From Nodosilinea nodulosa PCC 7104 (GTDB taxonomy: Bacteria > Cyanobacteriota > Cyanobacteriia > Phormidesmidales > Phormidesmidaceae): a stretch of DNA of 64,000 nucleotides. Shown here one piece after another: positions 1-64,000 of the stretch (within the stretch, counting starts at the first letter, position 1; each line of letters starts with the position of its first letter). The DNA lies in NCBI RefSeq assembly GCF_000309385.1, contig NZ_JH976537.1:1700214-1764213 (forward strand), in the 5' to 3' direction. The notes beneath the pieces are model-generated. The model did no database searches, was not told the origin of the DNA, and was given only the letters and a program-made list of their open reading frames with translations. The translations under genes were made by a program, and so were the position numbers.

Positions 1-421
1 GATCGCCAATCTCCGCCTGCAACGCCTGGTTCATATCCATCAGCTGGGTGGCGTTGGGCAGCGCCAGCGCCAGCGGCAGCCGGGGCACCAGCTCCAGCGC
101 CGTGTAGAGCGACACCAGGGCCGTAAACGCCTTGACCGACCCCGACACCCAGTAGGTCGGAAACCACAGGGTCCACACCGAAAGCAGGTGAGTGGCACCG
201 CAGGCCGCAATAAAGGTGGCGAACAGCCAAAACAGCGGCTTAAACGGCACATCGGGCCGCCGCTGCACAAAATAGATCAGCGCCCCCGCAATCAGCCAGT
301 AGGACAGCGCAATTAGCGCATCTGACAGCAGGTGCAGCCACACCAGCCCCGGCTGCCAAAGGTAACAGTGTCCGTGGGGAATATACGGCCCCGACACCAG
401 AGCCTGCCAGTCCTCGATCAT
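1..421 (-). CDS. Ethylene-receptor-like sensor protein, N-terminal part (runs off the left edge)
   Basis: Reading leftwards from an ATG at 419-421, 140 codons stay open to the window edge. The protein begins with a three-helix membrane domain that resembles the ethylene-binding domain of plant ETR1 and cyanobacterial Etr1 (SynEtr1). The signature residues are visible: D34 and Y41 in helix 1, and C74-G-A-T-H78 in helix 2, the Cys-x3-His pair that holds the copper cofactor in ETR1. A linker that looks like the start of a coiled coil follows. In known cyanobacterial relatives the rest is a GAF/phytochrome-like light sensor and a histidine kinase, but none of that lies in the window. The neighbouring gene at 637 is a response regulator read divergently. 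The family call rests on recognised motifs; output domains are inferred. Confidence 0.8.
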   Translation of the reverse strand, partial: MIEDWQALVSGPYIPHGHCYLWQPGLVWLHLLSDALIALSYWLIAGALIYFVQRRPDVPFKPLFWLFATFIAACGATHLLSVWTLWFPTYWVSGSVKAFTALVSLYTALELVPRLPLALALPNATQLMDMNQALQAEIGD

Positions 422-636
422 GACACTATCCTTTCCCAGCAGAGGCAAGAGCATTGTTAATCTTCCTGGCATACCATGCCCACTCGCAACAGAGGCTCTA
501 CCCTTAGATATAGGCCTGGGGCAGTGCAGGTCAGCCTGGAGATACGTGCCAGACCCCTGAAATTGCCCCATAATCAAGTCACCTCGGGCGTTAACACGGC
601 CCGCGATTTTTTCAATGCCTCATTAGGGGGCTACCT

Positions 637-1350
637 ATGACAGATATTCGCATTGTACTGATCGAAGACCATGACCTTACCCGCCTAGGCCTCAAGGCAG
701 CCCTCCAGCGAGTGCCCGGTATGACTGTGGTTGGCGAAGCGGCCAACGGTGCTCGCGGCCTCAGTCTTTTAGAAACCGAGCACCCCGATGTAGCCATCGT
801 CGATATCGGCCTGCCGGACATTGACGGTATTGAACTCGTAGAGCGTCTGCGCCAGTCCCAGGGCAGCGTTGATACGCCCACTCGCGTCCTGATGCTCACC
901 ATGCACGACAGCGAAGAAGCGGTTATGGCCGCCTTTGCGGCCGGGGCAGACTCCTACTGCATGAAGCAGACCGAGCTAGACGACCTGATTGTGGCCGTAC
1001 GGGAGACTAACGAAGGCAACTCGTGGATTGACCCGGCTGTGGCCAGCGTAGTGCTGCGCCAGGTGCGCAAGACTCCAGCCGGGGCGCTGGCGGCCAGCAA
1101 CCGAACCGTCTCCATTGAAGCGATCGAGCCCGAATTCGAGCAAATACTGGAGTCGTATCCGCTGACCGAGCGCGAGCTAGAAATTCTCGAGCTCATTGTG
1201 GGCGGGTGCAGCAACGCGGAGATTGCTGAGCGGTCGTACATTACGGTGGGCACAGTCAAGACCCACGTCCGCAGCATCCTCAACAAGCTGGGGGTAGACG
1301 ATCGCACCAAGGCCGCCGTGCGCGCCCTGCGATCGGGTCTGGTAACGTAG
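637..1350 (+). CDS. NarL/LuxR-family response regulator
   Basis: The 237-residue protein has a receiver domain (about 4-120) and a C-terminal LuxR-type helix-turn-helix (about 172-232). Receiver landmarks are the acidic pair E10/D11, phospho-acceptor D56 (motif VDIGLPD), T88 and K110. The output helix contains the usual LTERELEIL and VKTHVRSILNKL segments. It is probably a transcription factor switched on by phosphorylation. It is divergent from the ethylene-receptor-like sensor gene across 215 bp, so the two may form a pair, but no kinase domain is visible to confirm this. The ATG at 637 follows a weak GGGGG stretch. Target genes cannot be read from the sequence. Confidence 0.9.
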   Translation: MTDIRIVLIEDHDLTRLGLKAALQRVPGMTVVGEAANGARGLSLLETEHPDVAIVDIGLPDIDGIELVERLRQSQGSVDTPTRVLMLTMHDSEEAVMAAFAAGADSYCMKQTELDDLIVAVRETNEGNSWIDPAVASVVLRQVRKTPAGALAASNRTVSIEAIEPEFEQILESYPLTERELEILELIVGGCSNAEIAERSYITVGTVKTHVRSILNKLGVDDRTKAAVRALRSGLVT

Positions 1351-1487
1351 GTGGCGCGACGGCCCTAGGGCTGTTTATCAGGATTGCTAGCTGTGGCCTC
1401 TAGAGTCATGGTTAAATAATTTCACAACCGTTCATAACTCCAAACACGCAAGGCTTACGGCCGGTTGTCAAACCCCGAAGCAACCCT

Positions 1488-1883
1488 ATGGACACCACTC
1501 CCTCTGCTCTGCTACCGACATTGGGTCAGCTCCAGCGGAAGCTGGCTCAGGACTTTCAGCGGCTATACCGCGAAAGGCTCGACCACACCCCCGGTAAAAT
1601 CACCTGTCAAATTCTGGATGAGAAACTGCTGTTTGTCATCGAGGACTCCGTGACTAAGCCCGAACAACTGCTGCTGGACGAAGGGCAGGCCGAACTGGCA
1701 GAACAGGTCAGAGGCGATCTTGCCGCCGCCCTGCGTCCACAAATTGTTGAGATGGTTGAGTCTACCCTGGAGCGTCAGGTCGTCGATGTTTTGACCGATG
1801 CCACCCTGACTACCGGGCGCACTAGCGTCGTGATCATTCTCTCTGAACCGCCCGAGGCGCGTCCTGCCGCCAAAAATACCTAG
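1488..1883 (+). CDS. DUF2294 / MpsC-like protein
   Basis: The 131-residue protein matches the small DUF2294 family (also called MpsC). It is soluble, with no signal peptide or membrane segment. Typical features are the N-terminal LGQLQRKLAQDFQRLYRERLDHTPGK-like helix, a central segment on inability to silence (VIEDSVTKPEQLLL), and a C-terminal strand containing GRTSVVIILSEPP. The family is common in cyanobacteria and Gram-positives. One member was linked to bicarbonate or membrane-potential systems, but there is no mpsAB partner here, so the role is unknown. It stands alone between a response regulator and a 250-bp non-coding stretch. Confidence 0.7.
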   Translation: MDTTPSALLPTLGQLQRKLAQDFQRLYRERLDHTPGKITCQILDEKLLFVIEDSVTKPEQLLLDEGQAELAEQVRGDLAAALRPQIVEMVESTLERQVVDVLTDATLTTGRTSVVIILSEPPEARPAAKNT

Positions 1884-2135
1884 GCCCCAGATACCTAAGC
1901 CCCAGTTGGCCCAGGGAAGTAGGTCCCATCAAATCTATCCCTAGGCGCTCAATTTTTTACATTAGCCAGAAACTTTGCGCCAGCGGCTTGCGCCAGCCAT
2001 GCAGACCGCTCAGGCTCGGCTACAGGCCCCAGACAACCCGCCCGATTGGACGAGTCGCCGCCTCAGCACGCAAGCGCGAGATGTGACGTATGGCGGGGTG
2101 CTGCCAAAAAGCTGGGGAACCCAAAAAGCACAGCC

Positions 2136-2564
2136 CTAGGCTGCCGACTGGGGCATACCGATAAAGCGGTTGATTAGATGCTCCAGAGGCTGAATTAAAA
2201 ACGGCTTGCTGATGTAGTCATCAAAACCGGCGGTAAGGATTTTTTGGCGATTTTCCTGACCAGCCAGAGCGGTCACCGCCACCACCGGAATGTCTCGAGT
2301 ACCAGCATCGGCCCGCAGCTGCTGAATCAGGCTATAGCCATCGACCTGGGGCAGATGAATGTCCGATAAAATCAGCTGAGGGTGGTGCTGCCGAGCTGCC
2401 TTTAGAGCGGCCAGACCATCGGCTACAAAGCAAGTCTCGCAGGACAGCTGCTCTAAAATGTAGGCCATTAGAGTGAGGCTATCATCGTCGTCGTCCACCA
2501 CGAGCACGACAGGAGCCTGGGGGCGAACAGCGAAAGAAACAGAAGCTGAATTTTGCACAACCAC
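2136..2564 (-). CDS. Single-domain response regulator (CheY-like)
   Basis: This is a receiver domain with no output domain, about 142 residues from the chosen start. Acidic residues D24/D25, phospho-acceptor D68 (LSDIHLP), T98 and K120 (SKPF) are all present, so it should be phosphorylatable. An upstream GTG at 2591 keeps the frame open, but AAGGAGA sits 9 bases before the GTG at 2564, so the shorter form is preferred. The protein ends shortly after the receiver, so it probably acts by protein contact, as in phosphorelays or taxis. No histidine kinase is adjacent. Confidence 0.85.
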   Translation of the reverse strand: MVVQNSASVSFAVRPQAPVVLVVDDDDDSLTLMAYILEQLSCETCFVADGLAALKAARQHHPQLILSDIHLPQVDGYSLIQQLRADAGTRDIPVVAVTALAGQENRQKILTAGFDDYISKPFLIQPLEHLINRFIGMPQSAA

Positions 2565-2591
2565 AGGGAATATTCTCCTTGATGAGGCCAC

Positions 2592-3063
2592 GAAACGAGG
2601 GGGTAAGCCGTAGCTATACCCGCTAGAAAGGCATTCCGTCCGTGGTCAAGGGAGCACGCAAAAGGACTGGCTGGAGATTCAGGTCTACAGCGAACGCTGC
2701 TGAAGGAGTCAAGCAACGTTGAGTAGAGCTAAGAAAAAGCAACTTTCTTTATTTTTGCTTAATCTTTTTGCTAGCTTAGCACAGCCATCCCTGGGATGGG
2801 CGACACAGGAGCGTATGGATCAACCTTCTTAATTTTTCGATTCCTTCTTTAATTTCTCTGGTTGAACCATTCACTCAGGCCGGGCAGGGTTTAGCAAAGG
2901 GAGACCTGAACCGGATGCTGGGCGCGCGGCCTACTGTTGCAGCCCTGCCGATTCAGGCTGCTCGGCCTGTGGTACTGGCCCGTCCGTCCGTCGGTTTGGC
3001 CAGGTTTGTTAGACTGAGGGAGTCCTACTGGCATTTCCCCTCACCCCACAAGGATTCTTTGGC
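2592..3063. other. Non-coding stretch upstream of tldD
   Basis: About 470 bp lie between the CheY-like gene and tldD. Part is AT-rich (around 2725-2860). I see no open frame with coding character, no tRNA and no clear terminator. It should carry promoters for the two divergent genes. AAGGA at 3051-3055 is the likely ribosome site of tldD. Confidence 0.5.
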
Positions 3064-4548
3064 ATGACGGTTGCACCCTTACCGACTCCTTTAATTAAAA
3101 CCAACGATCTGCTCCAGCGCGACTACTCGGCCCCCCGCGATCGCTTCGATAGCTCCTGGGAGGCCACCCTCTCAACCCTGCTGGGGCTGGGCCGCGCCGC
3201 CGGGGCAGATTTTGTCGAATTTTTTCTAGAGCGCAACAACTACATCAGCTGCCAGGCCGAAGACGACGCCATCACCAGCCTCTCCCCGCGCCTGGTGACC
3301 GGGGCTGGGGTGCGGGTGTTTGTGGGCAAAGCCGACTGCTACGTCAGCACCAACGACCTCACCTTCAACGGTCTCAAAGCCGCCCTCGATAAAGCCCTGG
3401 CGATTATGGGGCTGGCCCTGCCCGGCCCCAGCGCCAACCTGGCCGAAATTAATCTAGAGCTGCTGCGCGACTACGCCACCGCCAAGGGCAAAGACGGCTG
3501 GCTGACCCGGTGCAGCTCGATGCAGGAAATGGGTGACGTGCTGCTGTCCGCCAATGCCGCCCTGGCCAAGGAAGCTAACCACGTGCAGTCGCGCCGCGCC
3601 GTCTACTTTCGCGACTGGCAGGAGGTGCTGGTGGCCGCCAGCGATGGCACTTTTGCCCGCGACATTCGCCTCACCCAGTCGGTGGGCTACAACCTACTCT
3701 GCGCTGACGGCGAGCACCGCTCCTCGATTGGCCAGCGGGCGGGCGACACCAGCGACCCGGCCTTTCTACGCCAGTGGGACTTCCAGACGGCGGCGGCGGA
3801 TGTGGCCGAGTCGGCGGGCAAAATGCTCTACGCCGACTACGTGGAGTCGGGCAGCTACCCGGTGATTATGGCCAACAAGTTTGGCGGCGTGATCTTCCAC
3901 GAGGCCTGCGGTCACCTATTAGAGACCACCCAGATCGAGCGGGGCACCACCCCCTTTATGGACAAAAAGGGCCAGAAGATCGCCCACGAAAACCTCACCG
4001 CCTGGGATGAAGGGATTTCTCCCGACGCCTTTGGCACCATCGACATGGATGACGAGGGCATGCCCGCCCAGCGCACCCTGCTGATTGAAAATGGCGTGCT
4101 GAAGAACTTTTTGTCTGACCGGGCCGGGTCCATGCGCACGGGCCACCCCCGCACCGGCAGCGGTCGCCGCCAGGGCTTTACCTACGCCGCCGCCAGCCGC
4201 ATGCGCAACACCTACATTGCCCCCGGCGATTACTCCCTCGACGAGCTATTCGCATCGGTCGAAAAAGGCATCTACTGCAAGCAGATGGGCGGCGGCAGCG
4301 TCGGCGCTACGGGCCAGTTCAACTTTGCCGTTTCCGAAGCCTACCTGATCGAAAACGGCAAAGTGACCAAACCCCTCAAGGGCGCAACTCTGATCGGCGA
4401 AGCCACCGAAATCATGGACAAAATCTCCATGTGCTCTAACGATCTTGATCTCGCCGCTGGCTTCTGCGGCTCGATCAGCGGCAGCATCTACGTCACCGTG
4501 GGCCAGCCCCACCTGAAGGTGGACTCGATCACCGTCGGCGGCCGTTAG
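3064..4548 (+). CDS. tldD: TldD-type metalloprotease
   Basis: The 494-residue protein is a TldD family member, the catalytic partner of the TldD/TldE (PmbA) protease that degrades unfolded peptides and matures some microcins in E. coli. The zinc-binding HExxxH motif is H279-E-A-C-G-H284. The conserved C-terminal block [13 protein letters not shown] (C405) and the NFAVSEAY segment follow. Length is normal for the family. The ATG has AAGGA nine bases upstream. A second family member without HExxxH lies downstream at 5143, so both subunits are encoded close together, as is common in cyanobacteria. They are separated here by a small toxin-antitoxin unit. Confidence 0.93.
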
Positions 4549-4589
4549 AAAGGTAGGTGGATGGACGAATCAGGGAGGCAAAGGCGCTG

Positions 4590-4790
4590 ATGTCAAACCT
4601 TGAGCAAATTGAAGCAGCGATTATTTCGCTGCCGTCTAATGACTTTGAGAAATTGAGAGTCTGGTTTTTTGACCTGGACTACGAACGCTGGGATCAGCAG
4701 CTAGAGCGGGATATTGCAGACGGCAAGCTAGAGGCCCTAGCTCAGGAGGCGATCGCTGAGTTTGAAGCGGGCCACCGTCGAGAACTTTAA
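4590..4790 (+). CDS. Small antitoxin-like protein
   Basis: The 66-residue acidic protein begins MSNLEQIEAAIISLPSNDFE and contains the pattern LRVWFFDLDYERWDQQLERD followed by LEALAQEAIAEFEAG. This pattern is typical of a widespread family of antitoxins that precede RelE/ParE-like toxins. AGGGAGG 11 bases upstream supports the ATG at 4590 over an upstream in-frame codon at 4557. Its stop codon overlaps the start of the next frame (TAATG), which is usual for such pairs and implies translational coupling. The downstream toxin frame is broken, so the antitoxin may be a relic. It sits inside the tldD-pmbA interval. Confidence 0.7.
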   Translation: MSNLEQIEAAIISLPSNDFEKLRVWFFDLDYERWDQQLERDIADGKLEALAQEAIAEFEAGHRREL

Positions 4791-5051
4791 TGCCCTATGC
4801 CACCCAGCGATTTTGGCAATGCTACAACGCCCTGCCCAAAAGTGTTCAGCGCACTGCTGATGAATGTTACACGTTGCTTAAAACCGATCCGTCCCATCCG
4901 TCTTTGCACTTTATAAAGATTAGGCAAAAATTATTGGTCTGTTCGAGCAGGCCTGAGCCATCGAGCTTTAGGTGTAGACGTTGAAAGCGGTATCTCTTGG
5001 TTCTGGATTGGAACTCATGCTGAATATGACAAGTTGATTGGCCGCCTATAG
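4790..5051 (+). pseudogene. RelE/ParE-like toxin, frameshifted
   Basis: The frame starts at 4790 with MPYATQRFWQCYNALPKSVQ, a typical start of a RelE-superfamily toxin. It loses homology after KIRQKLL near 4933 and stops at 4984. From about 4935 another frame continues the expected fold: WSVRAGLSHRALGVDVESG, then SWFWIGTHAEYDKLI, ending at TAG 5049-5051. A single extra T in the attattgg stretch explains the break. The gene is therefore inactivated, or the assembly has a one-base error. The antitoxin partner upstream is intact. Confidence 0.75.
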
Positions 5052-5052
5052 C

Positions 5053-5142
5053 CAACCTCCCCTCCCCATCTTCCCCATCCCCCCTATCTTCCCCATCACT
5101 CTACACCCCATCCCCCATCACCCCATTACCCCATCACTCCCT
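5053..5142. repeat. C-rich degenerate heptamer tract (CCCCATC-like)
   Basis: About 90 bp consist almost wholly of C, T and A on the plus strand, with repeated units such as CCCCATC, CCCCATT and CCCCCATC. This resembles the short tandemly repeated heptamers (STRR type) known from filamentous cyanobacteria. It fills the gap between the broken toxin and the start of the pmbA-like gene, and it keeps that gene's frame open upstream as a Pro/Ile-rich artefact. Confidence 0.7.
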
Positions 5143-6486
5143 ATGCCCTCCATTCAAGACATCGCCGCCTACGCGGAATCTAGCGCTAAGAAGCTCGGCA
5201 TTTCCAAGTACGACGTCTACGGGTCTTCCGTCGACGAGACCAGCGTGCAGGTCGACAAGGGCGACCCCAAGCAGGTCAAAGCCTCCAACCGCTCCAGCGT
5301 GATCGTGCGGGTGTGGAACCCGGACGGCAAGGTGGGGGTGACCTCCACCAGCGACGTGGACCCGCTGGGCATGGATCTGGCCCTGCAAACCGCCCAGGAG
5401 GCCAGCGCCTTTGGCGTCAGCGACCACATCCCCGACTTCAGCCCTGAGTCGGTGGCCCCCACGGCGGATGTGCAAATAGAAACGGTGCCGCCTGCGCCCG
5501 TAGGCGATCTAATTTCGACCCTAGTAGATGTGGAGAAGCAGCTGCTGGAGGCGCATCCGGCGATCGCCAGCGTGCCCTACAACGGCCTGGCCCAGCGCGA
5601 TATCGATCGCTTTTACCTCAACAGCGCCGGGGCCTTGCGCCACGAAGCTCGCTCCTACGCCTCGCTCTACCTGTACAGCAAGACCGAGCAGGAGGGCCGC
5701 AAGCCGCGATCGGCAGGGGCCATGCGGGTCGATCGCGGGCTGCCCCTGCTCGACATTGAAGGCTGCCTGAAAGAAGCCGCCGAAAAAACCATCAGCCACC
5801 TCGACTACAACAAAGTGGCCTCGGGCAAGTACCGGGTGGTGTTCTCGGGCGAGGCGTTTTTGAGCCTGCTGGGGGCGTTCTCGAATATGTACAATGCCCA
5901 GAGCATTTTGGACAACCGCAGCCTGTCCACGGTCGATTCCCTCGGCAAGGTCGTAGCATCGCCGCTGCTGTCGGTGTACGACGACGCGCTGCATCCCGAA
6001 AACGTCAGCGCCGAAACCTTTGACGGCGAGGGGACGCCCACCCGCCGGGTGCCAATCATTGAGCAGGGCGTGCTGACCCAGTTTTTACACAGCGCCGGGA
6101 CGGCCAAGCGCATGGGGGCCAGCCCCACCGGCCACGCCAGCATTGGCGCTAAGGTGTCGGTTGGCCCCAGCTTTTACGAAGTGCTGCCCGGAGCCGAGGC
6201 CAGCAGCGAATTTACGCTCGAAAATGCCGAGAACGTGATTTTCATCGACGACCTCCAGGCGCTCCACGCCGGGGTGAATTCCTTGCAGGGGTCGTTCTCG
6301 CTGCCCTTTGATGGCTGGCTGGTGAATAAGGGCGATCGCGTCAGCATCGAATCGGCCACGGTGGCGGGGGACTTCTGCGATCTGCTTAAGGCGATCGTCC
6401 ATGTAGAACCGGAGGCGGAGATTACCCCCGGCGGTCTGTGCCCGCGCATCTGGGTCGATGCTCTGTCGATCACTGGAGAAGGTTAG
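5143..6486 (+). CDS. pmbA: PmbA/TldE-type subunit of the TldD/TldE protease
   Basis: This is a 447-residue member of the TldD/PmbA family. It lacks the HExxxH motif, which is typical of the non-catalytic TldE (PmbA) partner, so it likely pairs with the TldD at 3064. The family N-terminal part (MPSIQDIAAYAESSAKKLG) starts at the ATG at 5143. The open frame reaches back to 5038, but those 35 codons come from the C-rich repeat and look unreal. Mid-protein RVVFSGEAFLSLLGAF and the C-terminal GWLVNKGDRVSIESATVAGDF-type segment fit the family. The end overlaps the convergent gene at 6470 by 17 bp. Confidence 0.9.
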   Translation: MPSIQDIAAYAESSAKKLGISKYDVYGSSVDETSVQVDKGDPKQVKASNRSSVIVRVWNPDGKVGVTSTSDVDPLGMDLALQTAQEASAFGVSDHIPDFSPESVAPTADVQIETVPPAPVGDLISTLVDVEKQLLEAHPAIASVPYNGLAQRDIDRFYLNSAGALRHEARSYASLYLYSKTEQEGRKPRSAGAMRVDRGLPLLDIEGCLKEAAEKTISHLDYNKVASGKYRVVFSGEAFLSLLGAFSNMYNAQSILDNRSLSTVDSLGKVVASPLLSVYDDALHPENVSAETFDGEGTPTRRVPIIEQGVLTQFLHSAGTAKRMGASPTGHASIGAKVSVGPSFYEVLPGAEASSEFTLENAENVIFIDDLQALHAGVNSLQGSFSLPFDGWLVNKGDRVSIESATVAGDFCDLLKAIVHVEPEAEITPGGLCPRIWVDALSITGEG

Positions 6487-7045
6487 GGGAAACCCACTGC
6501 TGCACGCCCCCCTGCACCAGGCCGATGCCCACCTGCACCAGGCTAAAGCTGGCTCCGGCCAGCAGCGCCGCTTTGACCAGGCCGACATTGAGTCCGGCCC
6601 GCACGGCGGCGATCGCGCCCAGCAGCGTCCAGCCCGCCAGCGCCAGGGTAATCGGCGGCCCCAGCAGAGGAATCACCGTCAGCAGGTTGAGCAGCTGAGG
6701 CGTGTAGGCAAACCCCACGGGCACCAGCAGTTCCCGGTAGGGGGGCACTGGCGGGGCCAGGTAGGCATTGAGTTTCCAGAGGGTGTAGGTCCAGAGGTAG
6801 TACCCGGTCACTATGCTGAGACCATTGATCAGCACACCGATGCCCAGCTGGGCCAGAGAGGGCTGGTAGAGCAGCAAAATCAGGCCGCTGCCCAGGCCGT
6901 GGGAGAGTCCGGCCAGGATGACGATACCCCGAGCAAACCGGGCGGCCCCTGAGTATTGATGGCTGTGCTCATAGAAATCTTGATTGAGGGTCAGCGCATC
7001 CACCAGCACCTGTCTCAACCACCTGATAGAATGCCGCTGACCCAT
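6470..7045 (-). CDS. YIP1-like integral membrane protein
   Basis: The 191-residue protein has about five hydrophobic segments (for example around 40-60, 65-90, 108-130 and 135-160), with conserved Pro and Gly, and resembles bacterial YIP1-domain membrane proteins of unknown function. Its N-terminus (MGQRHSIRWLRQVLVDALTL) is amphipathic, which is typical of the group. It is convergent with pmbA, overlapping it by 17 bp. Its start codon lies close to the next gene, read divergently. Function is not known. Confidence 0.6.
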   Translation of the reverse strand: MGQRHSIRWLRQVLVDALTLNQDFYEHSHQYSGAARFARGIVILAGLSHGLGSGLILLLYQPSLAQLGIGVLINGLSIVTGYYLWTYTLWKLNAYLAPPVPPYRELLVPVGFAYTPQLLNLLTVIPLLGPPITLALAGWTLLGAIAAVRAGLNVGLVKAALLAGASFSLVQVGIGLVQGGVQQWVSPNLLQ

Positions 7046-7095
7046 AGATGCGTCCGTTCTTCTCTGGCTCAGTTTACTCCCTGGGGCCGCTGCCG

Positions 7096-8088
7096 ATGAA
7101 ATCTCTGCTGCAAACGCTGATTGCGCGATCGCTCGGCGATACCGGCAAGCTGCTGACCGCCCTGGGGCTGTTCTTTTTGGCCTGGGGCACCATCGCTCCG
7201 ATTAGCACCCTGTCGTGGTGGCTGCGCGGCGGCGATCGGCTGGCGCAGCAGCGCCCCGAACTGCCCGCCAAGGATGTCGCGGCAGGCGCAGGCCCGCCGT
7301 GCTATCTGGTATTTTTGGCCGGGGTGGGCAACGTGGCCGACGTAGATTTGGCCCCAGGGGAAGACGCCTTTTTGACCGCCATGGCGGCGGCAGAGCCGGA
7401 CTGCGTGGTGGTGCGCAAGGTGTTCCCCTACTCGGCGGTGAACGACAATGTCGGCGGCCAGCCCGTTTTTCGCTGGCTGTGGCAGCTCAGCGATCGCCTG
7501 GACGGAGAGGGCGATCCTGCCCACACGGTGCTCAAAATTCGCAACCTGTGGCGCATGGCCCTCTCCGCCGACAGCCGCTACGGGCAGATCTACAACCGGG
7601 GGGCGGCGGCCACCATCCTGGAGCGGATGGCGGCCACCCAAGCCATTCCCCTGGAGGCTGACAAGCCGTTTCAGCTGGTGCTGGTGGGCACCAGCGGCGG
7701 AGTGCAGGTGGCCATGGGGGCAGCCCCCTACCTGCAAGAATGGCTGCCGGTGGAGATCACGGTACTCTCCTTTGGCGGTGTCTTCGACGGCCAGGACGGC
7801 TTTGGGGCCGTGCAGCAGGTTTACCACTTTTACGGTCAGAACGACTGGATCGACAACCTGGGCCTGGTGCTGTTTCCCTCCCGTTGGGGATGGACCTGGG
7901 GATCGCCCTACAACCGGGCGCGGCGGGCGGGAAAATACGAGGCGATCGCGACCGGACCGCACAGCCATGACGGCGATCGCGGCTACTTTGGCCTAGATCC
8001 CCTGGGCGGCGACCCCCGCCAAGCCACCACCTACCTGGATCTGACGCTGCAACAGGTGCAGGCGCTCCCCCTGTGGAACCAGCTCTAA
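7096..8088 (+). CDS. Conserved cyanobacterial protein, membrane-anchored, alpha/beta-hydrolase-like
   Basis: From the ATG at 7096 the protein has 330 residues. A single N-terminal hydrophobic stretch (LLTALGLFFLAWGTIAPIST) probably anchors it. The rest contains a GTSGG motif (in LVLVGTSGGVQVAMGAAPYL) preceded by beta-strand-like residues, which looks like a nucleophile elbow, and VLSFGGVFDG and HFYGQNDWIDNLG segments that may carry the acid and base. This suggests an alpha/beta-hydrolase fold by inference only. An earlier ATG at 7048 would put the start 2 bp from the divergent gene and leave no promoter, so the shorter form is preferred. Confidence 0.6.
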   Translation: MKSLLQTLIARSLGDTGKLLTALGLFFLAWGTIAPISTLSWWLRGGDRLAQQRPELPAKDVAAGAGPPCYLVFLAGVGNVADVDLAPGEDAFLTAMAAAEPDCVVVRKVFPYSAVNDNVGGQPVFRWLWQLSDRLDGEGDPAHTVLKIRNLWRMALSADSRYGQIYNRGAAATILERMAATQAIPLEADKPFQLVLVGTSGGVQVAMGAAPYLQEWLPVEITVLSFGGVFDGQDGFGAVQQVYHFYGQNDWIDNLGLVLFPSRWGWTWGSPYNRARRAGKYEAIATGPHSHDGDRGYFGLDPLGGDPRQATTYLDLTLQQVQALPLWNQL

Positions 8089-8163
8089 CGCTCGGCCTCC
8101 CGGCTGCAATTCTCTGGCCTAACCCTTAAGCTGATCACGTGCGATCGCGTTGAGATAAACCCC

Positions 8164-8934
8164 ATGCGTCAACCCCAGCCAGCGCCCGTTGCCCTGATCA
8201 CCGGAGGAGCCCAGGGGATCGGCCTGGGCATTGCCCAGCACCTGCTGGGCCGCAGCTGGCGGGTGATCGTCGCCGACCGCAATGCCGCCGCTGGTCAGGC
8301 GGCTCAGGCGACCCTGGCGGCGCCGCCCGAGTCTTTCCGGTTCGTCCCCTGCGATGTGGCCCAGGAGATCGACGTGGAGCGCTGCGTTCAGGCGGCTATT
8401 GACCAGTTTGGTCAGCTCAACGGCCTGGTGAACAACGCGGGCATTGCCAACCCCTACAGCGGCCCGATCGAAGCCCTCCGCCTGGAGGACTGGAACCGCT
8501 GGCTGGGCACGAACCTGACCGGCTGCTTTTTGATGGCGAAGCATGCGGTGCCCCATCTGCGGCAGAGCGGGGGGGCGATCGTCAATATTGCCTCCACCCG
8601 CGCGCTCCAGTCTGAGCCCCACGCCGAAGCTTACGCTGCGTCCAAAGGTGGAATTGTCGCCCTCAGCCATGCCCTGGCGATTAGCCTTGGCCCAGCGGTG
8701 CGGGTCAACTGCATCAGCCCCGGCTGGATTGACGTCAGCCAGTGGCAGCATCCGCCCCAAGCCGCCCAGCTCAGCGCCGCAGACCATGCCCAGCACCCCG
8801 CCGGGCGCGTCGGGCAGCCCCAGGATGTGGCGGAGATGACCCACTTTTTGCTCTCCAGCGCCGCCGGCTTCATCACCGGGCAAAATCTGATCATCGATGG
8901 CGGCATGACCCGAAAGATGATCTACGCAGAGTAA
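8164..8934 (+). CDS. Short-chain dehydrogenase/reductase
   Basis: This 256-residue classical SDR oxidoreductase has the cofactor motif TGGAQGIG at 13-20, the NNAG motif in the middle, and catalytic S144, Y157 and K161 (Y-A-A-S-K). The C-terminal FITGQNLIIDGGMTRKM segment is typical of the family. It should oxidise or reduce an alcohol/carbonyl using NAD(P)H; the substrate is unknown. A P450 gene starts 45 bp downstream on the same strand, so the two are probably co-transcribed and may act on the same small molecule. Confidence 0.9.
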   Translation: MRQPQPAPVALITGGAQGIGLGIAQHLLGRSWRVIVADRNAAAGQAAQATLAAPPESFRFVPCDVAQEIDVERCVQAAIDQFGQLNGLVNNAGIANPYSGPIEALRLEDWNRWLGTNLTGCFLMAKHAVPHLRQSGGAIVNIASTRALQSEPHAEAYAASKGGIVALSHALAISLGPAVRVNCISPGWIDVSQWQHPPQAAQLSAADHAQHPAGRVGQPQDVAEMTHFLLSSAAGFITGQNLIIDGGMTRKMIYAE

Positions 8935-8979
8935 GATGCGAGCACCGTCACCCTGCCCGCCCCGCCAAGGAGGCATCCC

Positions 8980-10473
8980 ATGACCACCGCAATTCAGGCA
9001 CCCCAGACGTTTAAGGTGCCTGGCCCCCGTCCCCTACCGCTGATTGGCCGCTCCCTGAACAGCCTTCGCTTTGCCAGAGATTCCGTGGGCTACACCCGCG
9101 AGCTGTTTCACACCTACGGCAACCTGGTGGCTTTGGCCAAGGGCGGCCGCACGCGCCTCTATTCTCCCCGAGACACCTGCCCCGCTACGGTCTTTGCCTA
9201 TGGCCCTGAGCTGGTGCGCCAGGTCACCACCCAGCATGAGGTTTACTTCAAGTATCCGCTGACCGGACCCAGCTACCGGCTGCGCGATCGCTCCGCCCGC
9301 ACCAGGCCCCTCAACCACTTTCTGGTCGGCCTGTTTGGCGTCAACTCAGCGGAGCATTTGCAGCAGCGCAAACTCATGGCCCCCGCGTTTCATCGCCAGC
9401 GCCTGGAGACCTACGCCAGCGATATGGTCGCCATCACCGCAGACCAGCTCAACCAGCTTCAGGTCGGCCGGGTGAACGAAATGGCGATGGCGATGCGGCA
9501 GCTCACCCTCCGCATCGCCACCAAGTCGCTCTTTGGCGAAGATATCGGCGCCAGCGCTGGCGCGGCGGGAGGCAGCCCCGGTCAAACCATTCAAAATGCT
9601 CTGAACATGCAGGGGAAGCTGCTGATGCGGGCGCTGCCCCTGGACTGGCCGGGGCTGCCCTGGCACCGCTACCTCAACCTGGTGGCCAGCTACGAGGCCA
9701 GCATGCGCCAGATCATTCAGGCCAAGCGCCAGGCGACGGGCGACGAACCCGATGTGCTGTCGATGCTGATGCAGGTGCGCGACGAAGACAGCGGCGATCG
9801 CCTCAGCGAAGCAGAACTGCTGGGGCATGTGGGGGTGCTGTTTGTCGCCGGTCACGAAACCAGCGCCAACGCCCTCACCTGGACGATTTTTCTGCTGTCG
9901 CAGCACCCTGAGATTATGGCCGACCTGCTGGATGAACTGGAGGCCACCCTGCACGGGGCGCCCCCCAGCCTGGAGCAGCTGGCTCAGCTGCCGCTGCTGG
10001 AGAATGTGATTAAAGAGAGCCTGCGGATTTTATCGCCGGTGCCGTGGAATGGCCGGGTGACCGCTCAACCCACCGAGCTGGGCGGCTACCAGCTGCCAGC
10101 GGGAACCGAAGTGCTGGTCAGCCTTTACCAGACCCATCAAATGCCCGACCTCTACCCCGATCCAGCCGCCTTTGATCCCCACCGCTGGGAGACCATTCAC
10201 CCCGATGCCTACGCCTACAACCCCTTCAGCGCTGGCCCACGCCTGTGCATCGGGGCCGGGTTTGCGATGATGGAAATTAAAATCATTCTGGCCATGCTGC
10301 TGCAGCGATACCGCCTGGAGTTTGTGCCCCAAGCCCCCATCGATCGCGCTGGCGTGATTGTGATGCGGCCCAAGCACGGGCTGTCGATGGCCGTACACCA
10401 GCAGGACCGCCAGTTTGGCGCCGGGGTGGGGCAGGTGAGGGGGAACCTGCGCGAAATGGTAAAGCTCCCCTAG
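8980..10473 (+). CDS. Cytochrome P450
   Basis: The protein is 497 residues long with all class landmarks. These are the oxygen-binding I-helix motif AGHETSA (290-296), the ExxR of helix K (E346-x-x-R349), and the haem-binding loop FSAGPRLCIG with the cysteine ligand C423. The HETSA pattern resembles CYP110-like cyanobacterial P450s, but I cannot place it in a subfamily. There is no N-terminal membrane anchor, so it is probably soluble. AAGGAGG is placed just before the ATG. The SDR gene upstream is likely in the same operon. The substrate (fatty acid, terpenoid or alkane) is not evident. Confidence 0.93.
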   Translation: MTTAIQAPQTFKVPGPRPLPLIGRSLNSLRFARDSVGYTRELFHTYGNLVALAKGGRTRLYSPRDTCPATVFAYGPELVRQVTTQHEVYFKYPLTGPSYRLRDRSARTRPLNHFLVGLFGVNSAEHLQQRKLMAPAFHRQRLETYASDMVAITADQLNQLQVGRVNEMAMAMRQLTLRIATKSLFGEDIGASAGAAGGSPGQTIQNALNMQGKLLMRALPLDWPGLPWHRYLNLVASYEASMRQIIQAKRQATGDEPDVLSMLMQVRDEDSGDRLSEAELLGHVGVLFVAGHETSANALTWTIFLLSQHPEIMADLLDELEATLHGAPPSLEQLAQLPLLENVIKESLRILSPVPWNGRVTAQPTELGGYQLPAGTEVLVSLYQTHQMPDLYPDPAAFDPHRWETIHPDAYAYNPFSAGPRLCIGAGFAMMEIKIILAMLLQRYRLEFVPQAPIDRAGVIVMRPKHGLSMAVHQQDRQFGAGVGQVRGNLREMVKLP

Positions 10474-10551
10474 GGGCAAACGGCGATCGCCTCAAAACCC
10501 ATTCACGCCATCGCCCAGCGATCCCGCAATCTCTACCGTCTTTTTTTGCCT

Positions 10552-11679
10552 ATGTCGAACGCCTCCCTGCCTCCTCCTCGGGCGGGCTACACCCTGCCCG
10601 TATTCGCCTGCGCGGGGGCCGTAGCGGCGCTGCGGTGTTTGGTCGATGGCCGCGATCGCCCCGCCAGCGTCAGCCTCGATCTGCTCAACCCGCCTCAGCC
10701 CGCCGATATCCCCATCGACCAGATTGCGCCGCTGCCCGACGGGTCGGTGCTGGCCATCACCCACAGCGATCCCGGCGACAACCTGGACCTCACCCGCAAC
10801 ACCCCAATCTGGTCGGTGGTGGCCTGGGGCAGCGGCGATCAGGCTGAACCAATTTTGCTTCAGGGGGGAGAGGGGGTGGGACAGCAGGTCAACCGAGACC
10901 ACGCCCCGGCAATCTATCAGTACGCCAGGGAGCTGATCGGCCACAGCCTGAGGCCGCTGATTCCCGAGGCTAAGACCGTGAGGGTCACGATTATTCTGCC
11001 GGAGGGCCGGGCGCTGGGCGATCGCACCTCCAACGCCGCCTTTGGAGTGATCGAAGGGCTGTCGCTGCTGGGCACCTCCGGCATTGCGGCCCCCCTCAGC
11101 GCTCCGGGGCAGCTTGACCAGTCCCGCGAAATCCTGCGGGCCAAGGCGGCCCGGTATGGCCACCTGGTCTTTTGCCTGGGCGAAAACGGCCTGGATCTGG
11201 CGGTGAAGCTGGGGATCGACCCCGATCGCCGGGTCAAAACCGCCAACTGGCTCGGCCCCCTGCTGGTGGAAGCCGGCGACCTGGGCGCTGCGGGGGTGCT
11301 GCTGCTGGGCTACCACGGCAAGCTGATCAAACTGGCGGGGGGAATTTTTCACACCCACCACCACATCGCCGACGGTCGCCAGGAGATCTTTGCCGCCTGC
11401 TGCGCCGCCGTGGGAGTGCCGCTGCCCACCATTCAAGACGTTCTTAAGGCCCCGACCGTGGAGGCAGGGCTGGGAATTTTGCGCGATCGCGACGGCGCAA
11501 TGGCCCAGCGCGTTTACCAGCAGATTGTTGAGCGTATTGACGAGCGCGCTGCCGCCTACGTCCACGCCCACACCGGCAGACCCCTAGCCGTAGGAACCAT
11601 GGTGTTTGACCGCCAGCGGCAGGTGGTGGCGCGCAGTCACCTCGCTGAAGGCCTGTTTAATCAAGTTTTGGTAGACTAG
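10552..11679 (+). CDS. cbiD: Cobalt-precorrin-5B C1-methyltransferase
   Basis: The 375-residue protein is CbiD, which methylates C1 of the corrin ring in the anaerobic cobalamin pathway. Recognisable segments are the N-terminal AGYTLPVFACAGAVAALRCL, the Gly-rich LGTSGIAAPLS, GYHGKLIKLAGGIFHTHHH, and a C-terminal His/Arg-rich end. The frame could start at a TTG at 10546, but the ATG at 10552 is simpler. Length is normal. The gene follows the P450 after 78 bp and precedes guaA after 265 bp. CbiD next to guaA is a familiar arrangement in cyanobacteria. Confidence 0.88.
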   Translation: MSNASLPPPRAGYTLPVFACAGAVAALRCLVDGRDRPASVSLDLLNPPQPADIPIDQIAPLPDGSVLAITHSDPGDNLDLTRNTPIWSVVAWGSGDQAEPILLQGGEGVGQQVNRDHAPAIYQYARELIGHSLRPLIPEAKTVRVTIILPEGRALGDRTSNAAFGVIEGLSLLGTSGIAAPLSAPGQLDQSREILRAKAARYGHLVFCLGENGLDLAVKLGIDPDRRVKTANWLGPLLVEAGDLGAAGVLLLGYHGKLIKLAGGIFHTHHHIADGRQEIFAACCAAVGVPLPTIQDVLKAPTVEAGLGILRDRDGAMAQRVYQQIVERIDERAAAYVHAHTGRPLAVGTMVFDRQRQVVARSHLAEGLFNQVLVD

Positions 11680-11944
11680 AAGGAATATCTTTTTATAAAA
11701 ATCCATAACATCTCCATACAACACCCGCGACGTTGGCTGTCCTGGGGCAAGCGGTTTTCCTCTCTATCTATTGCTCTGGTTCCATTGCAGAATCGTTTAA
11801 TCTGGGCATCGACAATCCCCAAACGGGAGCAGCCAGGGCTAGGTTCCAACCTTCCTGGTTTCCCCGTCTCCTCTCTACCCCGGTGCCGCCAGCCCTTCGC
11901 CATCCGTCTAACGCCCCCAAGCCCACCACGCGCAGGATTAACCC

Positions 11945-13558
<1,614 letters not shown>

Positions 13559-13573
13559 GGTAAACCCCAACGG

Positions 13574-13623
13574 TTCTCTTCGACTCCGCTCAGCCAACGT
13601 TGGCTGAGCGGAGTCGAAAAGAA
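13574..13623. repeat. Long perfect palindrome (TTCGACTCCGCTCAGCC type)
   Basis: A 40-bp perfect palindrome (13579-13618, 20-base arms with no loop, centre AACGTT) extends to 50 bp with one mismatch. The half-site TTCGACTCCGCTCAGCC is a well-known dispersed repeat of cyanobacteria. It lies 20 bp after the guaA stop and before a separate classic terminator, so it is probably a mobile or selfish repeat rather than the main terminator. Confidence 0.85.
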
Positions 13624-13660
13624 TCTGGCTCAAGACACGGTCCGTGCCATACCCAGAACA

Positions 13661-13701
13661 AAGAGGGGGAGGTGATCTTCAAAAAATCACCTCCCCTTTT
13701 T
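13661..13701. terminator. Rho-independent terminator between guaA and rpe
   Basis: An 11-bp perfect stem GGGGAGGTGAT/ATCACCTCCCC (13666-13676 with 13686-13696) is followed by TTTTTATTGTTT. A/T pairs can extend the stem. Read from the other strand it is followed by a weaker T-rich tract, so it may also serve rpe. Confidence 0.9.
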
Positions 13702-13729
13702 ATTGTTTAGGTTATCCGCATCACAGTCG

Positions 13730-14440
13730 TTAGACGGCAGCCAGTTCGGGGGCGGGGCGCTTGCTGTGGCGAATGCCTTCGATCGCCGCCGCATAGTCCG
13801 GCGCGTTGAACACCGCCGACCCGGCCACAATGGCGTTGGCACCAGCCTCTAGCACCTGCCAGGTGTTGTTCACCTTGAGCCCGCCGTCGACCTCAATCCA
13901 GGGGTTGAGGCCGCGCTCATCGCACATAGCGCGCAGGTCGCGAATCTTATTCACCATGGTGGGGATAAAGCTCTGGCCGCCAAAGCCGGGGTTGACGCTC
14001 ATAATCAGCACCAGGTCGCAGAGTTCGAGCACGTTCTCGATCAGCACCAGCGGGGTGCCGGGGTTGAGCACGACGCCAGCCTCTTTGCCCAGCTCTTTGA
14101 TTTGGCCCAGGGTGCGGTGCAGGTGGGGCGAGGCGTTGTGCTCGCAGTGGACGGAGATAATGTCGGCCCCGGCCTTGGCAAAGTCGGCCACGTACTTCTC
14201 CGGCTCGACAATCATCAGGTGCACGTCGAGGGGCTTTTGGGTGACGGGGCGAATGGCGTCCACAATTAGCGGGCCGATGGTGATATTGGGCACAAAGCGA
14301 CCATCCATCACGTCTACGTGAATCCAGTCGGCCCCGGCCTGGTCGGCGGCTTTGATCTCTTCGCCCAGACGGCTGAAGTCTGCCGAGAGAATGGAGGGAG
14401 AGATGACGACGGAGTCTTTGTTAGAGGAAGTGTGAGGCAT
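13730..14440 (-). CDS. rpe: Ribulose-phosphate 3-epimerase
   Basis: The 236-residue TIM-barrel enzyme interconverts ribulose-5-phosphate and xylulose-5-phosphate in the Calvin and pentose phosphate pathways. Typical motifs are SPSILSADF near the start, [12 protein letters not shown] (metal-binding His/Asp), LDVHLMI, and [10 protein letters not shown] with EVDGG further on. AGGAGA lies about 9 bases before the ATG at 14440, so the in-frame extension to 14494 is not used. It is convergent with guaA, sharing the terminator zone. Confidence 0.95.
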
Positions 14441-14601
14441 GGGGGATGGTTCTCCTGTGCGTTTGTGACCATCGTAACAAAGTCTTAAAATCACTTCTCA
14501 CAAAACTTTTAGATTTGGGGAGATTCCCCCTAAATATATGATGAAGCCCTGGGATCGCTAGTAGGCTGCGGCGTGATTTTATTGACCATGGCCGATCGCA
14601 A

Positions 14602-14627
14602 GGGGGCCGGGGGCTAGGGGGCCAGGG
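14602..14627 (+). other. G-quadruplex motif upstream of the transposase gene
   Basis: Four G-runs in 26 bases (G5, G5, G5, G3 with spacers of 2, 3 and 3 bases) match the canonical quadruplex pattern on the plus strand. The motif lies about 65 bp upstream of the RAYT start. The next 40 bases contain a GGTAGGGTGGGCA element that resembles dispersed cyanobacterial repeats. Confidence 0.75.
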
Positions 14628-14692
14628 AAGTTGGCACGGCACCCGGTAGGGTGGGCATTGCTTCCTGGGTTATGGAGGGTTGGGTGTTTGCC

Positions 14693-15460
14693 ATGCCGCG
14701 CCAACCGCGCCAGTTTTCCCCAGGCCACTACTACCACATCACGGTTCGCTGCAACAATCGTGAGTTCCGGCTGATTCGTGACGAATGCCGCGAAATTTTG
14801 CTGTATGCCATTGACCGATGCCAGGAGAAATATGGCTTTAAGCTCTATGCCCTGTGCATCATGAGTAACCATGTGCATTACCTGCTGGAGCCGCAGCAGC
14901 CGGAGGATTTGCCTAAGATCATGCACTGGCTGAACTGGTATACGGCGATGTGTTTCAACCGGATGCTGAACCGCACCGGGCACTTTTGGGAAAAGCGATA
15001 CCACAGCACGGGCTTTGCCAATACCGACTATCGGCGAGCGCTGAATACCTTGCGATACATCCACGCCAACCCCAAGGCGGCGAACATGCAGCAGGGATTC
15101 TTTTATGACTACAGCAACTATGGCAGCTATGACCGCCTGACCACCGATGGCCTAACGCAATGGCACCCGGCGTTTTTGGCGTTGGGAGCAACGCTAGAAC
15201 TGTGTGCGGCGGCGTACCGCAAGTTTTGTCAGCGCTATAAGCCGAAACCCAAGCCAGAGAGGCGAAATCACTGGGGCAGCAAAAAACTGGCGGCCCTGCG
15301 GCAAAAAATGAAAGTCCGCAAACCCAGCCCTGGGCAAAAGAGCCTTTGGAAGGTGTGGAATGCGCCGCTAGAAGAGGTGCAAGAAGTGGCTAAGGCATTT
15401 GTGCTGGCGAACTGCCTAAACCCAGATATTGTCAGCGCCAGATTTGAGAACTCGACCTGA
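14693..15460 (+). CDS. RAYT / IS200-like Y1 transposase
   Basis: The 255-residue protein is a REP-associated tyrosine transposase-type enzyme (transposase_17/Y1 superfamily). It has the HUH-type metal motif H60-V-H62 (in SNHVHYLLEP) after the conserved GHYYHITVRCNNR strand. Y83 is a candidate catalytic tyrosine, and the GHFWEKRYHSTG motif typical of RAYTs is present. Such enzymes cut single-stranded DNA at hairpins and spread REP-type repeats. An ATG at 14651 is in frame, but the family start MPRQPRQF is at 14693. No flanking inverted ends of an IS200 element are visible, which suits a RAYT rather than a full IS. Confidence 0.85.
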   Translation: MPRQPRQFSPGHYYHITVRCNNREFRLIRDECREILLYAIDRCQEKYGFKLYALCIMSNHVHYLLEPQQPEDLPKIMHWLNWYTAMCFNRMLNRTGHFWEKRYHSTGFANTDYRRALNTLRYIHANPKAANMQQGFFYDYSNYGSYDRLTTDGLTQWHPAFLALGATLELCAAAYRKFCQRYKPKPKPERRNHWGSKKLAALRQKMKVRKPSPGQKSLWKVWNAPLEEVQEVAKAFVLANCLNPDIVSARFENST

Positions 15461-15549
15461 CCGCTGGTGCCAGGTAAGGGATCTCCGAAACGCTTAGTTT
15501 TCCGTGGGGAGGGTGTCTGAAATAGTTCTTTTGGATCGGGCTGAAGCGC

Positions 15550-16596
15550 TTATCTGCTACAGTTTACAAGTCTCGATGCGAGAGAAGAGACACGCCCCCA
15601 TCCACCCCCCACGCCCACCCACACCCCAACCCAAAACACCACCCACCGACCAGACCAACCACAAAGAAACGGAAATTCAGCGGGAGATAAAGAGGGGTTT
15701 GCTTGTAGGTCTTTGTAGCTCAGATAGTTGCCTGCCTTGCGCCAGCCGACGCGATCGCAAAACTCTTGCCAAATTTTATCACCTGGGTATTTGCCGTCGA
15801 GCTTGGCTCCGCAGTCTACATAAATTTTCTTTTGCACGCTAAAGCCAAACTTGCCGTGGCTGTACTTCACCCATAATCGGTCTATTGTCAGCAGGTCTGT
15901 GCAGGGAAAATTTAGCAGTTCATCGCTAGTAAACCAATCCCCCGACTTTTTGCCCACGGCCAGAATCATTTTTTCGTAGGTTTCGCTATCTGCCTCGCGC
16001 CATTGGCCAGCCTTTAGCAAGTCGCGCAGGTTGCGGTAATCAATTCCTTTTTCAGAACTCAGGTCGTCTTCTGGGGCAGAGGGTAGAGCAACAGGCGGTG
16101 AGATGGGCGGTGCCGACCCTGCGGGACGTTGGCCTGAAGTATCGCTCGATGTTTGGGAAGTGCCGTATTGTCGGGTGGGCCTGCGTTGGGTGATGCCCCA
16201 CTCTAGAAAATACAGAGCCTTCTCGTCTTCGATACTGTCTTGAAACGAGACGGCATGAAACTCTTGAAGAAAAATGAGTTCTTCTGGAATCTCCTCTACC
16301 CCTGGCAGCAGCACCGGAATAATGGGAATATCGCGCTTGACACACTGGCTAATGAAGGATCTTAGCTCTAGCGCCTGCCAGCGCCCTAGCCCGCCATGAC
16401 CAAAAAAGATCGCTGCCGTTTTGATGCGCCCGATCGCCTGCTGAATCTCGTCTTGAAATTTGGTGCCGGGGACAATTTCTTCTTCATCGAGCCAGGGGTG
16501 CAGGCCCAGGTCTGCTAACTTGCGGTAGATGCGGCGAATCAGCGGTTTGTCTTTGCTGCTGTGGGCCAAAAAAACATCAAACTGCTGCTCCGTCAT
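15550..16596 (-). CDS. TIR-GUN4 fusion protein
   Basis: The 348-residue protein joins an N-terminal TIR domain (about 5-135) to a GUN4 domain (about 186-315) by a Ser/Pro/Gly-rich linker (about 140-183). The TIR part starts FDVFLAHSSKDKPLI and has the RWQALELRSF stretch with E77, the place of the catalytic glutamate in NAD-cleaving TIRs. The GUN4 part is clear: DYRNLRDLLKAGQWREAD, then ENFPCTDL-like LNFPCTDLLTIDRLWVKYS, then GKFGFSVQKKIY and DRVGWR. GUN4 binds porphyrins and stimulates Mg-chelatase. The last 30 or so residues (Trp/Val/Gly-rich) are encoded by a G-rich tract and do not look like GUN4. It converges on the RAYT gene, 89 bp away. A stress or defence role is inferred. Confidence 0.88.
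   Translation of the reverse strand: MTEQQFDVFLAHSSKDKPLIRRIYRKLADLGLHPWLDEEEIVPGTKFQDEIQQAIGRIKTAAIFFGHGGLGRWQALELRSFISQCVKRDIPIIPVLLPGVEEIPEELIFLQEFHAVSFQDSIEDEKALYFLEWGITQRRPTRQYGTSQTSSDTSGQRPAGSAPPISPPVALPSAPEDDLSSEKGIDYRNLRDLLKAGQWREADSETYEKMILAVGKKSGDWFTSDELLNFPCTDLLTIDRLWVKYSHGKFGFSVQKKIYVDCGAKLDGKYPGDKIWQEFCDRVGWRKAGNYLSYKDLQANPSLSPAEFPFLCGWSGRWVVFWVGVWVGVGGGWGRVSSLASRLVNCSR
15593..15660. repeat. C-rich tract (G-rich on the coding strand) in the 3' end of the TIR-GUN4 gene
   Basis: About 68 bp on the plus strand are nearly all C and A (units like CCACCC, CACCC and CCCCATCC). On the minus strand this gives repeated GGGTGGG runs, also suited to quadruplex formation. It encodes the odd Trp/Val/Gly-rich tail of the protein. 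It resembles the C-rich tracts at 5053-5142 and 51629-51661. Confidence 0.6.
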
Positions 16597-16756
16597 CGAT
16601 CGCTTGCCCCGCTGGCGTTAGCCCTTGCCTACCCAGAGTTTAGCCCGAATCGCTAACCCTGTCCTGGCCAAGCCTGGTTGAGTGCTTGCGCTGGGGCAAA
16701 GCAACCTCGCGCTTTAGCCTATGGTATTCGCAAGCTCAGAAAAACTGTGGCTCGGA

Positions 16757-16790
16757 CAGTGCCTAGAATGGGGCCAGAGCTGCGATCGCC
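16757..16790 (+). promoter_or_regulatory. Shared leader element, copy 1
   Basis: CAGTGC, then CTAGAATGGGG, then TGCGATCGCC, lies about 50 bp upstream of the DUF4258 gene. The same series recurs at 17428-17466 upstream of xisH. TAGAAT could serve as a -10 box. The element may be a promoter copied with the modules; this is inference. Confidence 0.4.
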
Positions 16791-16840
16791 TGACTTCAAT
16801 GGCCAAGCTTGCTGCGAGAGGTGGGGGACGGAGTGTCAAA

Positions 16841-17140
16841 ATGGATGTAGAAGAGATAAGGGCCAAGATTCGTAATGATACCTATGTGTATACATCCCAC
16901 GCCGATATAGAGCGCCAGGCCGACGATCTGACCTTGATGCAGGTAGAAGAAGCTCTATTGAATGGAGAGGTTTTAGAACAATATGCGGATACAGGGCGCG
17001 GTGAAAGCTGTCTGATTTTGGGCTATTCCAGCGATTTGCCTATCCATATTGTCTGCGGCTGGAGGGGTGAACAAGTAGCCATCATCACTATCTATATCCC
17101 TGGGCCACCCAAGTTTATCGATCCACAAACGAGGGCTTGA
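16841..17140 (+). CDS. DUF4258 protein, probable toxin of a toxin-antitoxin pair
   Basis: The 99-residue protein has the DUF4258 pattern: TSHADIERQADDLTLMQVEEALLNGEVLEQY, then CLILGYSSDLPIHIVC, then VAIITIY and a Pro-rich end. DUF4258 proteins are RelE-superfamily-like small toxins. GGAG about 7 bases before the ATG at 16841 supports this start over the longer frame from 16721. It is followed after 3 bp by a YgiT-type zinc-finger gene, the usual antitoxin partner. Confidence 0.8.
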   Translation: MDVEEIRAKIRNDTYVYTSHADIERQADDLTLMQVEEALLNGEVLEQYADTGRGESCLILGYSSDLPIHIVCGWRGEQVAIITIYIPGPPKFIDPQTRA

Positions 17141-17143
17141 CCG

Positions 17144-17389
17144 ATGCGAGAGATTAAATGCAACGCCTGCGGCAGCACCGAATATGAAGAACGTCGCGTC
17201 ACTTATTTGTATAGTCACAAAGGGCAGTATCTCATTGCGCCCAACACTCCGGTAGAGGTTTGTAGTCGCTGCGGTACTCTGTACTACAGCGCCGAGGTAC
17301 TCAAAGCGATTGAGCGCCAGTTTTTCGCTATCCACAACAACACAGCTAGTCCAGACCAATTTCTTCAGGTGCCAGTCAAGTCGATGTGA
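17144..17389 (+). CDS. YgiT-type zinc-finger antitoxin (MqsA N-domain-like)
   Basis: The 81-residue protein has two CxxC pairs, C6-N-A-C9 and C40-S-R-C43, that should bind one zinc, as in the N-terminal domain of MqsA/YgiT. There is no helix-turn-helix, so it probably neutralises its partner without the DNA-binding module of MqsA. It begins 3 bp after the DUF4258 gene, making a typical toxin-first operon. Both genes look intact. Confidence 0.82.
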   Translation: MREIKCNACGSTEYEERRVTYLYSHKGQYLIAPNTPVEVCSRCGTLYYSAEVLKAIERQFFAIHNNTASPDQFLQVPVKSM

Positions 17390-17427
17390 TGGGCTATGCA
17401 TTCGCCTTATTTGGTGGCGATGGGCAT

Positions 17428-17466
17428 CAGTGCAGCTTCTAGAATGGGGTTGGAATTGCGATCGCC
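17428..17466 (+). promoter_or_regulatory. Shared leader element, copy 2
   Basis: This repeat of the element at 16757-16790 (CAGTGC, CTAGAATGGGG, TGCGATCGCC) ends 13 bp before the xisH start. The spacing between CAGTGC and CTAGAAT is 5 bases longer than in copy 1. It overlaps the tail region after the YgiT gene. Confidence 0.4.
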
Positions 17467-17479
17467 TCTCCCATACCCC

Positions 17480-17720
17480 ATGGCCGCCAAAGACCTGGTT
17501 CACGATGCCGTCAAACGCGCCCTCGAAAAAGACGGCTGGACGATTACTGATGATCCACTATTTCTGCGCTTTGGTGGGCTAGAGATGTACATCGACTCCG
17601 ATGGATACCTACCGCGATTTCTTTACGCTGGAATTGCCACGGTTGCTGGTTGAGCGCTACCACGTGCACCTAATTGTCTACGATCCAGAGGAGGAGGTGA
17701 TCACCAAATGGCAGACGTAA
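17480..17720 (+). pseudogene. xisH: xisH, internally deleted and frameshifted
   Basis: The first 39 codons read as the XisH family start (MAAKDLVHDAVKRALEKDG and onward to FGGLEMYID). The frame then runs into unrelated residues and stops at 17653. From about 17600 another frame gives the family C-terminus (DTYRDFFTLELPRLLVERY, then YDPEEEVITKWQT), ending at TAA 17718-17720. Normal XisH has about 138 residues, so about 60 residues, including the nuclease-like core, are missing. The end overlaps the xisI start by 13 bp, as in intact pairs. XisH is one of the proteins needed for fdxN-element excision in heterocystous strains, but homologues occur widely with unknown roles. Confidence 0.88.
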
Positions 17721-18091
17721 ACTACTACCGCCAGCTCGTTCAAGAGCTGTTGCAGAAATATAGCAACATCAGAGCCAGCAACGAAGCGGTTGAAGCTGAG
17801 GCAATTTTTGACCTTCAGCGCGATCGCTACCGGGTCGTCCATGTAGGCTGGTCAAACAAGCGCCGGGTCTACGGCTGCGTGCTGCACCTCAAAATCAAAG
17901 ACGGCAAAATCTGGATTCAGCACGACGGCACCGAGGGCGGCATCGCCAACGAACTGGTCGATTCCGGAACGGATACTCGTTTCGAGTCGGTTCCCGAACG
18001 CTGCGCGAATCGCGGCGTGCCCAAGCACGACATTGTGCTGGGGTTTCACTCGCCCTTTAAACGCCAGTTTACCGAGTTTGCCTTGGGTTAA
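17708..18091 (+). CDS. xisI: XisI family protein with an in-frame insertion
   Basis: The 127-residue protein matches XisI: YYRQLVQELLQKYS, FDLQRDRYRVVHVGW, RRVYGCVLHLKIKDGKIWIQ, and a C-terminal VPKHDIVLGFHSPFKRQFTEFA. Between ANELVD and GVPKHD lies a stretch of about 17 residues (SGTDTRFESVPERCANR) where family members have one or two. The frame is kept. The DNA of that stretch (17963-18013) contains an imperfect inverted repeat. XisI is thought to work with XisH, whose gene is broken here, so the protein may be non-functional. Confidence 0.88.
   Translation: MADVNYYRQLVQELLQKYSNIRASNEAVEAEAIFDLQRDRYRVVHVGWSNKRRVYGCVLHLKIKDGKIWIQHDGTEGGIANELVDSGTDTRFESVPERCANRGVPKHDIVLGFHSPFKRQFTEFALG
17963..18013. 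repeat. Short palindromic insertion inside xisI
   Basis: About 51 bp are extra relative to the family. They include ACTCG-TTT-CGAGT and flanking GGAAC/GTTCC, forming a bulged hairpin (17966-17994). The length is a multiple of three, so the reading frame survives. Confidence 0.5.
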
Positions 18092-18126
18092 GCGGTAAAT
18101 TAGGCCCTGGAGCCTCTTTGAAGTCT

Positions 18127-18765
18127 CTACTGGGCCTCAAGCTTTGCGCGCAGCCACTGGCGAAAGCCCTTCACCCAGGTGGTTTCTCCCACGGTCTGGC
18201 TCTCCTGCAAAAACCGCAGCACATCCCCCTGGTTAAGCAGCGGCAGCACAGTGGATGCCCGCTGGGGCCGATAGCCGCCCTCCCCCAGCGCATAGATCGT
18301 CAGCGTTTCGCCATTGAATCGCCATACCTCTGGCACCCCCAGGGCTGCATAGATCGCCATGCGATTTAGCGAACTGCTGGTGTTGTCTATCTCAATGGCA
18401 AGGTCAGGGGGTGGGTCAATGGTCAGGTCGATCGCGTCTTTGCCGCGAACGGCTTGCTCATGCTGAATGTAGTAGCACTGGTCAGGCTCTAGCCCCTGCC
18501 TCAAATCTTCTCGGCTCCAGGTGGTCGACCCCAAACTGCGAATTTCAGTATTGGTCTCTTCAGTGGTGACTTCAACCATTCGGCCCATGAGCTTTTTGTA
18601 GCCTTCGTGGGGAGGGAGCGGCACCATAATCTCCAGGGTTCCCTGGTCGTAGGTCAGCCGCTGGCCGGGGGCAGTTTCCAGATCGCGCACCAGACTTTGG
18701 TAAGTCGCCCAACTGACTCCCTGCAAGGTAATTTGATTTCGGAGTGGGGTAATGACCGCTGTCAT
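18127..18765 (-). CDS. Uma2-family (DUF820) endonuclease-like protein
   Basis: The 212-residue protein has the Uma2 pattern: an N-terminal VSWATYQSLVRDLETAPGQRLTYDQGTLEIMVPLPPHE stretch with the conserved Tyr-x-x-Gly-x-Leu-Glu, then PPPDLAIEIDNTSSSLNRMAIYAALGVPEVWRF, where the PD-(D/E)xK-type acidic residues lie. Uma2 genes are amplified in cyanobacteria and are mobile; their function is unsettled. It is convergent with xisI and divergent from speA. Confidence 0.88.
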   Translation of the reverse strand: MTAVITPLRNQITLQGVSWATYQSLVRDLETAPGQRLTYDQGTLEIMVPLPPHEGYKKLMGRMVEVTTEETNTEIRSLGSTTWSREDLRQGLEPDQCYYIQHEQAVRGKDAIDLTIDPPPDLAIEIDNTSSSLNRMAIYAALGVPEVWRFNGETLTIYALGEGGYRPQRASTVLPLLNQGDVLRFLQESQTVGETTWVKGFRQWLRAKLEAQ

Positions 18766-18977
18766 CGGCAGCCTCCTGATAGCTTGTATTGTACTGGCCT
18801 AGTCCGGGCGATAGGGTAGCCCATGCCCTAGGCCCAATTCTCTGCCCCCTAGAGGCTGTCTTTGCCAGCCTGAGCCGCTATTCCGCCATGGCTCTTTGTT
18901 ACAATTTGGGTCGCGCCCCTTGCGGCAGAACTTCCTGGCCGCTGACCCACGCCTCTACCCAGCGAGCCTCTCCCCCT

Positions 18978-20969
18978 ATGAATATGGCCCAGCCTCCGTC
19001 GCCGTCTTCCCTGTCGCCGTCCCCTCGCCTGCACCGGGCCAACCTAGAAAACATGCTGCAATCCGCTGAAACCGTGGCCGCCCCCTGGACGATTGAAGAC
19101 AGCGAGGAGCTGTACCGCATTCACAGCTGGGGCGAGCCGTACTTTTCGATCAACGCCGAGGGCCATTTGACGGTGTCGCCCAGGGGCGATCGCGGCGGCT
19201 CTCTCGATCTGCTCGATCTAGTCGAGGCCATTAAGCAGCGCAACCTCAATCTGCCGCTGCTGATTCGCTTTTCAGATATTCTCGAAGACCGCATTGAGCG
19301 CATCAATGCCTGCTTTGCCAAAGCGATCGCCCGCTACAAGTACAGCGGCGTGTATCGGGGGGTGTTTCCGGTCAAGTGCAACCAGCAGCGCCAGCTGCTC
19401 GAAGACGTGGTGCGCTACGGCAGACCCTACCAGTTTGGCCTGGAGGCCGGGTCTAAACCCGAGCTGCTGATTGCCCTGGCCACCCTCGATACGCCGGGGG
19501 CGCTGCTGATCTGCAACGGCTACAAAGATAAGGACTATATCGAAACCGCCATGCTGGGCCAGCGGCTGGGTCAGCAGCCCATCATCGTGATCGAGCAGAT
19601 GAACGAGCTGGCGATCGCGATCGAGGCCAGCCAGCGGCTCGGCATTCGCCCCGTGCTCGGGGTGCGGGCCAAGCTCAGCACCAAGGGCAGCGGGCGCTGG
19701 GGCATTTCGGCGGGCGATCGGGCCAAGTTTGGCCTCACGGTGCCCGAAATTTTAGCGGTGGTCGATCGCCTGCGCGAGGCCAACCTGCTCGACTGCCTCC
19801 AGCTTTTGCACTTTCACATTGGCTCACAGATTTCGGCCATTAGCGTGGTCAAAGAGGCCCTGCGGGAGGCCAGCCGCATCTACGTAGAGCTGGCGGAGCT
19901 GGGCGCTGGCATGCGCTATCTGGACGTGGGCGGCGGCCTGGCGGTAGACTACGACGGCTCAAAAACCACCTTCTACGCCTCAAAAAACTACAGCACCCAA
20001 AACTACGCCAACGACGTGGTGGCCGAGGTGCAAGAGGCCTGCCGGGTAAAGGGAATACCGGTGCCCACCCTGGTCAGCGAGAGCGGGCGGGCGCTGGTGT
20101 CCCACCAGTCGGTGCTGGTGTTTGACGTGCTGGGCAGCAGCGATGCCCCCTCCCACGAGGATGTCGAGGTGCCCGGCGAAGACGACCACGTGATTTTGCG
20201 CGAGCTGTACGAAATCTACCAAAACCTCAGCGCCAGCACCGTACAGGAGCTGTACAACGACGCCGTGCAGTTCAAAGAAGAAGCCATCAGCCTGTTTAAC
20301 TTTGGCTATCTCAGCCTGTCGGCGCGGGCGCGGGCCGAGCGGCTGTTTTGGTCCTGCTGCCGCCGGGCGCTGTCGGTGGTCAGCGATGCCGACCACGTGC
20401 CCGAAGACATCGAGGAGCTGCACCAGAGCATGGCCTCGATCTACTACATCAACCTGTCGGTGTTTCAGTCTATGCCCGACACCTGGGCGATCGACCAAAT
20501 TTTTCCGATTTTGCCGATTCACCGCCTCAACGAAGAGCCGAGCTGCCGAGGCACCCTGGCCGACCTCACCTGCGACAGCGACGGCAAAATCACCAAATTT
20601 ATCGACCTGCGCGACGTTAAGCAGGTGTTAGAGCTGCACCCGCTCAACCCTGACCAGCCCTACTACCTGGGCATGTTCCTGGGCGGGGCCTATCAAGAAA
20701 TTATGGGCAATCTGCACAATTTGTTTGGCGACACCAACGCGGTGCACATTCACATGACGCCCAAGGGTTATCAGGTGGAACAGGTAGTCAAGGGCGACAC
20801 CATGACCGAGGTGCTGGGCTACGTGCAGTACGACGCCGAAGACATGATTGAGAACATTCGCAGGCGATCGGAGCGGGCGCTTCAGGACAGTCAGATTACC
20901 CTGGAAGAGTCGCAGCTGCTGATTCAGCACTACGAGCGTAGCCTTAGTCAGTACACCTATTTGGCTTAG
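18978..20969 (+). CDS. speA: Biosynthetic arginine decarboxylase
   Basis: The enzyme of about 663 residues makes agmatine from arginine, the first step of putrescine and polyamine synthesis. The PLP-binding lysine is K133 in FPVKCNQQ. Other landmarks are GRWGISAGDRAKFGL, the HFHIGSQ motif and YLDVGGGLAVDYDGS, which bind the phosphate of PLP and substrate. Length matches other SpeA proteins (about 650-660). The frame is open from 18789, but the ATG at 18978 (MNMAQPPS) fits better. The gene stands alone; the next gene is pstS, 560 bp away. Confidence 0.94.
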   Translation: MNMAQPPSPSSLSPSPRLHRANLENMLQSAETVAAPWTIEDSEELYRIHSWGEPYFSINAEGHLTVSPRGDRGGSLDLLDLVEAIKQRNLNLPLLIRFSDILEDRIERINACFAKAIARYKYSGVYRGVFPVKCNQQRQLLEDVVRYGRPYQFGLEAGSKPELLIALATLDTPGALLICNGYKDKDYIETAMLGQRLGQQPIIVIEQMNELAIAIEASQRLGIRPVLGVRAKLSTKGSGRWGISAGDRAKFGLTVPEILAVVDRLREANLLDCLQLLHFHIGSQISAISVVKEALREASRIYVELAELGAGMRYLDVGGGLAVDYDGSKTTFYASKNYSTQNYANDVVAEVQEACRVKGIPVPTLVSESGRALVSHQSVLVFDVLGSSDAPSHEDVEVPGEDDHVILRELYEIYQNLSASTVQELYNDAVQFKEEAISLFNFGYLSLSARARAERLFWSCCRRALSVVSDADHVPEDIEELHQSMASIYYINLSVFQSMPDTWAIDQIFPILPIHRLNEEPSCRGTLADLTCDSDGKITKFIDLRDVKQVLELHPLNPDQPYYLGMFLGGAYQEIMGNLHNLFGDTNAVHIHMTPKGYQVEQVVKGDTMTEVLGYVQYDAEDMIENIRRRSERALQDSQITLEESQLLIQHYERSLSQYTYLA

Positions 20970-21050
20970 GCGAGCTTAGGTTGACTTGGTCGGTTTGGTG
21001 CCGCTGGGCGGCGGCGATCGCAAGTTCTGCGCCAATCAAAAGCGCTAATC

Positions 21051-21131
21051 TATAGCCATAGTCCTATGGATGTTAAAACGTTTTAACGTCCATAGGGTTT
21101 CTGGATGTCACCAACGTGACCTATGGCTATA
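21051..21131 (+). mobile_element. MITE-like family A, copy 1 (shortened)
   Basis: The 81-bp element starts TATAGCCATAG and ends CTATGGCTATA, forming terminal inverted repeats. The core is an inverted repeat around AAACGTTT. The right half (TTCTGGATGTC..ACCAACGTGAC) matches copies 2-4, but the left arm is about 25 bp shorter. Confidence 0.75.
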
Positions 21132-21150
21132 AATCCTAATTTAAGCGTTT

Positions 21151-21190
21151 CTTTAACGGATCTTCTGCTGATTTTAACTCGCTCTTAACC
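21151..21190 (+). promoter_or_regulatory. Candidate Pho box of the pst operon
   Basis: TTAAC occurs at 21153, 21174 and 21185, with a degenerate TTCTG at 21163, giving a spacing of about 10-11 bp. Direct repeats of (C/T)TTAACC-type octamers with this phasing are the PhoB/SphR binding sites known in cyanobacteria. The site lies about 340 bp before pstS, so it would suit a distal promoter. Confidence 0.5.
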
Positions 21191-21528
21191 CAGGAGGGCT
21201 GCTTTTTTGCGTTTGCCAAAGGCGATCGCATTCAGTTTAGATTTAGCCTGAAAAAATAACCTGTTCTTTACCTTGGCGAGGTAAGAAATAGATGACTATG
21301 AGCTTGGCCCCCATCAAAGGACATGCTTTTTTTCGGTGTAAACAAGTGTGATATATGTATCACTGAGCTGGTGCACAGATTGCTACCGCCTTGAGGGGCA
21401 AATGGGAAAAAACGTGGCCATCAATCAGCTTGACTTGTCTGGAAGATGGGTTTGATTTTTGATTTGGCTGCGCTCCTTTGTCGATACGGTCTGAGAAAGA
21501 TTTATAGCTGTTGATTGGTTGACTAATC

Positions 21529-22665
21529 ATGCTTCAAAGAATGCCAAAAATTAAGATTGATCTACGTCTAGCTGCCGCTTTGCTGCTGGCGGCTGGGGTG
21601 ACTGCCTGCGGCAGTTCTACCTCAACTCCCGACGACACCGCCATGGACGGTGGCGACGCTATGCAGGGTGAGAAAATTGCCCTGGGCGGCAATGTCGCCC
21701 TGACCGGTGCCGGGGCCTCCTTCCCCGCTCCCCTCTACCAAAACTGGTTCATCTCCATGAACAAAGAGGTGCCTGAGCTACAGGTGAACTACCAGTCCGT
21801 GGGTAGCGGCGCTGGGGTCGAGCAGTTTCTGGCCGAGACCGTAGACTTCGGGGCCAGCGACGTCGCCATGAAGGACGATGAGATTGCCCAGGCCAAGCGC
21901 GGCGCCATTCTGCTGCCCATGACCGCTGGCAGCATCGTGTTTGCCTACAACCTGCCCGGCGTTGAGAACCTGAAGCTCAGCCGCGACGCTTACGTTGGCA
22001 TCACCACCGGCAAAATCACCACCTGGAACGATCCGGTGATTGCCGCCGACAACGCCGGCGTAGATCTGCCCAGCACCCCTATCACCTTTGTGCACCGCTC
22101 CGACGGCAGCGGCACCACCGCCGTTTTCACCAAGAATATGTCGGCCATCTCCCCCGATTTTGAGCAGGCCATTGGCGAAGGCAAGAGCGTTGAGTGGCCC
22201 AAGACCGGCAACTTCATTGGGGCCAAGGGCAACGAGGGCGTAACCGCCCAGATTCAGCAGACCGAAGGCTCGATTGGCTACATTGAGTACGGCTACGCCA
22301 AGCAGAACAACGTGCCCTTTGCGACCATTCAGAACAAAGCCGGGAACTTTGTGATGGCCGACGATGAAACCGCAGCGGCTACCCTGGCCAACGTGGAACT
22401 GCCCGAGAACCTGCGGGCCTTTGTTGTGGATGACGATGGCGCTGATTCCTACCCCTTCGTAACCTACACCTGGATGCTGGCCTACAAAGACTATCCCGAT
22501 GCCCAAAAGGCTAAGGCTATGGAAGTGATGATCGAGTACGGTCTAAACCAGGGCCAGGAGGAAGCCAGTGCCCTGGGCTATGTGCCCCTGCCCAAAAACG
22601 TGCGCGAGCGCGTGGCCGCAGCGGCTGATGTGATTAGCCCCGACTACACCATCAAGGTGAAGTAG
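21529..22665 (+). CDS. pstS: Phosphate ABC transporter substrate-binding lipoprotein
   Basis: The 378-residue periplasmic phosphate-binding protein has a lipoprotein signal with a hydrophobic helix ending AAGVTAC, so the cysteine near residue 27 is probably lipidated. The mature protein shows the PstS blocks LTGAGASFPAPLYQNWF, SVGSGAGVEQFLAETVDFGASD and HRSDGSGTT that line the phosphate pocket. A second ATG at 21541 is possible. pstC, pstA and pstB follow in order, so this is the first gene of the high-affinity phosphate uptake operon, probably regulated by phosphate starvation. Confidence 0.95.
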   Translation: MLQRMPKIKIDLRLAAALLLAAGVTACGSSTSTPDDTAMDGGDAMQGEKIALGGNVALTGAGASFPAPLYQNWFISMNKEVPELQVNYQSVGSGAGVEQFLAETVDFGASDVAMKDDEIAQAKRGAILLPMTAGSIVFAYNLPGVENLKLSRDAYVGITTGKITTWNDPVIAADNAGVDLPSTPITFVHRSDGSGTTAVFTKNMSAISPDFEQAIGEGKSVEWPKTGNFIGAKGNEGVTAQIQQTEGSIGYIEYGYAKQNNVPFATIQNKAGNFVMADDETAAATLANVELPENLRAFVVDDDGADSYPFVTYTWMLAYKDYPDAQKAKAMEVMIEYGLNQGQEEASALGYVPLPKNVRERVAAAADVISPDYTIKVK

Positions 22666-22718
22666 GCCCTAGGACTTGACCAAGTTAATTGTGACAGGGG
22701 GCAATGGCCTGGGTTCAA

Positions 22719-22754
22719 GGTTCACGGTATACCTTAAACCGTATACCGTGAACC
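22719..22754 (+). promoter_or_regulatory. Perfect hairpin between pstS and pstC
   Basis: A 14-bp perfect stem (GGTTCACGGTATAC with its complement) encloses an 8-base loop. No T-run follows, so it is not a classic terminator. It could stabilise the pstS message or reduce read-through, giving more binding protein than permease. It also resembles GGTATACGGTATAC-type dispersed repeats. Confidence 0.75.
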
Positions 22755-22868
22755 ATATACCTTGCCTTATCTATCATCTTTGGCTTGGCCGTCTACTAGC
22801 CTACTCGGGGGGAAGCCTGACTTCCCCCCGCTATCTCTGCCTAAGTATCCAATGCAGGTGAGGTCATT

Positions 22869-23798
22869 GTGACTGCTGATACGCCTTCTCCGCCGCCCAG
22901 CGATCGCCAGCGCACGCCCTTTGAAAAGGGGCTAGATCGGTTTTTCGAGGGCACAACCCTGACATTTGCCCTATTTATTTTGCTGCTGCTGATAGCCATT
23001 GGTCTGCTGATTCTGGTAGACGCCTGGCCTGCCATTAAAGAATTTGGCCTCGGCTTTTTGTGGACTAGCAGCTGGAACCCTGTGGCCGGGCGCGAGTCGT
23101 ACGGGGTGCTGCCCATGGTCTACGGCACCCTGGTCAGCTCGGCGATCGCCCTGCTGATTGCCGTTCCCCTGGGTCTCGGCACCGCCCTGTTCCTCAGCGA
23201 GAATTTTATTCCCCTCAAAATTCGCACCGTGCTGGTGTTCATGGTGGAGCTGCTGGCGGCTATTCCCAGCGTGGTCTACGGCCTCTGGGGCATCTTTGTG
23301 CTAATTCCGGCGCTGAAGTGGTTTTTGGGCCTGTTCGGCATTCCGTTTACCGGGCCAAGCATGCTGGCCGCCTCCCTGGTGCTGGCGATTATGATTTTGC
23401 CGATTATCACCGCCATCTCCCGCGACTCGCTGGCGGCACTTCCCCCCGAACTGCGCCAGGGTTCCTACGGGCTGGGGGCGACCCGCTGGGGCACTATCTT
23501 TAGGGTGCTGATTCCGGCGGCGATTTCGGGCATCGTGGGCGGTGTGATGCTGGCCCTGGGCCGCGCCATGGGCGAAACCATGGCCGTAACGATGCTGATC
23601 GGCAACTCAAACACCATCAGCCTGTCGCTGCTCGCGCCTAGCAACACGATTTCATCGCTGCTGGCGAATCAATTTGCCGAGGCCAAGGGCATTCAGGTGG
23701 CAGCACTGATGTACGCTGCCTTTGTGCTGGTAATTTTGACGCTGATTGTCAATATTCTGGCCGACTGGATTGTGCGCAAACTCCAGGCCAAGTACTAG
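22869..23798 (+). CDS. pstC: Phosphate ABC transporter permease PstC
   Basis: The 309-residue inner-membrane permease has six predicted membrane helices. The first follows a hydrophilic N-terminus with an FEKGLDRFFEGTTLTFALF segment. The coupling loop AALPPELRQGSYGLGATRW matches the EAA motif of ABC permeases and contacts PstB. It starts with GTG at 22869. It pairs with PstA to form the channel for phosphate. It lies 203 bp after pstS, the gap containing a hairpin. Confidence 0.95.
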   Translation: MTADTPSPPPSDRQRTPFEKGLDRFFEGTTLTFALFILLLLIAIGLLILVDAWPAIKEFGLGFLWTSSWNPVAGRESYGVLPMVYGTLVSSAIALLIAVPLGLGTALFLSENFIPLKIRTVLVFMVELLAAIPSVVYGLWGIFVLIPALKWFLGLFGIPFTGPSMLAASLVLAIMILPIITAISRDSLAALPPELRQGSYGLGATRWGTIFRVLIPAAISGIVGGVMLALGRAMGETMAVTMLIGNSNTISLSLLAPSNTISSLLANQFAEAKGIQVAALMYAAFVLVILTLIVNILADWIVRKLQAKY

Positions 23799-23833
23799 GT
23801 ATCCCAGGACGTTTTGAGCGATGAGAGGCAACC

Positions 23834-24733
23834 ATGACCGCGCATTCTGAGGCTTCCGCCCATTCTTTTGACGCTAAGAGCCTAAAGGCCAACAGGTCCA
23901 GCTCCCGCAACCTGTTCAATATCGTCATGACCGGGCTGGCGGGGCTGTGCATTCTGCTAGCTCTAATCCCCCTGGTGCTGGTTCTGTTCTATGTGTTTGC
24001 AAACGGGTTCAACCGCCTCGATCTAGACTTGTTTACGCAGCTACCGCCGCCGCCGGGGGGTACAGGGGGAGGTATTGCCAACGCCATCGGCGGGACGGTG
24101 ATCGTGGTGGCCATCTCGACCATCATTTCGGTGCCCATTGGGGTCTTGTGCGCCATCTGGCTGTCTGAGTTTGGCGGCGATGACACCTCCATTGACGAGT
24201 ACGTGCGCTTTGGCGTCAATATCCTGGCCGGGGTACCCTCCATTATTGCCGGGGTGTTTATCTACGGCATCATGGTGCGCCCAGGCCGTCCGGGCTACTC
24301 CGCCCTGGCCGGGGGCGTGGCCCTCGCGGTGCTGATGCTGCCCACGATTATTCGCACCGCCGACGAAGCCCTCAAAATTGTGCCCCAGGAGATTCGCTGG
24401 GCCGCCCTGGGAGTAGGGGCATCTAAGTATCAAACGGTGCTCAAGGTGGTGCTGCCGGCGGCCATTCCGGCGATTTTGACCGGGGTTACCCTGGCGATCG
24501 CTCGGGCCGCAGGCGAGACTGCCCCGCTCATTTTCACCGCCCTATTTTCGCCTTTCCGGTTCAACGGCATTACCCAGCCCATCGCCACCCTCGCGGTGCT
24601 GGTGTACAACTTTGCCACGCTGCCTTTTAAGGCCCAGCAGGAGCTAGCCTGGGCGGCCTCGCTGATTCTGGTGCTGATGGTGCTGCTGACCAGCATCATT
24701 GCCCGATTTGCAACCCGTCAGAAAACGTACTAG
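23834..24733 (+). CDS. pstA: Phosphate ABC transporter permease PstA
   Basis: This 299-residue permease has about six membrane helices. Key segments are NAIGGTVIVVAISTIISVPIG, then GVPSIIAGVFIYGIMV, and the EAA-type loop IVPQEIRWAALGVGASKYQTV. It forms the membrane channel with PstC. It starts 35 bp after the pstC stop, in the same operon. Length and motifs are normal. Confidence 0.95.
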   Translation: MTAHSEASAHSFDAKSLKANRSSSRNLFNIVMTGLAGLCILLALIPLVLVLFYVFANGFNRLDLDLFTQLPPPPGGTGGGIANAIGGTVIVVAISTIISVPIGVLCAIWLSEFGGDDTSIDEYVRFGVNILAGVPSIIAGVFIYGIMVRPGRPGYSALAGGVALAVLMLPTIIRTADEALKIVPQEIRWAALGVGASKYQTVLKVVLPAAIPAILTGVTLAIARAAGETAPLIFTALFSPFRFNGITQPIATLAVLVYNFATLPFKAQQELAWAASLILVLMVLLTSIIARFATRQKTY

Positions 24734-24762
24734 TAGAGCCAATTTTTTGGGGAGCCTGAGGA

Positions 24763-25575
24763 ATGGTTGACACAATGCCGAAGAGTGGGACTATGACTGA
24801 CGTAGTGCTGCGGGCCAAGGAATGCGATATCTATTACGGGTCGTACAAAGCCGTACGGGATGTCTCTATCGACATTCCCAGGAACAAAATTACCGCCTTT
24901 ATTGGTCCCTCGGGCTGCGGCAAAAGTACCGTTCTGCGCTGCTTTAACCGCCTCAACGACCTGATTGAGAGCTTTAGCCTCAAGGGCAAGATGACCTACC
25001 ACGGGCAGGATCTCTACGCTCCGGATGTAGACCCCGTAGAGGTGCGCCGCCGCATCGGCATGGTGTTTCAAAAGCCCAACCCTTTCCCCAAAACCATCTA
25101 CGACAATATTGCCTACGGTCCCCGCATTAGCGGTTACAAAGGCGACATGGATGAACTCGTTGAGACTTCGCTGCGCCGCGCCGTGCTGTGGGATGAGGTC
25201 AAAGACAAGCTGCAGGAAAGCGGGTTTTCGCTCTCGGGCGGGCAGCAGCAGCGCCTCTGCATTGCCCGCACCATTGCGGTGCAGCCCGAGGTCGTGCTGA
25301 TGGATGAACCCTGCGCTGCCCTCGACCCCATCTCTACCCTCAAGGTTGAGGAGTTGATGAAAGAGCTAGTGCAGAACTACACCATCATCATCGTCACCCA
25401 CAATATGCAGCAGGCCACCCGAGTGGCCGACTATACCGCCTTTTACAATGCGCAGGTGACTGAAGAGGCTGGGGGCAAGGTGGGCTACCTGGCCGAGTTC
25501 GACAGCACCGAAAAAATCTTCAATGATCCTGAGCAAGAATCGACTCGCGATTACGTCACGGGCCGCTTTGGCTAA
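24763..25575 (+). CDS. pstB: Phosphate ABC transporter ATP-binding protein
   Basis: This 270-residue ATPase has Walker [10 protein letters not shown] at 48-56, the signature [12 protein letters not shown] from 157, Walker B VVLMDEP at 177-183, and the H-loop region VTHNMQQA. It powers phosphate import through PstCA. The NQPFPK-like loop [12 protein letters not shown] is typical of PstB. An alternative start is the ATG ten codons in (MTDVVL). It ends the operon; no phoU is present. Mobile repeats begin 3 bp after its stop codon. Confidence 0.96.
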
Positions 25576-25578
25576 GCG

Positions 25579-25689
25579 CTAGTACTATAAGGCGGAAGTT
25601 TAGGGACTATTTCTGCGAGCTAGGGAGCAGGGGAGCTAGGGAGCCAAGCGCGCCAAAGCGGTGGAGATATTTCAGCCTTCGAGTACTAG
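25579..25689. mobile_element. MITE-like family B, copy 1
   Basis: The 111-bp element has imperfect terminal inverted repeats of about 20 bp (CTAGTACTATAAGGCGGAAG at the left; complement of CTAGTACTCGAAGGCTGAAA at the right). It starts 3 bp after pstB. Its left part matches 54590-54657 in the opposite orientation. It has no coding capacity. Confidence 0.7.
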
Positions 25690-25741
25690 GGAAACAGAGT
25701 TCCTATCCAAACAGTCCTGCCGGACTCGTCAGTGCCTCAGG

Positions 25742-25845
25742 TATAGCTGTAGCCAGCCTGGTTAAGACATGTCTCCCACGAACGTTCAAACGTTTGAACG
25801 TTCGTAGGGCTTCTGGATGTCCTAACCAACGTGACTATGGCTATA
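25742..25845 (+). mobile_element. MITE-like family A, copy 2
   Basis: The 104-bp element has TIRs TATAGCTGTAG.. and ..CTATGGCTATA. The core is a 24-bp perfect palindrome centred on CAAACGTTTG with GAACGTTC ends. Flanking repeat parts CTGGTTAAGACATGTCT and TTCTGGATGTCCTAACCAA pair with each other, giving TIRs of about 29 bp. The TATA ends fit insertion into TA. Confidence 0.8.
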
Positions 25846-25879
25846 ACGGCCCTGCGGTAAGCAAACGACCATGGCCAGT

Positions 25880-26743
25880 CTAGAGGTTGGGCTGCTCGGC
25901 GGGCCAGCTGGCCCAGAGCGTAGTGCCGACAATCAGGCTGCCCCCCAGCAGCGTGCGAAAAGACGGCAGTTCTCCCAGCAGCAGGGCGGCCAGGGCGACA
26001 CCGTAAACTGGCTCCAGGGAGCTGATGACGCTGGCGGTTTGGGTTCGCAGCACCGCCAGACTCTCGATAAACAGGGTGTGGGCTACGGCGGTACACAGCA
26101 CCCCCAGCACCATAAGGAGGCCGACTTCTCTGGTGCCCAAGGCCAGACCCGCCAGAGGCGTGACCACCATCAGACTAAGACAGGCAAACAGATCTTGGTA
26201 AAAGGCGATCGCCAGGGCCGAGTACCGCTGCCGGTAACCTTTATTGAACAGTTGCAGCAGCGCAAAGGAGAGCCCCGACAGCAGCCCCCAGATGGCCCCC
26301 AGGGTGGTGGCTGACCCCAGGCGATAGTCGGGAATGACCAGGGCCACCCCAAGGACGACCAGAGCGGCGATCGCGCCATCCCGCCATCGCCACGGAGTTT
26401 TCAGCAGCAGCGGCTCTAGCCCGGTGACAAACACCGGAAAGCTAGAAAAGGTCAGTAGCCCGATCGCCACTGTGGCCAGCTGAATACTGCGGAAAAAGCT
26501 GACCCAGTGAAAGGCCAGCAGCACCCCCAGCAGCACCATGCCCAGCCCGTCTTTGGGCGATCGCAGGCGCGCCGCCCGCTGCCCTAGAACCAAAACCAGC
26601 CCCAGGGCCAGGGCCGCAAATCCGGTGCGGCCCAGCACAATTACCGGGGCAGGCAGGGCCAAAAACTTGCCAAATAGCCCCGACAACCCAAACAAAAACA
26701 CTGCGGTATGCACCTGCAGCAGCGCACTTTTAAGGTGGGGCAT
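25880..26743 (-). CDS. DMT-superfamily (EamA) transporter
   Basis: This integral membrane protein of about 287 residues has ten predicted helices in two EamA repeats. The second repeat has LEPVYGVALAALLLGELPS, the hallmark of EamA proteins, and RTGFAALALGL lies in the first. It probably exports a small metabolite or amino acid. The chosen ATG at 26743 (MPHLKSALLQVHTAVFLFG) fits the family; the frame is open to 26821 with implausible residues. It faces the pst operon from the other side of two MITE copies. Confidence 0.87.
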   Translation of the reverse strand: MPHLKSALLQVHTAVFLFGLSGLFGKFLALPAPVIVLGRTGFAALALGLVLVLGQRAARLRSPKDGLGMVLLGVLLAFHWVSFFRSIQLATVAIGLLTFSSFPVFVTGLEPLLLKTPWRWRDGAIAALVVLGVALVIPDYRLGSATTLGAIWGLLSGLSFALLQLFNKGYRQRYSALAIAFYQDLFACLSLMVVTPLAGLALGTREVGLLMVLGVLCTAVAHTLFIESLAVLRTQTASVISSLEPVYGVALAALLLGELPSFRTLLGGSLIVGTTLWASWPAEQPNL

Positions 26744-26981
26744 GGATAAATGTAGATAGGGTGTATCGATCAGACTGGCATCAACCGGCGTTCTGCAAAT
26801 AGCCCAGGACGAGGTGCGCATTTCACGATATTGATCTCATCTGCGGCGGGTCCCAGGCCCCAAGCTGCCACAGCAGCAGTTGACCTAATCTAGAAGCAGA
26901 ACCGCACTGGACAGGCCTTAGATATTTCATATATTTTGCCGATATGGTTGCCTTAACTTCTAGTGCCGGAGTGAAGTGGTT

Positions 26982-27512
26982 ATGTACCAGGCTTTTACGG
27001 AAGACGAGTGGAACACACTACTGCAAGCACCCATGCAGGCCGTCATGGGGGTGTGTCTGGCCGATCGGGTTGATCCAGTAACATTTTTGCAAGAATTGAA
27101 AGCTGGGGTCGCCATCGTAGCTGAAGAACTCAAGCGGAGCGATCTGGTGGGAGAGCTAACCCCGGCACTAGTGGGTGACATGGCCAAACTCGACGCCGCC
27201 GACGCCCTCGATGGCGAACAGCTCCAGCTCAAAAAACAGTTTGAGCTGCTAGGGCTGATGCAAACCTTCAAAAAGTCCAGCGAGGGCCGAGACTACGCCG
27301 TCGCGCACATGCAAAAAGTGGCCGCCATCCTGGATGCTAAAGTAACGGGTGTACAGGCCACCGAACTCAAGGAGTGGCTGTTGTCGGTTGCCACTAAGGT
27401 CGCCGAGGCTCAGAAGGAGGGCGGTATTATGGGCATTGGAGCCAGCCGCATTAGCGAAAAAGAGAGCGACATGCTCAAAAAGATGGCTGTTGCCCTGGGG
27501 CTGTCTACCTAA
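26982..27512 (+). CDS. Conserved hypothetical protein, TerB-like helical
   Basis: The 176-residue protein has no signal or membrane segment. It seems all-helical, with a repeated pattern in which both halves carry acidic/Leu-rich helices (FTEDEWNTLLQAPMQAVMGVCLADR, and later AKVAEAQKEGGIMGIGASRISEKESDMLKKM). The C-terminal GGIMGIGASRISEKE is distinctive and is found in cyanobacterial proteins of unknown function. An upstream ATG at 26976 is possible. It is separated from its neighbours. Confidence 0.6.
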   Translation: MYQAFTEDEWNTLLQAPMQAVMGVCLADRVDPVTFLQELKAGVAIVAEELKRSDLVGELTPALVGDMAKLDAADALDGEQLQLKKQFELLGLMQTFKKSSEGRDYAVAHMQKVAAILDAKVTGVQATELKEWLLSVATKVAEAQKEGGIMGIGASRISEKESDMLKKMAVALGLST

Positions 27513-27758
27513 CGTAGGGCTGCCCTACGAGCAGTACTGGGGTTCTATTGCTCAGGCTACCGAAGCTGGCAAAATTCAAAAACTACTGCCTGTCCAGCGC
27601 ATTTTCTAAAATCGGCGCTTTTTTAAGAATGTGAAACTAAAAGCGTAGCAGATGCTACTTTATAGTCGATAATTTCAGAAGCACAGGAGACTCTGCCCCA
27701 CCTTAGCTGGTTTTTGCTTTACTGACCCCATCATTTATCTGTGTGAGGAGAAACATCA

Positions 27759-28118
27759 ATGCTGATTGGATTTTTAATTAGCGTCGTTATTTTAGCGATC
27801 AGCCTGCTAATCATTTCTAAGATTCCGCCCATCGGAGTTGAGATCGACAGCCCTGTCAAAGCGCTACTGGGCGGAGCCATTATCGGCGCCTTCAACGGCA
27901 TCTGGGGATTTTTTCCCACTGCCTTTCGCGGCTTCTTCGCCATCATTAGCCTGGGCCTGATTCCGCTGATTGGGGCCATTCTTGTGTTTGGTCTGGCCGC
28001 CTGGCTCATCGAAGGTTTCCGCCTCCGCTACGGCATCTGGAGCGCCATTCTTGGCGCGATCGCCCTGGCCATTGTCAGCTCCATTCTCAACTTCATTCTT
28101 CAATCAGTTGGTTTATAG
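27759..28118 (+). CDS. Phage-holin-4-like small membrane protein
   Basis: The 119-residue protein has four hydrophobic helices and the pattern GVEIDSPVKALLGGAIIGAFNGIWGFF, which fits the phage holin 4 superfamily (YvlD-like) found in many bacteria without phage context. GAGGAG lies 9 bases before the ATG. Its stop codon TAG (28116-28118) lies inside MITE copy 3, so the last codons come from the element. A terminator lies further on at 28248. Confidence 0.8.
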   Translation: MLIGFLISVVILAISLLIISKIPPIGVEIDSPVKALLGGAIIGAFNGIWGFFPTAFRGFFAIISLGLIPLIGAILVFGLAAWLIEGFRLRYGIWSAILGAIALAIVSSILNFILQSVGL

Positions 28119-28216
28119 CCAAGTCACGTTGGTCAGAGCATCCAGAAACCCTACGAACATTCAAACGTTTGAACGTTCATAGGAGACATGTCTTAACCAG
28201 ACTGACTACAGCTACA
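28114..28216 (-). mobile_element. MITE-like family A, copy 3
   Basis: A 103-bp copy in reverse orientation to copy 2. It starts TATAGCCAAGTCACGTTGG and carries the same palindromic core around CAAACGTTTG, then GAGACATGTCTTAACCAG. The far end reads GCTACA, diverged from the consensus GCTATA. It supplies the stop codon of the holin-like gene. Confidence 0.8.
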
Positions 28217-28247
28217 GTTGCTGGCTAGGTCAGTTTTAACCCACACC

Positions 28248-28286
28248 AAAAGTCCTGGGCCAAACTGGACCAGGACTTTTGTTTTT
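28248..28286 (+). terminator. Rho-independent terminator downstream of the holin-like gene
   Basis: An 11-bp perfect stem AAAAGTCCTGG/CCAGGACTTTT encloses an 11-base loop and is followed by GTTTTT. It lies 130 bp after the holin-like gene stop, separated by MITE copy 3. Confidence 0.88.
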
Positions 28287-28501
28287 CCCCTTGGCGCTGC
28301 TTTATTTGGGCTGAAACCTGAGCTAGACAGTGGTGCAAAACCATCTCAATCGCCGCTGGGGCCGCTGAGCATGGCTTGTCAGCAGTGACCGGGCAAAATA
28401 CCCTTCTAAGGGATTTGATGCCACCACACCACCCGCAGGTTTGTTATGGGTTGTGCAACCAGATCAGAACCCTGCTTTAAAGCGCGATCGCCAGGCAGCA
28501 G

Positions 28502-29221
28502 CTACCCCAAGTAGGTAAACACGCTGGCCATGAAGCCCAGGGCTGCAAACACTAGACCAGCGCCCATTAGATTGGTTTGTAATGCCGTAAGTCGGTAGGC
28601 AGGGCGCAGCCAAAACCTCAGAATTTGGCTGATTCGTGGCATCACTATCCAGGTCAAAATTGAGGAAGTAATTAAATTGTTGATTACCAGCGAGGTAGCC
28701 ATGGGCCACGACTGCATAATTCCCAGGGCACTAAACACCATGCTCTGAATCATCAGCGTAGGGTAAAGACCCAGCACGACCGCCAGCACCTGCTTCCAGG
28801 GCGGCGGCCCCAGGCTGTGCTGCTCTGCCCCGCCGGTATGGTTTGAAAACCAACCCTCTAAGCCGGTGCTAAACGACTTATATCGGTAGGCCAAAAAAGT
28901 GTCGCGCCCCTGCTCAAAGAGGTTGGCGCGAACACCTGATTTTAGCCAATGGTTCAGGTCTTCCGGCGTTCTGAAATGAACAATCGAGTACCACTTCACC
29001 ACCCCGTCGCCGCAGTCCAAAGGCGGACACAAATCGTTGCGAGTATAGCCCTCAAACTGGCTCGCTGCTTTCATCAGCTGACCATACCACCGTCGAAACA
29101 CCCCTTCCGCCTGCTGACCTTCGGGCACGATATATTCCACGATAAATGTGGAGTAAAAATGGTCGTCTTGGGAATTCTGAGAGTCTTGGGAGTCCTGACT
29201 GATTTCAGAGGAGGAAGCCAT
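28502..29221 (-). CDS. Antibiotic-biosynthesis-monooxygenase-like protein with membrane helices
   Basis: The 239-residue protein has an ABM/ferredoxin-like fold in the first two thirds. VVEYIVPEGQQAEGVFRRWYGQLMKAASQFEGY and VKWYSIVHFRTPEDLNHWLKS fit cyanobacterial ABM proteins. Two or three C-terminal membrane helices follow (PTLMIQSMVFSALGIM, SLVINNLITSSILTWIVMP, GLVFAALGFMASVF). The N-terminus carries a short SQDSQDSQNSQDD repeat. Membrane-bound ABM proteins of this type are common in cyanobacteria and have no known substrate. It follows a 81-residue membrane gene by 6 bp, probably one operon. Confidence 0.7.
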   Translation of the reverse strand: MASSSEISQDSQDSQNSQDDHFYSTFIVEYIVPEGQQAEGVFRRWYGQLMKAASQFEGYTRNDLCPPLDCGDGVVKWYSIVHFRTPEDLNHWLKSGVRANLFEQGRDTFLAYRYKSFSTGLEGWFSNHTGGAEQHSLGPPPWKQVLAVVLGLYPTLMIQSMVFSALGIMQSWPMATSLVINNLITSSILTWIVMPRISQILRFWLRPAYRLTALQTNLMGAGLVFAALGFMASVFTYLG

Positions 29222-29227
29222 GGCAAA

Positions 29228-29473
29228 TTAGTAGTGAAAGAAGAAGGCTCGAGCAGCAAAAAAGCCCCCCAGCAGCAAAACCCAGAGCAGGTTCTGCCTA
29301 ATGCCTTTAAGCTCCGCCAAGATTTGCTCAGCCTGGATGCTCGTCATCGGAGCGGCGTTAGGCGCAGTCTCTGATTCTAGAGGAGAAGTCGGTACAGTTT
29401 CGCCTGAGGAGTTAGCCCTGCCTTCAGGGACGGCTGCGCCGGTAGGCTGATGGGTAGATTCTAAATCAGGCAT
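29228..29473 (-). CDS. Small membrane protein, unknown function
   Basis: The 81-residue protein has a polar, Ser/Thr/Pro-rich first half and a C-terminal hydrophobic helix (LLWVLLLGGFFAARAFFF) preceded by EQILAELKGIRQN. It precedes the ABM-type gene by 6 bp on the same strand. I do not recognise a family. The reading frame is supported by the close spacing and by codon use like its neighbour. Confidence 0.55.
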   Translation of the reverse strand: MPDLESTHQPTGAAVPEGRANSSGETVPTSPLESETAPNAAPMTSIQAEQILAELKGIRQNLLWVLLLGGFFAARAFFFHY

Positions 29474-29716
29474 AGGTCAAGGAATGATATTGGGGACAAG
29501 GTTTGAGCCAGGTCATACCCCACTAACGTACTATCCCAGACTCGCAGGCTCAATAGCCCATGTGGCTTGACCATGACTTGCCCGCCAGAATTGCCCGCCA
29601 GAATTGCCTGACAAAATTGCCCGTCAGGATTGCCCCCGAGAGCCAGTTCCCAAGCCAGAATCCTTAAGATTCTGTGTCAAACTTGTCTGAGATTCTTCAA
29701 AGTACGTAACAATTAA

Positions 29717-30127
29717 TTGAAGATACATTTCCTCCCCTTGGCACAAGAGACCCTAAACGAGCAAACCGAAGACCTCAGCAGCCTGTTGAAAAAGGCCGCC
29801 TTGATTGCGGTGGCGCTGGTTACAGCGGTGGTACTGAGTCTTGTAGCGGTACGCTATTCCCAGGCCTCGGATCCCTACGTTCACCAGGTGCTGTCTATGG
29901 AGGGCGATGGCAGCCGAGGCGAAGCCATCTTTAAGATGAATTGCGCCGTGTGCCACGGCATTGCGGCTACCGGCGAGGTGGGGCCAAAGCTGCTGGGCGT
30001 ATCTGACCACAAAACAAAAGTGGGCCTGATCAATCAGGTCATCAGCGGCCAAACTCCCCCAATGCCTCAGTTTCAGCCTGAGCCTCAGGATATGGCCGAT
30101 CTGCTCATCTATCTAGAGCAACTGTAG
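29717..30127 (+). CDS. cytM: Cytochrome cM-like, membrane-anchored cytochrome c
   Basis: This small c-type cytochrome of about 136 residues has one N-terminal membrane helix (AALIAVALVTAVVLSLVAV) that probably stays uncleaved. The haem site is C76-A-V-C79-H80, and M116 in PPMPQF is the likely sixth ligand. The end (PPMPQFQPEPQDMADLLIYLEQL) is like cytochrome cM of cyanobacteria, which modulates electron flow and chlorophyll synthesis under stress. The only initiators in frame are TTG codons (29717 or 29738), so the start is uncertain. It is divergent from the small membrane gene. Confidence 0.75.
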   Translation: MKIHFLPLAQETLNEQTEDLSSLLKKAALIAVALVTAVVLSLVAVRYSQASDPYVHQVLSMEGDGSRGEAIFKMNCAVCHGIAATGEVGPKLLGVSDHKTKVGLINQVISGQTPPMPQFQPEPQDMADLLIYLEQL

Positions 30128-30448
30128 CGATCTCATCCCAGGGCCGAGCCTGGCATGGGGATTTGTTACAGACTTTTATGAGAACTCTGAATACAGCTCC
30201 GGCTGGACTGCGATCGCGCCCCAGAGATTTCAGCTCGATCTGGACTGCGTCTAAAGCCCTAAGGCTAAAGCTTTCAGGCGATTTAGTTCAGCGATCGCTC
30301 TCGGCCTCAGCCCCAAAACCATTAAGTTTCGAGAGAAAATTTGTTTACAAAACTCCACGATTGCAGTAACATGTACTTACACGGATCACAAATCTACACG
30401 GTTTGTCCTGTGTACCTTGAAACGATAAATACCAAGGACTAATACATC
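30128..30448. other. Intergenic region upstream of psbA
   Basis: The 321 bp contain the psbA promoter at 30344-30372 and an AT-richer leader. The upstream part (30170-30310) has no convincing gene. An open frame of 68 codons there overlaps the promoter and is rejected. Confidence 0.6.
30344..30372 (+). promoter_or_regulatory. psbA promoter
   Basis: A -35 box TTTACA (30344-30349) and a -10 box TAACAT (30367-30372) are exactly 17 bp apart, close to the sigma-70 consensus. They would give a leader of about 70 nt. AGGA lies about 10 bases before the ATG at 30449. Confidence 0.85.
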
Positions 30449-31510
30449 ATGACTACGACTCTACAGCGGCGCGAAAGCGCCAATCTGTGGGAGCAGTTCT
30501 GTCAGTGGGTCACCAGCACCGAGAACCGCCTGTACATTGGCTGGTTCGGCGTGCTGATGATTCCCACCCTGCTAGCTGCGACCGCCTGCTTCGTGATTGC
30601 CTTCATCGCCGCCCCCCCCGTCGACATCGACGGCATCCGTGAGCCCGTCGCTGGCTCGCTGATGTACGGCAACAACATCATCTCCGGTGCGGTGGTGCCG
30701 TCCTCCAACGCCATCGGCCTGCACTTCTACCCGATCTGGGAAGCCGCCTCCCTTGACGAGTGGCTGTACAACGGTGGTCCTTACCAACTCGTGATTTTCC
30801 ACTTCCTCATTGGCGTCTTCTGCTATATGGGTCGTGAGTGGGAACTGAGCTACCGGTTGGGCATGCGCCCCTGGATCTGCGTCGCCTACAGCGCTCCTGT
30901 GGCTGCTGCTTCCGCCGTATTCCTGATTTACCCCCTGGGCCAAGGCTCGTTCTCGGACGGCATGCCCTTGGGTATCTCTGGTACCTTCAACTTCATGCTG
31001 GTATTCCAGGCTGAGCACAACATTCTGATGCACCCCTTCCACATGCTGGGCGTGGCCGGTGTGTTCGGTGGTTCGCTGTTCTCCGCCATGCACGGTTCAC
31101 TGGTGACCTCGTCTCTAGTGCGTGAGACCACCGAGTCTGAGTCGCAGAACTACGGCTACAAGTTTGGCCAAGAAGAAGAGACCTACAACATCGTTGCGGC
31201 CCACGGCTACTTCGGTCGTCTCATCTTCCAATATGCCAGCTTCAACAACAGCCGCTCTCTGCACTTCTTCCTGGGCGCATGGCCTGTGATTGGCATCTGG
31301 TTTACGGCCCTGGGCATCAGCACGATGGCGTTCAACCTGAACGGGTTCAACTTCAACCAGTCGATTCTTGACTCGCAGGGACGAGTGATTGGCACCTGGG
31401 CTGATGTGATCAACCGTGCGAACCTGGGTATGGAAGTGATGCACGAGCGCAATGCTCACAACTTCCCCCTCGACCTGGCCACGGCTGAGGCCCCTGAAAT
31501 CATCGGCTAG
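30449..31510 (+). CDS. psbA: Photosystem II D1 protein (E130 form)
   Basis: This is a complete 353-residue D1 with five membrane helices and conserved ligand sites, including the C-terminal [10 protein letters not shown] segment that binds the oxygen-evolving manganese cluster. The 9-residue tail TAEAPEIIG after A344 is the part removed by CtpA. Residue 130 is Glu (GREWELSYR). Low-light D1 forms of several cyanobacteria have Gln there, and high-light/UV-induced forms have Glu. This copy is therefore probably a high-light type, with light-regulated expression. Other psbA copies would lie elsewhere. Confidence 0.98.
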
Positions 31511-31544
31511 TCCCCTGTGACTACCCCATTGATAAATGGATAGG

Positions 31545-31573
31545 AAAAGCGCTCCCCTCGGGGGGCGCTTTTT
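31545..31573 (+). terminator. psbA terminator
   Basis: The stem AAAAGCGCTCCCC pairs with GGGGGGCGCTTTT (one G-T wobble, very short loop). It is followed by TTTTTG. It is placed 35 bp after the psbA stop. Confidence 0.9.
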
Positions 31574-31759
31574 GCTGTGTGTGGTGGTTACTCGTAGGTG
31601 TAGGCAGGGAGGCGAGAGTCGGTGATGCGATCGCAGTTGACATTGACGGCTTGGACGCTACCCCTGGCCATGGGCAATATTGGCTGGCAGAGGCATTTTT
31701 GAGAAGGCTCAGTTCGAAGATTTGAATTAGCCCATCCACCGAGGACAGCCTTATTAAAC

Positions 31760-32626
31760 TTAAGGTTGCGCTGGCTTTAAACGCTCTGGCACAATGTCAA
31801 TCTCAGTGGTTGAATAGGGTTGACCGTTCAAGCATCGACGAAATTCATCTCTCACTCTCAGACCACTGTGCCAAGTGGTATTGGCAACAGATCGACCATC
31901 GATCGCTACATCAAAACTTTGGACATCTTCCATGCCCGCCAGCGCGGCATCAATGGTCGGCACAGCAAAAGCAATGACTCCATAGGGTAGATCGGGTACT
32001 GAATAGTTGAATGCCTGCACTGTTACAGAGGGGTAATCGTTTTGGGTCAGCGTAACGGCGATCATCTCCACCGTTTCAGGCTTCGGAATTGCTTCTGCTG
32101 AAAAGGTAAGTAAAGCCCCATCGTAGTCGCCACCCGGCCCCGACAGATTGATCATCACCGGTGCATGGTTAGCAGCCGGGTCCATGGATGCCTTTAAGAA
32201 GGAGGCAACGCAATATTCGCCAAGGGGTTCACTTGCTGATATAGACGTTGGGAAAAGTCTCCAGCTGCCAGACAAATATCTCAAATAGTCTGGATCTAGC
32301 AGTAATTCCGCTTGCTGTTGCAGCTGGAGCAGAAGGGCGGCACTTTGCAATTCGAGGGCCGCCGACTCTGGGTCGTAATAGGTCGAGCTATCACTGCCTT
32401 GATCGTCTGGATAATCTGGATAATCTTGATAATCCGGATCCGTATCACAGAGGAGGACAGAGGCAACTCCATTGCCACCTTGGGTACTGCCAACGACTAT
32501 CTCGCCAGGGCCAGCCGAACCGCAGGGATATTCAGCTTGTGCTGCCGGCACCAAGAAAGCTATGCCTGCGGCAAGCGGCAAGCCAAACAGCGAAAGTTTG
32601 CTGAATGAGGCTCTTGAGAAATTCAT
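31760..32626 (-). CDS. Exported hypothetical protein
   Basis: The 288-residue protein has a clear Sec signal peptide (about 1-31, cleavage after AQA). A low-complexity Asp/Tyr-rich stretch around residues 60-80 contains repeated YPD/DPD units, produced by tandem repeats in the DNA near 32395-32445. The rest has no family I recognise. Cysteines at intervals (C35, C60, later C139) may form disulfides. AGGA lies 9 bases upstream of the ATG. It is downstream of the WD40 gene on the same strand, 150 bp away. Confidence 0.65.
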   Translation of the reverse strand: MNFSRASFSKLSLFGLPLAAGIAFLVPAAQAEYPCGSAGPGEIVVGSTQGGNGVASVLLCDTDPDYQDYPDYPDDQGSDSSTYYDPESAALELQSAALLLQLQQQAELLLDPDYLRYLSGSWRLFPTSISASEPLGEYCVASFLKASMDPAANHAPVMINLSGPGGDYDGALLTFSAEAIPKPETVEMIAVTLTQNDYPSVTVQAFNYSVPDLPYGVIAFAVPTIDAALAGMEDVQSFDVAIDGRSVANTTWHSGLRVRDEFRRCLNGQPYSTTEIDIVPERLKPAQP

Positions 32627-32776
32627 GTTTAGCGTCCTAATTTAAAAATACTTTTCAATTAAGTGGAAGGTTTCTAAAACCTATAATGTGTGGTCAGAGA
32701 TGTACCCATGGCCCAAAAAAGTGAAAGAAAATGACGACGTTCAGATTTGGTTGATCAGATTTAGTTTTTGCTCTAT

Positions 32777-34129
32777 TTAGGGTTGCCAAATCTGCACCTC
32801 TGAGGCCTGAGTCGAAACTAGGAAAAGATTGTTAGGGCTGAAGCTAATCTGCTGGGCGTTGGGGATAATAGTTAGCCTAGCGCCGGTCGTTACCTCCCTC
32901 AAATCGATGCCAAACCCAGAGGGGATAAGCGAACTGGCGGGACCTCTACCGTCGAGTCCACTCAGTGGAACAGCGAAGGTGTCGCCACTGGCGCTGAGGG
33001 TGATGGGACTGGGTGTGGCAGTGCTATCCAAACTACTCACCAGGCTGCCATCAACAACAATATCGCGATTGCCCGAGGCAACGCTGATCGAGCGATCGCT
33101 CCGATAGGTTTGCAGGTTCCAAAACAGCACCGACTGACTGCTGTCTCGGCTGATCAAAAGCTGTCCGGCGACGTCTACCGTCAGCGCTTGAATAGGCTGC
33201 TGGTGTTGACGCAGGGTAATAACCCTAGCGCCATTGTTTCTGTCCCAAAGCTTGATGCTGTTGTCGGTATCTAGCGTGGCCAGGTTGGCGCTGTTGGGCA
33301 CAAACGCCATAGAAAACGGCAGCGCCGCACTCAGCGATTGGGCCTGCTGGGGTGAGAGCTGCACAATGACTTTGACCAGCCTGCCCGCCAAAATATCCCA
33401 AAGCTGAATGCTGCGCTCGGTGGCGATGGCTAAGCGTCGGCTGTCGGGGCTAATTTGCAGGGCTTGTACGGTCGTGGCTTCGGTTTCACCTGCGGTCAGG
33501 GGCAGGGTTTGCAGCAGTCTGCCGCTGCTGAGTTCCCACACTTTGACGGTGCGATCGCTGCTTCCTGTAATTAGAAACTGCCTGTCGGGGCTGATAGCGA
33601 TCGCCGTAATCTCAGTCCCATGAGCCGTCCAGCTTCGCACCGGGTTTCCAGTGGTGGTATCCCAAACTTGGACGTTGCCGCTGTTGAGTCCGGCCACAAT
33701 CTGCTGACTGTTTGGATTAAATACAATGGCACGCGCCTCAGCCTGAGTCAGGTCTGGTTTTAACAGCGTAATTCGACGAGTCCCGCGCGATAGGTTCCAC
33801 AGCGCTAAGGCACCGCGCTCTGGCTGCGATCCTCCGGCAGATTGCCGGCTAGCGATGGCCAGCAGTTCGCTGTCAGGACTGATGGCCTGGGCAATTGGGC
33901 GAATGTTGCTGCTGCCAGCAGGATAGAGAGAGTTGAGAGAGATTCGGTAAAGGCGTCCGGGCGATCGCCAGGTAGGCGCTGTCGCAAATGATGCATCCGC
34001 CACAATCTGGGTGCTGGCCTGAGCATCGGGAATGGGGGCTGCGATTGCGCTAGAACCAATCGGGCTGCTCATGAGTCCTAACATCAACCAGCGAAAAATA
34101 GACAAAAACGATACGGGGCAATAGTTCAT
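32777..34129 (-). CDS. Exported WD40-repeat protein
   Basis: The 450-residue protein has a signal peptide (about 1-31) and about seven WD40-like blades. Recognisable repeats are FNPNSQQIVAGLNSGNVQVWD, AIAISPDRQFLITGSSDRTVKVWE, ALQISPDSRRLAIATERSIQLWD and AFVPNSANLATLDTDNSIKLWD, ending in SPNNLFLVSTQASEVQIWQP. It is probably a beta-propeller that makes protein contacts in the periplasm. It starts 24 bp after the 34154 gene stop, so the two may be co-transcribed. Confidence 0.85.
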   Translation of the reverse strand: MNYCPVSFLSIFRWLMLGLMSSPIGSSAIAAPIPDAQASTQIVADASFATAPTWRSPGRLYRISLNSLYPAGSSNIRPIAQAISPDSELLAIASRQSAGGSQPERGALALWNLSRGTRRITLLKPDLTQAEARAIVFNPNSQQIVAGLNSGNVQVWDTTTGNPVRSWTAHGTEITAIAISPDRQFLITGSSDRTVKVWELSSGRLLQTLPLTAGETEATTVQALQISPDSRRLAIATERSIQLWDILAGRLVKVIVQLSPQQAQSLSAALPFSMAFVPNSANLATLDTDNSIKLWDRNNGARVITLRQHQQPIQALTVDVAGQLLISRDSSQSVLFWNLQTYRSDRSISVASGNRDIVVDGSLVSSLDSTATPSPITLSASGDTFAVPLSGLDGRGPASSLIPSGFGIDLREVTTGARLTIIPNAQQISFSPNNLFLVSTQASEVQIWQP

Positions 34130-34153
34130 GACAAGACCGTCATCAGGTTGAAA

Positions 34154-34657
34154 CTAGGAACTGATCCGACAGATACCGGGAGTAGAACGAACAAAGCGCT
34201 CAGCGCTGAGATAGTGCACAATCTGAACGTGAGTAGGAATGCCTTGAAAGGGTCGCAGGCTGGCGTAAAGGCCATAGCGAGAAGCCGTGACGCTGTAGAG
34301 TCCTGCACCGTCGTTAGGCAGACCGCTAAACCCATCTGTAAACGGCAGGCTGGAATAGTCGGCGTCGGGGGCAAGTACCTCGAAGTGCTTCAGCACTGTG
34401 CGATTCAGTAATGTCTGAACCTGGCCGTTGCTGCTGTGCTTTTTAAGCGTCATGCTTAGCTGTGACTCGGCTTCGATGGGGCGCATCTGCTGACCCGCTT
34501 TGTCGAGATCAATTTGTCCGGCAATTTGGTAGATCAGCGTAGTTCCATGGTCAGCCAGAATAAAGGCTTCGCATGAGAGAGTTTGGGCGATCGCGGCGTT
34601 AGCAGGCGCCGGACTCAAATCGGAGAACCAGGCAAGGCTCAGCAAAATTCCTTTCAT
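34154..34657 (-). CDS. Exported hypothetical protein
   Basis: The mature protein of about 150 residues follows a signal peptide. The ATG at 34657 gives MKGILLSLAWFSDLSPAPANA, a plausible signal, and an in-frame ATG at 34753 adds residues with no support. The mature part has CEAFILADHGTTLIYQIAGQIDL and ends with two cysteines. No family recognised. It lies 24 bp before the WD40 gene and probably shares its transcript. Confidence 0.55.
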   Translation of the reverse strand: MKGILLSLAWFSDLSPAPANAAIAQTLSCEAFILADHGTTLIYQIAGQIDLDKAGQQMRPIEAESQLSMTLKKHSSNGQVQTLLNRTVLKHFEVLAPDADYSSLPFTDGFSGLPNDGAGLYSVTASRYGLYASLRPFQGIPTHVQIVHYLSAERFVRSTPGICRISS

Positions 34658-34780
34658 GGTCGATTTGCTAAAAATTTCCACAGGATTTGATTGTGCGATT
34701 AGAGGTGTTTCAATCCGAGCTTTGAATGAATGGACACAGCACCCATCATGCATCCTGTCGAAAAATATGTAGAAGCGGTA

Positions 34781-35776
34781 TCAGTTTTTGCAACACGCCC
34801 TTTCTTTTCGCACATGAATAACGGCTTTTCCAATTACTTGCCGCTGCTCAAGTTGGCGAATGGCTACGGGAACCTCCTCCAGGCTGTAAGAGCGGTCAAT
34901 CAGCGGAAGAATTTTGCCTGCTTCGATCAGCTCTCGCAGTGTGGCCAAGTCGGCTGCATTGGGCTTTACCATTAAAGATTTCACCGTGCGATCGCTCACT
35001 TTTGAAATTAGCGATCCCAAAATCATGACGAGGAACAATCGGGCGATCGCACCCCCCACCAGCACATAGGTTCCTTTGGGTTTTAGCAGAGGCAAATAGT
35101 CAAGAACTGACCGATAGGCCGCCATATCAATAATTAAGTCATAGGACTCCTTCTGGCTCAGATCTACTTGGGCGTAGTCAATCACATCGTCTGCGCCGAG
35201 CGCCTTGATTCGATCTACTTTTGCGCGGCTGCATACAGCGGTCACCTTAGCGCCGAAAGCCTTCGCAATCTGCACGGCAAACGAGCCCACACCCCCCGAA
35301 GCGCCGTTGATAAGCACCCGCTGACCGGGCTGAACCCTGCCAATATCGCGGAGAGCCTGTAGGGCCGTCATCGCCGCACCCGGCACCGCTGCCGCCGCTG
35401 CAAAGGTGAGATTGTTGGGCTTTAGAGCTAGGGCCTCTTCTGTGGCGCTGGCATATTCAGCAAACGCCCCAAACCCACATTCCGACAGGTCGCCAAAGAC
35501 CTCGTCGCCAATCTGAAAGCGAGTGACTTGGTTGCCGACAGCCTCAACCGTCCCCGCCACGTCGAATCCAAGGGTCTTAATCTTTGGCTTCAAAAGTCCT
35601 CCAAACATCAGCCGAACAAGATACGGACTGCCCCGCATTAAATGCCAGTCGCCTGCATTGACAGAGGCTGCCTGAACCCGCACCAGCACGGTGTCGGCTT
35701 GAACCCCTGGTTGCTCTACCTCCGCCAGCGTCAGCACGTCTGGCGAACCATATTCGCTCTGGGCGATCGCTTTCAT
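34781..35776 (-). CDS. Zinc-independent MDR-family quinone oxidoreductase/alcohol dehydrogenase
   Basis: The 331-residue protein is a medium-chain reductase of the quinone oxidoreductase type. The nucleotide-binding motif GASGGVGSFAVQIAKAFG is clear, as are the N-terminal GroES-like fold (VLVRVQAASVNAGDWHLMRG, LGFDVAGTVEAVG) and the C-terminal VIGKAVIHV. Cysteine ligands for structural zinc are absent. It is divergent from the TetR gene at 35912 across 135 bp with palindromic sites, so it is the probable target of that repressor. Confidence 0.88.
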   Translation of the reverse strand: MKAIAQSEYGSPDVLTLAEVEQPGVQADTVLVRVQAASVNAGDWHLMRGSPYLVRLMFGGLLKPKIKTLGFDVAGTVEAVGNQVTRFQIGDEVFGDLSECGFGAFAEYASATEEALALKPNNLTFAAAAAVPGAAMTALQALRDIGRVQPGQRVLINGASGGVGSFAVQIAKAFGAKVTAVCSRAKVDRIKALGADDVIDYAQVDLSQKESYDLIIDMAAYRSVLDYLPLLKPKGTYVLVGGAIARLFLVMILGSLISKVSDRTVKSLMVKPNAADLATLRELIEAGKILPLIDRSYSLEEVPVAIRQLEQRQVIGKAVIHVRKERACCKN

Positions 35777-35796
35777 GGCATAAATTTCCTACCAAA

Positions 35797-35836
35797 CTTA
35801 CGGCGTAAGCCTAGCACAGACTTACAGTGTATGTAA
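35797..35836. promoter_or_regulatory. Pair of palindromic operator candidates
   Basis: CTTACG-G-CGTAAG (35797-35809) is a perfect palindrome. A second, TTACA-5-TGTAA (35822-35836), shares the half-site TTAC. Both lie between the oxidoreductase and the TetR gene. They would suit binding of the TetR dimer and mutual control of both genes. Confidence 0.65.
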
Positions 35837-35911
35837 AAATGGAGCTGCGAGTAACAAAACGTTGTACTTGGGCTTATTCTTTGAATATCCCGGTCACCTC
35901 CAAACGCAAGG

Positions 35912-36574
35912 ATGGCTAAGAAAACCAGCTCCAAAAAGCCAGAACGTCTTCCCCTGAGCAGAGAACGGATATTGCAGACTGCGCTCCGTTTAGCAGATGA
36001 AGGCGGGCTTGAGGCGCTCTCTATGCGAAAGCTAGCTGAGGCGCTCGGCGTTAAGGCCATGTCGCTGTACAACCACATTGCAAATAGAGATGATTTGATC
36101 GATGGCATTGTCGATGGCGTGGTGAGTGAAATAGATTTGCCCAAACTCGATGCCGATTGGAAGACCGCCATGCGGCGGCGGGCAATTTCTGCCCATGCGG
36201 TGCTGCTGCGGCATCCCTGGGCTACGATGCCGCTGGTGTCGCGGGTAAATGTGGGACCGGCGATGCTGCGCTACGTAGATTCAACCCTAGGATGCCTAAA
36301 AGAGGCGGGCTTTTCATTTGAAATGGCCGATCACGCGTGGAATGCCATCGATAGTCATGTCTATGGATTTACGCTTCAGGAGCTGAACTTTCCGGTCGAG
36401 GCATCAGACTACTCGGAGACAGCCGCCGACTACCTGCCGCAAATTCCTGCCGAGCAATATCCCTACATGAATCAGCTCGCGCAACGCGTCATACAAGGCG
36501 ATTATGATGGCCTTCACGCTTTTGAGTTTGGGCTTGATCTCATTCTCGATGGACTAGACAGACTGCTGAAATAG
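35912..36574 (+). CDS. TetR-family transcriptional repressor
   Basis: The 220-residue protein has an N-terminal helix-turn-helix (about 17-62: RERILQTALRLADEGGLEALSMRKLAEALGVKAMSLYNHI) and a C-terminal ligand domain of the tetracycline-repressor C type (RAISAHAVLLRHPWATMPL, and onward). It is divergent from the quinone oxidoreductase gene, with two palindromes between. It probably represses that gene and itself, releasing DNA on binding an unknown small molecule. Confidence 0.9.
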   Translation: MAKKTSSKKPERLPLSRERILQTALRLADEGGLEALSMRKLAEALGVKAMSLYNHIANRDDLIDGIVDGVVSEIDLPKLDADWKTAMRRRAISAHAVLLRHPWATMPLVSRVNVGPAMLRYVDSTLGCLKEAGFSFEMADHAWNAIDSHVYGFTLQELNFPVEASDYSETAADYLPQIPAEQYPYMNQLAQRVIQGDYDGLHAFEFGLDLILDGLDRLLK

Positions 36575-36770
36575 CACAATCGAATTACTCTCCTTTCTTA
36601 ATAGGTCCCATAGGGCAACCTGTGAAAAAAAAAGATTGCCATGGGATAGGTGACGATCGCTATCTACCATGCAATAACTCAACTTTCCGGAATATTGGCT
36701 TAAATTGGGGAAGATTAGTCAAGGTGCAATGGCAGCCTCAAAATTTAACGGCACGTTGGCTTTGATTTCT

Positions 36771-37610
36771 ATGATGAGAATTTGGTCGCTTGGCCTGGTG
36801 TTGCCCGCGCTGACCCTAACAGCCCCGGCAGTACTGGCTCAATCCCCCACCCTGGTTAGCTTAGCGGTATCGTCAACCCCCGATGAGCAAGGCGTTTATA
36901 GCTTTGACGTTGAACCCGGAGATGTCGTCTCCACTACAGTCCAAACCAGCCCCGATGACCCGAGTCCATCCTGTTTTCCCGAGTTTATCGGCGGCCCGAG
37001 CCCCGATCTGACCATCGTTGGCTACATTACCCAAACTCCTTACAGCGACAGCGCCGTGATGCAGTTCACTGCGCAAAATGCCGGGCACTATCGCTACCAG
37101 GTGGTGCCAACGCGTCGGTTAGAGAGCGTATTTGGTGAAGAAGAGCCTGAGCCGGTGCTGCCCTCTGACGACCCAGCAGAGGGCCACTGGTGCCGGGTTA
37201 CGGTGCAGCCTGCATCGTCTGCGGAGCAGCTTTGGGCGATCGCCAACCGTCTTTACGACCAGCGCGAAGATCTGGAGCAAGCCCTCGATCTGTACCGCCA
37301 GGTAATCGCCACCGAGCCGGGCTATCCCGAACCCTACGAGCGCTATTTTCATCTGCTAATCGGGTTGAATATCGGCGATCTATCGGCGACTTCAGCCGAT
37401 GACCCTGCCGTGGCCGCATGGTTTATGGACCTACCCGATTCGGTGCAGCAGGCCATTCTAGAGACCTCAGAGCAATTGGCTCAGCTCTATGAAGCCAACC
37501 CCACCTGGCAGCTTAAACCCGAAGATGATCCCGACTTTTGGCGCGGCTACGCCACCTACCTCCAAACTGGGGTCGCCCCTGAGGTCGTCAGCGATGTGCT
37601 GTTTCCTTAG
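36771..37610 (+). CDS. Exported hypothetical protein with TPR-like region
   Basis: The 279-residue protein starts at ATG ATG (36771/36774) with a signal peptide (MRIWSLGLVLPALTLTAPAVLAQ). The mature protein has a beta-rich first half (LAVSSTPDEQGVYSFDVEPGDVV) and a helical second half with a TPR-like segment (LEQALDLYRQVIATEPGYPEPYERYFHLL). The frame is open upstream to a TTG at 36705, but those residues precede the signal. Function unknown. Confidence 0.6.
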   Translation: MMRIWSLGLVLPALTLTAPAVLAQSPTLVSLAVSSTPDEQGVYSFDVEPGDVVSTTVQTSPDDPSPSCFPEFIGGPSPDLTIVGYITQTPYSDSAVMQFTAQNAGHYRYQVVPTRRLESVFGEEEPEPVLPSDDPAEGHWCRVTVQPASSAEQLWAIANRLYDQREDLEQALDLYRQVIATEPGYPEPYERYFHLLIGLNIGDLSATSADDPAVAAWFMDLPDSVQQAILETSEQLAQLYEANPTWQLKPEDDPDFWRGYATYLQTGVAPEVVSDVLFP

Positions 37611-37836
37611 GTATTTGGGGCGCGATCGCCCATCCAACCCGCTTTTGACTCCACCTATAGCTAGCGCCAAACAGGTTAGGACACTGCACAGGTAGCTCCC
37701 GTGCGATAGCTACACGCCAATGCGCTGTCCCTGTCTCCGCATCGCCGACCCCCACTCTCCTAGGCGCATTGGCAACAGCTATACATCCACCGCCGTTGCC
37801 CTTAACCAGCACCGCCCATTCAACGAGATTTCGACC

Positions 37837-38901
37837 ATGAAAAGACCTTTTAGATCGCTACCTACTCGCGTTTCAGCCGCTGCGCTGCTCGGGTTTGTTG
37901 GGTTCGTGGCGGGCTGTACCAACGCCACGGGTACCAGTAGTCAGGCCAACGCTGCCGCGCCTGTGTCTCAGACCGCGCCTGCTCAAGCTAGCTCAAAGGA
38001 GACCGCTCAGTCTTCAGACCAGCTTGGGCTTGAGGAAAACATGCCCTACGAAGACGCCCGTAACCGTTTACTTCACCAGGGCTGGGAACCGCGCACCGAC
38101 GGCGATGCGCCCAACCTCAACGATTCCACTGTTAGGGAACTGGTTGATTTGGGCTACCCAGAAGTCAAAGACTGCGCGGGAACCGGGCTAGGTCCTTGTC
38201 TGTTTGAATTTGTAAATCAGGCCGGAGAAGTACTTGATGTATCGACCATTCAAAATGGCTCAGGCACCAATCGAGAACGCTTCGTTTGGCACTGGTCTTT
38301 TGAGGATGGTGCAGGTACTGGCCAGGCCCAAGCCGCCGCGAGTACAGGTGCAGCACTCCCATTTTTTGGCGAACGTTTTTTTAACTTCTACGGCGGCAAC
38401 GGCACCGGGGAATCGATCATCATTGAGCTAGATGGCGCTACTACAGTTAGCGCTCACGGCACCGAAAGCAGTTCTGTTATCTATCGCGGACAGTTCTCTA
38501 ATCCCATTGTTACTAGCGAAGGTGAACGATTACAAATAGAGGGCGACAGGATATCGATGGTGTCGGCAAATGGCCAGGTAATCCGAGGCTGTAGCGGCGA
38601 AAATAAACCCTGCGAGTCGGGTCTTTACGAAGCCACAACCTCTGCTTCTATCCCCGATGGGTACTATGTTCTGGGTGGCACCGATCAGGGGCTAGAAGTA
38701 TCGGGTGATCGGTATCGCTACTACGACGAAATGGGCAGCTATGACTGGTATCCTCTTTCCAATCTAACCCTCATCCAAGACAACGTAGTCTTTGATGGGG
38801 AAAATTACTGGTGCATTCCTCCCAAAGGTGAAGCGGGCGTCTGCACCGAAAACGGCTGGCGATCGGTTCAAGAAAGCCTGTCTGAGCAGGGCAAGTCATA
38901 A
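37837..38901 (+). CDS. Lipoprotein, hypothetical
   Basis: From the ATG at 37837 the protein has 354 residues with a lipobox (VGFVAGC), so it should be anchored by lipid. An Ala/Ser/Gln-rich linker follows, then two halves: a region with LGLEENMPYEDARNRLLHQGWEP and a second with repeated GDRYRYYDEMGSYDWYPL. The first half resembles the DUF found in cyanobacterial lipoproteins with the GW-EP motif. The codons before 37837 look like an artefact. Function unknown. It is followed by another lipoprotein gene. Confidence 0.65.
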   Translation: MKRPFRSLPTRVSAAALLGFVGFVAGCTNATGTSSQANAAAPVSQTAPAQASSKETAQSSDQLGLEENMPYEDARNRLLHQGWEPRTDGDAPNLNDSTVRELVDLGYPEVKDCAGTGLGPCLFEFVNQAGEVLDVSTIQNGSGTNRERFVWHWSFEDGAGTGQAQAAASTGAALPFFGERFFNFYGGNGTGESIIIELDGATTVSAHGTESSSVIYRGQFSNPIVTSEGERLQIEGDRISMVSANGQVIRGCSGENKPCESGLYEATTSASIPDGYYVLGGTDQGLEVSGDRYRYYDEMGSYDWYPLSNLTLIQDNVVFDGENYWCIPPKGEAGVCTENGWRSVQESLSEQGKS

Positions 38902-39071
38902 CCTACTAGATCTGAGCCAATACGCTGATTGACTGACAAAAGTTCTGATATAGGTTGGTGTTGAGATTTAGCGTAACCCACCTGAGGCAGCATAAGGGTT
39001 TCAAGGTTTTTTTCAGTCAACCGGGTCACTATATTGTTTTTTCAGCAATTCTCATAAAGGCCTGCCCAATA

Positions 39072-39752
39072 ATGTGGAAGAATCGACTTTTTTCTAATCC
39101 TACCTGGATCGGACTTTTTGTTTTGGGTTTATCTGGATCACTCACGGTTGGCTGCACAAGTTCTACCGCATCCAGTGGCCAATCAATTCCTGCAGGTCAG
39201 CTCAGCCCAGCTAGCAGCACCTTTCCCCAAGCATCAACCAATTCACCCCAGGTAGAGCCAGTGGCCGCCTCAGAAAACATCACTACTCCATCCCAACAAT
39301 CTGCTTCAACCAGCCCCGCTGTAGCCCAGCAAACGTCATCGCCCCGATCGCAACAATCGCTAGATTTACCTGAGCGGGAGCTCATGCTGGGAGGTCTTTC
39401 GCTCAATGAGGAGGGCAGAACGGTCATCCGTGAATTTGGCCAGCCGACTCAGACCAGCAGCGGCTACTATTCCTCCCTCGAATACCCCGGTTTCACCGTT
39501 TGGCTGGATGAAGGGGTGGTAACCGGCATGACCAGCACCAGTGACCAGTACTGCACTCCGGCGGGGGTGTGCCCAGGCATGGCCTTTGCCCAGGTGCGCG
39601 AGCTGTATGGATTGCCGGTGGTGAGCGATCGCGAGGATGGTCAGTTTATGGAGTACTACACCGCCGAGACCTCATGCTGGCTAAAAATTGCCCTGAATGG
39701 CCCCATGGGTCACGAACTTGTCGAGTCAGTCAGTGTCGTATGTCAGCCCTAA
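39072..39752 (+). CDS. Lipoprotein, hypothetical
   Basis: The 226-residue protein begins at the ATG at 39072 with a signal and lipobox (GSLTVGC). A Ser/Gln/Pro-rich linker is followed by a domain starting LMLGGLSLNEEGRTVIREFGQPTQTSSG. It resembles the folds of cyanobacterial lipoproteins that carry a GLSLNxxxxxVxxxFGxP motif. The cysteine pair CTPAGVC may form a disulfide. Adjacent to another lipoprotein of similar make-up but not clearly paralogous. Function unknown. Confidence 0.6.
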   Translation: MWKNRLFSNPTWIGLFVLGLSGSLTVGCTSSTASSGQSIPAGQLSPASSTFPQASTNSPQVEPVAASENITTPSQQSASTSPAVAQQTSSPRSQQSLDLPERELMLGGLSLNEEGRTVIREFGQPTQTSSGYYSSLEYPGFTVWLDEGVVTGMTSTSDQYCTPAGVCPGMAFAQVRELYGLPVVSDREDGQFMEYYTAETSCWLKIALNGPMGHELVESVSVVCQP

Positions 39753-39942
39753 AGGCACAGGCAGTATTTGAGGCGTTGAAGCCACCTTTCCACAGGGAAA
39801 TCGCCCCACCGCCCCACGATAGTTGCCGCTGCTCTGCTGATTGGTTAACCGCACCGCCCTATGCAGCCGTGCCGGTTTAGGTCATGCTAGATACCGAAAA
39901 CCCAGTACGTTAACCGAAACACGTTGCAGAGGAATTAGAGCC

Positions 39943-40650
39943 ATGGCTGAAATGGATCCTGTTAAGTTGATGAAGCAGGAAGTGGGTCGCCAGGCGGCGG
40001 CGCGGGTGCAGTCTAACACCGTGATTGGGTTGGGCACCGGGTCAACCACAGCCTTTGCCATTCAGTTCATTGGTGAGCGGCTGGCCAGCGGCGAAATCAG
40101 CAACATCAAAGGCGTGCCCACTTCCTTTCAGGCCTCGGTGCTGGCCAAGCAGTACGGCATTCCCCTCACCACCCTGGACGAAGGCGACGAGATCGCCCTG
40201 GCCATTGACGGAGCCGACGAAGTTGACCCTCAAATGAACCTGGTGAAGGGGGGCGGTGCCGCCCACACTCGCGAGAAAATTGTGGATTCTCTCGCCAAAG
40301 AATTTATTGTCGTGGTCGATAGCTCGAAGCTGGTCGATAAGCTGGGCACCACCTTTGCCCTGCCGGTGGAAGTCATGCCCCTGGCCGTTACTCCCGTCAC
40401 TAAGGCTCTGGAAGCTCTGGGCGGCAAGCCTGACCTGCGCATGGGCATCAAAAAAGACGGCCCGGTGATTACCGACCAGGGCAACATGATTTTGGATGTG
40501 AAATTCGATGCGATCGACGACCCCGCCGGGCTAGAGAAAACCATCAACAACATCCCCGGCGTGCTCGACAATGGCCTGTTTGTGGGCGTTGCCACCGAAG
40601 TGCTGGTGGGCGAAGTGAAAGACGGCCAGGCCAGCGTTCGCAAGCTGTAG
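39943..40650 (+). CDS. rpiA: Ribose-5-phosphate isomerase A
   Basis: The 235-residue enzyme interconverts ribose-5-phosphate and ribulose-5-phosphate in the Calvin and pentose phosphate pathways. Conserved motifs are [12 protein letters not shown] (phosphate binding), DGADEVDP (active-site Asp pair), the [12 protein letters not shown] stretch with the catalytic glutamate, and DSSKLV. AGAGGA lies about 11 bases before the ATG at 39943; the open frame from 39841 is an extension without merit. Stands alone. Confidence 0.96.
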
Positions 40651-40766
40651 CCTCGTTAATCTGCGGATGTGGACAACGGGTAGTGGGCGATCGCCACAAC
40701 CATTTCTCGCTCGCACTCGTCCGCAGGGGGGCATACCTACCACATCAACAGTGGCGCCTACCTTTA

Positions 40767-40796
40767 ATGGGGAAACGCGTCATGGGGAAATGCGTC
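40767..40796. repeat. Tandem 15-bp duplication
   Basis: ATGGGGAAACGCGTC and ATGGGGAAATGCGTC lie back to back (one mismatch). Both lie between rpiA and a gene remnant and code for nothing recognisable. Confidence 0.85.
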
Positions 40797-40801
40797 GTTG
40801 A

Positions 40802-40954
40802 CTAATGCCGGGGCGGCAAAGGGAAACCCCATAGTGTCTTGCCAAAGTACCGGCCCATGGCCTGCTCCTCGGGGCCATAGGCGTCCACCGCAATTCTCAT
40901 GGTGATGCGCTCTTCTCCCTCGGCGTCTCGCTCTAGGTTGGCCGTGGCAGAATT
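40802..40954 (-). pseudogene. Remnant of a small GPEEQAMG-motif protein
   Basis: Read leftwards from after a stop codon at 40955-40957, the frame gives NLERDAEGEERITMRIAVD, then AYGPEEQAMGRYF and a stop at 40802. Cyanobacteria have a small family with REERI, IVDAYGPEE(Q/R)AMGWYYYLE and a C-terminal FPF; the match is from memory. There is no intact start region and the conserved WYYYLE is degraded, so it appears to be a decaying fragment. An ATG inside (40898-40900) would give only 32 residues. Confidence 0.45.
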
Positions 40955-40987
40955 CTAATTGCGGCTTGGGATAGTCCAGAGTAAACC

Positions 40988-42619
40988 ATGGCTGAGCAAG
41001 AGACCTGGGGGGAGACGTGGGGGCAGCCTTTGGGGCTGTGCCTGATTCTATTTATGCTGTCGTACACGATTGGGGTGGTGCAGCCGATTATGCCGCCCAT
41101 GGTGCGGGAGTTTGATTCCAGCGTGGGCTTTGTGCAGTCGGCCCTGGTGCTGATGTCGCTGGTGACCGCTTCGTTTACCCCCACTGCCGAAAACTTGAGT
41201 CGGCGGCTGGGGCGGCGTCGAGTGCTGGCAACTGCCCTGGGAATATTTGCCCTGGGGATTGTTGTCGTTGTCGTTAGCCCCGGTATTGGCCTCTTTACCC
41301 TGGGGCTGGCGGGGATATTGGGCGTGGCGGGGGCGGTGCTGGTGAGCACTCCAGTGGCCCTAATAGAAGCCATGTACCCCGATGCTATGGGGCAAAAATA
41401 TGCGCTGGTCGCCCTGGCGATCGCGGGCGTAGTTGGTTCTCTGATCGGTTCGCTAACCGGCGGCCTGATGGCCTTTGACTTTAGCTGGCGGTGGGCCTTT
41501 GCCTTTGAGCTGGGGTTAATTCCCATCATTTGGCTGCTGGTGCGCCCCATTGAAATGTCAACCCCCAGCGCTACGCAGCCGATTGACTGGCTGGGGGGGC
41601 TGCTGTCGGTGGCGGGGTTTGGGCTCAGCCTGGTGGGGCTGAGCCTGACCTCTGAGGTGGGCTGGTGGCAGCCCAAGGGCGAACCCCAGGCCCTGAATTT
41701 TTTGCTGGCACCCTTCGGCATTTCGGTTGCCCCAGTATTGATAGGGGCAGGGCTAATTTGCCTGGGGCTGCTGGTCTTTTGGGAACGAGAGCGATCGCGC
41801 CAGGGCCAGCCCTCACTGCTGCGGCTGGGGGTGTTTAACCGCCGCATTTACACCCTGGGGCTAACCATTGGCACCCTGCACACCATGATCACGGTCGGGG
41901 TGCAGTTCAATCTGTTTCAGTTTATTCCGGCGGTAATCGGGCTCAACTCGGTGCAAACTTCCATCGCGGTGAGCCCCTTCACCATTGCCCAGCTGGCGGT
42001 GCTGCTGCTGCTGGTCAAGCGGCGGCCCCAGTTTCCGCCCCGCTATTTGTTGCAGGCGGGGCTAGTGGTCAAAGCCGTCGGTATTGCCATGCTGGCAGCC
42101 GTCATCAATCCGCCGATCACCGCCCTGGGGCTGCTGCCCGCCCTGGTGGTCATGGGCAGCGGCACCGGAATTTTCGCGACCTACATCACCTCGCTGACCT
42201 TTGCCGATACCCACAAAAACCAAAAAGTCGAAGCGCGGGGAGTGTATCGTCCGTTTCAAAACCTGGGGGCCTCGCTGGGCCGAGGGATTTTAGGCACGCT
42301 GTTGATCGCTCTAGCCTCGATTCAGATCGTCGATGGCATTGTGGCTGAGCTGGGGAAATCTATCGACCCAGAGGTGCGGTGCGACGCAATTCGATCGCTC
42401 CAGGTGGCCATTCAAACCCTGCGGCGCAGCGATCGCCAGACGCTGTTTGACCAACTGCCCGACTCCATTCAGCCCGCCCTCAACGGCATTTTGCAAGCGG
42501 CGGCGGTAAACGCGATGCAGAGTACGCTGCTGATCAGTTTGGCCCTGTGCCTGCTGTGCCTGGGGCTGTCGTTTTTGCTGCCCAAGACGGTCAAGACTCT
42601 AGAAGCCCCCATCGAGTAA
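40988..42619 (+). CDS. MFS transporter, 14-helix drug:H+ antiporter type
   Basis: The 543-residue membrane protein has about 14 hydrophobic helices. The loop RRLGRRRVLATALGIF near helices 2 and 3 matches motif A of the major facilitator superfamily. It ends with an extended cytosolic segment (about 470-510) before the last helix. It most likely exports drugs or metabolites by proton antiport. It is bounded by gene remnants on both sides (40802-40954 and 42705-42845), which suggests a locally rearranged region. Confidence 0.87.
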   Translation: MAEQETWGETWGQPLGLCLILFMLSYTIGVVQPIMPPMVREFDSSVGFVQSALVLMSLVTASFTPTAENLSRRLGRRRVLATALGIFALGIVVVVVSPGIGLFTLGLAGILGVAGAVLVSTPVALIEAMYPDAMGQKYALVALAIAGVVGSLIGSLTGGLMAFDFSWRWAFAFELGLIPIIWLLVRPIEMSTPSATQPIDWLGGLLSVAGFGLSLVGLSLTSEVGWWQPKGEPQALNFLLAPFGISVAPVLIGAGLICLGLLVFWERERSRQGQPSLLRLGVFNRRIYTLGLTIGTLHTMITVGVQFNLFQFIPAVIGLNSVQTSIAVSPFTIAQLAVLLLLVKRRPQFPPRYLLQAGLVVKAVGIAMLAAVINPPITALGLLPALVVMGSGTGIFATYITSLTFADTHKNQKVEARGVYRPFQNLGASLGRGILGTLLIALASIQIVDGIVAELGKSIDPEVRCDAIRSLQVAIQTLRRSDRQTLFDQLPDSIQPALNGILQAAAVNAMQSTLLISLALCLLCLGLSFLLPKTVKTLEAPIE

Positions 42620-42704
42620 GGGCGAGGTAGTGGCAGCAGGCTCGCCAGCTCAGCCGACAAAAATGTGATTTACGATATGAGCGAGTTTCGGCGGCTGCCC
42701 TGCC

Positions 42705-42845
42705 ATGCCACTGGAAGATTGCTTTGAGTTTCTCTCCAACGATGACATTTGCATTAAAGGGCATAGGCTGGGCATTGATACAGTGCTAGAACCTTTTTTG
42801 AATGGATATGCCCCTGAAAAAGAATGGCAGGATTCCTTTGGGTAG
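42705..42845 (+). pseudogene. Truncated DUF433-like antitoxin fragment
   Basis: From ATG 42705, 46 codons read MPLEDCFEFLSNDDICIKGH and RLGIDTVLEPFLNGYAPEKE. This matches the start of DUF433/antitoxin-like proteins, which have FLxPDDIRIKGTRIGIET and then a Y..R.PE helix. The normal length is 70-110, so the frame ends early after WQDSFG. It is a remnant or a very short variant; there is no toxin gene next to it. Confidence 0.5.
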
Positions 42846-42850
42846 CCCCA

Positions 42851-43729
42851 CTACAACAGCAGTTCCAGCGAAAGCCCAAAGCGGCTGTCTTGGCCAAAGC
42901 GGGAGTTTTGCAGCTGAAAATCGGTGCCCAGGCGCAGCTGTCGGGTTACGGCGTAGCCGATCTCAAGGCTGGTAATGCCCACTTCACGATCACTCCCCGG
43001 TGCCACCCAGCGCTGGCTCAGGGCCAGATCGCCGCCGCCGCCGCGCGAGGGCACCAGCAGCAGGCGCAGGCCTACATCCAGTCCATCGGTTTGGTAAGCG
43101 GGCGTGCTGAGGGCACGATAGCCCACCGTAGGGGCAATATTCACGTAGCCGCCCACGGGCAGCAGGTAGTAACGCAGCTCGCCCCCGTAGTCTTCGCGCT
43201 GACCATTGCTGCTGCGGCTATAGTCGACGCTGGCGGTAAGGCCCGTACCCGGCGCCAAAAACACATCTTCTAGCGCTGCCCCAAAGCCACTGATCTGCCC
43301 CGATGAGGGAAACTGGACATAGCCCGCCCGCAGCCGAGTGCGAAAGCTGGGCTGATAGCGAATTTCATCGGCCACGTCGGGCACCTTCTCTAGCCACCGC
43401 TGGAGAGTGGGGCTGCCTTCGATAACAGCGGGGTCGAGGTCGAGGGTGGGAGCCACCGTCTCAGGATCCAGGGCCAGGGCCTCTGGCAGGGCAGCCACCG
43501 GGGAAAGGCTTTGGGTTGGCAGGGTTTCTGCAAAGGAAACCCCGCAGGATTCGGCGGCGGCGGCCGCCGCCGGAGGACAGGGCGTGAGGTCAGCCGCTGT
43601 GGCATCGAAGGGAGGCTGAGCGCCAGCCGGAGACCAGGCTTCAAACGCCAGCGCGTTTGGCGCTAAGCCCAGACCGATCGCCCCCAGGCAGCCGCCAATG
43701 CGCAACCATTGGATCGTCGATGACACCAC
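42851..43729 (-). CDS. Outer-membrane beta-barrel-like protein
   Basis: This 292-residue protein has a signal peptide (about 1-28), a Pro/Ala/Leu-rich middle and a C-terminal half made of alternating hydrophobic strands: TGLTASVDYSRSSNGQ, LRYYLLPVGGYVNIAPTVGYRAL and LEIGYAVTRQLRLGTDFQLQ, ending FGLSLELLL. This suits an outer-membrane barrel. The start is a GTG at 43729 or 43726. It is 36 bp upstream of the acsF terminator zone on the same strand. Function unknown. Confidence 0.65.
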   Translation of the reverse strand: MVSSTIQWLRIGGCLGAIGLGLAPNALAFEAWSPAGAQPPFDATAADLTPCPPAAAAAAESCGVSFAETLPTQSLSPVAALPEALALDPETVAPTLDLDPAVIEGSPTLQRWLEKVPDVADEIRYQPSFRTRLRAGYVQFPSSGQISGFGAALEDVFLAPGTGLTASVDYSRSSNGQREDYGGELRYYLLPVGGYVNIAPTVGYRALSTPAYQTDGLDVGLRLLLVPSRGGGGDLALSQRWVAPGSDREVGITSLEIGYAVTRQLRLGTDFQLQNSRFGQDSRFGLSLELLL

Positions 43730-43807
43730 TCAGCGGCCCCCAGCTCACGCGATAATCCTATGCATCTTACCGCCTATACCCGATCGCGCTCCTTGGGGTA
43801 GGCCATC

Positions 43808-43842
43808 AAAAAAAGCGGCCCTACTCAAACAGTAAAGCCGCT
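43808..43842 (-). terminator. acsF terminator
   Basis: On the minus strand, AGCGGC pairs with GCCGCT (43837-43842 with 43814-43819) and is followed by TTTTTTT. It lies just past the acsF stop. Confidence 0.82.
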
Positions 43843-43884
43843 GGGGGAAACGAGGATAGCGTTTCGGTAAATGGCTAAGGTCTC

Positions 43885-44961
43885 CTAGCGCACCTGGCCC
43901 CGCTCAACCGTGGTGTCGATGGGCTTGAGGAAGTAGAGCTGCACGAGCTGCCAGCCAATAGTGGCAATGTGGGGCAGCTTTTGCAGCAGCTGAAGGGGCT
44001 TGGGCTGGTTCGATTCAGCAACCTTGCTCAGCTTGGCATTGGCCGCTGCGGCAATATCCAGCCGCTTAAAGAAGCTGGGGTGATCGACATTGAGCGTGAG
44101 GGGAAACACGCGCCCGGCGGTTTCGTTGGTTTTCTCAATGACCTCGATGTCGTACTCCCGTGCATCTAGCCCCAGAGAAGCGTAGAAACCGCTGCGCTGG
44201 AGGTCGTTCAGATACATGGTGGCAAACACCGACAGCAGGAAGAAACGGCACCACAGCCGCGCCTTCCAGTCGTTGAGAATTTCGGGCTGGGCCTTCATCA
44301 GGGCCGAGAAGAAGTCGCCGTGGCGGTTTTCGTCCTGGCACCAGTTCTCGAAGAACCGGAAGATGGGGTAGATCTCGTTCTCGGGGTGGGCTTCGAGATG
44401 GCGGAAGATGGTGATATAGCGCCAGTAGCCAATCTTCTCGGACAGATAGGTGGCGTAGAAGATGAACTTGGGCTTAAAGAAGGTGTAGTCTTTGCTCTTG
44501 GTCAAAAAGCCCAGGTCTAACTGGAGGTTGAAGTCAGACATGGCCTTATTGAGAAAGCCCGCGTGGCGCGCTTCGTCGCGCGACATGAGGTTGAAGCACT
44601 CGGCCAGCACCGGGTTTTTGCCCTTGAGGCGACGGCCCAGCTCTTTGTAGAGCAAAAAGCCCGAAAACTCAGCTGTGCAGGAGCGCTCTAGAAACTCCAC
44701 GAACAGCTGCCGGGTTTCGCCGCTAATGGAATCCCAAGACTGATCAAACGTGTCGTTGCGCACGAAGTGGTGGCGGTTGTAGTCAACCCGAAACTCTTCG
44801 AGAATGGCGAGCAGTTCGTCTTCGTTGACCGAGATGTCCATGGCGGCCATCTCGTCGAAGTCGGTAGTGTAAAACCGAGGGGTGAGAATGGTGTCCTTGG
44901 CCGGAGCCTTTACCCCTGGGCGAATTTCTTGCAATTCAGGCTTTTTAAGGGAATCTACCAT
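43885..44961 (-). CDS. acsF: Mg-protoporphyrin IX monomethyl ester (oxidative) cyclase
   Basis: The 358-residue diiron enzyme forms the fifth ring of chlorophyll using oxygen. Iron ligands lie in the helices [32 protein letters not shown], and [14 protein letters not shown] with E..H patterns. The end ([19 protein letters not shown]) matches ChlAI/AcsF. The start [16 protein letters not shown] is at 44961; upstream codons to 45030 stay open but are not conserved. Being of the aerobic type, it needs oxygen. A second, low-oxygen copy would lie elsewhere. Confidence 0.95.
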
Positions 44962-45277
44962 GAGTCCTTGGATGGCGCGGTGAACGTGGGTCGGGCTGTC
45001 TCCCGGTAAAGCAATGGATAGAAGAGGCATCCCTCAGGTCTCGGACCAATTCATACCCTGAGCACAGGCGGAATGCAGCTCTCCAACCAAATCGCTAAAT
45101 GTCAGTGTATCAGGGCTTTTGGGACAGTCGGCGGCGCTTTAAGTTTTGCAACAAAACCTGTCGATAGATAACGCTGTGGCCAGGGAAGCGTTCAAATTTC
45201 ATGAAGTACCGAGCTTTCCTGGGGCCTGCCTGGGCACGCTGAGAGCCAGCACTGGCCAGGATTGGCAGGAGAAAAGC

Positions 45278-46096
45278 ATGGCGATCGCAGGAATTGTGTT
45301 TATAGTCGCTGGGGCCGTGCTCTGGTGGGTTAAAACCCGACAGCAGCGGCGCTGCAACCAGCTTAAACTGGCGCGCCAGGCCCAGGCCGCTGACCTGGAA
45401 GCCACCGCTGCCGCCGTCGCTGGCGAAATTGGCGGCGGCGACTGGCGCGACTACGTGTGGCTGCGGGGCACCCCCAAAACTCCGGTCCCGCTCACCTCAG
45501 AACTCAAGCAGGTGTCCTGCGTCAGCTACACCACTACCGTCGTGCGCGAGTACGAAGAGACCGTGCACGAAAAAGACAGCAATGGCAATGTCACGACCCG
45601 CACCCAGCGGGGTTCCGAGACCGTCAGCGAGCACCATCAGCGAACTCCCTTTGACCTGGTAGACGCCTCTGGACAGGTGCGAGTGGATCCTGTAGAGGCC
45701 AATATAGAGCAGGTAGAGGTGCTCAACGACTTCCGCCCCGGTAGCCCTACCGGCGGCATGCTCTCCTATGGGTCATTCTCCCTGGTGCTGGGGGAAGGGG
45801 GCGGGGGACAGCGCCGCACCCTGGGCTACCGCTACCAGGAGTCGGTTCTGCCGCTCGATCGCCCGGTGCTGGTGGTGGGCACCGCCAGCGACAGCCAGAG
45901 GGCAGCCCTAGGGGGCGATCGAGCCGGCACGGTCACCATCGAAAAGCCCACCCAGCCCGACCAGCCCTATATCATTACGCTGAAGACCCACGAGGCGGTG
46001 ACCAAAAGCGTGGACCAGAGCGCCCAGATGGCCTTTTGGTCGATGGTCGGCTGCTTTGGCCTGGGGGTGCTGCTGCTGCTGCTGGCTATCCTGTAG
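45278..46096 (+). CDS. GIDE-domain membrane protein
   Basis: The 272-residue protein has a membrane helix at each end (AIAGIVFIVAGAVLWWV and FWSMVGCFGLGVLLLLLAIL) and a soluble middle with GIDE-domain features: a GTPKTPVPLTSELKQVSCVSYTTTVVREYEE strand series and DLVDASGQVRVDPVEAN. GIDE is the domain of the mitochondrial E3 ligase MULAN without RING. Prokaryotic members have unknown roles in membrane stress. AGGAGA lies 6 bases before the ATG at 45278. It is followed by mscS after 81 bp. Confidence 0.7.
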   Translation: MAIAGIVFIVAGAVLWWVKTRQQRRCNQLKLARQAQAADLEATAAAVAGEIGGGDWRDYVWLRGTPKTPVPLTSELKQVSCVSYTTTVVREYEETVHEKDSNGNVTTRTQRGSETVSEHHQRTPFDLVDASGQVRVDPVEANIEQVEVLNDFRPGSPTGGMLSYGSFSLVLGEGGGGQRRTLGYRYQESVLPLDRPVLVVGTASDSQRAALGGDRAGTVTIEKPTQPDQPYIITLKTHEAVTKSVDQSAQMAFWSMVGCFGLGVLLLLLAIL

Positions 46097-46177
46097 CGCC
46101 AAGACCTACCCTAGCTGAGCGTCTCTCCCACCCTTGCCAAGCGCTATGCTGGTTTCGATGTCTAGGCACAGAGGCCA

Positions 46178-47818
46178 ATGCCCCCAGGATTGTCTCCCTA
46201 TCGCTGGCTCGTCCGCATGGTCTGCGGGCTGGCCCTGGCGCTGGTGCTCCAGGGCCTGGGGGGAGGGCTAGCGCTGGCCCAGGCGGCCGAGACTGCCCCT
46301 GTGTCCGTCGACGGGTTGTTTTTGTTTGAGGTCCCCGCCGCCGGAGATCTGAAGGCGGCCGAACGGGCCTTGGCGATTGAGACCAACCTAGGACCGCTGA
46401 TTGGCAACCGGGAGCCGGTGGCGGTGCGGGCCGAGGTGCGCAGCACAGAAACCAGCGGTGGGTCCTCCCAGAGCGGCAATCCGGTCATTTTTGCGGGCGA
46501 TCGCTACATCATGACCGTCACCAACGCCGATGTGCAGGTCGGCGGGGCCAGTACCCTTCAGGCCCAGGCCGATCAGTGGGTCCACAGCATTTCCGACGCC
46601 CTCTCCCAGTCTCGCATCGAGCGCCAGAAGGGCTTTTTGGTCAAGGCTTTGGTCAAGGCCCTGGCGGCTCTGGCGGCGGCTCTGGCGGTGCACTGGCTGG
46701 CCGGGCGACTGTGGCACCGCTGGCTCAGACCCTTTCTAGATCGATTTGCCTTCTCCCCCATCGACCCCGACAACCACGAGCACGAGGCCACCGGGCTAAA
46801 CCTGCTCTTTCGTTTGACTCTTTTTCTGGTGCGGGGCGGGGTGTGGTTTGCGGCCCTGGCCTACATCGCCAACCTCTTTCCGGTCACCCGCCGGATCAGC
46901 TACCGGGTGGCCCTGAGCCTGCAAGAGGGGTTGTTTGCCCGCAGTCTGCTGTTGGGCAGTCGGTCGTATTCGCTGCTGGGCCTGCTGACGCTGGTAGCTG
47001 TGCTGCTGGCCATGATTGTCGTGGCCAGCGCCGTCACTAACCTGATGCGATCGCGGGTGCTGCGGGCCACGGGCATTAGCCTGGCCGCCCAGGAGGCGAT
47101 CGCGGTGCTCTCCAAGTACACCCTGATCTTGCTGGGCACCGTAGTCATTCTCCAGCTGTGGGGCATCGACCTCAGCTCCATTGCCCTCATCGCCAGCGGT
47201 CTGGGCATTGGGGTTGGCCTGGGCCTCCAGGGCCTGGTCAAAGATTTTGTCAGCGGTCTGGTGCTGGTCTTCGAGCGCCCGGTACAGGTGGGAGACTTTG
47301 TGGATTTCGGCGAGGTCAAGGGCACCGTCGCTCGCATTGGCTCCCGCAGCACCGAGATTCGCACCCTCGATCAGGTGGCGATCATCGTGCCCAACTCCCG
47401 CTTTTTAGAATCCGAGGTGATCAACTGGAGCCACGGCAACCCCGTATCGCGCATTCGTCTGCCCGTGGGCGTGTCCTACAGCGCTGATCCCCAGGCGGTC
47501 AAAGTTGCGCTGCTCGAAGCCTGCCACAAGAACCAGGAGATCCTCTCAGCCCCGTCCCCCCAGGTATTTTTCCTGGGTTTTGGCGACAGCGCGCTCAACT
47601 TTGAGCTGCTGGTGTGGATTGCCCAGCCCAGCCGCCAGCTGGTCATCAAAAGCGATCTGTACTTTGCCATCGAGGCCAGCCTGCGCCACTACAACATTGA
47701 GGTGCCTTTTCCCCAGCGCGATCTGCACATTCGCTCTGGGCACCTGCCCGTCAACCTTTCAGCCGAGGCCCAGCAGCTACTGCGGCGGCTGGATGGGGAG
47801 TCCGACGAACAGCAATAA
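46178..47818 (+). CDS. MscS-family mechanosensitive ion channel
   Basis: The 546-residue protein has a signal peptide (1-35), an extracytosolic N-terminal domain (about 40-145), about four membrane helices, then the MscS core. The core includes the TM3-like LGIGVGLGLQGLVKDFVSGLVLVFERPVQVGDFVDFGE segment, and the beta-domain VKGTVARIGSRSTEIRTLDQVAIIVPNS. It relieves pressure on osmotic downshift. The signal and long N-terminal domain put it among the larger MscS-like proteins of cyanobacteria. It follows a membrane GIDE gene. Function well supported. Confidence 0.92.
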   Translation: MPPGLSPYRWLVRMVCGLALALVLQGLGGGLALAQAAETAPVSVDGLFLFEVPAAGDLKAAERALAIETNLGPLIGNREPVAVRAEVRSTETSGGSSQSGNPVIFAGDRYIMTVTNADVQVGGASTLQAQADQWVHSISDALSQSRIERQKGFLVKALVKALAALAAALAVHWLAGRLWHRWLRPFLDRFAFSPIDPDNHEHEATGLNLLFRLTLFLVRGGVWFAALAYIANLFPVTRRISYRVALSLQEGLFARSLLLGSRSYSLLGLLTLVAVLLAMIVVASAVTNLMRSRVLRATGISLAAQEAIAVLSKYTLILLGTVVILQLWGIDLSSIALIASGLGIGVGLGLQGLVKDFVSGLVLVFERPVQVGDFVDFGEVKGTVARIGSRSTEIRTLDQVAIIVPNSRFLESEVINWSHGNPVSRIRLPVGVSYSADPQAVKVALLEACHKNQEILSAPSPQVFFLGFGDSALNFELLVWIAQPSRQLVIKSDLYFAIEASLRHYNIEVPFPQRDLHIRSGHLPVNLSAEAQQLLRRLDGESDEQQ

Positions 47819-47820
47819 TT

Positions 47821-47848
47821 TCAGTCTTTTCAGGTCAGTCTTTTCGGG
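47821..47848. repeat. Tandem 14-bp repeat
   Basis: TCAGTCTTTTCAGG and TCAGTCTTTTCGGG stand side by side just after the mscS stop, one mismatch. Confidence 0.9.
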
Positions 47849-47953
47849 CTTGGTTTTGCGCTGGCCCATGCGGAACCCTCCCCGGCTGCCACCGATTGGG
47901 CTGGGCAAACGGTGTCTGCCCCTACGCCAGCCACCTGTCTCATGCGGTTTAGG

Positions 47954-48151
47954 TTTGGCTGTGGCCAGTCTGGTTCAGACCTGCCTCCTATGAATGTTCA
48001 AACGTTTGAATGTTCATATCAAGTCCGGCTAATGAACCCAAGAATTGTAGGCCACTAACCCTTGCTTCTTCTAAGGCCATAGTGCGGTCGATTAAGCGGA
48101 CTTGATATCATAGGGTGTCTGGATGCCCTGACCAACGTGACTATGGCTATA
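47954..48151 (+). mobile_element. MITE-like family A, copy 4, split by another insertion
   Basis: The left half (TTTGGCTGTGG.. to GTTCAT) and right half (AGGGTGTCTGGATG.. to CTATGGCTATA) match the family. The core palindrome is intact at 47995-48016 (AATGTTCAAACGTTTGAATG...). A 91-bp second element lies between GTTCA and TAGGG. Removing it restores the sequence GTTCATAGG seen in copy 3. Confidence 0.85.
48017..48107. mobile_element. 91-bp nested element with TATCAAGTCCG inverted repeats
   Basis: The ends are perfect 11-bp inverted repeats (TATCAAGTCCG and CGGACTTGATA), with further partial pairing (GCTAAT/ATTAAGC). TCA flanks it on both sides (48014-48016 and 48108-48110), a target duplication. 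There is no coding capacity, so it is non-autonomous. Confidence 0.82.
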
Positions 48152-48240
48152 TCTGGGGCTGGCTCGGGCAAAACTTGACCAACTCTAAAAAAAAAGAGCG
48201 CTTCAGGGAAAATTAGCTAAAATTACAGCCGTATTTGCAG

Positions 48241-48255
48241 AGAAACCGGGCTTCT
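48241..48255. repeat. AGAAACCGGG repeat, copy 1
   Basis: AGAAACCGGGCTTCT, a near palindrome, lies upstream of the secreted-protein gene; a close copy lies just after it at 49542. GGTTTCTC at 48289-48296 can pair with its left part. Confidence 0.6.
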
Positions 48256-48325
48256 ATGCCCGCAGACGTGCCCAGTTGGTGGCCTGACGGGTTTCTCGAG
48301 TGAGGAGTATAGGGAGCTAATTTCC

Positions 48326-49537
48326 ATGAAACCAGTCTGGCCCACAATCCCCCTTAGCCGCTGGTCGAAGCGGCTGTTTAAGTCGCTTGCGCTGTTTATT
48401 ACCTCGGTTTTTCTGGTCACTGGCCTAGCGGTGCCCGGCTACAGTGCGGCTCAGCCCCCAGCGCTGACGCCCAATACCGCTGCCGAGGTCGGATTGGATA
48501 TGTTGATGGCCCAGGAACCCAACACCGCGGGCAACGCCACCCTTTACTTTGAAACCGCTACCTTTACCGTTAGCGTTCATCCTAGGAATGGTCAGTTCCT
48601 CAGTATGAATGTCTACAACAGAGACACTCGGCGGTCTGAACAACTCAATGCTCCCGTTACCCGCCGCGACGGAATTATCAGTAGCGACTGGATAAGCTAT
48701 GACAGCTTCGGCTCGCGTGCAGGCCGCAGCGTCGTCTACCGGGCTAGTGGCAACCTAACTAACAACCAGGCCCGCCTCGAAATCGTTGATGCCTCCACCA
48801 GTTCCATATTGCTGAGTCAAAACAGCACCAGCGTTCGAGACTTTTTCCTTCCCGGAGCCAACCCCGGCCCTAACCCTGGACAGGGCGACCTGCTCAACCG
48901 CACATTTGTGGGCTTTGATACCCAAAACCACTCGGTTCGGGTGTTTAACGACGGCGGCATCACCAAGATGAATGTTTACAACAGAGTCACTAGTCAAACG
49001 CTGGTCAATGGTCTGACTGCCACCGCAGAAGCCACTAATGTCGCCCCCTACCGATGCTGGGTCAACTACTTTGGCGGGCAAAGTTTTGGCGGTGCTCCGG
49101 CCCGCTACTTCGTTCGAGTCAGCGGTGATGGACAGGCACTGCTGGAGGTGATTGCCGCCAACGGCGGAGTGCTACTGTCAGAACCTAGAATCAACTCTGC
49201 GCCTCTGGTGACTAATATTCCCCAGGCCGATCGCCCCGATTGTTTTGGCAGCGGTGGCACCGTGCCCGATGGGGCTGGCCTAGCGCCTTATGTGGCCGCC
49301 GTCTTTGGTGGTGACAATGAACTCCAGCAGGTGCGCCAGGTGCTACCCAGTGGCAGCAGCCAGGGTGTAGGGGGTTTGACCTGCGTCATCAACCCTCGCT
49401 TCGAGAATGCTCCCCAGGGTAGGTTTATCAATGCGGCTGAATGTACCGATCGCAACGATGCCAGCGCAGTGGTCAACTTCCTGCGGGCGCGCGGGCTCAA
49501 CGCTCGCCTGGTCTACCGCAACTTTAGGTACCGCTAG
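48326..49537 (+). CDS. Exported protein with internal duplication and SPOR-like end
   Basis: This 403-residue protein has a signal peptide (1-41). Two homologous halves carry similar strands: FETATFTVSVHPRNGQFLSMNVYNRDTR and FDTQNHSVRVFNDGGITKMNVYNRVTS. The last 60 residues (LTCVINPRFENAPQGRFINAAECTDRNDASAVVNFLRARGLNARLVYRNFRYR) resemble the SPOR-type peptidoglycan-binding fold. It probably acts in the periplasm or at the cell wall. AGGAG-like sites are distant. AGAAACCGGG repeats flank it. Confidence 0.65.
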   Translation: MKPVWPTIPLSRWSKRLFKSLALFITSVFLVTGLAVPGYSAAQPPALTPNTAAEVGLDMLMAQEPNTAGNATLYFETATFTVSVHPRNGQFLSMNVYNRDTRRSEQLNAPVTRRDGIISSDWISYDSFGSRAGRSVVYRASGNLTNNQARLEIVDASTSSILLSQNSTSVRDFFLPGANPGPNPGQGDLLNRTFVGFDTQNHSVRVFNDGGITKMNVYNRVTSQTLVNGLTATAEATNVAPYRCWVNYFGGQSFGGAPARYFVRVSGDGQALLEVIAANGGVLLSEPRINSAPLVTNIPQADRPDCFGSGGTVPDGAGLAPYVAAVFGGDNELQQVRQVLPSGSSQGVGGLTCVINPRFENAPQGRFINAAECTDRNDASAVVNFLRARGLNARLVYRNFRYR

Positions 49538-49541
49538 GGCT

Positions 49542-49556
49542 AGAAACCGGGTTTCT
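49542..49556. repeat. AGAAACCGGG repeat, copy 2
   Basis: AGAAACCGGGTTTCT lies 5 bp after the stop of the secreted-protein gene, and a related sequence lies at 49590-49598. TGCTCATC/GATGAGCA forms another small hairpin at 49600-49622. Confidence 0.6.
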
Positions 49557-49644
49557 GGGCCAGTCTGTCCCTAAGTCAGATGACCGATTCAGAAACCTGG
49601 GTGCTCATCCGGGGGATGAGCATTCCATCGCTCAAATTCCATAG

Positions 49645-49676
49645 GAAAAGGGGAGACAGAACTGTCTCCCCTTTTC
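49645..49676. terminator. Bidirectional terminator
   Basis: A 14-bp perfect stem (GAAAAGGGGAGACA with its complement) encloses a GAAC loop. A and T ends allow termination on both strands for the secreted-protein gene and thyX. Confidence 0.88.
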
Positions 49677-49695
49677 TGCGTCTGCGGTCGTGACC

Positions 49696-50418
49696 CTACG
49701 GGGCCAAACGGGCTTTTTTGAGCCGGTTTTCTTCGTACCAGGCGGCGATCGCCGGTACCCAGGCAACAAAATGGGGCCAGATTTCCTCGCACATTTTTTG
49801 GGCTTCGAGCTGGGCATCGGCCTTCCAGCGCAGGTCGAGCAGGTGCATGAGCGATCGCACGTTGGCCGACATCACCCAGTGCTGGCGAATATCGAAGGGA
49901 ATCAGCCCCCGCGCGTGCTCTTCGGCAAAGCCCTGGTCGATGCGTTCCTTGTAACGCTGGCTAGCCGACCGGCACCAGTCGAGGTCCTGCTGGCGGGCCT
50001 CGACGGTGTACTCGTACTTCTTGCCTTGGCGATCGGTGTAGTCGCCCAGGGGTCTCAGATAAAAGACCTCTTCCACGTCGCGCTTGCCGTCCACCACATC
50101 GAGAATGCGCTGACCTGTATAGCGAAATGACTGCACATCGAATGAAACGCCGACGCGATGAGTCCGAATCTGCTGCATGGTGCTGTGGGGAAACCAGCCC
50201 ACGTTAAGCACAATCTGGGGATGTTCCAGGGGGCCGTAGTGGCCGCGCCCGCCCTTCAGCAGGCTGGTGACTAAGATTTCGCCGCAGCGCTCTTCGCTGG
50301 GCCAGGTGCTGCGATCGTGCGCCACAAAGCCCTCGGCGTAATCCTGGTGCATGGCGGCGTACATGGTCTGTTGAGGGTTTGGGGTCTGGGAAATGACCTC
50401 AACGGTGAAGCGATCCAT
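49696..50418 (-). CDS. thyX: FAD-dependent thymidylate synthase
   Basis: The 240-residue flavoenzyme makes dTMP from dUMP, with the substrate-binding helix QQIRTHRVGVSFDVQSFRY that contains the ThyX signature RHR-x7-S-like motif as R-T-H-R. It is folate- and FAD-dependent, unlike ThyA. The start is ATG at 50418. It is likely co-transcribed with the gene at 50441, 22 bp upstream. Confidence 0.93.
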   Translation of the reverse strand: MDRFTVEVISQTPNPQQTMYAAMHQDYAEGFVAHDRSTWPSEERCGEILVTSLLKGGRGHYGPLEHPQIVLNVGWFPHSTMQQIRTHRVGVSFDVQSFRYTGQRILDVVDGKRDVEEVFYLRPLGDYTDRQGKKYEYTVEARQQDLDWCRSASQRYKERIDQGFAEEHARGLIPFDIRQHWVMSANVRSLMHLLDLRWKADAQLEAQKMCEEIWPHFVAWVPAIAAWYEENRLKKARLAP

Positions 50419-50440
50419 AGCTCAGATTTTCTAGGGTTGA

Positions 50441-51538
50441 TTAAATGTCCAGGTACTCGACGTACTCGACCGTGCGCCGCCCCCTGGGTATGGGTTCAGA
50501 CGCGCGCGCCGGGGCTGTCGGTGTAGATACCTCTGTAGTAGATGTCTCTGAGGTAAACGTCTCTGGGGTAGATGTCTCTGGCGTTTCGTCTAGGGCAATC
50601 CCTGACGTCTGCCCCAGGGAGGCCTGTGCTAGAGGCGCTTCAACGCCGCTCAAAACCAAGTTTTTTGAGGCATCGGCAACGTCTTGGGCCGCGACAAATT
50701 GAGTTTCTGCGGGTGAATTGCTCACCTCAGTCGCACCAAATGCCGAGCCTGCAGTAAATGGCTGGGCCGAGCTGGGTGCTAACGGCCGGGTCGGGCGGAG
50801 CAGGTTTTGCCCATCTTCTAGGGCCGATCGCACGATCGCATCGCTTTCCTGGCTCAGCCGCAGCTGAAAGCAGTCGCTCAGGTGCGATCGCATCGACACC
50901 CCCGCCGAATAGTCGCCGTCCACCGCACCCTGCTCGATCAGCCGCACCAGCCGCCGCGCCGCCACCAGTCGTTTCAGCGGGTCGGGATGGCTCAGCAAAC
51001 CCAGATTGTGCTCCATCTGAGCAACGGGCGCAGCAGCCCACAGGTCGTCGCTGCGCTCTGCCGAGTGAGACGATCGCACCAGCGCCCCCACCGCAAACAG
51101 CGCCAGCGCCCCCTGCCCCGTCAGCAGCAGCGCCATCAGCAGCGAGTGGGTGCTGTGCCACAGGGCCGTAAAGGTGTAGGTGCTCACCCCCGTCACCCCC
51201 GCCAACACCAGGGCCTGCTGCTGATATGACGTGGGCAGGGGCAAGCCCTGCTGAATACGCTGCACTAAGCCCTTGCGCTGGCGCGGGGAAAGCTGTAGAA
51301 GCTGCTGATAGGCGACCAACCCCACCCCAGCAGAGATGACTAAGCCACCGTTCAGCAGGCCCAGAGCCAGGCTACCCAGGCCCAGGCCCCACATCTGCGG
51401 ATGCTGAAGGCGGGGCAGCGATCGCCGCCACCGCAGAATTGGCGACACAGAACGCGGCGGCGGTGAAATATCTAGAGCAGGACGGGGAACAACGGGAGAA
51501 ACCACGGGAAATTGTTGCAGATGGGCAGAGTGAACCAA
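50441..51538 (-). CDS. Membrane protein with Ser/Thr-rich repeat tail, unknown
   Basis: The 365-residue protein has two or three membrane helices in the first half (SLALGLLNGGLVISAGVGLVAY, QALVLAGVTGVSTYTFTALW, MALLLTGQGALALFAVGALV), a soluble middle with ARRLVRLIEQG and HLSDCFQLRLSQES segments, and an acidic C-terminal tail with repeated ETST/ESTP units. No family recognised. Its stop is 22 bp before thyX, so both may be in one transcript. Confidence 0.6.
   Translation of the reverse strand: MVHSAHLQQFPVVSPVVPRPALDISPPPRSVSPILRWRRSLPRLQHPQMWGLGLGSLALGLLNGGLVISAGVGLVAYQQLLQLSPRQRKGLVQRIQQGLPLPTSYQQQALVLAGVTGVSTYTFTALWHSTHSLLMALLLTGQGALALFAVGALVRSSHSAERSDDLWAAAPVAQMEHNLGLLSHPDPLKRLVAARRLVRLIEQGAVDGDYSAGVSMRSHLSDCFQLRLSQESDAIVRSALEDGQNLLRPTRPLAPSSAQPFTAGSAFGATEVSNSPAETQFVAAQDVADASKNLVLSGVEAPLAQASLGQTSGIALDETPETSTPETFTSETSTTEVSTPTAPARASEPIPRGRRTVEYVEYLDI
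50521..50585. repeat. 15-bp tandem repeats in the membrane-protein tail
   Basis: The unit GTAGATGTCTCTGAG recurs about four times with changes (GTAAACGTCTCTGGG, GTAGATGTCTCTGGC). It encodes the five-residue ETSTP-like repeats of the protein tail. Confidence 0.8.
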
Positions 51539-51628
51539 GGCCTAGCATAGCCCGCCACCCTGTCTTAGGCTCTCTTTTGCAGAAAAACTTTGGCAGAAAA
51601 CCTTCGGGCTACCCACAGGAAACAAAAG

Positions 51629-51661
51629 CCCCACCCACTCACCCCCTCTATCCCCTCCCCC
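51629..51661. repeat. C-rich pyrimidine tract
   Basis: A CCCCACCCACTCACCCCC-like run lies beside the stop codon of the DUF6765 gene. It is similar to the tracts at 5053 and 15593 and may be a short STRR-type array. Confidence 0.5.
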
Positions 51662-52722
51662 TACGCCACGCAAATCCCATACTCCGGCAGCAGGTCATGG
51701 ATGACGTAAAAGTGATGAGCCCGCAGCGCGTCGTGAAAGCGCTTCCAGTTGCTGGTCAGAAACTTGGGTGAGTAGGCCAGGCCCGACTCCTTGCGCTCCC
51801 CTTCCCAGGCCACCCCCAGCGCCTTCTGTTTCCACGAGCCGTAGCCTTGGGCAATGTAGCTAACTTCGGCAGGGCCAAAGCTAAAACTGCCCTGGGCAAT
51901 GTGGGCTACCCACTGGCGGTGGCGGCCTTCGGCTTCCCCTAGGGTAGTTTCCAGCAGCGCGGCGATCTTGCGCCGATCGGCCTCCGGCAGGCCGGGGACC
52001 GGGGCGTCGGGGTCGCCCAACCGATACCGCTGCATGGCTTTGCACATTTCGTCGGCGGCCTCTAAGTAGTCGCGGGGGTTGTCGCGGCTAATTTTTTCGC
52101 CCCGGCCATTGGTGTAGCCCCAGCGCAGGTAGGGTCTGTCGGGGTTGCTGAGCACTGTGCCGTGGCCCAGGGGTAGCGCCCCGCCAATAAAAAATCCCTT
52201 CAGCCGGTTCATCAGACTTTGGTCGGGTTTGTTGTCGCCATCAACCAGGTCGCGGGCGCTGTTGATTTCGTGGCTAACCCCCGCAAAGCCCTGATGAGCC
52301 CAGGTATCGGCAAACACGTGCAGGGTAATGCCCAAACGGTGCAGGCCGTAGCTGCGGTAGCGCTGCTCAATGCATTCGCGCACCATGGTCTGGGCCACTG
52401 GGCTATTGGGGCGGCAGATTAGCTTTTCGATAAAGGTGCCCGGCGGGTCTTGTCCGGCGGGCAGACCGCCGTTGCCCGGCAAAAAGTGAAACGGAATCCA
52501 CACCTTGCAGTTGGCCAACTCCTTGAAGTTGCGGTAGTCGAGCATTTTGTGGGCCGAGCTAATGCGATCGAACATTGCCCCATTGTCAAAGCGAATTAGC
52601 CCTGCCTGGGTTGAGTCGTCGACGTACTGGGCACTGTGGGCCACGATGCTGGCATCCAAATGCTCAAACCCTGCCAGGCGAGCGCACACGTAGGTGACCC
52701 CGTGGTGAAAATCAATTTGCAT
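51661..52722 (-). CDS. DUF6765 family protein, possible zinc-phospholipase-like fold
   Basis: The 353-residue protein starts MQIDFHHGVTYVCARLAGF and has VAHSAQYVDDSTQAGLIRFDNG, SSAHKMLDYRN, and HVFADTWAHQGFAGV. I recognise this as the DUF6765 family. The spacing of His and Asp (H..H near the start, AHS..DD, HVFADTWAHQ) resembles zinc-dependent phospholipase C/nuclease S1-type metal sites; this is inference. No signal peptide. Next to it lie a C-rich tract and, divergently, nothing closer than 177 bp. Confidence 0.7.
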   Translation of the reverse strand: MQIDFHHGVTYVCARLAGFEHLDASIVAHSAQYVDDSTQAGLIRFDNGAMFDRISSAHKMLDYRNFKELANCKVWIPFHFLPGNGGLPAGQDPPGTFIEKLICRPNSPVAQTMVRECIEQRYRSYGLHRLGITLHVFADTWAHQGFAGVSHEINSARDLVDGDNKPDQSLMNRLKGFFIGGALPLGHGTVLSNPDRPYLRWGYTNGRGEKISRDNPRDYLEAADEMCKAMQRYRLGDPDAPVPGLPEADRRKIAALLETTLGEAEGRHRQWVAHIAQGSFSFGPAEVSYIAQGYGSWKQKALGVAWEGERKESGLAYSPKFLTSNWKRFHDALRAHHFYVIHDLLPEYGICVA

Positions 52723-52899
52723 GGAACGGTCTGACTAGCAGCACGGGGAGCCTCCCGACAGGGCGCAACCCTAGATTAGGGTAAGGGTTAGAATGCCCTA
52801 TGCAGTGTTAAGCATTGTGATCTGCGCCTCAGGATCTAGAACCTAAGACCGACAACGCCCGCCGGTATCGATCGCCCCAGGGCTTGCCCCAGCTATCGA

Positions 52900-53511
52900 T
52901 CAGTTTCCCGCTGGCGGCGCACCGTCTGGCCCGCCATCAGCGGATGCGGCAGTTTCGGTTCGCGCAAACGACTGATGAATCGCCATCAGCACCGGGTCGA
53001 TGGCCGCAGTGGTGTCACCGTAGTAGCTGGTAATGGTGGCGGTGGCGGTGGGATAGCCGACGTAGGTGATAAAGGCGTTAGGCAGGTCGCCAGGAATTTC
53101 GCTCAGCCACAGACGAACGGCCGTAACCCCGTCGATGGTAACGGCATCGTAGCGGGTCACGGTATAGCCCTGCGATCGAATCTTCTCCAGGGACTCGCCC
53201 ACCACGGCCTGGGGCGGCGCATCCTGCCAGGTGATTTCGGTGCGCATAGCGGGCAGGCTGTCTGTGGCCCCGGCGCTGTTGGCGACCACCTGGGGGGCGT
53301 TGGCCTGGGCGTTGACCTGCCACCCCACCGGCAGGTCAATGGAAAACAGATCTTCGTAGCTGGTGGTTTCTAGCGCTGGAATCGCTGGCGCGGCGGGGGC
53401 TGCTTCGGCGGCCACCAGGCGGTCTGGGGCCTGAGCCTGGGCGGCAGGAGCACCAGCGGTGAGCACCGCTGCCCCTAGCACTAATCCCCACATCGTTAGC
53501 TGTTTCATCAT
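52900..53511 (-). CDS. Exported PsbP-like-sized hypothetical protein
   Basis: The 203-residue protein has a signal peptide from the ATG at 53511 (MKQLTMWGLVLGAAVLTAGAPAAQAQ); AAGGAG lies six bases before it, so an upstream GTG-style extension to 53538 is not used. The mature part has a beta-rich domain: YEDLFSIDLPVGWQVNAQ, SLEKIRSQGYTVTRYDAVTIDGVTAVRLWLSEI, YGDTTAAIDPVLMAIHQSF. The FSIDLPVGWQV start resembles PsbP or Mog1-like folds of lumenal proteins. Function unknown. Confidence 0.65.
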   Translation of the reverse strand: MMKQLTMWGLVLGAAVLTAGAPAAQAQAPDRLVAAEAAPAAPAIPALETTSYEDLFSIDLPVGWQVNAQANAPQVVANSAGATDSLPAMRTEITWQDAPPQAVVGESLEKIRSQGYTVTRYDAVTIDGVTAVRLWLSEIPGDLPNAFITYVGYPTATATITSYYGDTTAAIDPVLMAIHQSFARTETAASADGGPDGAPPAGN

Positions 53512-53645
53512 GGTTCTCCTTTGCGCTGACTCAACCACTGCTGTTTAGTATCGCCTACCCAAAGCCCAGGGCGTTTGCCGTGCGACCTTCGAAATGGGCG
53601 ATCGGTACGCTAGCCTTTGAGAGACTACACCTTGGCCGATCGCCC

Positions 53646-54527
53646 ATGCTCCCCGCCCCCGATGCTGACCCCAAACCCGGCCATCTCTACGTGGTGGGCA
53701 CCCCCCTGGGCAACCTTGAAGATATGACCTTTCGCGCGGTGCGAATGTTGCAGGCCGTCGATCTAATTGCCGCTGAAGACACCCGCCACACCGGCAAGCT
53801 GCTGGCCCATTTTCAAATCACTACGCCTCAAATTAGCTACCACGAGCACAACCGCCAGAGCCGCACTGGCGAGGTGCTGCACCACCTGCAAGCCCGCCAG
53901 CACGCGGTGGCGCTGGTCAGCGATGCGGGCATGCCGGGCATCTCAGATCCGGGCTATGAGCTGATTGCCGCCTGCATTGAGGCCGAGATTCCGGTGATTC
54001 CCATTCCGGGGCCAACAGCAGCGATCACGGCGCTGTGCGTGGCGGGGTTGCCCAGCGATCGCTTTATCTTTGAAGGCTTTCTGCCCCTCAAGGGCAAAGA
54101 GCGGACCGTCCGCCTAGAGGCGATCGCCCAGGCAGATTGCACCGTGGTTCTCTACGAAGCCCCCCACAAGCTGGTGAAAACCCTGGAGGACCTGGTTGGC
54201 GTGCTGGGGCGCGATCGCCCCCTCTGCCTGGGCCGCGAGCTTACCAAGCGATTTGAAGAATTTTGGCGCGGCACCCTGGGCGATGCTTTAGAGCACTACC
54301 AGGCCACAGCCCCCAAGGGAGAATTTACCATTGTCATCCAGGGGGCGACCCGCGAACATCCGGTGCTGTCTGAGCAGGCCATCAAAGCTGAGCTAGAGCA
54401 CCTCTTGCACCAGGGAATTTCCCGCACCGATGCCAGCCGCCAGTTGGCCAAAGCCACCGGCCAGCCCAAAAAGTTGATCTACCAGCTTTCCCTCAGCATC
54501 GATATCGATACGGACGAAGGAGCCTAG
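53646..54527 (+). CDS. rsmI: 16S rRNA (cytidine1402-2'-O)-methyltransferase
   Basis: The 293-residue enzyme 2'-O-methylates C1402 of 16S rRNA near the decoding site. The tetrapyrrole-methylase-like fold is shown by GHLYVVGTPLGNLEDMTFRAVRML, AAEDTRHTGKLL, SDAGMPGISDPGY and PIPGPTAAITAL. The ATG at 53646 matches the family start; an in-frame upstream start at 53580 is less likely. It is read divergently from the exported gene at 52900. Confidence 0.94.
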   Translation: MLPAPDADPKPGHLYVVGTPLGNLEDMTFRAVRMLQAVDLIAAEDTRHTGKLLAHFQITTPQISYHEHNRQSRTGEVLHHLQARQHAVALVSDAGMPGISDPGYELIAACIEAEIPVIPIPGPTAAITALCVAGLPSDRFIFEGFLPLKGKERTVRLEAIAQADCTVVLYEAPHKLVKTLEDLVGVLGRDRPLCLGRELTKRFEEFWRGTLGDALEHYQATAPKGEFTIVIQGATREHPVLSEQAIKAELEHLLHQGISRTDASRQLAKATGQPKKLIYQLSLSIDIDTDEGA

Positions 54528-54589
54528 TTGGGATCTGCCACTGCCCTCTCTGTACCGCGAGTCTTACGGTTCAGCCAGTTCGCCCCACT

Positions 54590-54657
54590 TTGGCTTCTAG
54601 CTCCCCTGCTCTCCGACTTACAGAAATAGCCCCTAACCTTCCGCCTCAGAGTACTAG
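54590..54657. mobile_element. MITE-like family B, copy 2 (truncated, inverted)
   Basis: The stretch CTAGCTCCCCTGCTC..CAGAAATAGCCCCTAACCTTCCGCC ending AGTACTAG matches the complement of the copy at 25579-25689. The left end is degenerate. It lies 3 bp from the stop codon of the gene at 54661. Confidence 0.65.
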
Positions 54658-54660
54658 GCG

Positions 54661-55002
54661 TTAAAACCAAGCTTCATTGTCTAACCAGAGCATGACTTCA
54701 TCTTGGGATGCGAGCCATTTTTGCTGGTGGGTCCGTGGATCGTAGACCTGCCACCAGGTATTGCCCGAGCGATCGGTGATCGGCGTGATTCTCGGCTCCA
54801 GGCGATGGGCGTACCAAGCGCTGATTTTCTGCCTCAGTTTGCTAAACCGACCACCGCCCGGGTCTGCCGGCTGATCGCCAGCCGAGCTATCTGAAGGAAC
54901 TCCAGAGGATGAGAAGGTAGGGAAACTAGAGCCGAGCTGATAACGAATGGTGTGCGGCTGAGGCTGGCGATCGCGCTGCGCTGCGCGGTGGTTAAATTTC
55001 AT
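54661..55002 (-). CDS. Small hypothetical protein with Trp-rich end
   Basis: The 113-residue protein has an Arg/Ser/Pro-rich first half and a C-terminal part with ITPITDRSGNTWWQVYDPRTHQQKWLASQDEVMLWLDNEAWF. This latter part resembles a family found in cyanobacteria of unknown function. AGGAG lies 12 bases before the ATG. The TAA stop (54661-54663) is 3 bp from the end of MITE-B copy 2. Confidence 0.6.
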   Translation of the reverse strand: MKFNHRAAQRDRQPQPHTIRYQLGSSFPTFSSSGVPSDSSAGDQPADPGGGRFSKLRQKISAWYAHRLEPRITPITDRSGNTWWQVYDPRTHQQKWLASQDEVMLWLDNEAWF

Positions 55003-55202
55003 GGGGGAGTACTCCTGAGGGGGCCTCTCACGGATACGCGAAAGGGAGTACTTTCACTATCCCTAACTAACGGAGAAGTGTGCTTACCATCAAACAAAAA
55101 TTATTATTGTTCACAGCAAACTTTTTGCTTTCCCCGCCCTCGGCTTGATTGGGCATAGGGCCAGAAATGCCTGCGATCAAAATCCTATCTAGACTTACTT
55201 TC

Positions 55203-56324
55203 CTATTTAATAAAGGTCTGCAAAAGCCGAATCACGGCTGAAACCGAGGCCAGCGACGCCGTTTCGGTCGCCGTGTGGTACTCGGTGGTGGGAATTTGCA
55301 GGGTGGTGCCGGTGACAGAGCCGTCGGTGGCAGCGGTGAGGCGGCCCATCTCGGTGCGGCCCAGGGAGTAGGGTTTGGGCCGGGTCAGGTTTTGGGCGGC
55401 GATGTAGTCGTCTTTGTAGCTGTAGGAAATAGCCAGCTCGGTGCAGCGATCGGCCAATTCCTGGGTAATGCCGGGGGCAAAGTCGGCGCTGGCGTCTTTG
55501 CGGCGCAGGGTGACAAGCTGCTCGTCGGCAGCTTCGCGGCTGTGGTAGGGGCTGGTGTCGAGGGCCACCAGGCGCTGGGTGGAGATGCGCTGGCGCTGAA
55601 ACCACGACAGGGCGTAGCGCCAGCTGCGGCCCGACTCTTCCTGGGCGGTGAACAGAGCGGTGCCCTCAAAGCCGCAGCGGAACAAAAAGATGATGATGGC
55701 GGCGCTGATGACGTTGTCGAGCTGGGCTGAGATATAGCCGTTGTTGAATTGCAGTCGGTCTAAAAAGGAAACGGGCGTGCCCGGTTGGAGATACTCCAGC
55801 CCTTCGACTTCAAAAATCAGGTTGTGGCGCTCGGGGCAGATGTAGGAGTTGGTGATGATTCCCTGGCCGATATAGGTGCCGGTGTAGGGCAGATGGGCCT
55901 GCACCCGCTGGCCCTGGAACCGGTTTTCGATGGTGTTGAGCATTTGCTCTGAGACCGAGTCACCGGTCAGCTCGCTCTGGTTGCCGGCAATAAAGGCGGC
56001 GTACTGAAACTCGTTGGGGCCAGTGCAGAGCAGTCCGTGGCGATCGATGTGGGCCGACAGCATCAGCTCGTGGGGACGGCGGCCCTGGGCGACGAGCACG
56101 CCGTGGTAGTGGGTAACTACGGCCCCGACTTCTTCTAGCTCGCGCCGCAGCACCCGAAAGAAGGAGTCTTCGCTGCCCACCACCGAGGGTTCGCGAATCA
56201 AAAATTGTAGAATCTCAAGGAAGTCTCCCAGTCCCTCCAGGGCGATGGGATCGGTGGCTACGGTGGACCGAGGCGCGGCTTCGGGAGCAATCAGTTGATC
56301 GACAACCAGGTTCAGTGGGCTCAT
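55203..56324 (-). CDS. M42-family aminopeptidase/glucanase
   Basis: The 373-residue protein matches M42 peptidases (FrvX-like, glutamyl aminopeptidase-type). Metal ligands are visible: H in SAHIDRHG, D in AQLDNV, E-E in FTAQEESGRS (the second Glu is the base), D in ALDTSPYHS, and H in TTEYHTATET. It probably works as a dodecamer that trims peptides. The ATG at 56324 has no clear ribosome site. It is divergent from the Rrf2 gene. Confidence 0.88.
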   Translation of the reverse strand: MSPLNLVVDQLIAPEAAPRSTVATDPIALEGLGDFLEILQFLIREPSVVGSEDSFFRVLRRELEEVGAVVTHYHGVLVAQGRRPHELMLSAHIDRHGLLCTGPNEFQYAAFIAGNQSELTGDSVSEQMLNTIENRFQGQRVQAHLPYTGTYIGQGIITNSYICPERHNLIFEVEGLEYLQPGTPVSFLDRLQFNNGYISAQLDNVISAAIIIFLFRCGFEGTALFTAQEESGRSWRYALSWFQRQRISTQRLVALDTSPYHSREAADEQLVTLRRKDASADFAPGITQELADRCTELAISYSYKDDYIAAQNLTRPKPYSLGRTEMGRLTAATDGSVTGTTLQIPTTEYHTATETASLASVSAVIRLLQTFIK

Positions 56325-56581
56325 GGGGTAGGGCCTGCCAGAGGTTTGCCTGCGGTGCTAAAAATATGCCGGGAAGGAGCAGCGATCGCGATCGCTATAT
56401 CTATGTATCCCAGAACACTATTCGCACCCCAGAACAGTACCCCGAAGCCCTGTGACGTTTAGTGAACCCCAATACAAATTGCCCCTACAGATCGATAGTT
56501 TTTTGCTATCGCGCAATCCTGCAAACCCCAGTGGAGAACCGGAGTATACTGATAGGTATCGCTCTTTACCTCGCCTGCCCT

Positions 56582-57016
56582 GTGGATTTGTCTGCTAAAA
56601 GTGAATACGCCCTGCTGGCCCTGCTGGAGCTAAGCCCCCACTACCCCAGCGGCGAACCGCTGCAAATTCGCCAGATTGCCAGCCAGCAAAACATTCCCGA
56701 TCGCTACCTAGAGCAGCTGCTGGCGACCCTGCGCCGGGGCGGGCTAGTCAAAAGCCAGCGGGGGGCGCGGGGGGGCTATCTGCTGGCCCGTGATCCGTGG
56801 AAGATTACCCTCTATGATGTGGTGAGCTGCATTGAAGGATTTGAGCCTCAGGCCGACCCGACCCAGGTGTCTGATACCCCCGAGGCGCAGGTGATTCAGG
56901 GCATGTGGGGGGAGGTGCGCCAGGCCGCCGAAGGGGTGCTGCAAAAGTACACTCTGCAAGACCTGGTTGAAAAGCGCAACGCCCAGCAGCAGGTTGACAT
57001 TATGTATTACATCTAG
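56582..57016 (+). CDS. Rrf2-family transcriptional regulator (CymR-like)
   Basis: The 144-residue protein begins at a GTG (56582) with [18 protein letters not shown] and has a winged helix ([42 protein letters not shown]). The three cysteines that bind an Fe-S cluster in IscR/NsrR are absent; only one Cys (VSCIEG) is seen. This is like CymR, the cysteine-metabolism repressor that acts with CysK. The cysK gene starts 24 bp downstream, supporting that parallel. The frame from 56462 is an extension without conserved residues. Confidence 0.86.
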
Positions 57017-57039
57017 GCCCATTACTACATTCAGGCCCC

Positions 57040-58002
57040 ATGCGAATTGCCGAAAACGTAACCCAGCTGATTGGCCGCACCCCGCTGGTGCAGCTCAACC
57101 GCATTCCCCAAGAGGCGGGCTGCCTGGCCCGGCTAGTGGTCAAACTTGAGGGCATGAACCCCTCGGCCTCCGTCAAAGACCGCATCGGCATCAACATGAT
57201 TGAGGCCGCTGAGGCCGAGGGGCTGATCACCCCCGGCAAAACTATCCTGGTCGAGCCGACGTCGGGGAACACCGGCATTGCCCTGGCCATGGCCGCTGCG
57301 GCCAAGGGCTACCGCCTGATTCTCACCATGCCCGAGACCATGAGTTCGGAGCGGCGGGCCATGCTGCGGGCCTACGGGGCCGAGCTGGAGCTTACCCCTG
57401 GGGTGGCGGGCATGTCGGGCTGCATTCAGCGGGCCCAGGAGATTCTCGACATGCTGCCCGATGCCTATATGCTCCAGCAGTTTCGCAACCCGGCCAACCC
57501 CGACATTCACCGCCGCACCACCGCCGAAGAAATCTGGGCCGACACCGATGGCCAGGTGGATATGGTGGTGGCTGGGGTGGGTACCGGCGGCACCATTACC
57601 GGCGTGGCCGACGTGCTGAAGCAGCGCAAGCCAGGGTTTAAGGCGATCGCGGTCGAACCCGTCAACAGCCCGGTGCTCTCGGGCGGCAGGCCCGGCTCCC
57701 ACAAAATCCAGGGCATTGGCGCAGGGTTTATTCCTGAGGTGCTGAACGTCAGCCTGATTGACGAAGTGGTGCAGGTATCCGATGAGGACGCGATCGCCTA
57801 CGGTCGTCGCCTGGCCCGCGAAGAAGGGCTGCTCTCGGGCATTTCCACCGGGGCTGCCGTCAAAGCTGCGATCGACGTGGGTCGTCGGCCCGAAAACGAG
57901 GGCAAGCTGATTGTGATCATTCAGCCCAGCTTTGGCGAGCGCTACCTGAGCACGCCGCTGTTCCAAGACCCCGAGCTAATGGCCCCGCTGGTGATGAGCT
58001 AG
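57040..58002 (+). CDS. cysK: Cysteine synthase (O-acetylserine sulfhydrylase)
   Basis: The 320-residue PLP enzyme makes cysteine from O-acetylserine and sulfide. The PLP lysine is K46 (SVKDRIG). The substrate loop is PTSGNTG (about 72-78), followed by GTGGTITG, which binds the PLP phosphate, and SGISTGA. Length is normal. It lies 23 bp after the Rrf2 gene, so it is likely autoregulated in an operon, and an endonuclease III gene follows after 21 bp. Confidence 0.96.
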
Positions 58003-58023
58003 GTTCTGCAACCCTGTAGCACA

Positions 58024-58689
58024 GTGACTGCCAAGGACTTTGATATCGATCGGGCGATCGCGCTACTGCGTGAGGCGGTGGCCCCATTTCCTAAAGCCGC
58101 CATGTTTCAGCTGGCGGAGGAGGGCTTCGACTCGCTCTATGAGCAGCTGATTGCCTGCATCATCTCGATTCGCACCTACGACGAGGTGAGCGTGCCGGTG
58201 TCGCAGCGGTTGTTTGCTCGGGCGCGATCGCCTGAGCAAATGGTAGAGCTAGAGGTCAAAGACATTCTGACCCTGATTCAGGGAACTACCTTTGCAGAGA
58301 ACAAAGCACCCCAGATCCGCCAGATTTCTGAGCAAATTTTGGATGAGTTTGGCGGCGACCTCCCAGCCGACCCCGAGGTGCTAATGCAGTTCAAAGGAGT
58401 GGGGCCAAAGTGCGCCCATCTAGCGCTGGGGGTGGCGCTGGGCTACCCCTGCATCAGCGTCGATGTGCATGTGCATCGAGTCACCAACCGCTGGGGCTAT
58501 GTGCAAACCAAGTCTCCCGAAAAGACCATGACCGCCCTGGAAGCCAAACTGCCGCAGCCCTACTGGGTTGAGATCAATCGGCTGCTGGTGCCCTTTGGTA
58601 AGCACATCTGCACGGGCAATCGACCTAAGTGCAGGCGCTGCCCTCTGGCCGATATGTGCGATCGGGTTGGCGTAGTGAAGGCTACCTAA
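58024..58689 (+). CDS. nth: Endonuclease III-type DNA glycosylase
   Basis: The 221-residue base-excision repair enzyme has the helix-hairpin-helix motif FKGVGPKCAHLAL with catalytic Lys (about K129), the catalytic Asp D147 (SVDVHVHRV), and a four-cysteine iron-sulfur site C196-x6-C203-x2-C206-x5-C212. It removes oxidised pyrimidines. The start is a GTG at 58024. It is 21 bp after cysK, an unusual pairing that may be simple operon proximity. Length is normal. Confidence 0.88.
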   Translation: MTAKDFDIDRAIALLREAVAPFPKAAMFQLAEEGFDSLYEQLIACIISIRTYDEVSVPVSQRLFARARSPEQMVELEVKDILTLIQGTTFAENKAPQIRQISEQILDEFGGDLPADPEVLMQFKGVGPKCAHLALGVALGYPCISVDVHVHRVTNRWGYVQTKSPEKTMTALEAKLPQPYWVEINRLLVPFGKHICTGNRPKCRRCPLADMCDRVGVVKAT

Positions 58690-58761
58690 CGAGCACATTC
58701 GGCGACAATCAACAGCTTCGTATCCGAAAGATCACTTGTGAATCGCCGCTGCGATAATTTT

Positions 58762-59019
58762 TTACGTTCCTTGGCTTAGCTGTTGATCAGCTCTAGTGTA
58801 TCGTCCAAATTTCGCCTCGGTCTCAAGAACTGCTTGGAAAGCTTTGGTAAACTCCCTTCTACAAGAAGGGTCGGCACTGTTTCCGTCTTCTAACAAACTC
58901 ATATCGCTCAGCTCATCGGCTATTGACCGTTCGGGCATATGCTTCCATCTACGCAGCAAGTACTCATATGCTGCCAGATAGGCGTGGTTAACCGCGCTTC
59001 CGTCAGAGTATTCAGTCAT
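58762..59019 (-). CDS. Small hypothetical protein, immunity-like pattern
   Basis: The 85-residue acidic protein MTEYSDGSAVNHAYLAAYEYLLRRW.. has SIADELSDMSLLEDGNSADPSCRREFTKAF. It resembles, from memory, short proteins that carry an L-G-x-M-x-L-L-x-D-G-x-P-A-D-P-A-x-W motif and are scattered in bacterial genomes. It is clustered with the gene at 59044, 25 bp away. The base composition is lower in GC than neighbours. The function is unknown. Confidence 0.55.
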   Translation of the reverse strand: MTEYSDGSAVNHAYLAAYEYLLRRWKHMPERSIADELSDMSLLEDGNSADPSCRREFTKAFQAVLETEAKFGRYTRADQQLSQGT

Positions 59020-59043
59020 TTACCTTCAAGAATTTTTGACTTG

Positions 59044-59469
59044 TTACACATCATTCTTGCCGCGTTGCTCCCAGTCATCCCAATACTTTTTGCGCACCTC
59101 AGACAGAGTGGCGAAAGTAACCGGGACACCGTTGTCCAATTCACAAGTAGCATCTACGTAGCTTAGGCGCAGTATGCCCTCAGTGCAGCAGATTGAAATA
59201 TGGCTGTCCTCGCCTTTTGCGCTCAAGATTTCGAGTTCACCATTACCCAAGGATTTGAAATCTACGACTAGGTTAGAATTCTCAAATGGGGTATACGCTA
59301 CGTCGGTACAGCCAAGAAGGTGAACCCAGAGAAACTTAGACCCGGTTGCCAGCGCTTCACATAGATACCTTATTTCGACCTTAACAGAGAGGTTGCCAGG
59401 ATGCTCACCCCTGAAGGCGACAATACTGCCATCATGTAAAACATTCCAGATCTCAACACAAAAACTCAT
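59044..59469 (-). CDS. Hypothetical protein, unknown function
   Basis: The 141-residue protein has beta-strand-like residues and several cysteines (C4, C37, C54, later CC) with no signal or membrane segment. It has FRGEHPGNLSVKVEIRYLCEAL and a C-terminal charged region (RKKYWDDWEQRGKND). Its local base composition is AT-richer than neighbours, suggesting recent arrival. It is 25 bp upstream of the 58762 gene, with which it probably forms an operon, and 7 bp downstream of the MBL gene. Confidence 0.5.
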   Translation of the reverse strand: MSFCVEIWNVLHDGSIVAFRGEHPGNLSVKVEIRYLCEALATGSKFLWVHLLGCTDVAYTPFENSNLVVDFKSLGNGELEILSAKGEDSHISICCTEGILRLSYVDATCELDNGVPVTFATLSEVRKKYWDDWEQRGKNDV

Positions 59470-59476
59470 CGTCGCC

Positions 59477-60502
59477 TCACAGCGCCTTCACTGCCCTAGG
59501 CTGTGTCGCCAGGTACTGCTGAATTGAGGCTGCATCGTCTTGCCCCAGGGTGATCTGGTTGTAGGCCACCTCCAGATTGCTAGGAAACAGCGCCTGGAAC
59601 ATAAAAGGCTGGTACGGGTCGGGCACGGGCGTGGCAAGGGCCTCCTCTTTGCTGGTGCCTGCTGTCTGCCAACCCAGGGCCAAGCCTTCTAGCGTATCCA
59701 GATAGCTCTTGAATATGGTTAAACCTTCGGTATCGGTCACAGGGCCATGTCCGGGTAGCACCGTGGTCAGGGGATAGTCAGCCATGAGCTGGATGAGGGT
59801 GGCTTGCAGCGTGCGAATATTGCCGTCTGCTAGGTAGGGAATGCGCTGATTAAACAGCAAATCGCCCGTGATCAGCACATCGGCGTCGGGGATATAGGCA
59901 ATGAGATCAGTACCGCCGCTGTGGCCATCGAACTCGCGAATTTGCACCTGACGTTGGCCTTGGGCCAGTCCTGGACTATCGCCCAGCCACAGATTCCAGG
60001 TGCCGTTGATGATCACCTCGGGTGGGGTGACGTTGGGGTCGGTCTCGGTGTTGCGGGTGAGCATAAATTCGCGAATGGGACCGCGCCCCAGGATCGGCAG
60101 ATTGCGGCTGGCGGCGGCGGGGTTCCCCCCCGTATGGTCGAAGTGGTAGTGGGTATTGACCACGTACTTCACCGGCTGGTCGGTCAGGGTGGCAACGGTG
60201 TCGAATAGCAGGTCGCCCAGGGCCTCGGTCTGGAACGGATCGACCACCAGTACGCCGTCGCTACCGATGACGATGCCGCCATTACAGATGGCCAAATTAG
60301 GATCGGTGGGCGGAAAGTCAACGCTGGCAACCAGGCCGTAAACGCCATTTGCCAGTTCTTCCAGGGTGAGCCCGGCAGAGTCTAACGTAGCCGGAGGTGC
60401 GCTCTCCTTGGCCTGCACTGCAAGACGGGGCTGAAGGGCAATTAGCCCCACCGCAGTTAACGCCACTAATAACCCCAGTACCCATCGCCGTAGCTGTCTC
60501 AT
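59477..60502 (-). CDS. Metallo-beta-lactamase-fold hydrolase, exported
   Basis: The 341-residue protein has an N-terminal signal or anchor (MRQLRRWVLGLLVALTAVGLIAL) and a catalytic HxHxDH motif (H118-x-H120-x-D122-H123). The rest of the zinc site comes from GHSGG (H near 220), the GDLLF Asp, and PGHGPVT His. This is the MBL fold of quinoprotein-relay or PqqB-like hydrolases; the substrate is unknown. The ATG at 60502 is preferred over 60616. It is on the same strand as the two small genes that follow. Confidence 0.85.
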   Translation of the reverse strand: MRQLRRWVLGLLVALTAVGLIALQPRLAVQAKESAPPATLDSAGLTLEELANGVYGLVASVDFPPTDPNLAICNGGIVIGSDGVLVVDPFQTEALGDLLFDTVATLTDQPVKYVVNTHYHFDHTGGNPAAASRNLPILGRGPIREFMLTRNTETDPNVTPPEVIINGTWNLWLGDSPGLAQGQRQVQIREFDGHSGGTDLIAYIPDADVLITGDLLFNQRIPYLADGNIRTLQATLIQLMADYPLTTVLPGHGPVTDTEGLTIFKSYLDTLEGLALGWQTAGTSKEEALATPVPDPYQPFMFQALFPSNLEVAYNQITLGQDDAASIQQYLATQPRAVKAL

Positions 60503-60616
60503 TGCGATCGCTCCAGAAGTGCTTAAATGCTGGCAAGTCTGTGGTGACAGAGCATTGCCAATGCTTCTGATTATCTCACTATAAAAGGATGGCTCCCAGA
60601 CCAAAATCAGATTCAA

Positions 60617-61066
60617 TCAGGCATTGCTCATACCAGCAGGAAAGTCAGGATCGAAAATTTGCTGGGCCGTGTAAGGACAATCCGTTGGTAAATCGGGATA
60701 GTCTAGGGGCGTTTCGCGTACCACCAGATCTAACGCTGACTCGTAGGCAACGGCGATCGCCTCAGCTAGGTAGGGCTTGATGCTGGGGTTTTGCTGAAGC
60801 AGCCTTTGAGCGGTGCGCCGCTGTTCACGAATGGTTGCTCTCCAGCTTTTGCTGCGGTGACTGGGTTGAAAGTCCCATTTAAGTAGATAGCCCAGCAGAA
60901 CAGCTAAGCGATTCTCTAGCTCCTGTCGCTGCTGCTTGCCCAAAGATGCGATTTCTTCTACCAAGTTAACTAAATCTAAATGCCTGAAATCACCTTCTTT
61001 TAAGAGCTTGCTCTGCTCTAAGGTCCAGGCGTAGAAGTCAGTTTCATAGAGGCTGGCATGGGTCAT
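60617..61066 (-). CDS. DUF29 family protein
   Basis: The 149-residue protein (start at the ATG at 61066) has the DUF29 pattern SLYETDFYAWTLEQSKLLKEGDFRHLDLVNLVEEIASLGKQQRQELENRL, then LKWDFQP, and a later RTAQRLLQQNPSLKPYL-like region. DUF29 proteins are frequent in cyanobacteria, often in several copies, and their function is unknown. The upstream in-frame start at 61093 is less plausible. Confidence 0.8.
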   Translation of the reverse strand: MTHASLYETDFYAWTLEQSKLLKEGDFRHLDLVNLVEEIASLGKQQRQELENRLAVLLGYLLKWDFQPSHRSKSWRATIREQRRTAQRLLQQNPSIKPYLAEAIAVAYESALDLVVRETPLDYPDLPTDCPYTAQQIFDPDFPAGMSNA

Positions 61067-61213
61067 TAAACCGTCTCTCCAAGTGCCAATCAATTTGGAC
61101 TAAATTACTCCTGGAGACATCCTTGCTCTCGTCGGAGTCGCCATATTCTGAATATTCTGATCACTATATTAGGCGGAATTACGGGGATCCTGGAGATAAC
61201 GTCAGGACAGGTC

Positions 61214-62206
61214 TTAACGGAGGGTTACCCGGGCCTGTATAGGCAGATGATCTGAGGCCTGGGCGGCCTCGGCTACAACATCGGTGGCTACCACCTCCAG
61301 GGTGGCGGGGGTGTAGAAGATATAGTCGAGCAGGTACTGGGGCTGGTCGGACGGGAACGTAAACGACGATGGGGCCGTGGGCAGCGCCGAGGCCAGCACT
61401 GGGGAGTCAAGCAGAATGCCGATCGATCGCGGACCGTCGCCCTCGTCGCGATTGAGGCTGCTGTTGAAGTCGCCCAGCAGCAGCACGGGGTAGTCTTTGG
61501 CGTAGCCTTCCGCTAGCTCGCGCACCGCCTGGGTTTGGCGGCTGCGGGTGGGGGCATCAAAGGCTTCGAGGTGAACGTTGATGACGATCAGGGGTTGGCC
61601 CGAAACGTCGATTTCAGTCACCTGGGCAACGCGATCGAGGTACAGAGCGTTGTAGTAGAAGGGATTGGTGGGCACTTTCTCCAGCACCAGCCGTTCGTTG
61701 CGGCGAATGGGGTAGCGGCTGAGCACCGCCTGCCCTGAGACCACCTTTTTGTAGTGGGCCGCAGGCGGCCAGTAGGGAAAGGGCACGTAGCGTTTGTCCC
61801 AGTTGACGGCGATCGCGCCAAAGGCCATCTCCAGCGCTGCCGAAACCGCATACTGCTGGTTGCGGTTGAACGATCGGTAGGCGTCAAAGTCGATTTCTTG
61901 CAGGGCCAGAATGTCGGGTTTGACGGCTTCCAGAGCAGCGATCGCGGTAGCCTGATTCGCGTCAAACAGGGTTTTGTCGCGCTCGACGGCCTGCTGGTTG
62001 GTCAGCCCCGACAGGTAGCCAATGTTGTAGCTGACTACGTTAAGCTGCTCAGGGTTGGTTGTTCCAGGCGGATATTCTTCGTAGGTGACCAGGTTGTCGT
62101 AGTCGGCGGCTTGACCGTTAGGCGAGCTGATATAGACAAAGGTTCCTACCAGCGCTGCTGCCGGTATCCCCAGGGCGATCGCCGCCGCCAAAATAATGTT
62201 TTTCAT
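61214..62206 (-). CDS. Endonuclease/exonuclease/phosphatase-fold protein
   Basis: The 330-residue protein has an N-terminal membrane anchor or signal (MKNIILAAAIALGIPAAALVGTFVYI). The EEP motifs are: N in VVSYNIGYLSG, E in LALQEIDFD, the HVH of VINVHLEAF, D and N in LLLGDFNSSLN, and SDHLPI at the end. It resembles exported sphingomyelinase/DNase-I-type hydrolases of unknown substrate. The start is ATG at 62206. Divergent to the MFS gene; 12 bp separate the starts. Confidence 0.86.
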   Translation of the reverse strand: MKNIILAAAIALGIPAAALVGTFVYISSPNGQAADYDNLVTYEEYPPGTTNPEQLNVVSYNIGYLSGLTNQQAVERDKTLFDANQATAIAALEAVKPDILALQEIDFDAYRSFNRNQQYAVSAALEMAFGAIAVNWDKRYVPFPYWPPAAHYKKVVSGQAVLSRYPIRRNERLVLEKVPTNPFYYNALYLDRVAQVTEIDVSGQPLIVINVHLEAFDAPTRSRQTQAVRELAEGYAKDYPVLLLGDFNSSLNRDEGDGPRSIGILLDSPVLASALPTAPSSFTFPSDQPQYLLDYIFYTPATLEVVATDVVAEAAQASDHLPIQARVTLR

Positions 62207-62218
62207 GGATTCAATTCT

Positions 62219-63433
62219 ATGGCCTCAGCTGACCCCTCGCGCCTGCCCCTGCGGTTTTGGATTGCCGCTCTGGTGGCGTTTATCAATGCGGTGGGGTTCA
62301 CGCTAATTATTCCGCTGATTTACCCCTACGCAGTGGAGTTTGGCCTCAGCGACTTTCAGGCCAGCCTGCTGACGACGGCCTACGCGGCGGCGCAGTTTAT
62401 CGCTACCCCTATTCTGGGACGACTGTCCGATCGCATAGGCCGCAAGCCTCTGCTCATTGTCAGCTTGCTGGGTACCGTGGCGGCAAATTTGATGGCGGGG
62501 CTGGCCCCAGCCGCCTGGATGCTGTTTGTCGCCCGCATTCTCGACGGGATCACGGGCGGCAATACGTCGATCGCCCAGGCGATCGTGGGTGACATCACTA
62601 CCCCCGATCAGCGAGCGCGAGCCTACGGCATTTTTGGGGCGGTGTTTCGGCTGGGATTTGTGGTGGGGCCACCCCTGAGCTACGTGGCCCAGCTGGTGCC
62701 GCCCCTGCCGGGGTTTACCAGCCTGGGCATGGGGTTCTTGTTTTCGGCGGCGATCGCCTCATTCGCCACCCTACTGTGCCTGGTGCTGCTGCCCGAAACC
62801 CTGGAGAACTACGGCGACAGCTTTCGCATCTCCTGGCGCGATTTTGGCTTTGGACGGCTGGCGCGATCGGCCACCGACAGTCGGTTTGGCCGCATTTTCT
62901 GGCTGACGTTTTTTAGCGGCTTTACCTTTACAATCTTTACCTTTGCGTTTCAGCCCTTCTTTCTCAAGGTGCTGGGGCAGGATGCCCGCAACCTGGCGAT
63001 CATGTTCGCGGCGGTGGGGATCATCGGCTTTGTCACCCAGGTGTTTGCCCTGGAGCCGCTGCGGCGACGGTTTCGGCTGGTGCAGATTTTGGCCGGGGCG
63101 CTGGCGGCGCGGGGCATTTTGTTTTTGCTGATGCCTGCGTTCCCCAACATTGTGGCGTTTGTGGCGATCGCAGTGGTCTTCAGCGCCGTCAACTCCTTCC
63201 CCATGCCGCTGATCGATGCGCTGCTGTCGCTCAATAGCGGCCCCCGCGAGCAGGGCGAGGTGATGGGCCTAAATGCGTCGTACCTGAGCATTTCCAATGC
63301 GATCGGCCCGGCCACGGCAGGGCTGCTGGTCAGCGTCAGCTATTCTTTCCCCTTTTGGATTGCCGGTGGGCTAACGTTGCTAACGGCCTGGTTTGCCCTG
63401 TCGCTCTCCGGGCGCGGAACCGCTAAAGTGTGA
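62219..63433 (+). CDS. MFS transporter, TetA-like (DHA1) exporter
   Basis: The 404-residue membrane protein has 12 helices. The motif A is GRLSDRIGRKPLLIVSLLG between helices 2 and 3. Motif C in helix 5 is GAVFRLGFVVGPPLSY, as in DHA1 drug:H+ antiporters such as TetA. The ATG at 62219 is the true start; the longer frame from 61754 overlaps the antisense EEP gene. It may export an antibiotic or metabolite. Confidence 0.88.
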   Translation: MASADPSRLPLRFWIAALVAFINAVGFTLIIPLIYPYAVEFGLSDFQASLLTTAYAAAQFIATPILGRLSDRIGRKPLLIVSLLGTVAANLMAGLAPAAWMLFVARILDGITGGNTSIAQAIVGDITTPDQRARAYGIFGAVFRLGFVVGPPLSYVAQLVPPLPGFTSLGMGFLFSAAIASFATLLCLVLLPETLENYGDSFRISWRDFGFGRLARSATDSRFGRIFWLTFFSGFTFTIFTFAFQPFFLKVLGQDARNLAIMFAAVGIIGFVTQVFALEPLRRRFRLVQILAGALAARGILFLLMPAFPNIVAFVAIAVVFSAVNSFPMPLIDALLSLNSGPREQGEVMGLNASYLSISNAIGPATAGLLVSVSYSFPFWIAGGLTLLTAWFALSLSGRGTAKV

Positions 63434-64000
63434 CGGCATCTTGGCAGGTTGGTGGCACTGAACGGTCAATCGCTTCGGGTGAACCCTAGACACATTGAAA
63501 TTGGGCCCTGCAAATGAGCGCAGGGTGTTTAATCCTGCCTAGTCAACCCCGATCCCTTTTGATAAATGGCATATGCTGCGAGCATAGTTGCGTCAGCGTC
63601 CCTACAGGCTGGCTTTTACGAAATCAAGGGTATGCGCTTCGGATCTGGTACAGCTGAGCTCTTAAAATTCCTGCTGAGCTTTGAGCTAACTGTTGAAAGA
63701 GGGGTTTCGCCACTTTAAAGCCGTGCTGTGCAGATAAAAAACTCGACCAATACCTATCTCTTTAAGTATACAAGCTCCAACTTGCGATCTGCGGATTTTC
63801 TATGGCATGAATCCCTCTTTAGGCTTAAATTTGATGACACAAAACACTAATTATTTTTGAGAATAAATTGAGCAAGCTTTATTGGAATCAATATAACGGA
63901 TTCCACGACTCTGAAATCCGATTAAATCCCTGAAGGCCTTACTTGCAAAGGGATTGCTTGTTCCCTAGAGCATAAATAATGACTGCTTGCAGCATTAAAT
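63434..64000. other. AT-rich non-coding tail of the window
   Basis: The last 567 bp are AT-richer than the rest. A 28-codon frame (ATG at 63631) and other short frames show no coding character. No tRNA, terminator or repeat that I can defend was found. A gene may begin outside the window. Confidence 0.55.

Follow-up and report, generated by a model that had tools for sequence, protein, structure and literature searches.

The TIR-GUN4 gene of Nodosilinea nodulosa PCC 7104 probably belongs to a large family of cyanobacterial genes for effector-GUN4 proteins, in which diversification at the level of the DNA acts on the C-terminal tail. The proteins of this family link an effector head (TIR, kinase, caspase, trypsin, or NACHT) to GUN4, and the coding sequence closes with an element that is conserved as DNA in all frames. 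Between GUN4 and the element lies a hypervariable region (VR), whose sequence and length are replaced outright between flanks that are otherwise similar or nearly identical. The window is the whole stretch of DNA that was analyzed, 64,000 nucleotides of contig NZ_JH976537.1, and unprefixed positions refer to it.

The TIR-GUN4 protein and its neighborhood

The gene is an open reading frame with an ATG start on the minus strand (15550–16596) and encodes 348 amino acids. A Pfam search clearly identified two domains, both above the curated cut-offs. TIR_2 (PF13676) covers residues 8–126 (16219–16575, minus strand; E 6.2e-18, 65.9 bits against a cut-off of 28), and GUN4 (PF05419) covers residues 181–319 (E 1.7e-35, 122.6 bits against a cut-off of 29.2). 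The first-pass annotation had proposed that the two are fused in one chain, and the profiles bear this out. Solved GUN4 structures align to the GUN4 part in phmmer (E about 1e-14), and TIR structures align weakly to the TIR part. The AlphaFold model was built from four sequences and is of low confidence (mean pLDDT 47.8); in blocks of ten residues the pLDDT is 55–80 over the TIR part and below 50, which is unusable, over the GUN4 part. The best PDB matches of this model are TIR folds (IL-18Rbeta, SARM1, AbTir, and TLR1; E about 1e-4). Structure prediction thus recovered the TIR fold and gave no confident model for GUN4. Comparison of 95 sites places the end of the conserved GUN4 part at residue 309 (residues 181–309; 15670–16056, minus strand), where AEFP is the equivalent of a GHLP motif. 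The last 39 residues (310–348) are the VR and a three-frame stop element.

Glu77 had been singled out as a candidate NADase glutamate. Its codon (GAG, 16366–16368, minus strand) lies four residues after W73. A glutamate is aligned at this position in all 21 TIR-type VR-bearing proteins, and the position of W73 is a tryptophan in 20 of them and a phenylalanine in one. Glu77 keeps its place as a candidate catalytic residue, and by analogy with the TIR family the protein may cleave NAD+.

Matches to known defence systems were set aside. The PADLOC profile PD-T4-6 (PDLC04062, E 2.5e-39) is matched by residues 179–347 over positions 303–448 of 450 only, and its kinase part is unmatched. The profile seems to end in a GUN4-like segment, and a hit to it can give cyanobacterial GUN4 proteins a false defence label. 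Matches to Thoeris ThsB are local to the TIR domain (best E 1.1e-4), with no match over the whole profile, and the match to a retron/TIR system is likewise local to the TIR domain.

Relatives of this TIR head are also found in front of a different C-terminal region (L042:6001-7074, L043:3500-4435, L051:1051-2010, and L058:4234-5190, the last from the same genome as the window). The identity of the TIR head is 82% in L042 and L043, and the alternative C-terminal region has no specific Pfam match. The differing C-terminal regions presumably represent sensor swapping.

The gene had been described as lying between a transposase and toxin–antitoxin genes, and neighbors of both kinds are present. 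A Y1 transposase gene occupies 14651–15460. On the other side, a DUF4258 gene and a gene for a YgiT/MqsA-type zinc finger (16721–17389) are a likely toxin–antitoxin pair. Beyond these, an XisH gene that is cut short (profile positions 1–39 of 134) adjoins an XisI gene (profile positions 1–88 of 110) at 17396–18091. The transposase context is in fact more specific than first described, as this Y1 subfamily is often found at the 3′ ends of GUN4 genes.

The variable tail and the conserved 3′ element

One 3′-end layout recurs: GUN4 up to a GHLP-like motif, then the VR, then the conserved DNA element. In the window, the VR is 80 nt long (15590–15669, minus strand), is 92.5% G+T, and encodes FLCGWSGRWVVFWVGVWVGVGGGWGR and part of the next codon. 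The element behind it (15550–15589, minus strand) is read as SSLASRLVNCSR-stop. It contains a small hairpin (TCTCG-CAT-CGAGA) and a stop codon in each of the three frames (15564–15566, 15557–15559, and 15550–15552), and its 26-nt core (15560–15585) has no mismatches. Comparison of downstream regions extends the element on the 3′ side (15466–15549, minus strand) to a marker, TACCTGGCACC (15466–15476), just past the stop codon of the Y1 gene. The element DNA is roughly TCTTCTCTCGCRTCGAGACTTGTAAACTGTAACAT.TAA, which is read in different genes as SSLASRLVNCNI, LFSRIETCKL, or LLSRRDL.

The element core is present in 28 of 30 genomes in a sample chosen as GUN4-rich, and a reversed-pattern control found none (up to three mismatches). 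A broader sample gave the element in 55 of 386 genomes and 28 of 143 genera, again with none for the control. In the fetched loci, with up to five substitutions, GUN4 is directly in front (within 600 nt upstream) at 95 of 105 unique element sites. The other ten include two with GHLP-like remnants (L129 and L158), one behind a kinase segment (L139), and one that may be a chance match (L122). The phase of the element relative to GUN4 is spread over the three frames (35, 33, and 27 of the 95 sites). Its stops lie at +19, +26, and +33, 7 nt apart, so that translation ends in the element whichever frame is used. All three are kept at 71 of the 95 sites. Of 122 unused stops beyond the search pattern, 109 are retained (61 of 62 at +26 and 48 of 60 at +33), with exchange between TAA and TAG, and the diverged element of Cylindrospermopsis retains the design TAG-N4-TAA-N4-TAA. 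The hairpin is intact at 64 of the 95 sites and none was seen by eye in the Cylindrospermopsis element, which weakens the notion that it is the sole recognition site of the Y1 enzyme. The element DNA folds no better than its shuffles (z of 1.12, 0.16, and −0.77), and Rfam gave no structured-RNA match in 14500–17000 at E up to 1. A blastn search with 121 nt found no element on PLSDB plasmids, where diverged elements do exist, and GUN4 had no match in the phage collection.

Heads were assigned with Pfam for 80 VR-bearing proteins. Of 91 unique proteins 78 are complete, and 77 of these were used, a 62-residue pseudogene being left out; three longer re-fetched copies make up the 80. The heads are Pkinase in 35, TIR_2 in 21, caspase in 7, and NACHT in 2. 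A Cylindrospermopsis plasmid carries trypsin-GUN4 proteins as well as a GUN4 gene adjoining a MoxR ATPase gene, and a Calothrix plasmid carries an EAD1-CHAT-GUN4 protein. Such signaling and conflict-type heads support an immune role, although they are not proof of one. The genome of the window itself has ten GUN4 matches. Across the phylum, 187 of 386 genomes match the TIR-GUN4 query at E up to 1e-5; among the matches listed, it is mostly the GUN4 part alone that is matched.

The VR starts exactly at the segment where canonical GUN4 has its bilin-contact motif, LxNxLR. This motif directly follows GHLP in Synechocystis Gun4 (PDB ID: 1y6i; GHLPLLNQLRGV, LLNQLR) and in the ortholog-like GUN4 copy of the same genome as the window (GHLPLSNQLRGV, LSNQLR). 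TIR-GUN4 shares sequence homology with the canonical proteins (1y6i and 1z3x) up to GHLP, but has the VR where these have LxNxLR and the segment behind it. A loose [LIVM]x[NDS]x[LIVM]R pattern occurs anywhere in 2 of 88 tails scored, and the tail in the window is not among the two. With LxNxLR after GHLP as the mark of a GUN4 ortholog that serves as Mg-chelatase cofactor, TIR-GUN4 falls outside that group.

The consulted sections of Kaur et al. 2020 (PMC7159879) describe single-chain fusions of GUN4 to kinases, caspases, trypsin, and TIR and propose that tetrapyrroles regulate them. These are the same domain fusions and the same idea of a regulated effector as here; the fusion is therefore not new. 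A hypervariable GUN4 tail, a three-frame stop element, and a transposase are not mentioned in those sections. The first-pass annotation had likewise suggested a switch that senses porphyrin. The consulted part of PMC10156173 places LxNxLR at the bilin, reports that an Asn-to-Gly exchange in it abolishes bilin but not porphyrin binding, and has no GUN4 paralog in its set that keeps the Asn. Because the LxNxLR segment is the hypervariable tail in this family, the idea of a conserved sensor, in which the TIR head is gated by porphyrin or bilin bound to GUN4, is weakened. We consider it quite unlikely, in spite of the clear GUN4 homology in Pfam. Since loss of the Asn spares porphyrin binding in that study, TIR-GUN4 might still bind porphyrin. 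Thus, the fusion part of the switch proposal stands, its sensor part has lost ground, and the first-pass interpretation as a whole is partly supported.

Origin of the variable regions

The VRs are 0–199 nt long, with a median of 56 nt (95 sites). Their composition was analyzed for 82 unique VRs of 15–105 nt with a recognizable boundary, out of the 95 sites. The base frequencies are G.40, T.33, A.18, and C.10, and hardly differ between codon positions 1, 2, and 3. Apart from the stops and an excess of Trp, the amino acids encoded in frame occur in proportions similar to those in the two wrong frames. In-frame stops number two among 1936 codons; the other two frames have 95 among 1904 codons and 106 among 1877. 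A stop ahead of the element is found at two of the 95 sites: at L036, where the site is the second of two tandemly duplicated elements, and at L111, where the gene is broken. None of the 82 VRs has an in-frame stop, against a mean of 47.9 and a minimum of 34 in 1000 shuffles. From the composition without codon structure and the missing in-frame stops, the VRs behave like random DNA that has been filtered for open frames. Their mean G+T content is 0.73, against 0.50 (sd 0.10) in random windows of the same loci. This G/T bias is common to loci of 32–57% GC, with a weak trend of composition with locus GC (Spearman 0.28 for G+T and 0.35 for G+C); 12 of the 82 VRs have a G+T content of 60% or less.

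Tandem GUN4-VR units within one open reading frame are seen at L092, L127, and L133. At these loci the in-frame stop of the first element is lost, and reading runs into a further GUN4 with its own VR.

Pairs of VRs were compared over 88 of the 95 sites, the seven without a boundary motif being left out. In 29 pairs (one of them the tandem element of L036) the upstream 240 nt are at least 90% identical, and the VR is shared in two. The mean VR identity in these 29 pairs is 0.51, against 0.45 for random pairs; the element core averages 0.90. The relative from Nodosilinea sp. LEGE 07298 (L041), the best of three named loci, is 75% identical overall and has a VR of 45 nt in another frame. In Cylindrospermopsis there are seven copies, five in one genome (G233) and two in another (G051). 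The right flanks are 97–100% identical over 60 nt, while all seven VRs (15–85 nt) differ, and the longest word shared between them is 9 nt. Over 120 nt, the left flanks of five copies are 94–98% identical in the ten pairs among them. The left flank of L290 is 81–82% identical to these five, and that of L292 is 49–52% identical without gaps, a short insertion shifting the comparison. Four of the five G233 copies are also found on plasmid NZ_CP060823.1 of C. curvispora GIHE-G1. Identical VRs occur between species of one genus (L069/L097, L038/L117, and L087/L186), so that VR turnover is punctuated rather than fast; variation within a culture was not observed.

Replacement of this kind brings to mind a diversity-generating retroelement (DGR), which would rewrite the VR by reverse transcription of a template repeat, with the element as its initiation-of-homing sequence. 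In its position at the 3′ end, the conserved sequence just behind it, and the effector-type heads, the VR resembles cyanobacterial DGR targets (consulted part of PMC7517822). Reverse transcriptases are present in 13 of 15 genomes tested. Of 32 reverse transcriptase loci checked, two have the motif that we take to be of the DGR type; this check is insensitive, as the other 30 had neither motif type. However, the substitutions made by a DGR are of fixed length, and the VR varies freely in length, occurs in all three phases, and breaks the frame. A plain DNA search found no second copy of the window VR in its own genome, the next best match being 31 nt at E 0.006. In two genomes (G149 and G153) RVT_1 found nothing at E up to 0.001, and yet these have five and four elements. 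For the reverse transcriptases of the window's genome the closest models are those of group II introns and retrons, and none of the 32 loci contains the element. We regard a DGR as improbable.

Exchange of VRs as cassettes by recombination from silent copies would account for the discrete replacement of whole VRs. The same search found no donor for the window VR in its genome, and the base composition without codon structure does not suit cassettes. When VRs were compared with one another and with all loci fetched (identical whole VRs and the L036 tandem element left out), the longest common stretches were 24 nt (L133/L139, likely a deletion derivative), 21, 20, and 19 nt. This explanation is very improbable.

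The neighboring Y1 transposase provides a different lead. It is a Y1 (HUH) transposase of the TnpAREP/RAYT type (14651–15460, plus strand; PF01797, E 1.4e-19, 70.8 bits) and is convergent with the TIR-GUN4 gene. The NHVH and YIHANP motifs can be read from its translation, and its score against the NCBIfam model REP_Tyr_transpos is 72.1 bits, below the cut-off of 80. A Y1 gene or remnant is convergent at 15 of the 95 element sites (two of them the L036 tandem), always with its 3′ end towards the element. The other 80 sites lack a Y1 over 1.5 kb or over the length of flank that was fetched (as short as about 740–900 nt for many). From the side of the transposase, one best locus per genome was surveyed (24 loci, L194-L217, 60–100% identity). 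GUN4 is convergent within about 510 nt in 18 of these. In another four (L210, L212, L213, and L215) the convergent gene encodes a cyanobactin-like precursor, in which PFAGDDAE or PFADDDAE follows a variable core, and two (L211 and L217) have neither GUN4 nor a precursor, L217 facing a kinase fragment. Both close Y1 copies in the genome of the window adjoin GUN4 genes. Among six distant Y1 loci (45–48% identity), L223 adjoins a prochlorosin-like precursor, and four (L218, L219, L221, and L222) are convergent with beta-barrel-like proteins that have unlike C-terminal tails after a conserved RVHD. The names cyanobactin, prochlorosin, and beta-barrel are those we take to fit these sequences; they are not profile matches. 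A transposase between artE and artF is described in the consulted part of PMC4663559.

Y1_Tnp proteins of some kind are found in all 15 genomes tested. A search at E up to 1e-20 gave no close Y1 match in some genomes with several differing VRs (for example, G245 and G072). With many sites and some genomes lacking a close Y1, the Y1 gene is either not needed in place today or not the generator. The Y1 subfamily lies beside some GUN4 3′ ends, and this is an association only.

On another reading, a Y1 mobile element inserted at the 3′ ends of GUN4 genes, and the conserved element is simply its terminus; the VR would then be an insertion scar or decayed DNA on which the sole selection is against stops. 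The element and its marker reach the Y1 stop codon in Y1-bearing loci, and Y1 remnants retain their 3′ end, as this would predict. On the other hand, the element and its unused-frame stops are kept where the Y1 gene is gone. VRs that differ outright at nearly identical flanks cannot be produced by decay at the rate of the flanks, and the G/T bias is common to loci of widely spread GC content (32–57%). We therefore consider this explanation unlikely, although it deserves some weight.

The generator of the VRs is unproven and Y1 is a candidate; with moderate confidence, we favor repair that is started by Y1 and is largely untemplated. A localized process would write a new random tail. It may be started by a strand break made by Y1 at the junction of VR and element, and it would be completed by largely untemplated, G/T-rich synthesis. 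In-frame stops in new tails would then be purged by selection. In the GUN4 fold the tail may form or cover the site for the ligand, and the ligand recognized would then differ from copy to copy. Upon recognition the TIR heads would assemble and start to cleave NAD+, which may lead to cell death or an anti-phage response.

Relation to known diversification systems

We are aware of few bacterial systems in which receptor-like segments are rewritten in place, with DGRs as the main example, and we know of no system that writes random tails free of frame. The present finding is set apart as a new kind for these reasons: the fixed length of DGR variation is not seen here, and no such writer of frame-free tails is known to us. 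We found no description of a hypervariable tail on GUN4 proteins in the literature searched. This suggests that, within that literature, the tail and the three-frame stop element are undescribed for GUN4 proteins, and that the GUN4 tails are an undescribed bacterial way of generating variable receptor-like proteins.

The cyanobacterial DGRs in the consulted part of Vallota-Eastman et al. 2020 (PMC7517822) likewise have a 3′ variable region, kinase- or caspase-headed signaling proteins, and filamentous cyanobacteria as hosts. Their targets are C-type-lectin domains, with a reverse transcriptase and a template, whereas here the target is GUN4, the length is free, and 2 of 15 genomes have no reverse transcriptase match. 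The Y1 neighbor shares its Y1_Tnp core, with NHVH and YIHANP, with the TnpAREP/RAYT class 2 HUH endonucleases in the consulted part of PMC6006769 and has two close copies in its own genome. In contrast to those enzymes, Y1 is linked here to a variable end that is protein coding. An association of TnpAREP with lanthipeptides in marine picocyanobacteria is given in a reference entry of PMC10783134 (Laurenceau et al., bioRxiv 2020.03.09.984088). By the title of this preprint, the association is prior art. There, too, a TnpAREP-type Y1 lies beside hypervariable 3′ ends, and L223 with its prochlorosin-like precursor is the counterpart in our loci. Going by the title only, that system targets lanthipeptide genes, whereas the targets here are GUN4 effector proteins. 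The novelty of the present system as a category is conditional, and it lapses if the preprint, of which the title is considered here, proposes diversification driven by Y1, or if a DGR template exists.

We tentatively put forward a wider proposal, which is possible but more doubtful than the family assignment. An HUH transposase of the TnpAREP-like type and a three-frame stop cassette would together install untemplated random tails of variable length on the ligand-facing side of GUN4-fold receptors with TIR, kinase, or caspase effectors, as a bacterial counterpart to the junctional diversification of receptors. The products would be lineage-private repertoires of cell-death or anti-phage sensors, and the same enzyme family would diversify cyanobactins, prochlorosins, and some outer-membrane proteins.

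If this is true, a system that gives TIR, kinase, and caspase proteins random tails in any frame and of any length, together with a built-in stop cassette, would represent a new principle, with a logic close to that of N-region addition in vertebrate receptors. It would tie in the hypervariability of cyanobactins and prochlorosins. It would also explain the loss of the bilin motif in GUN4 paralogs and would suggest a function for domesticated Y1 transposases.
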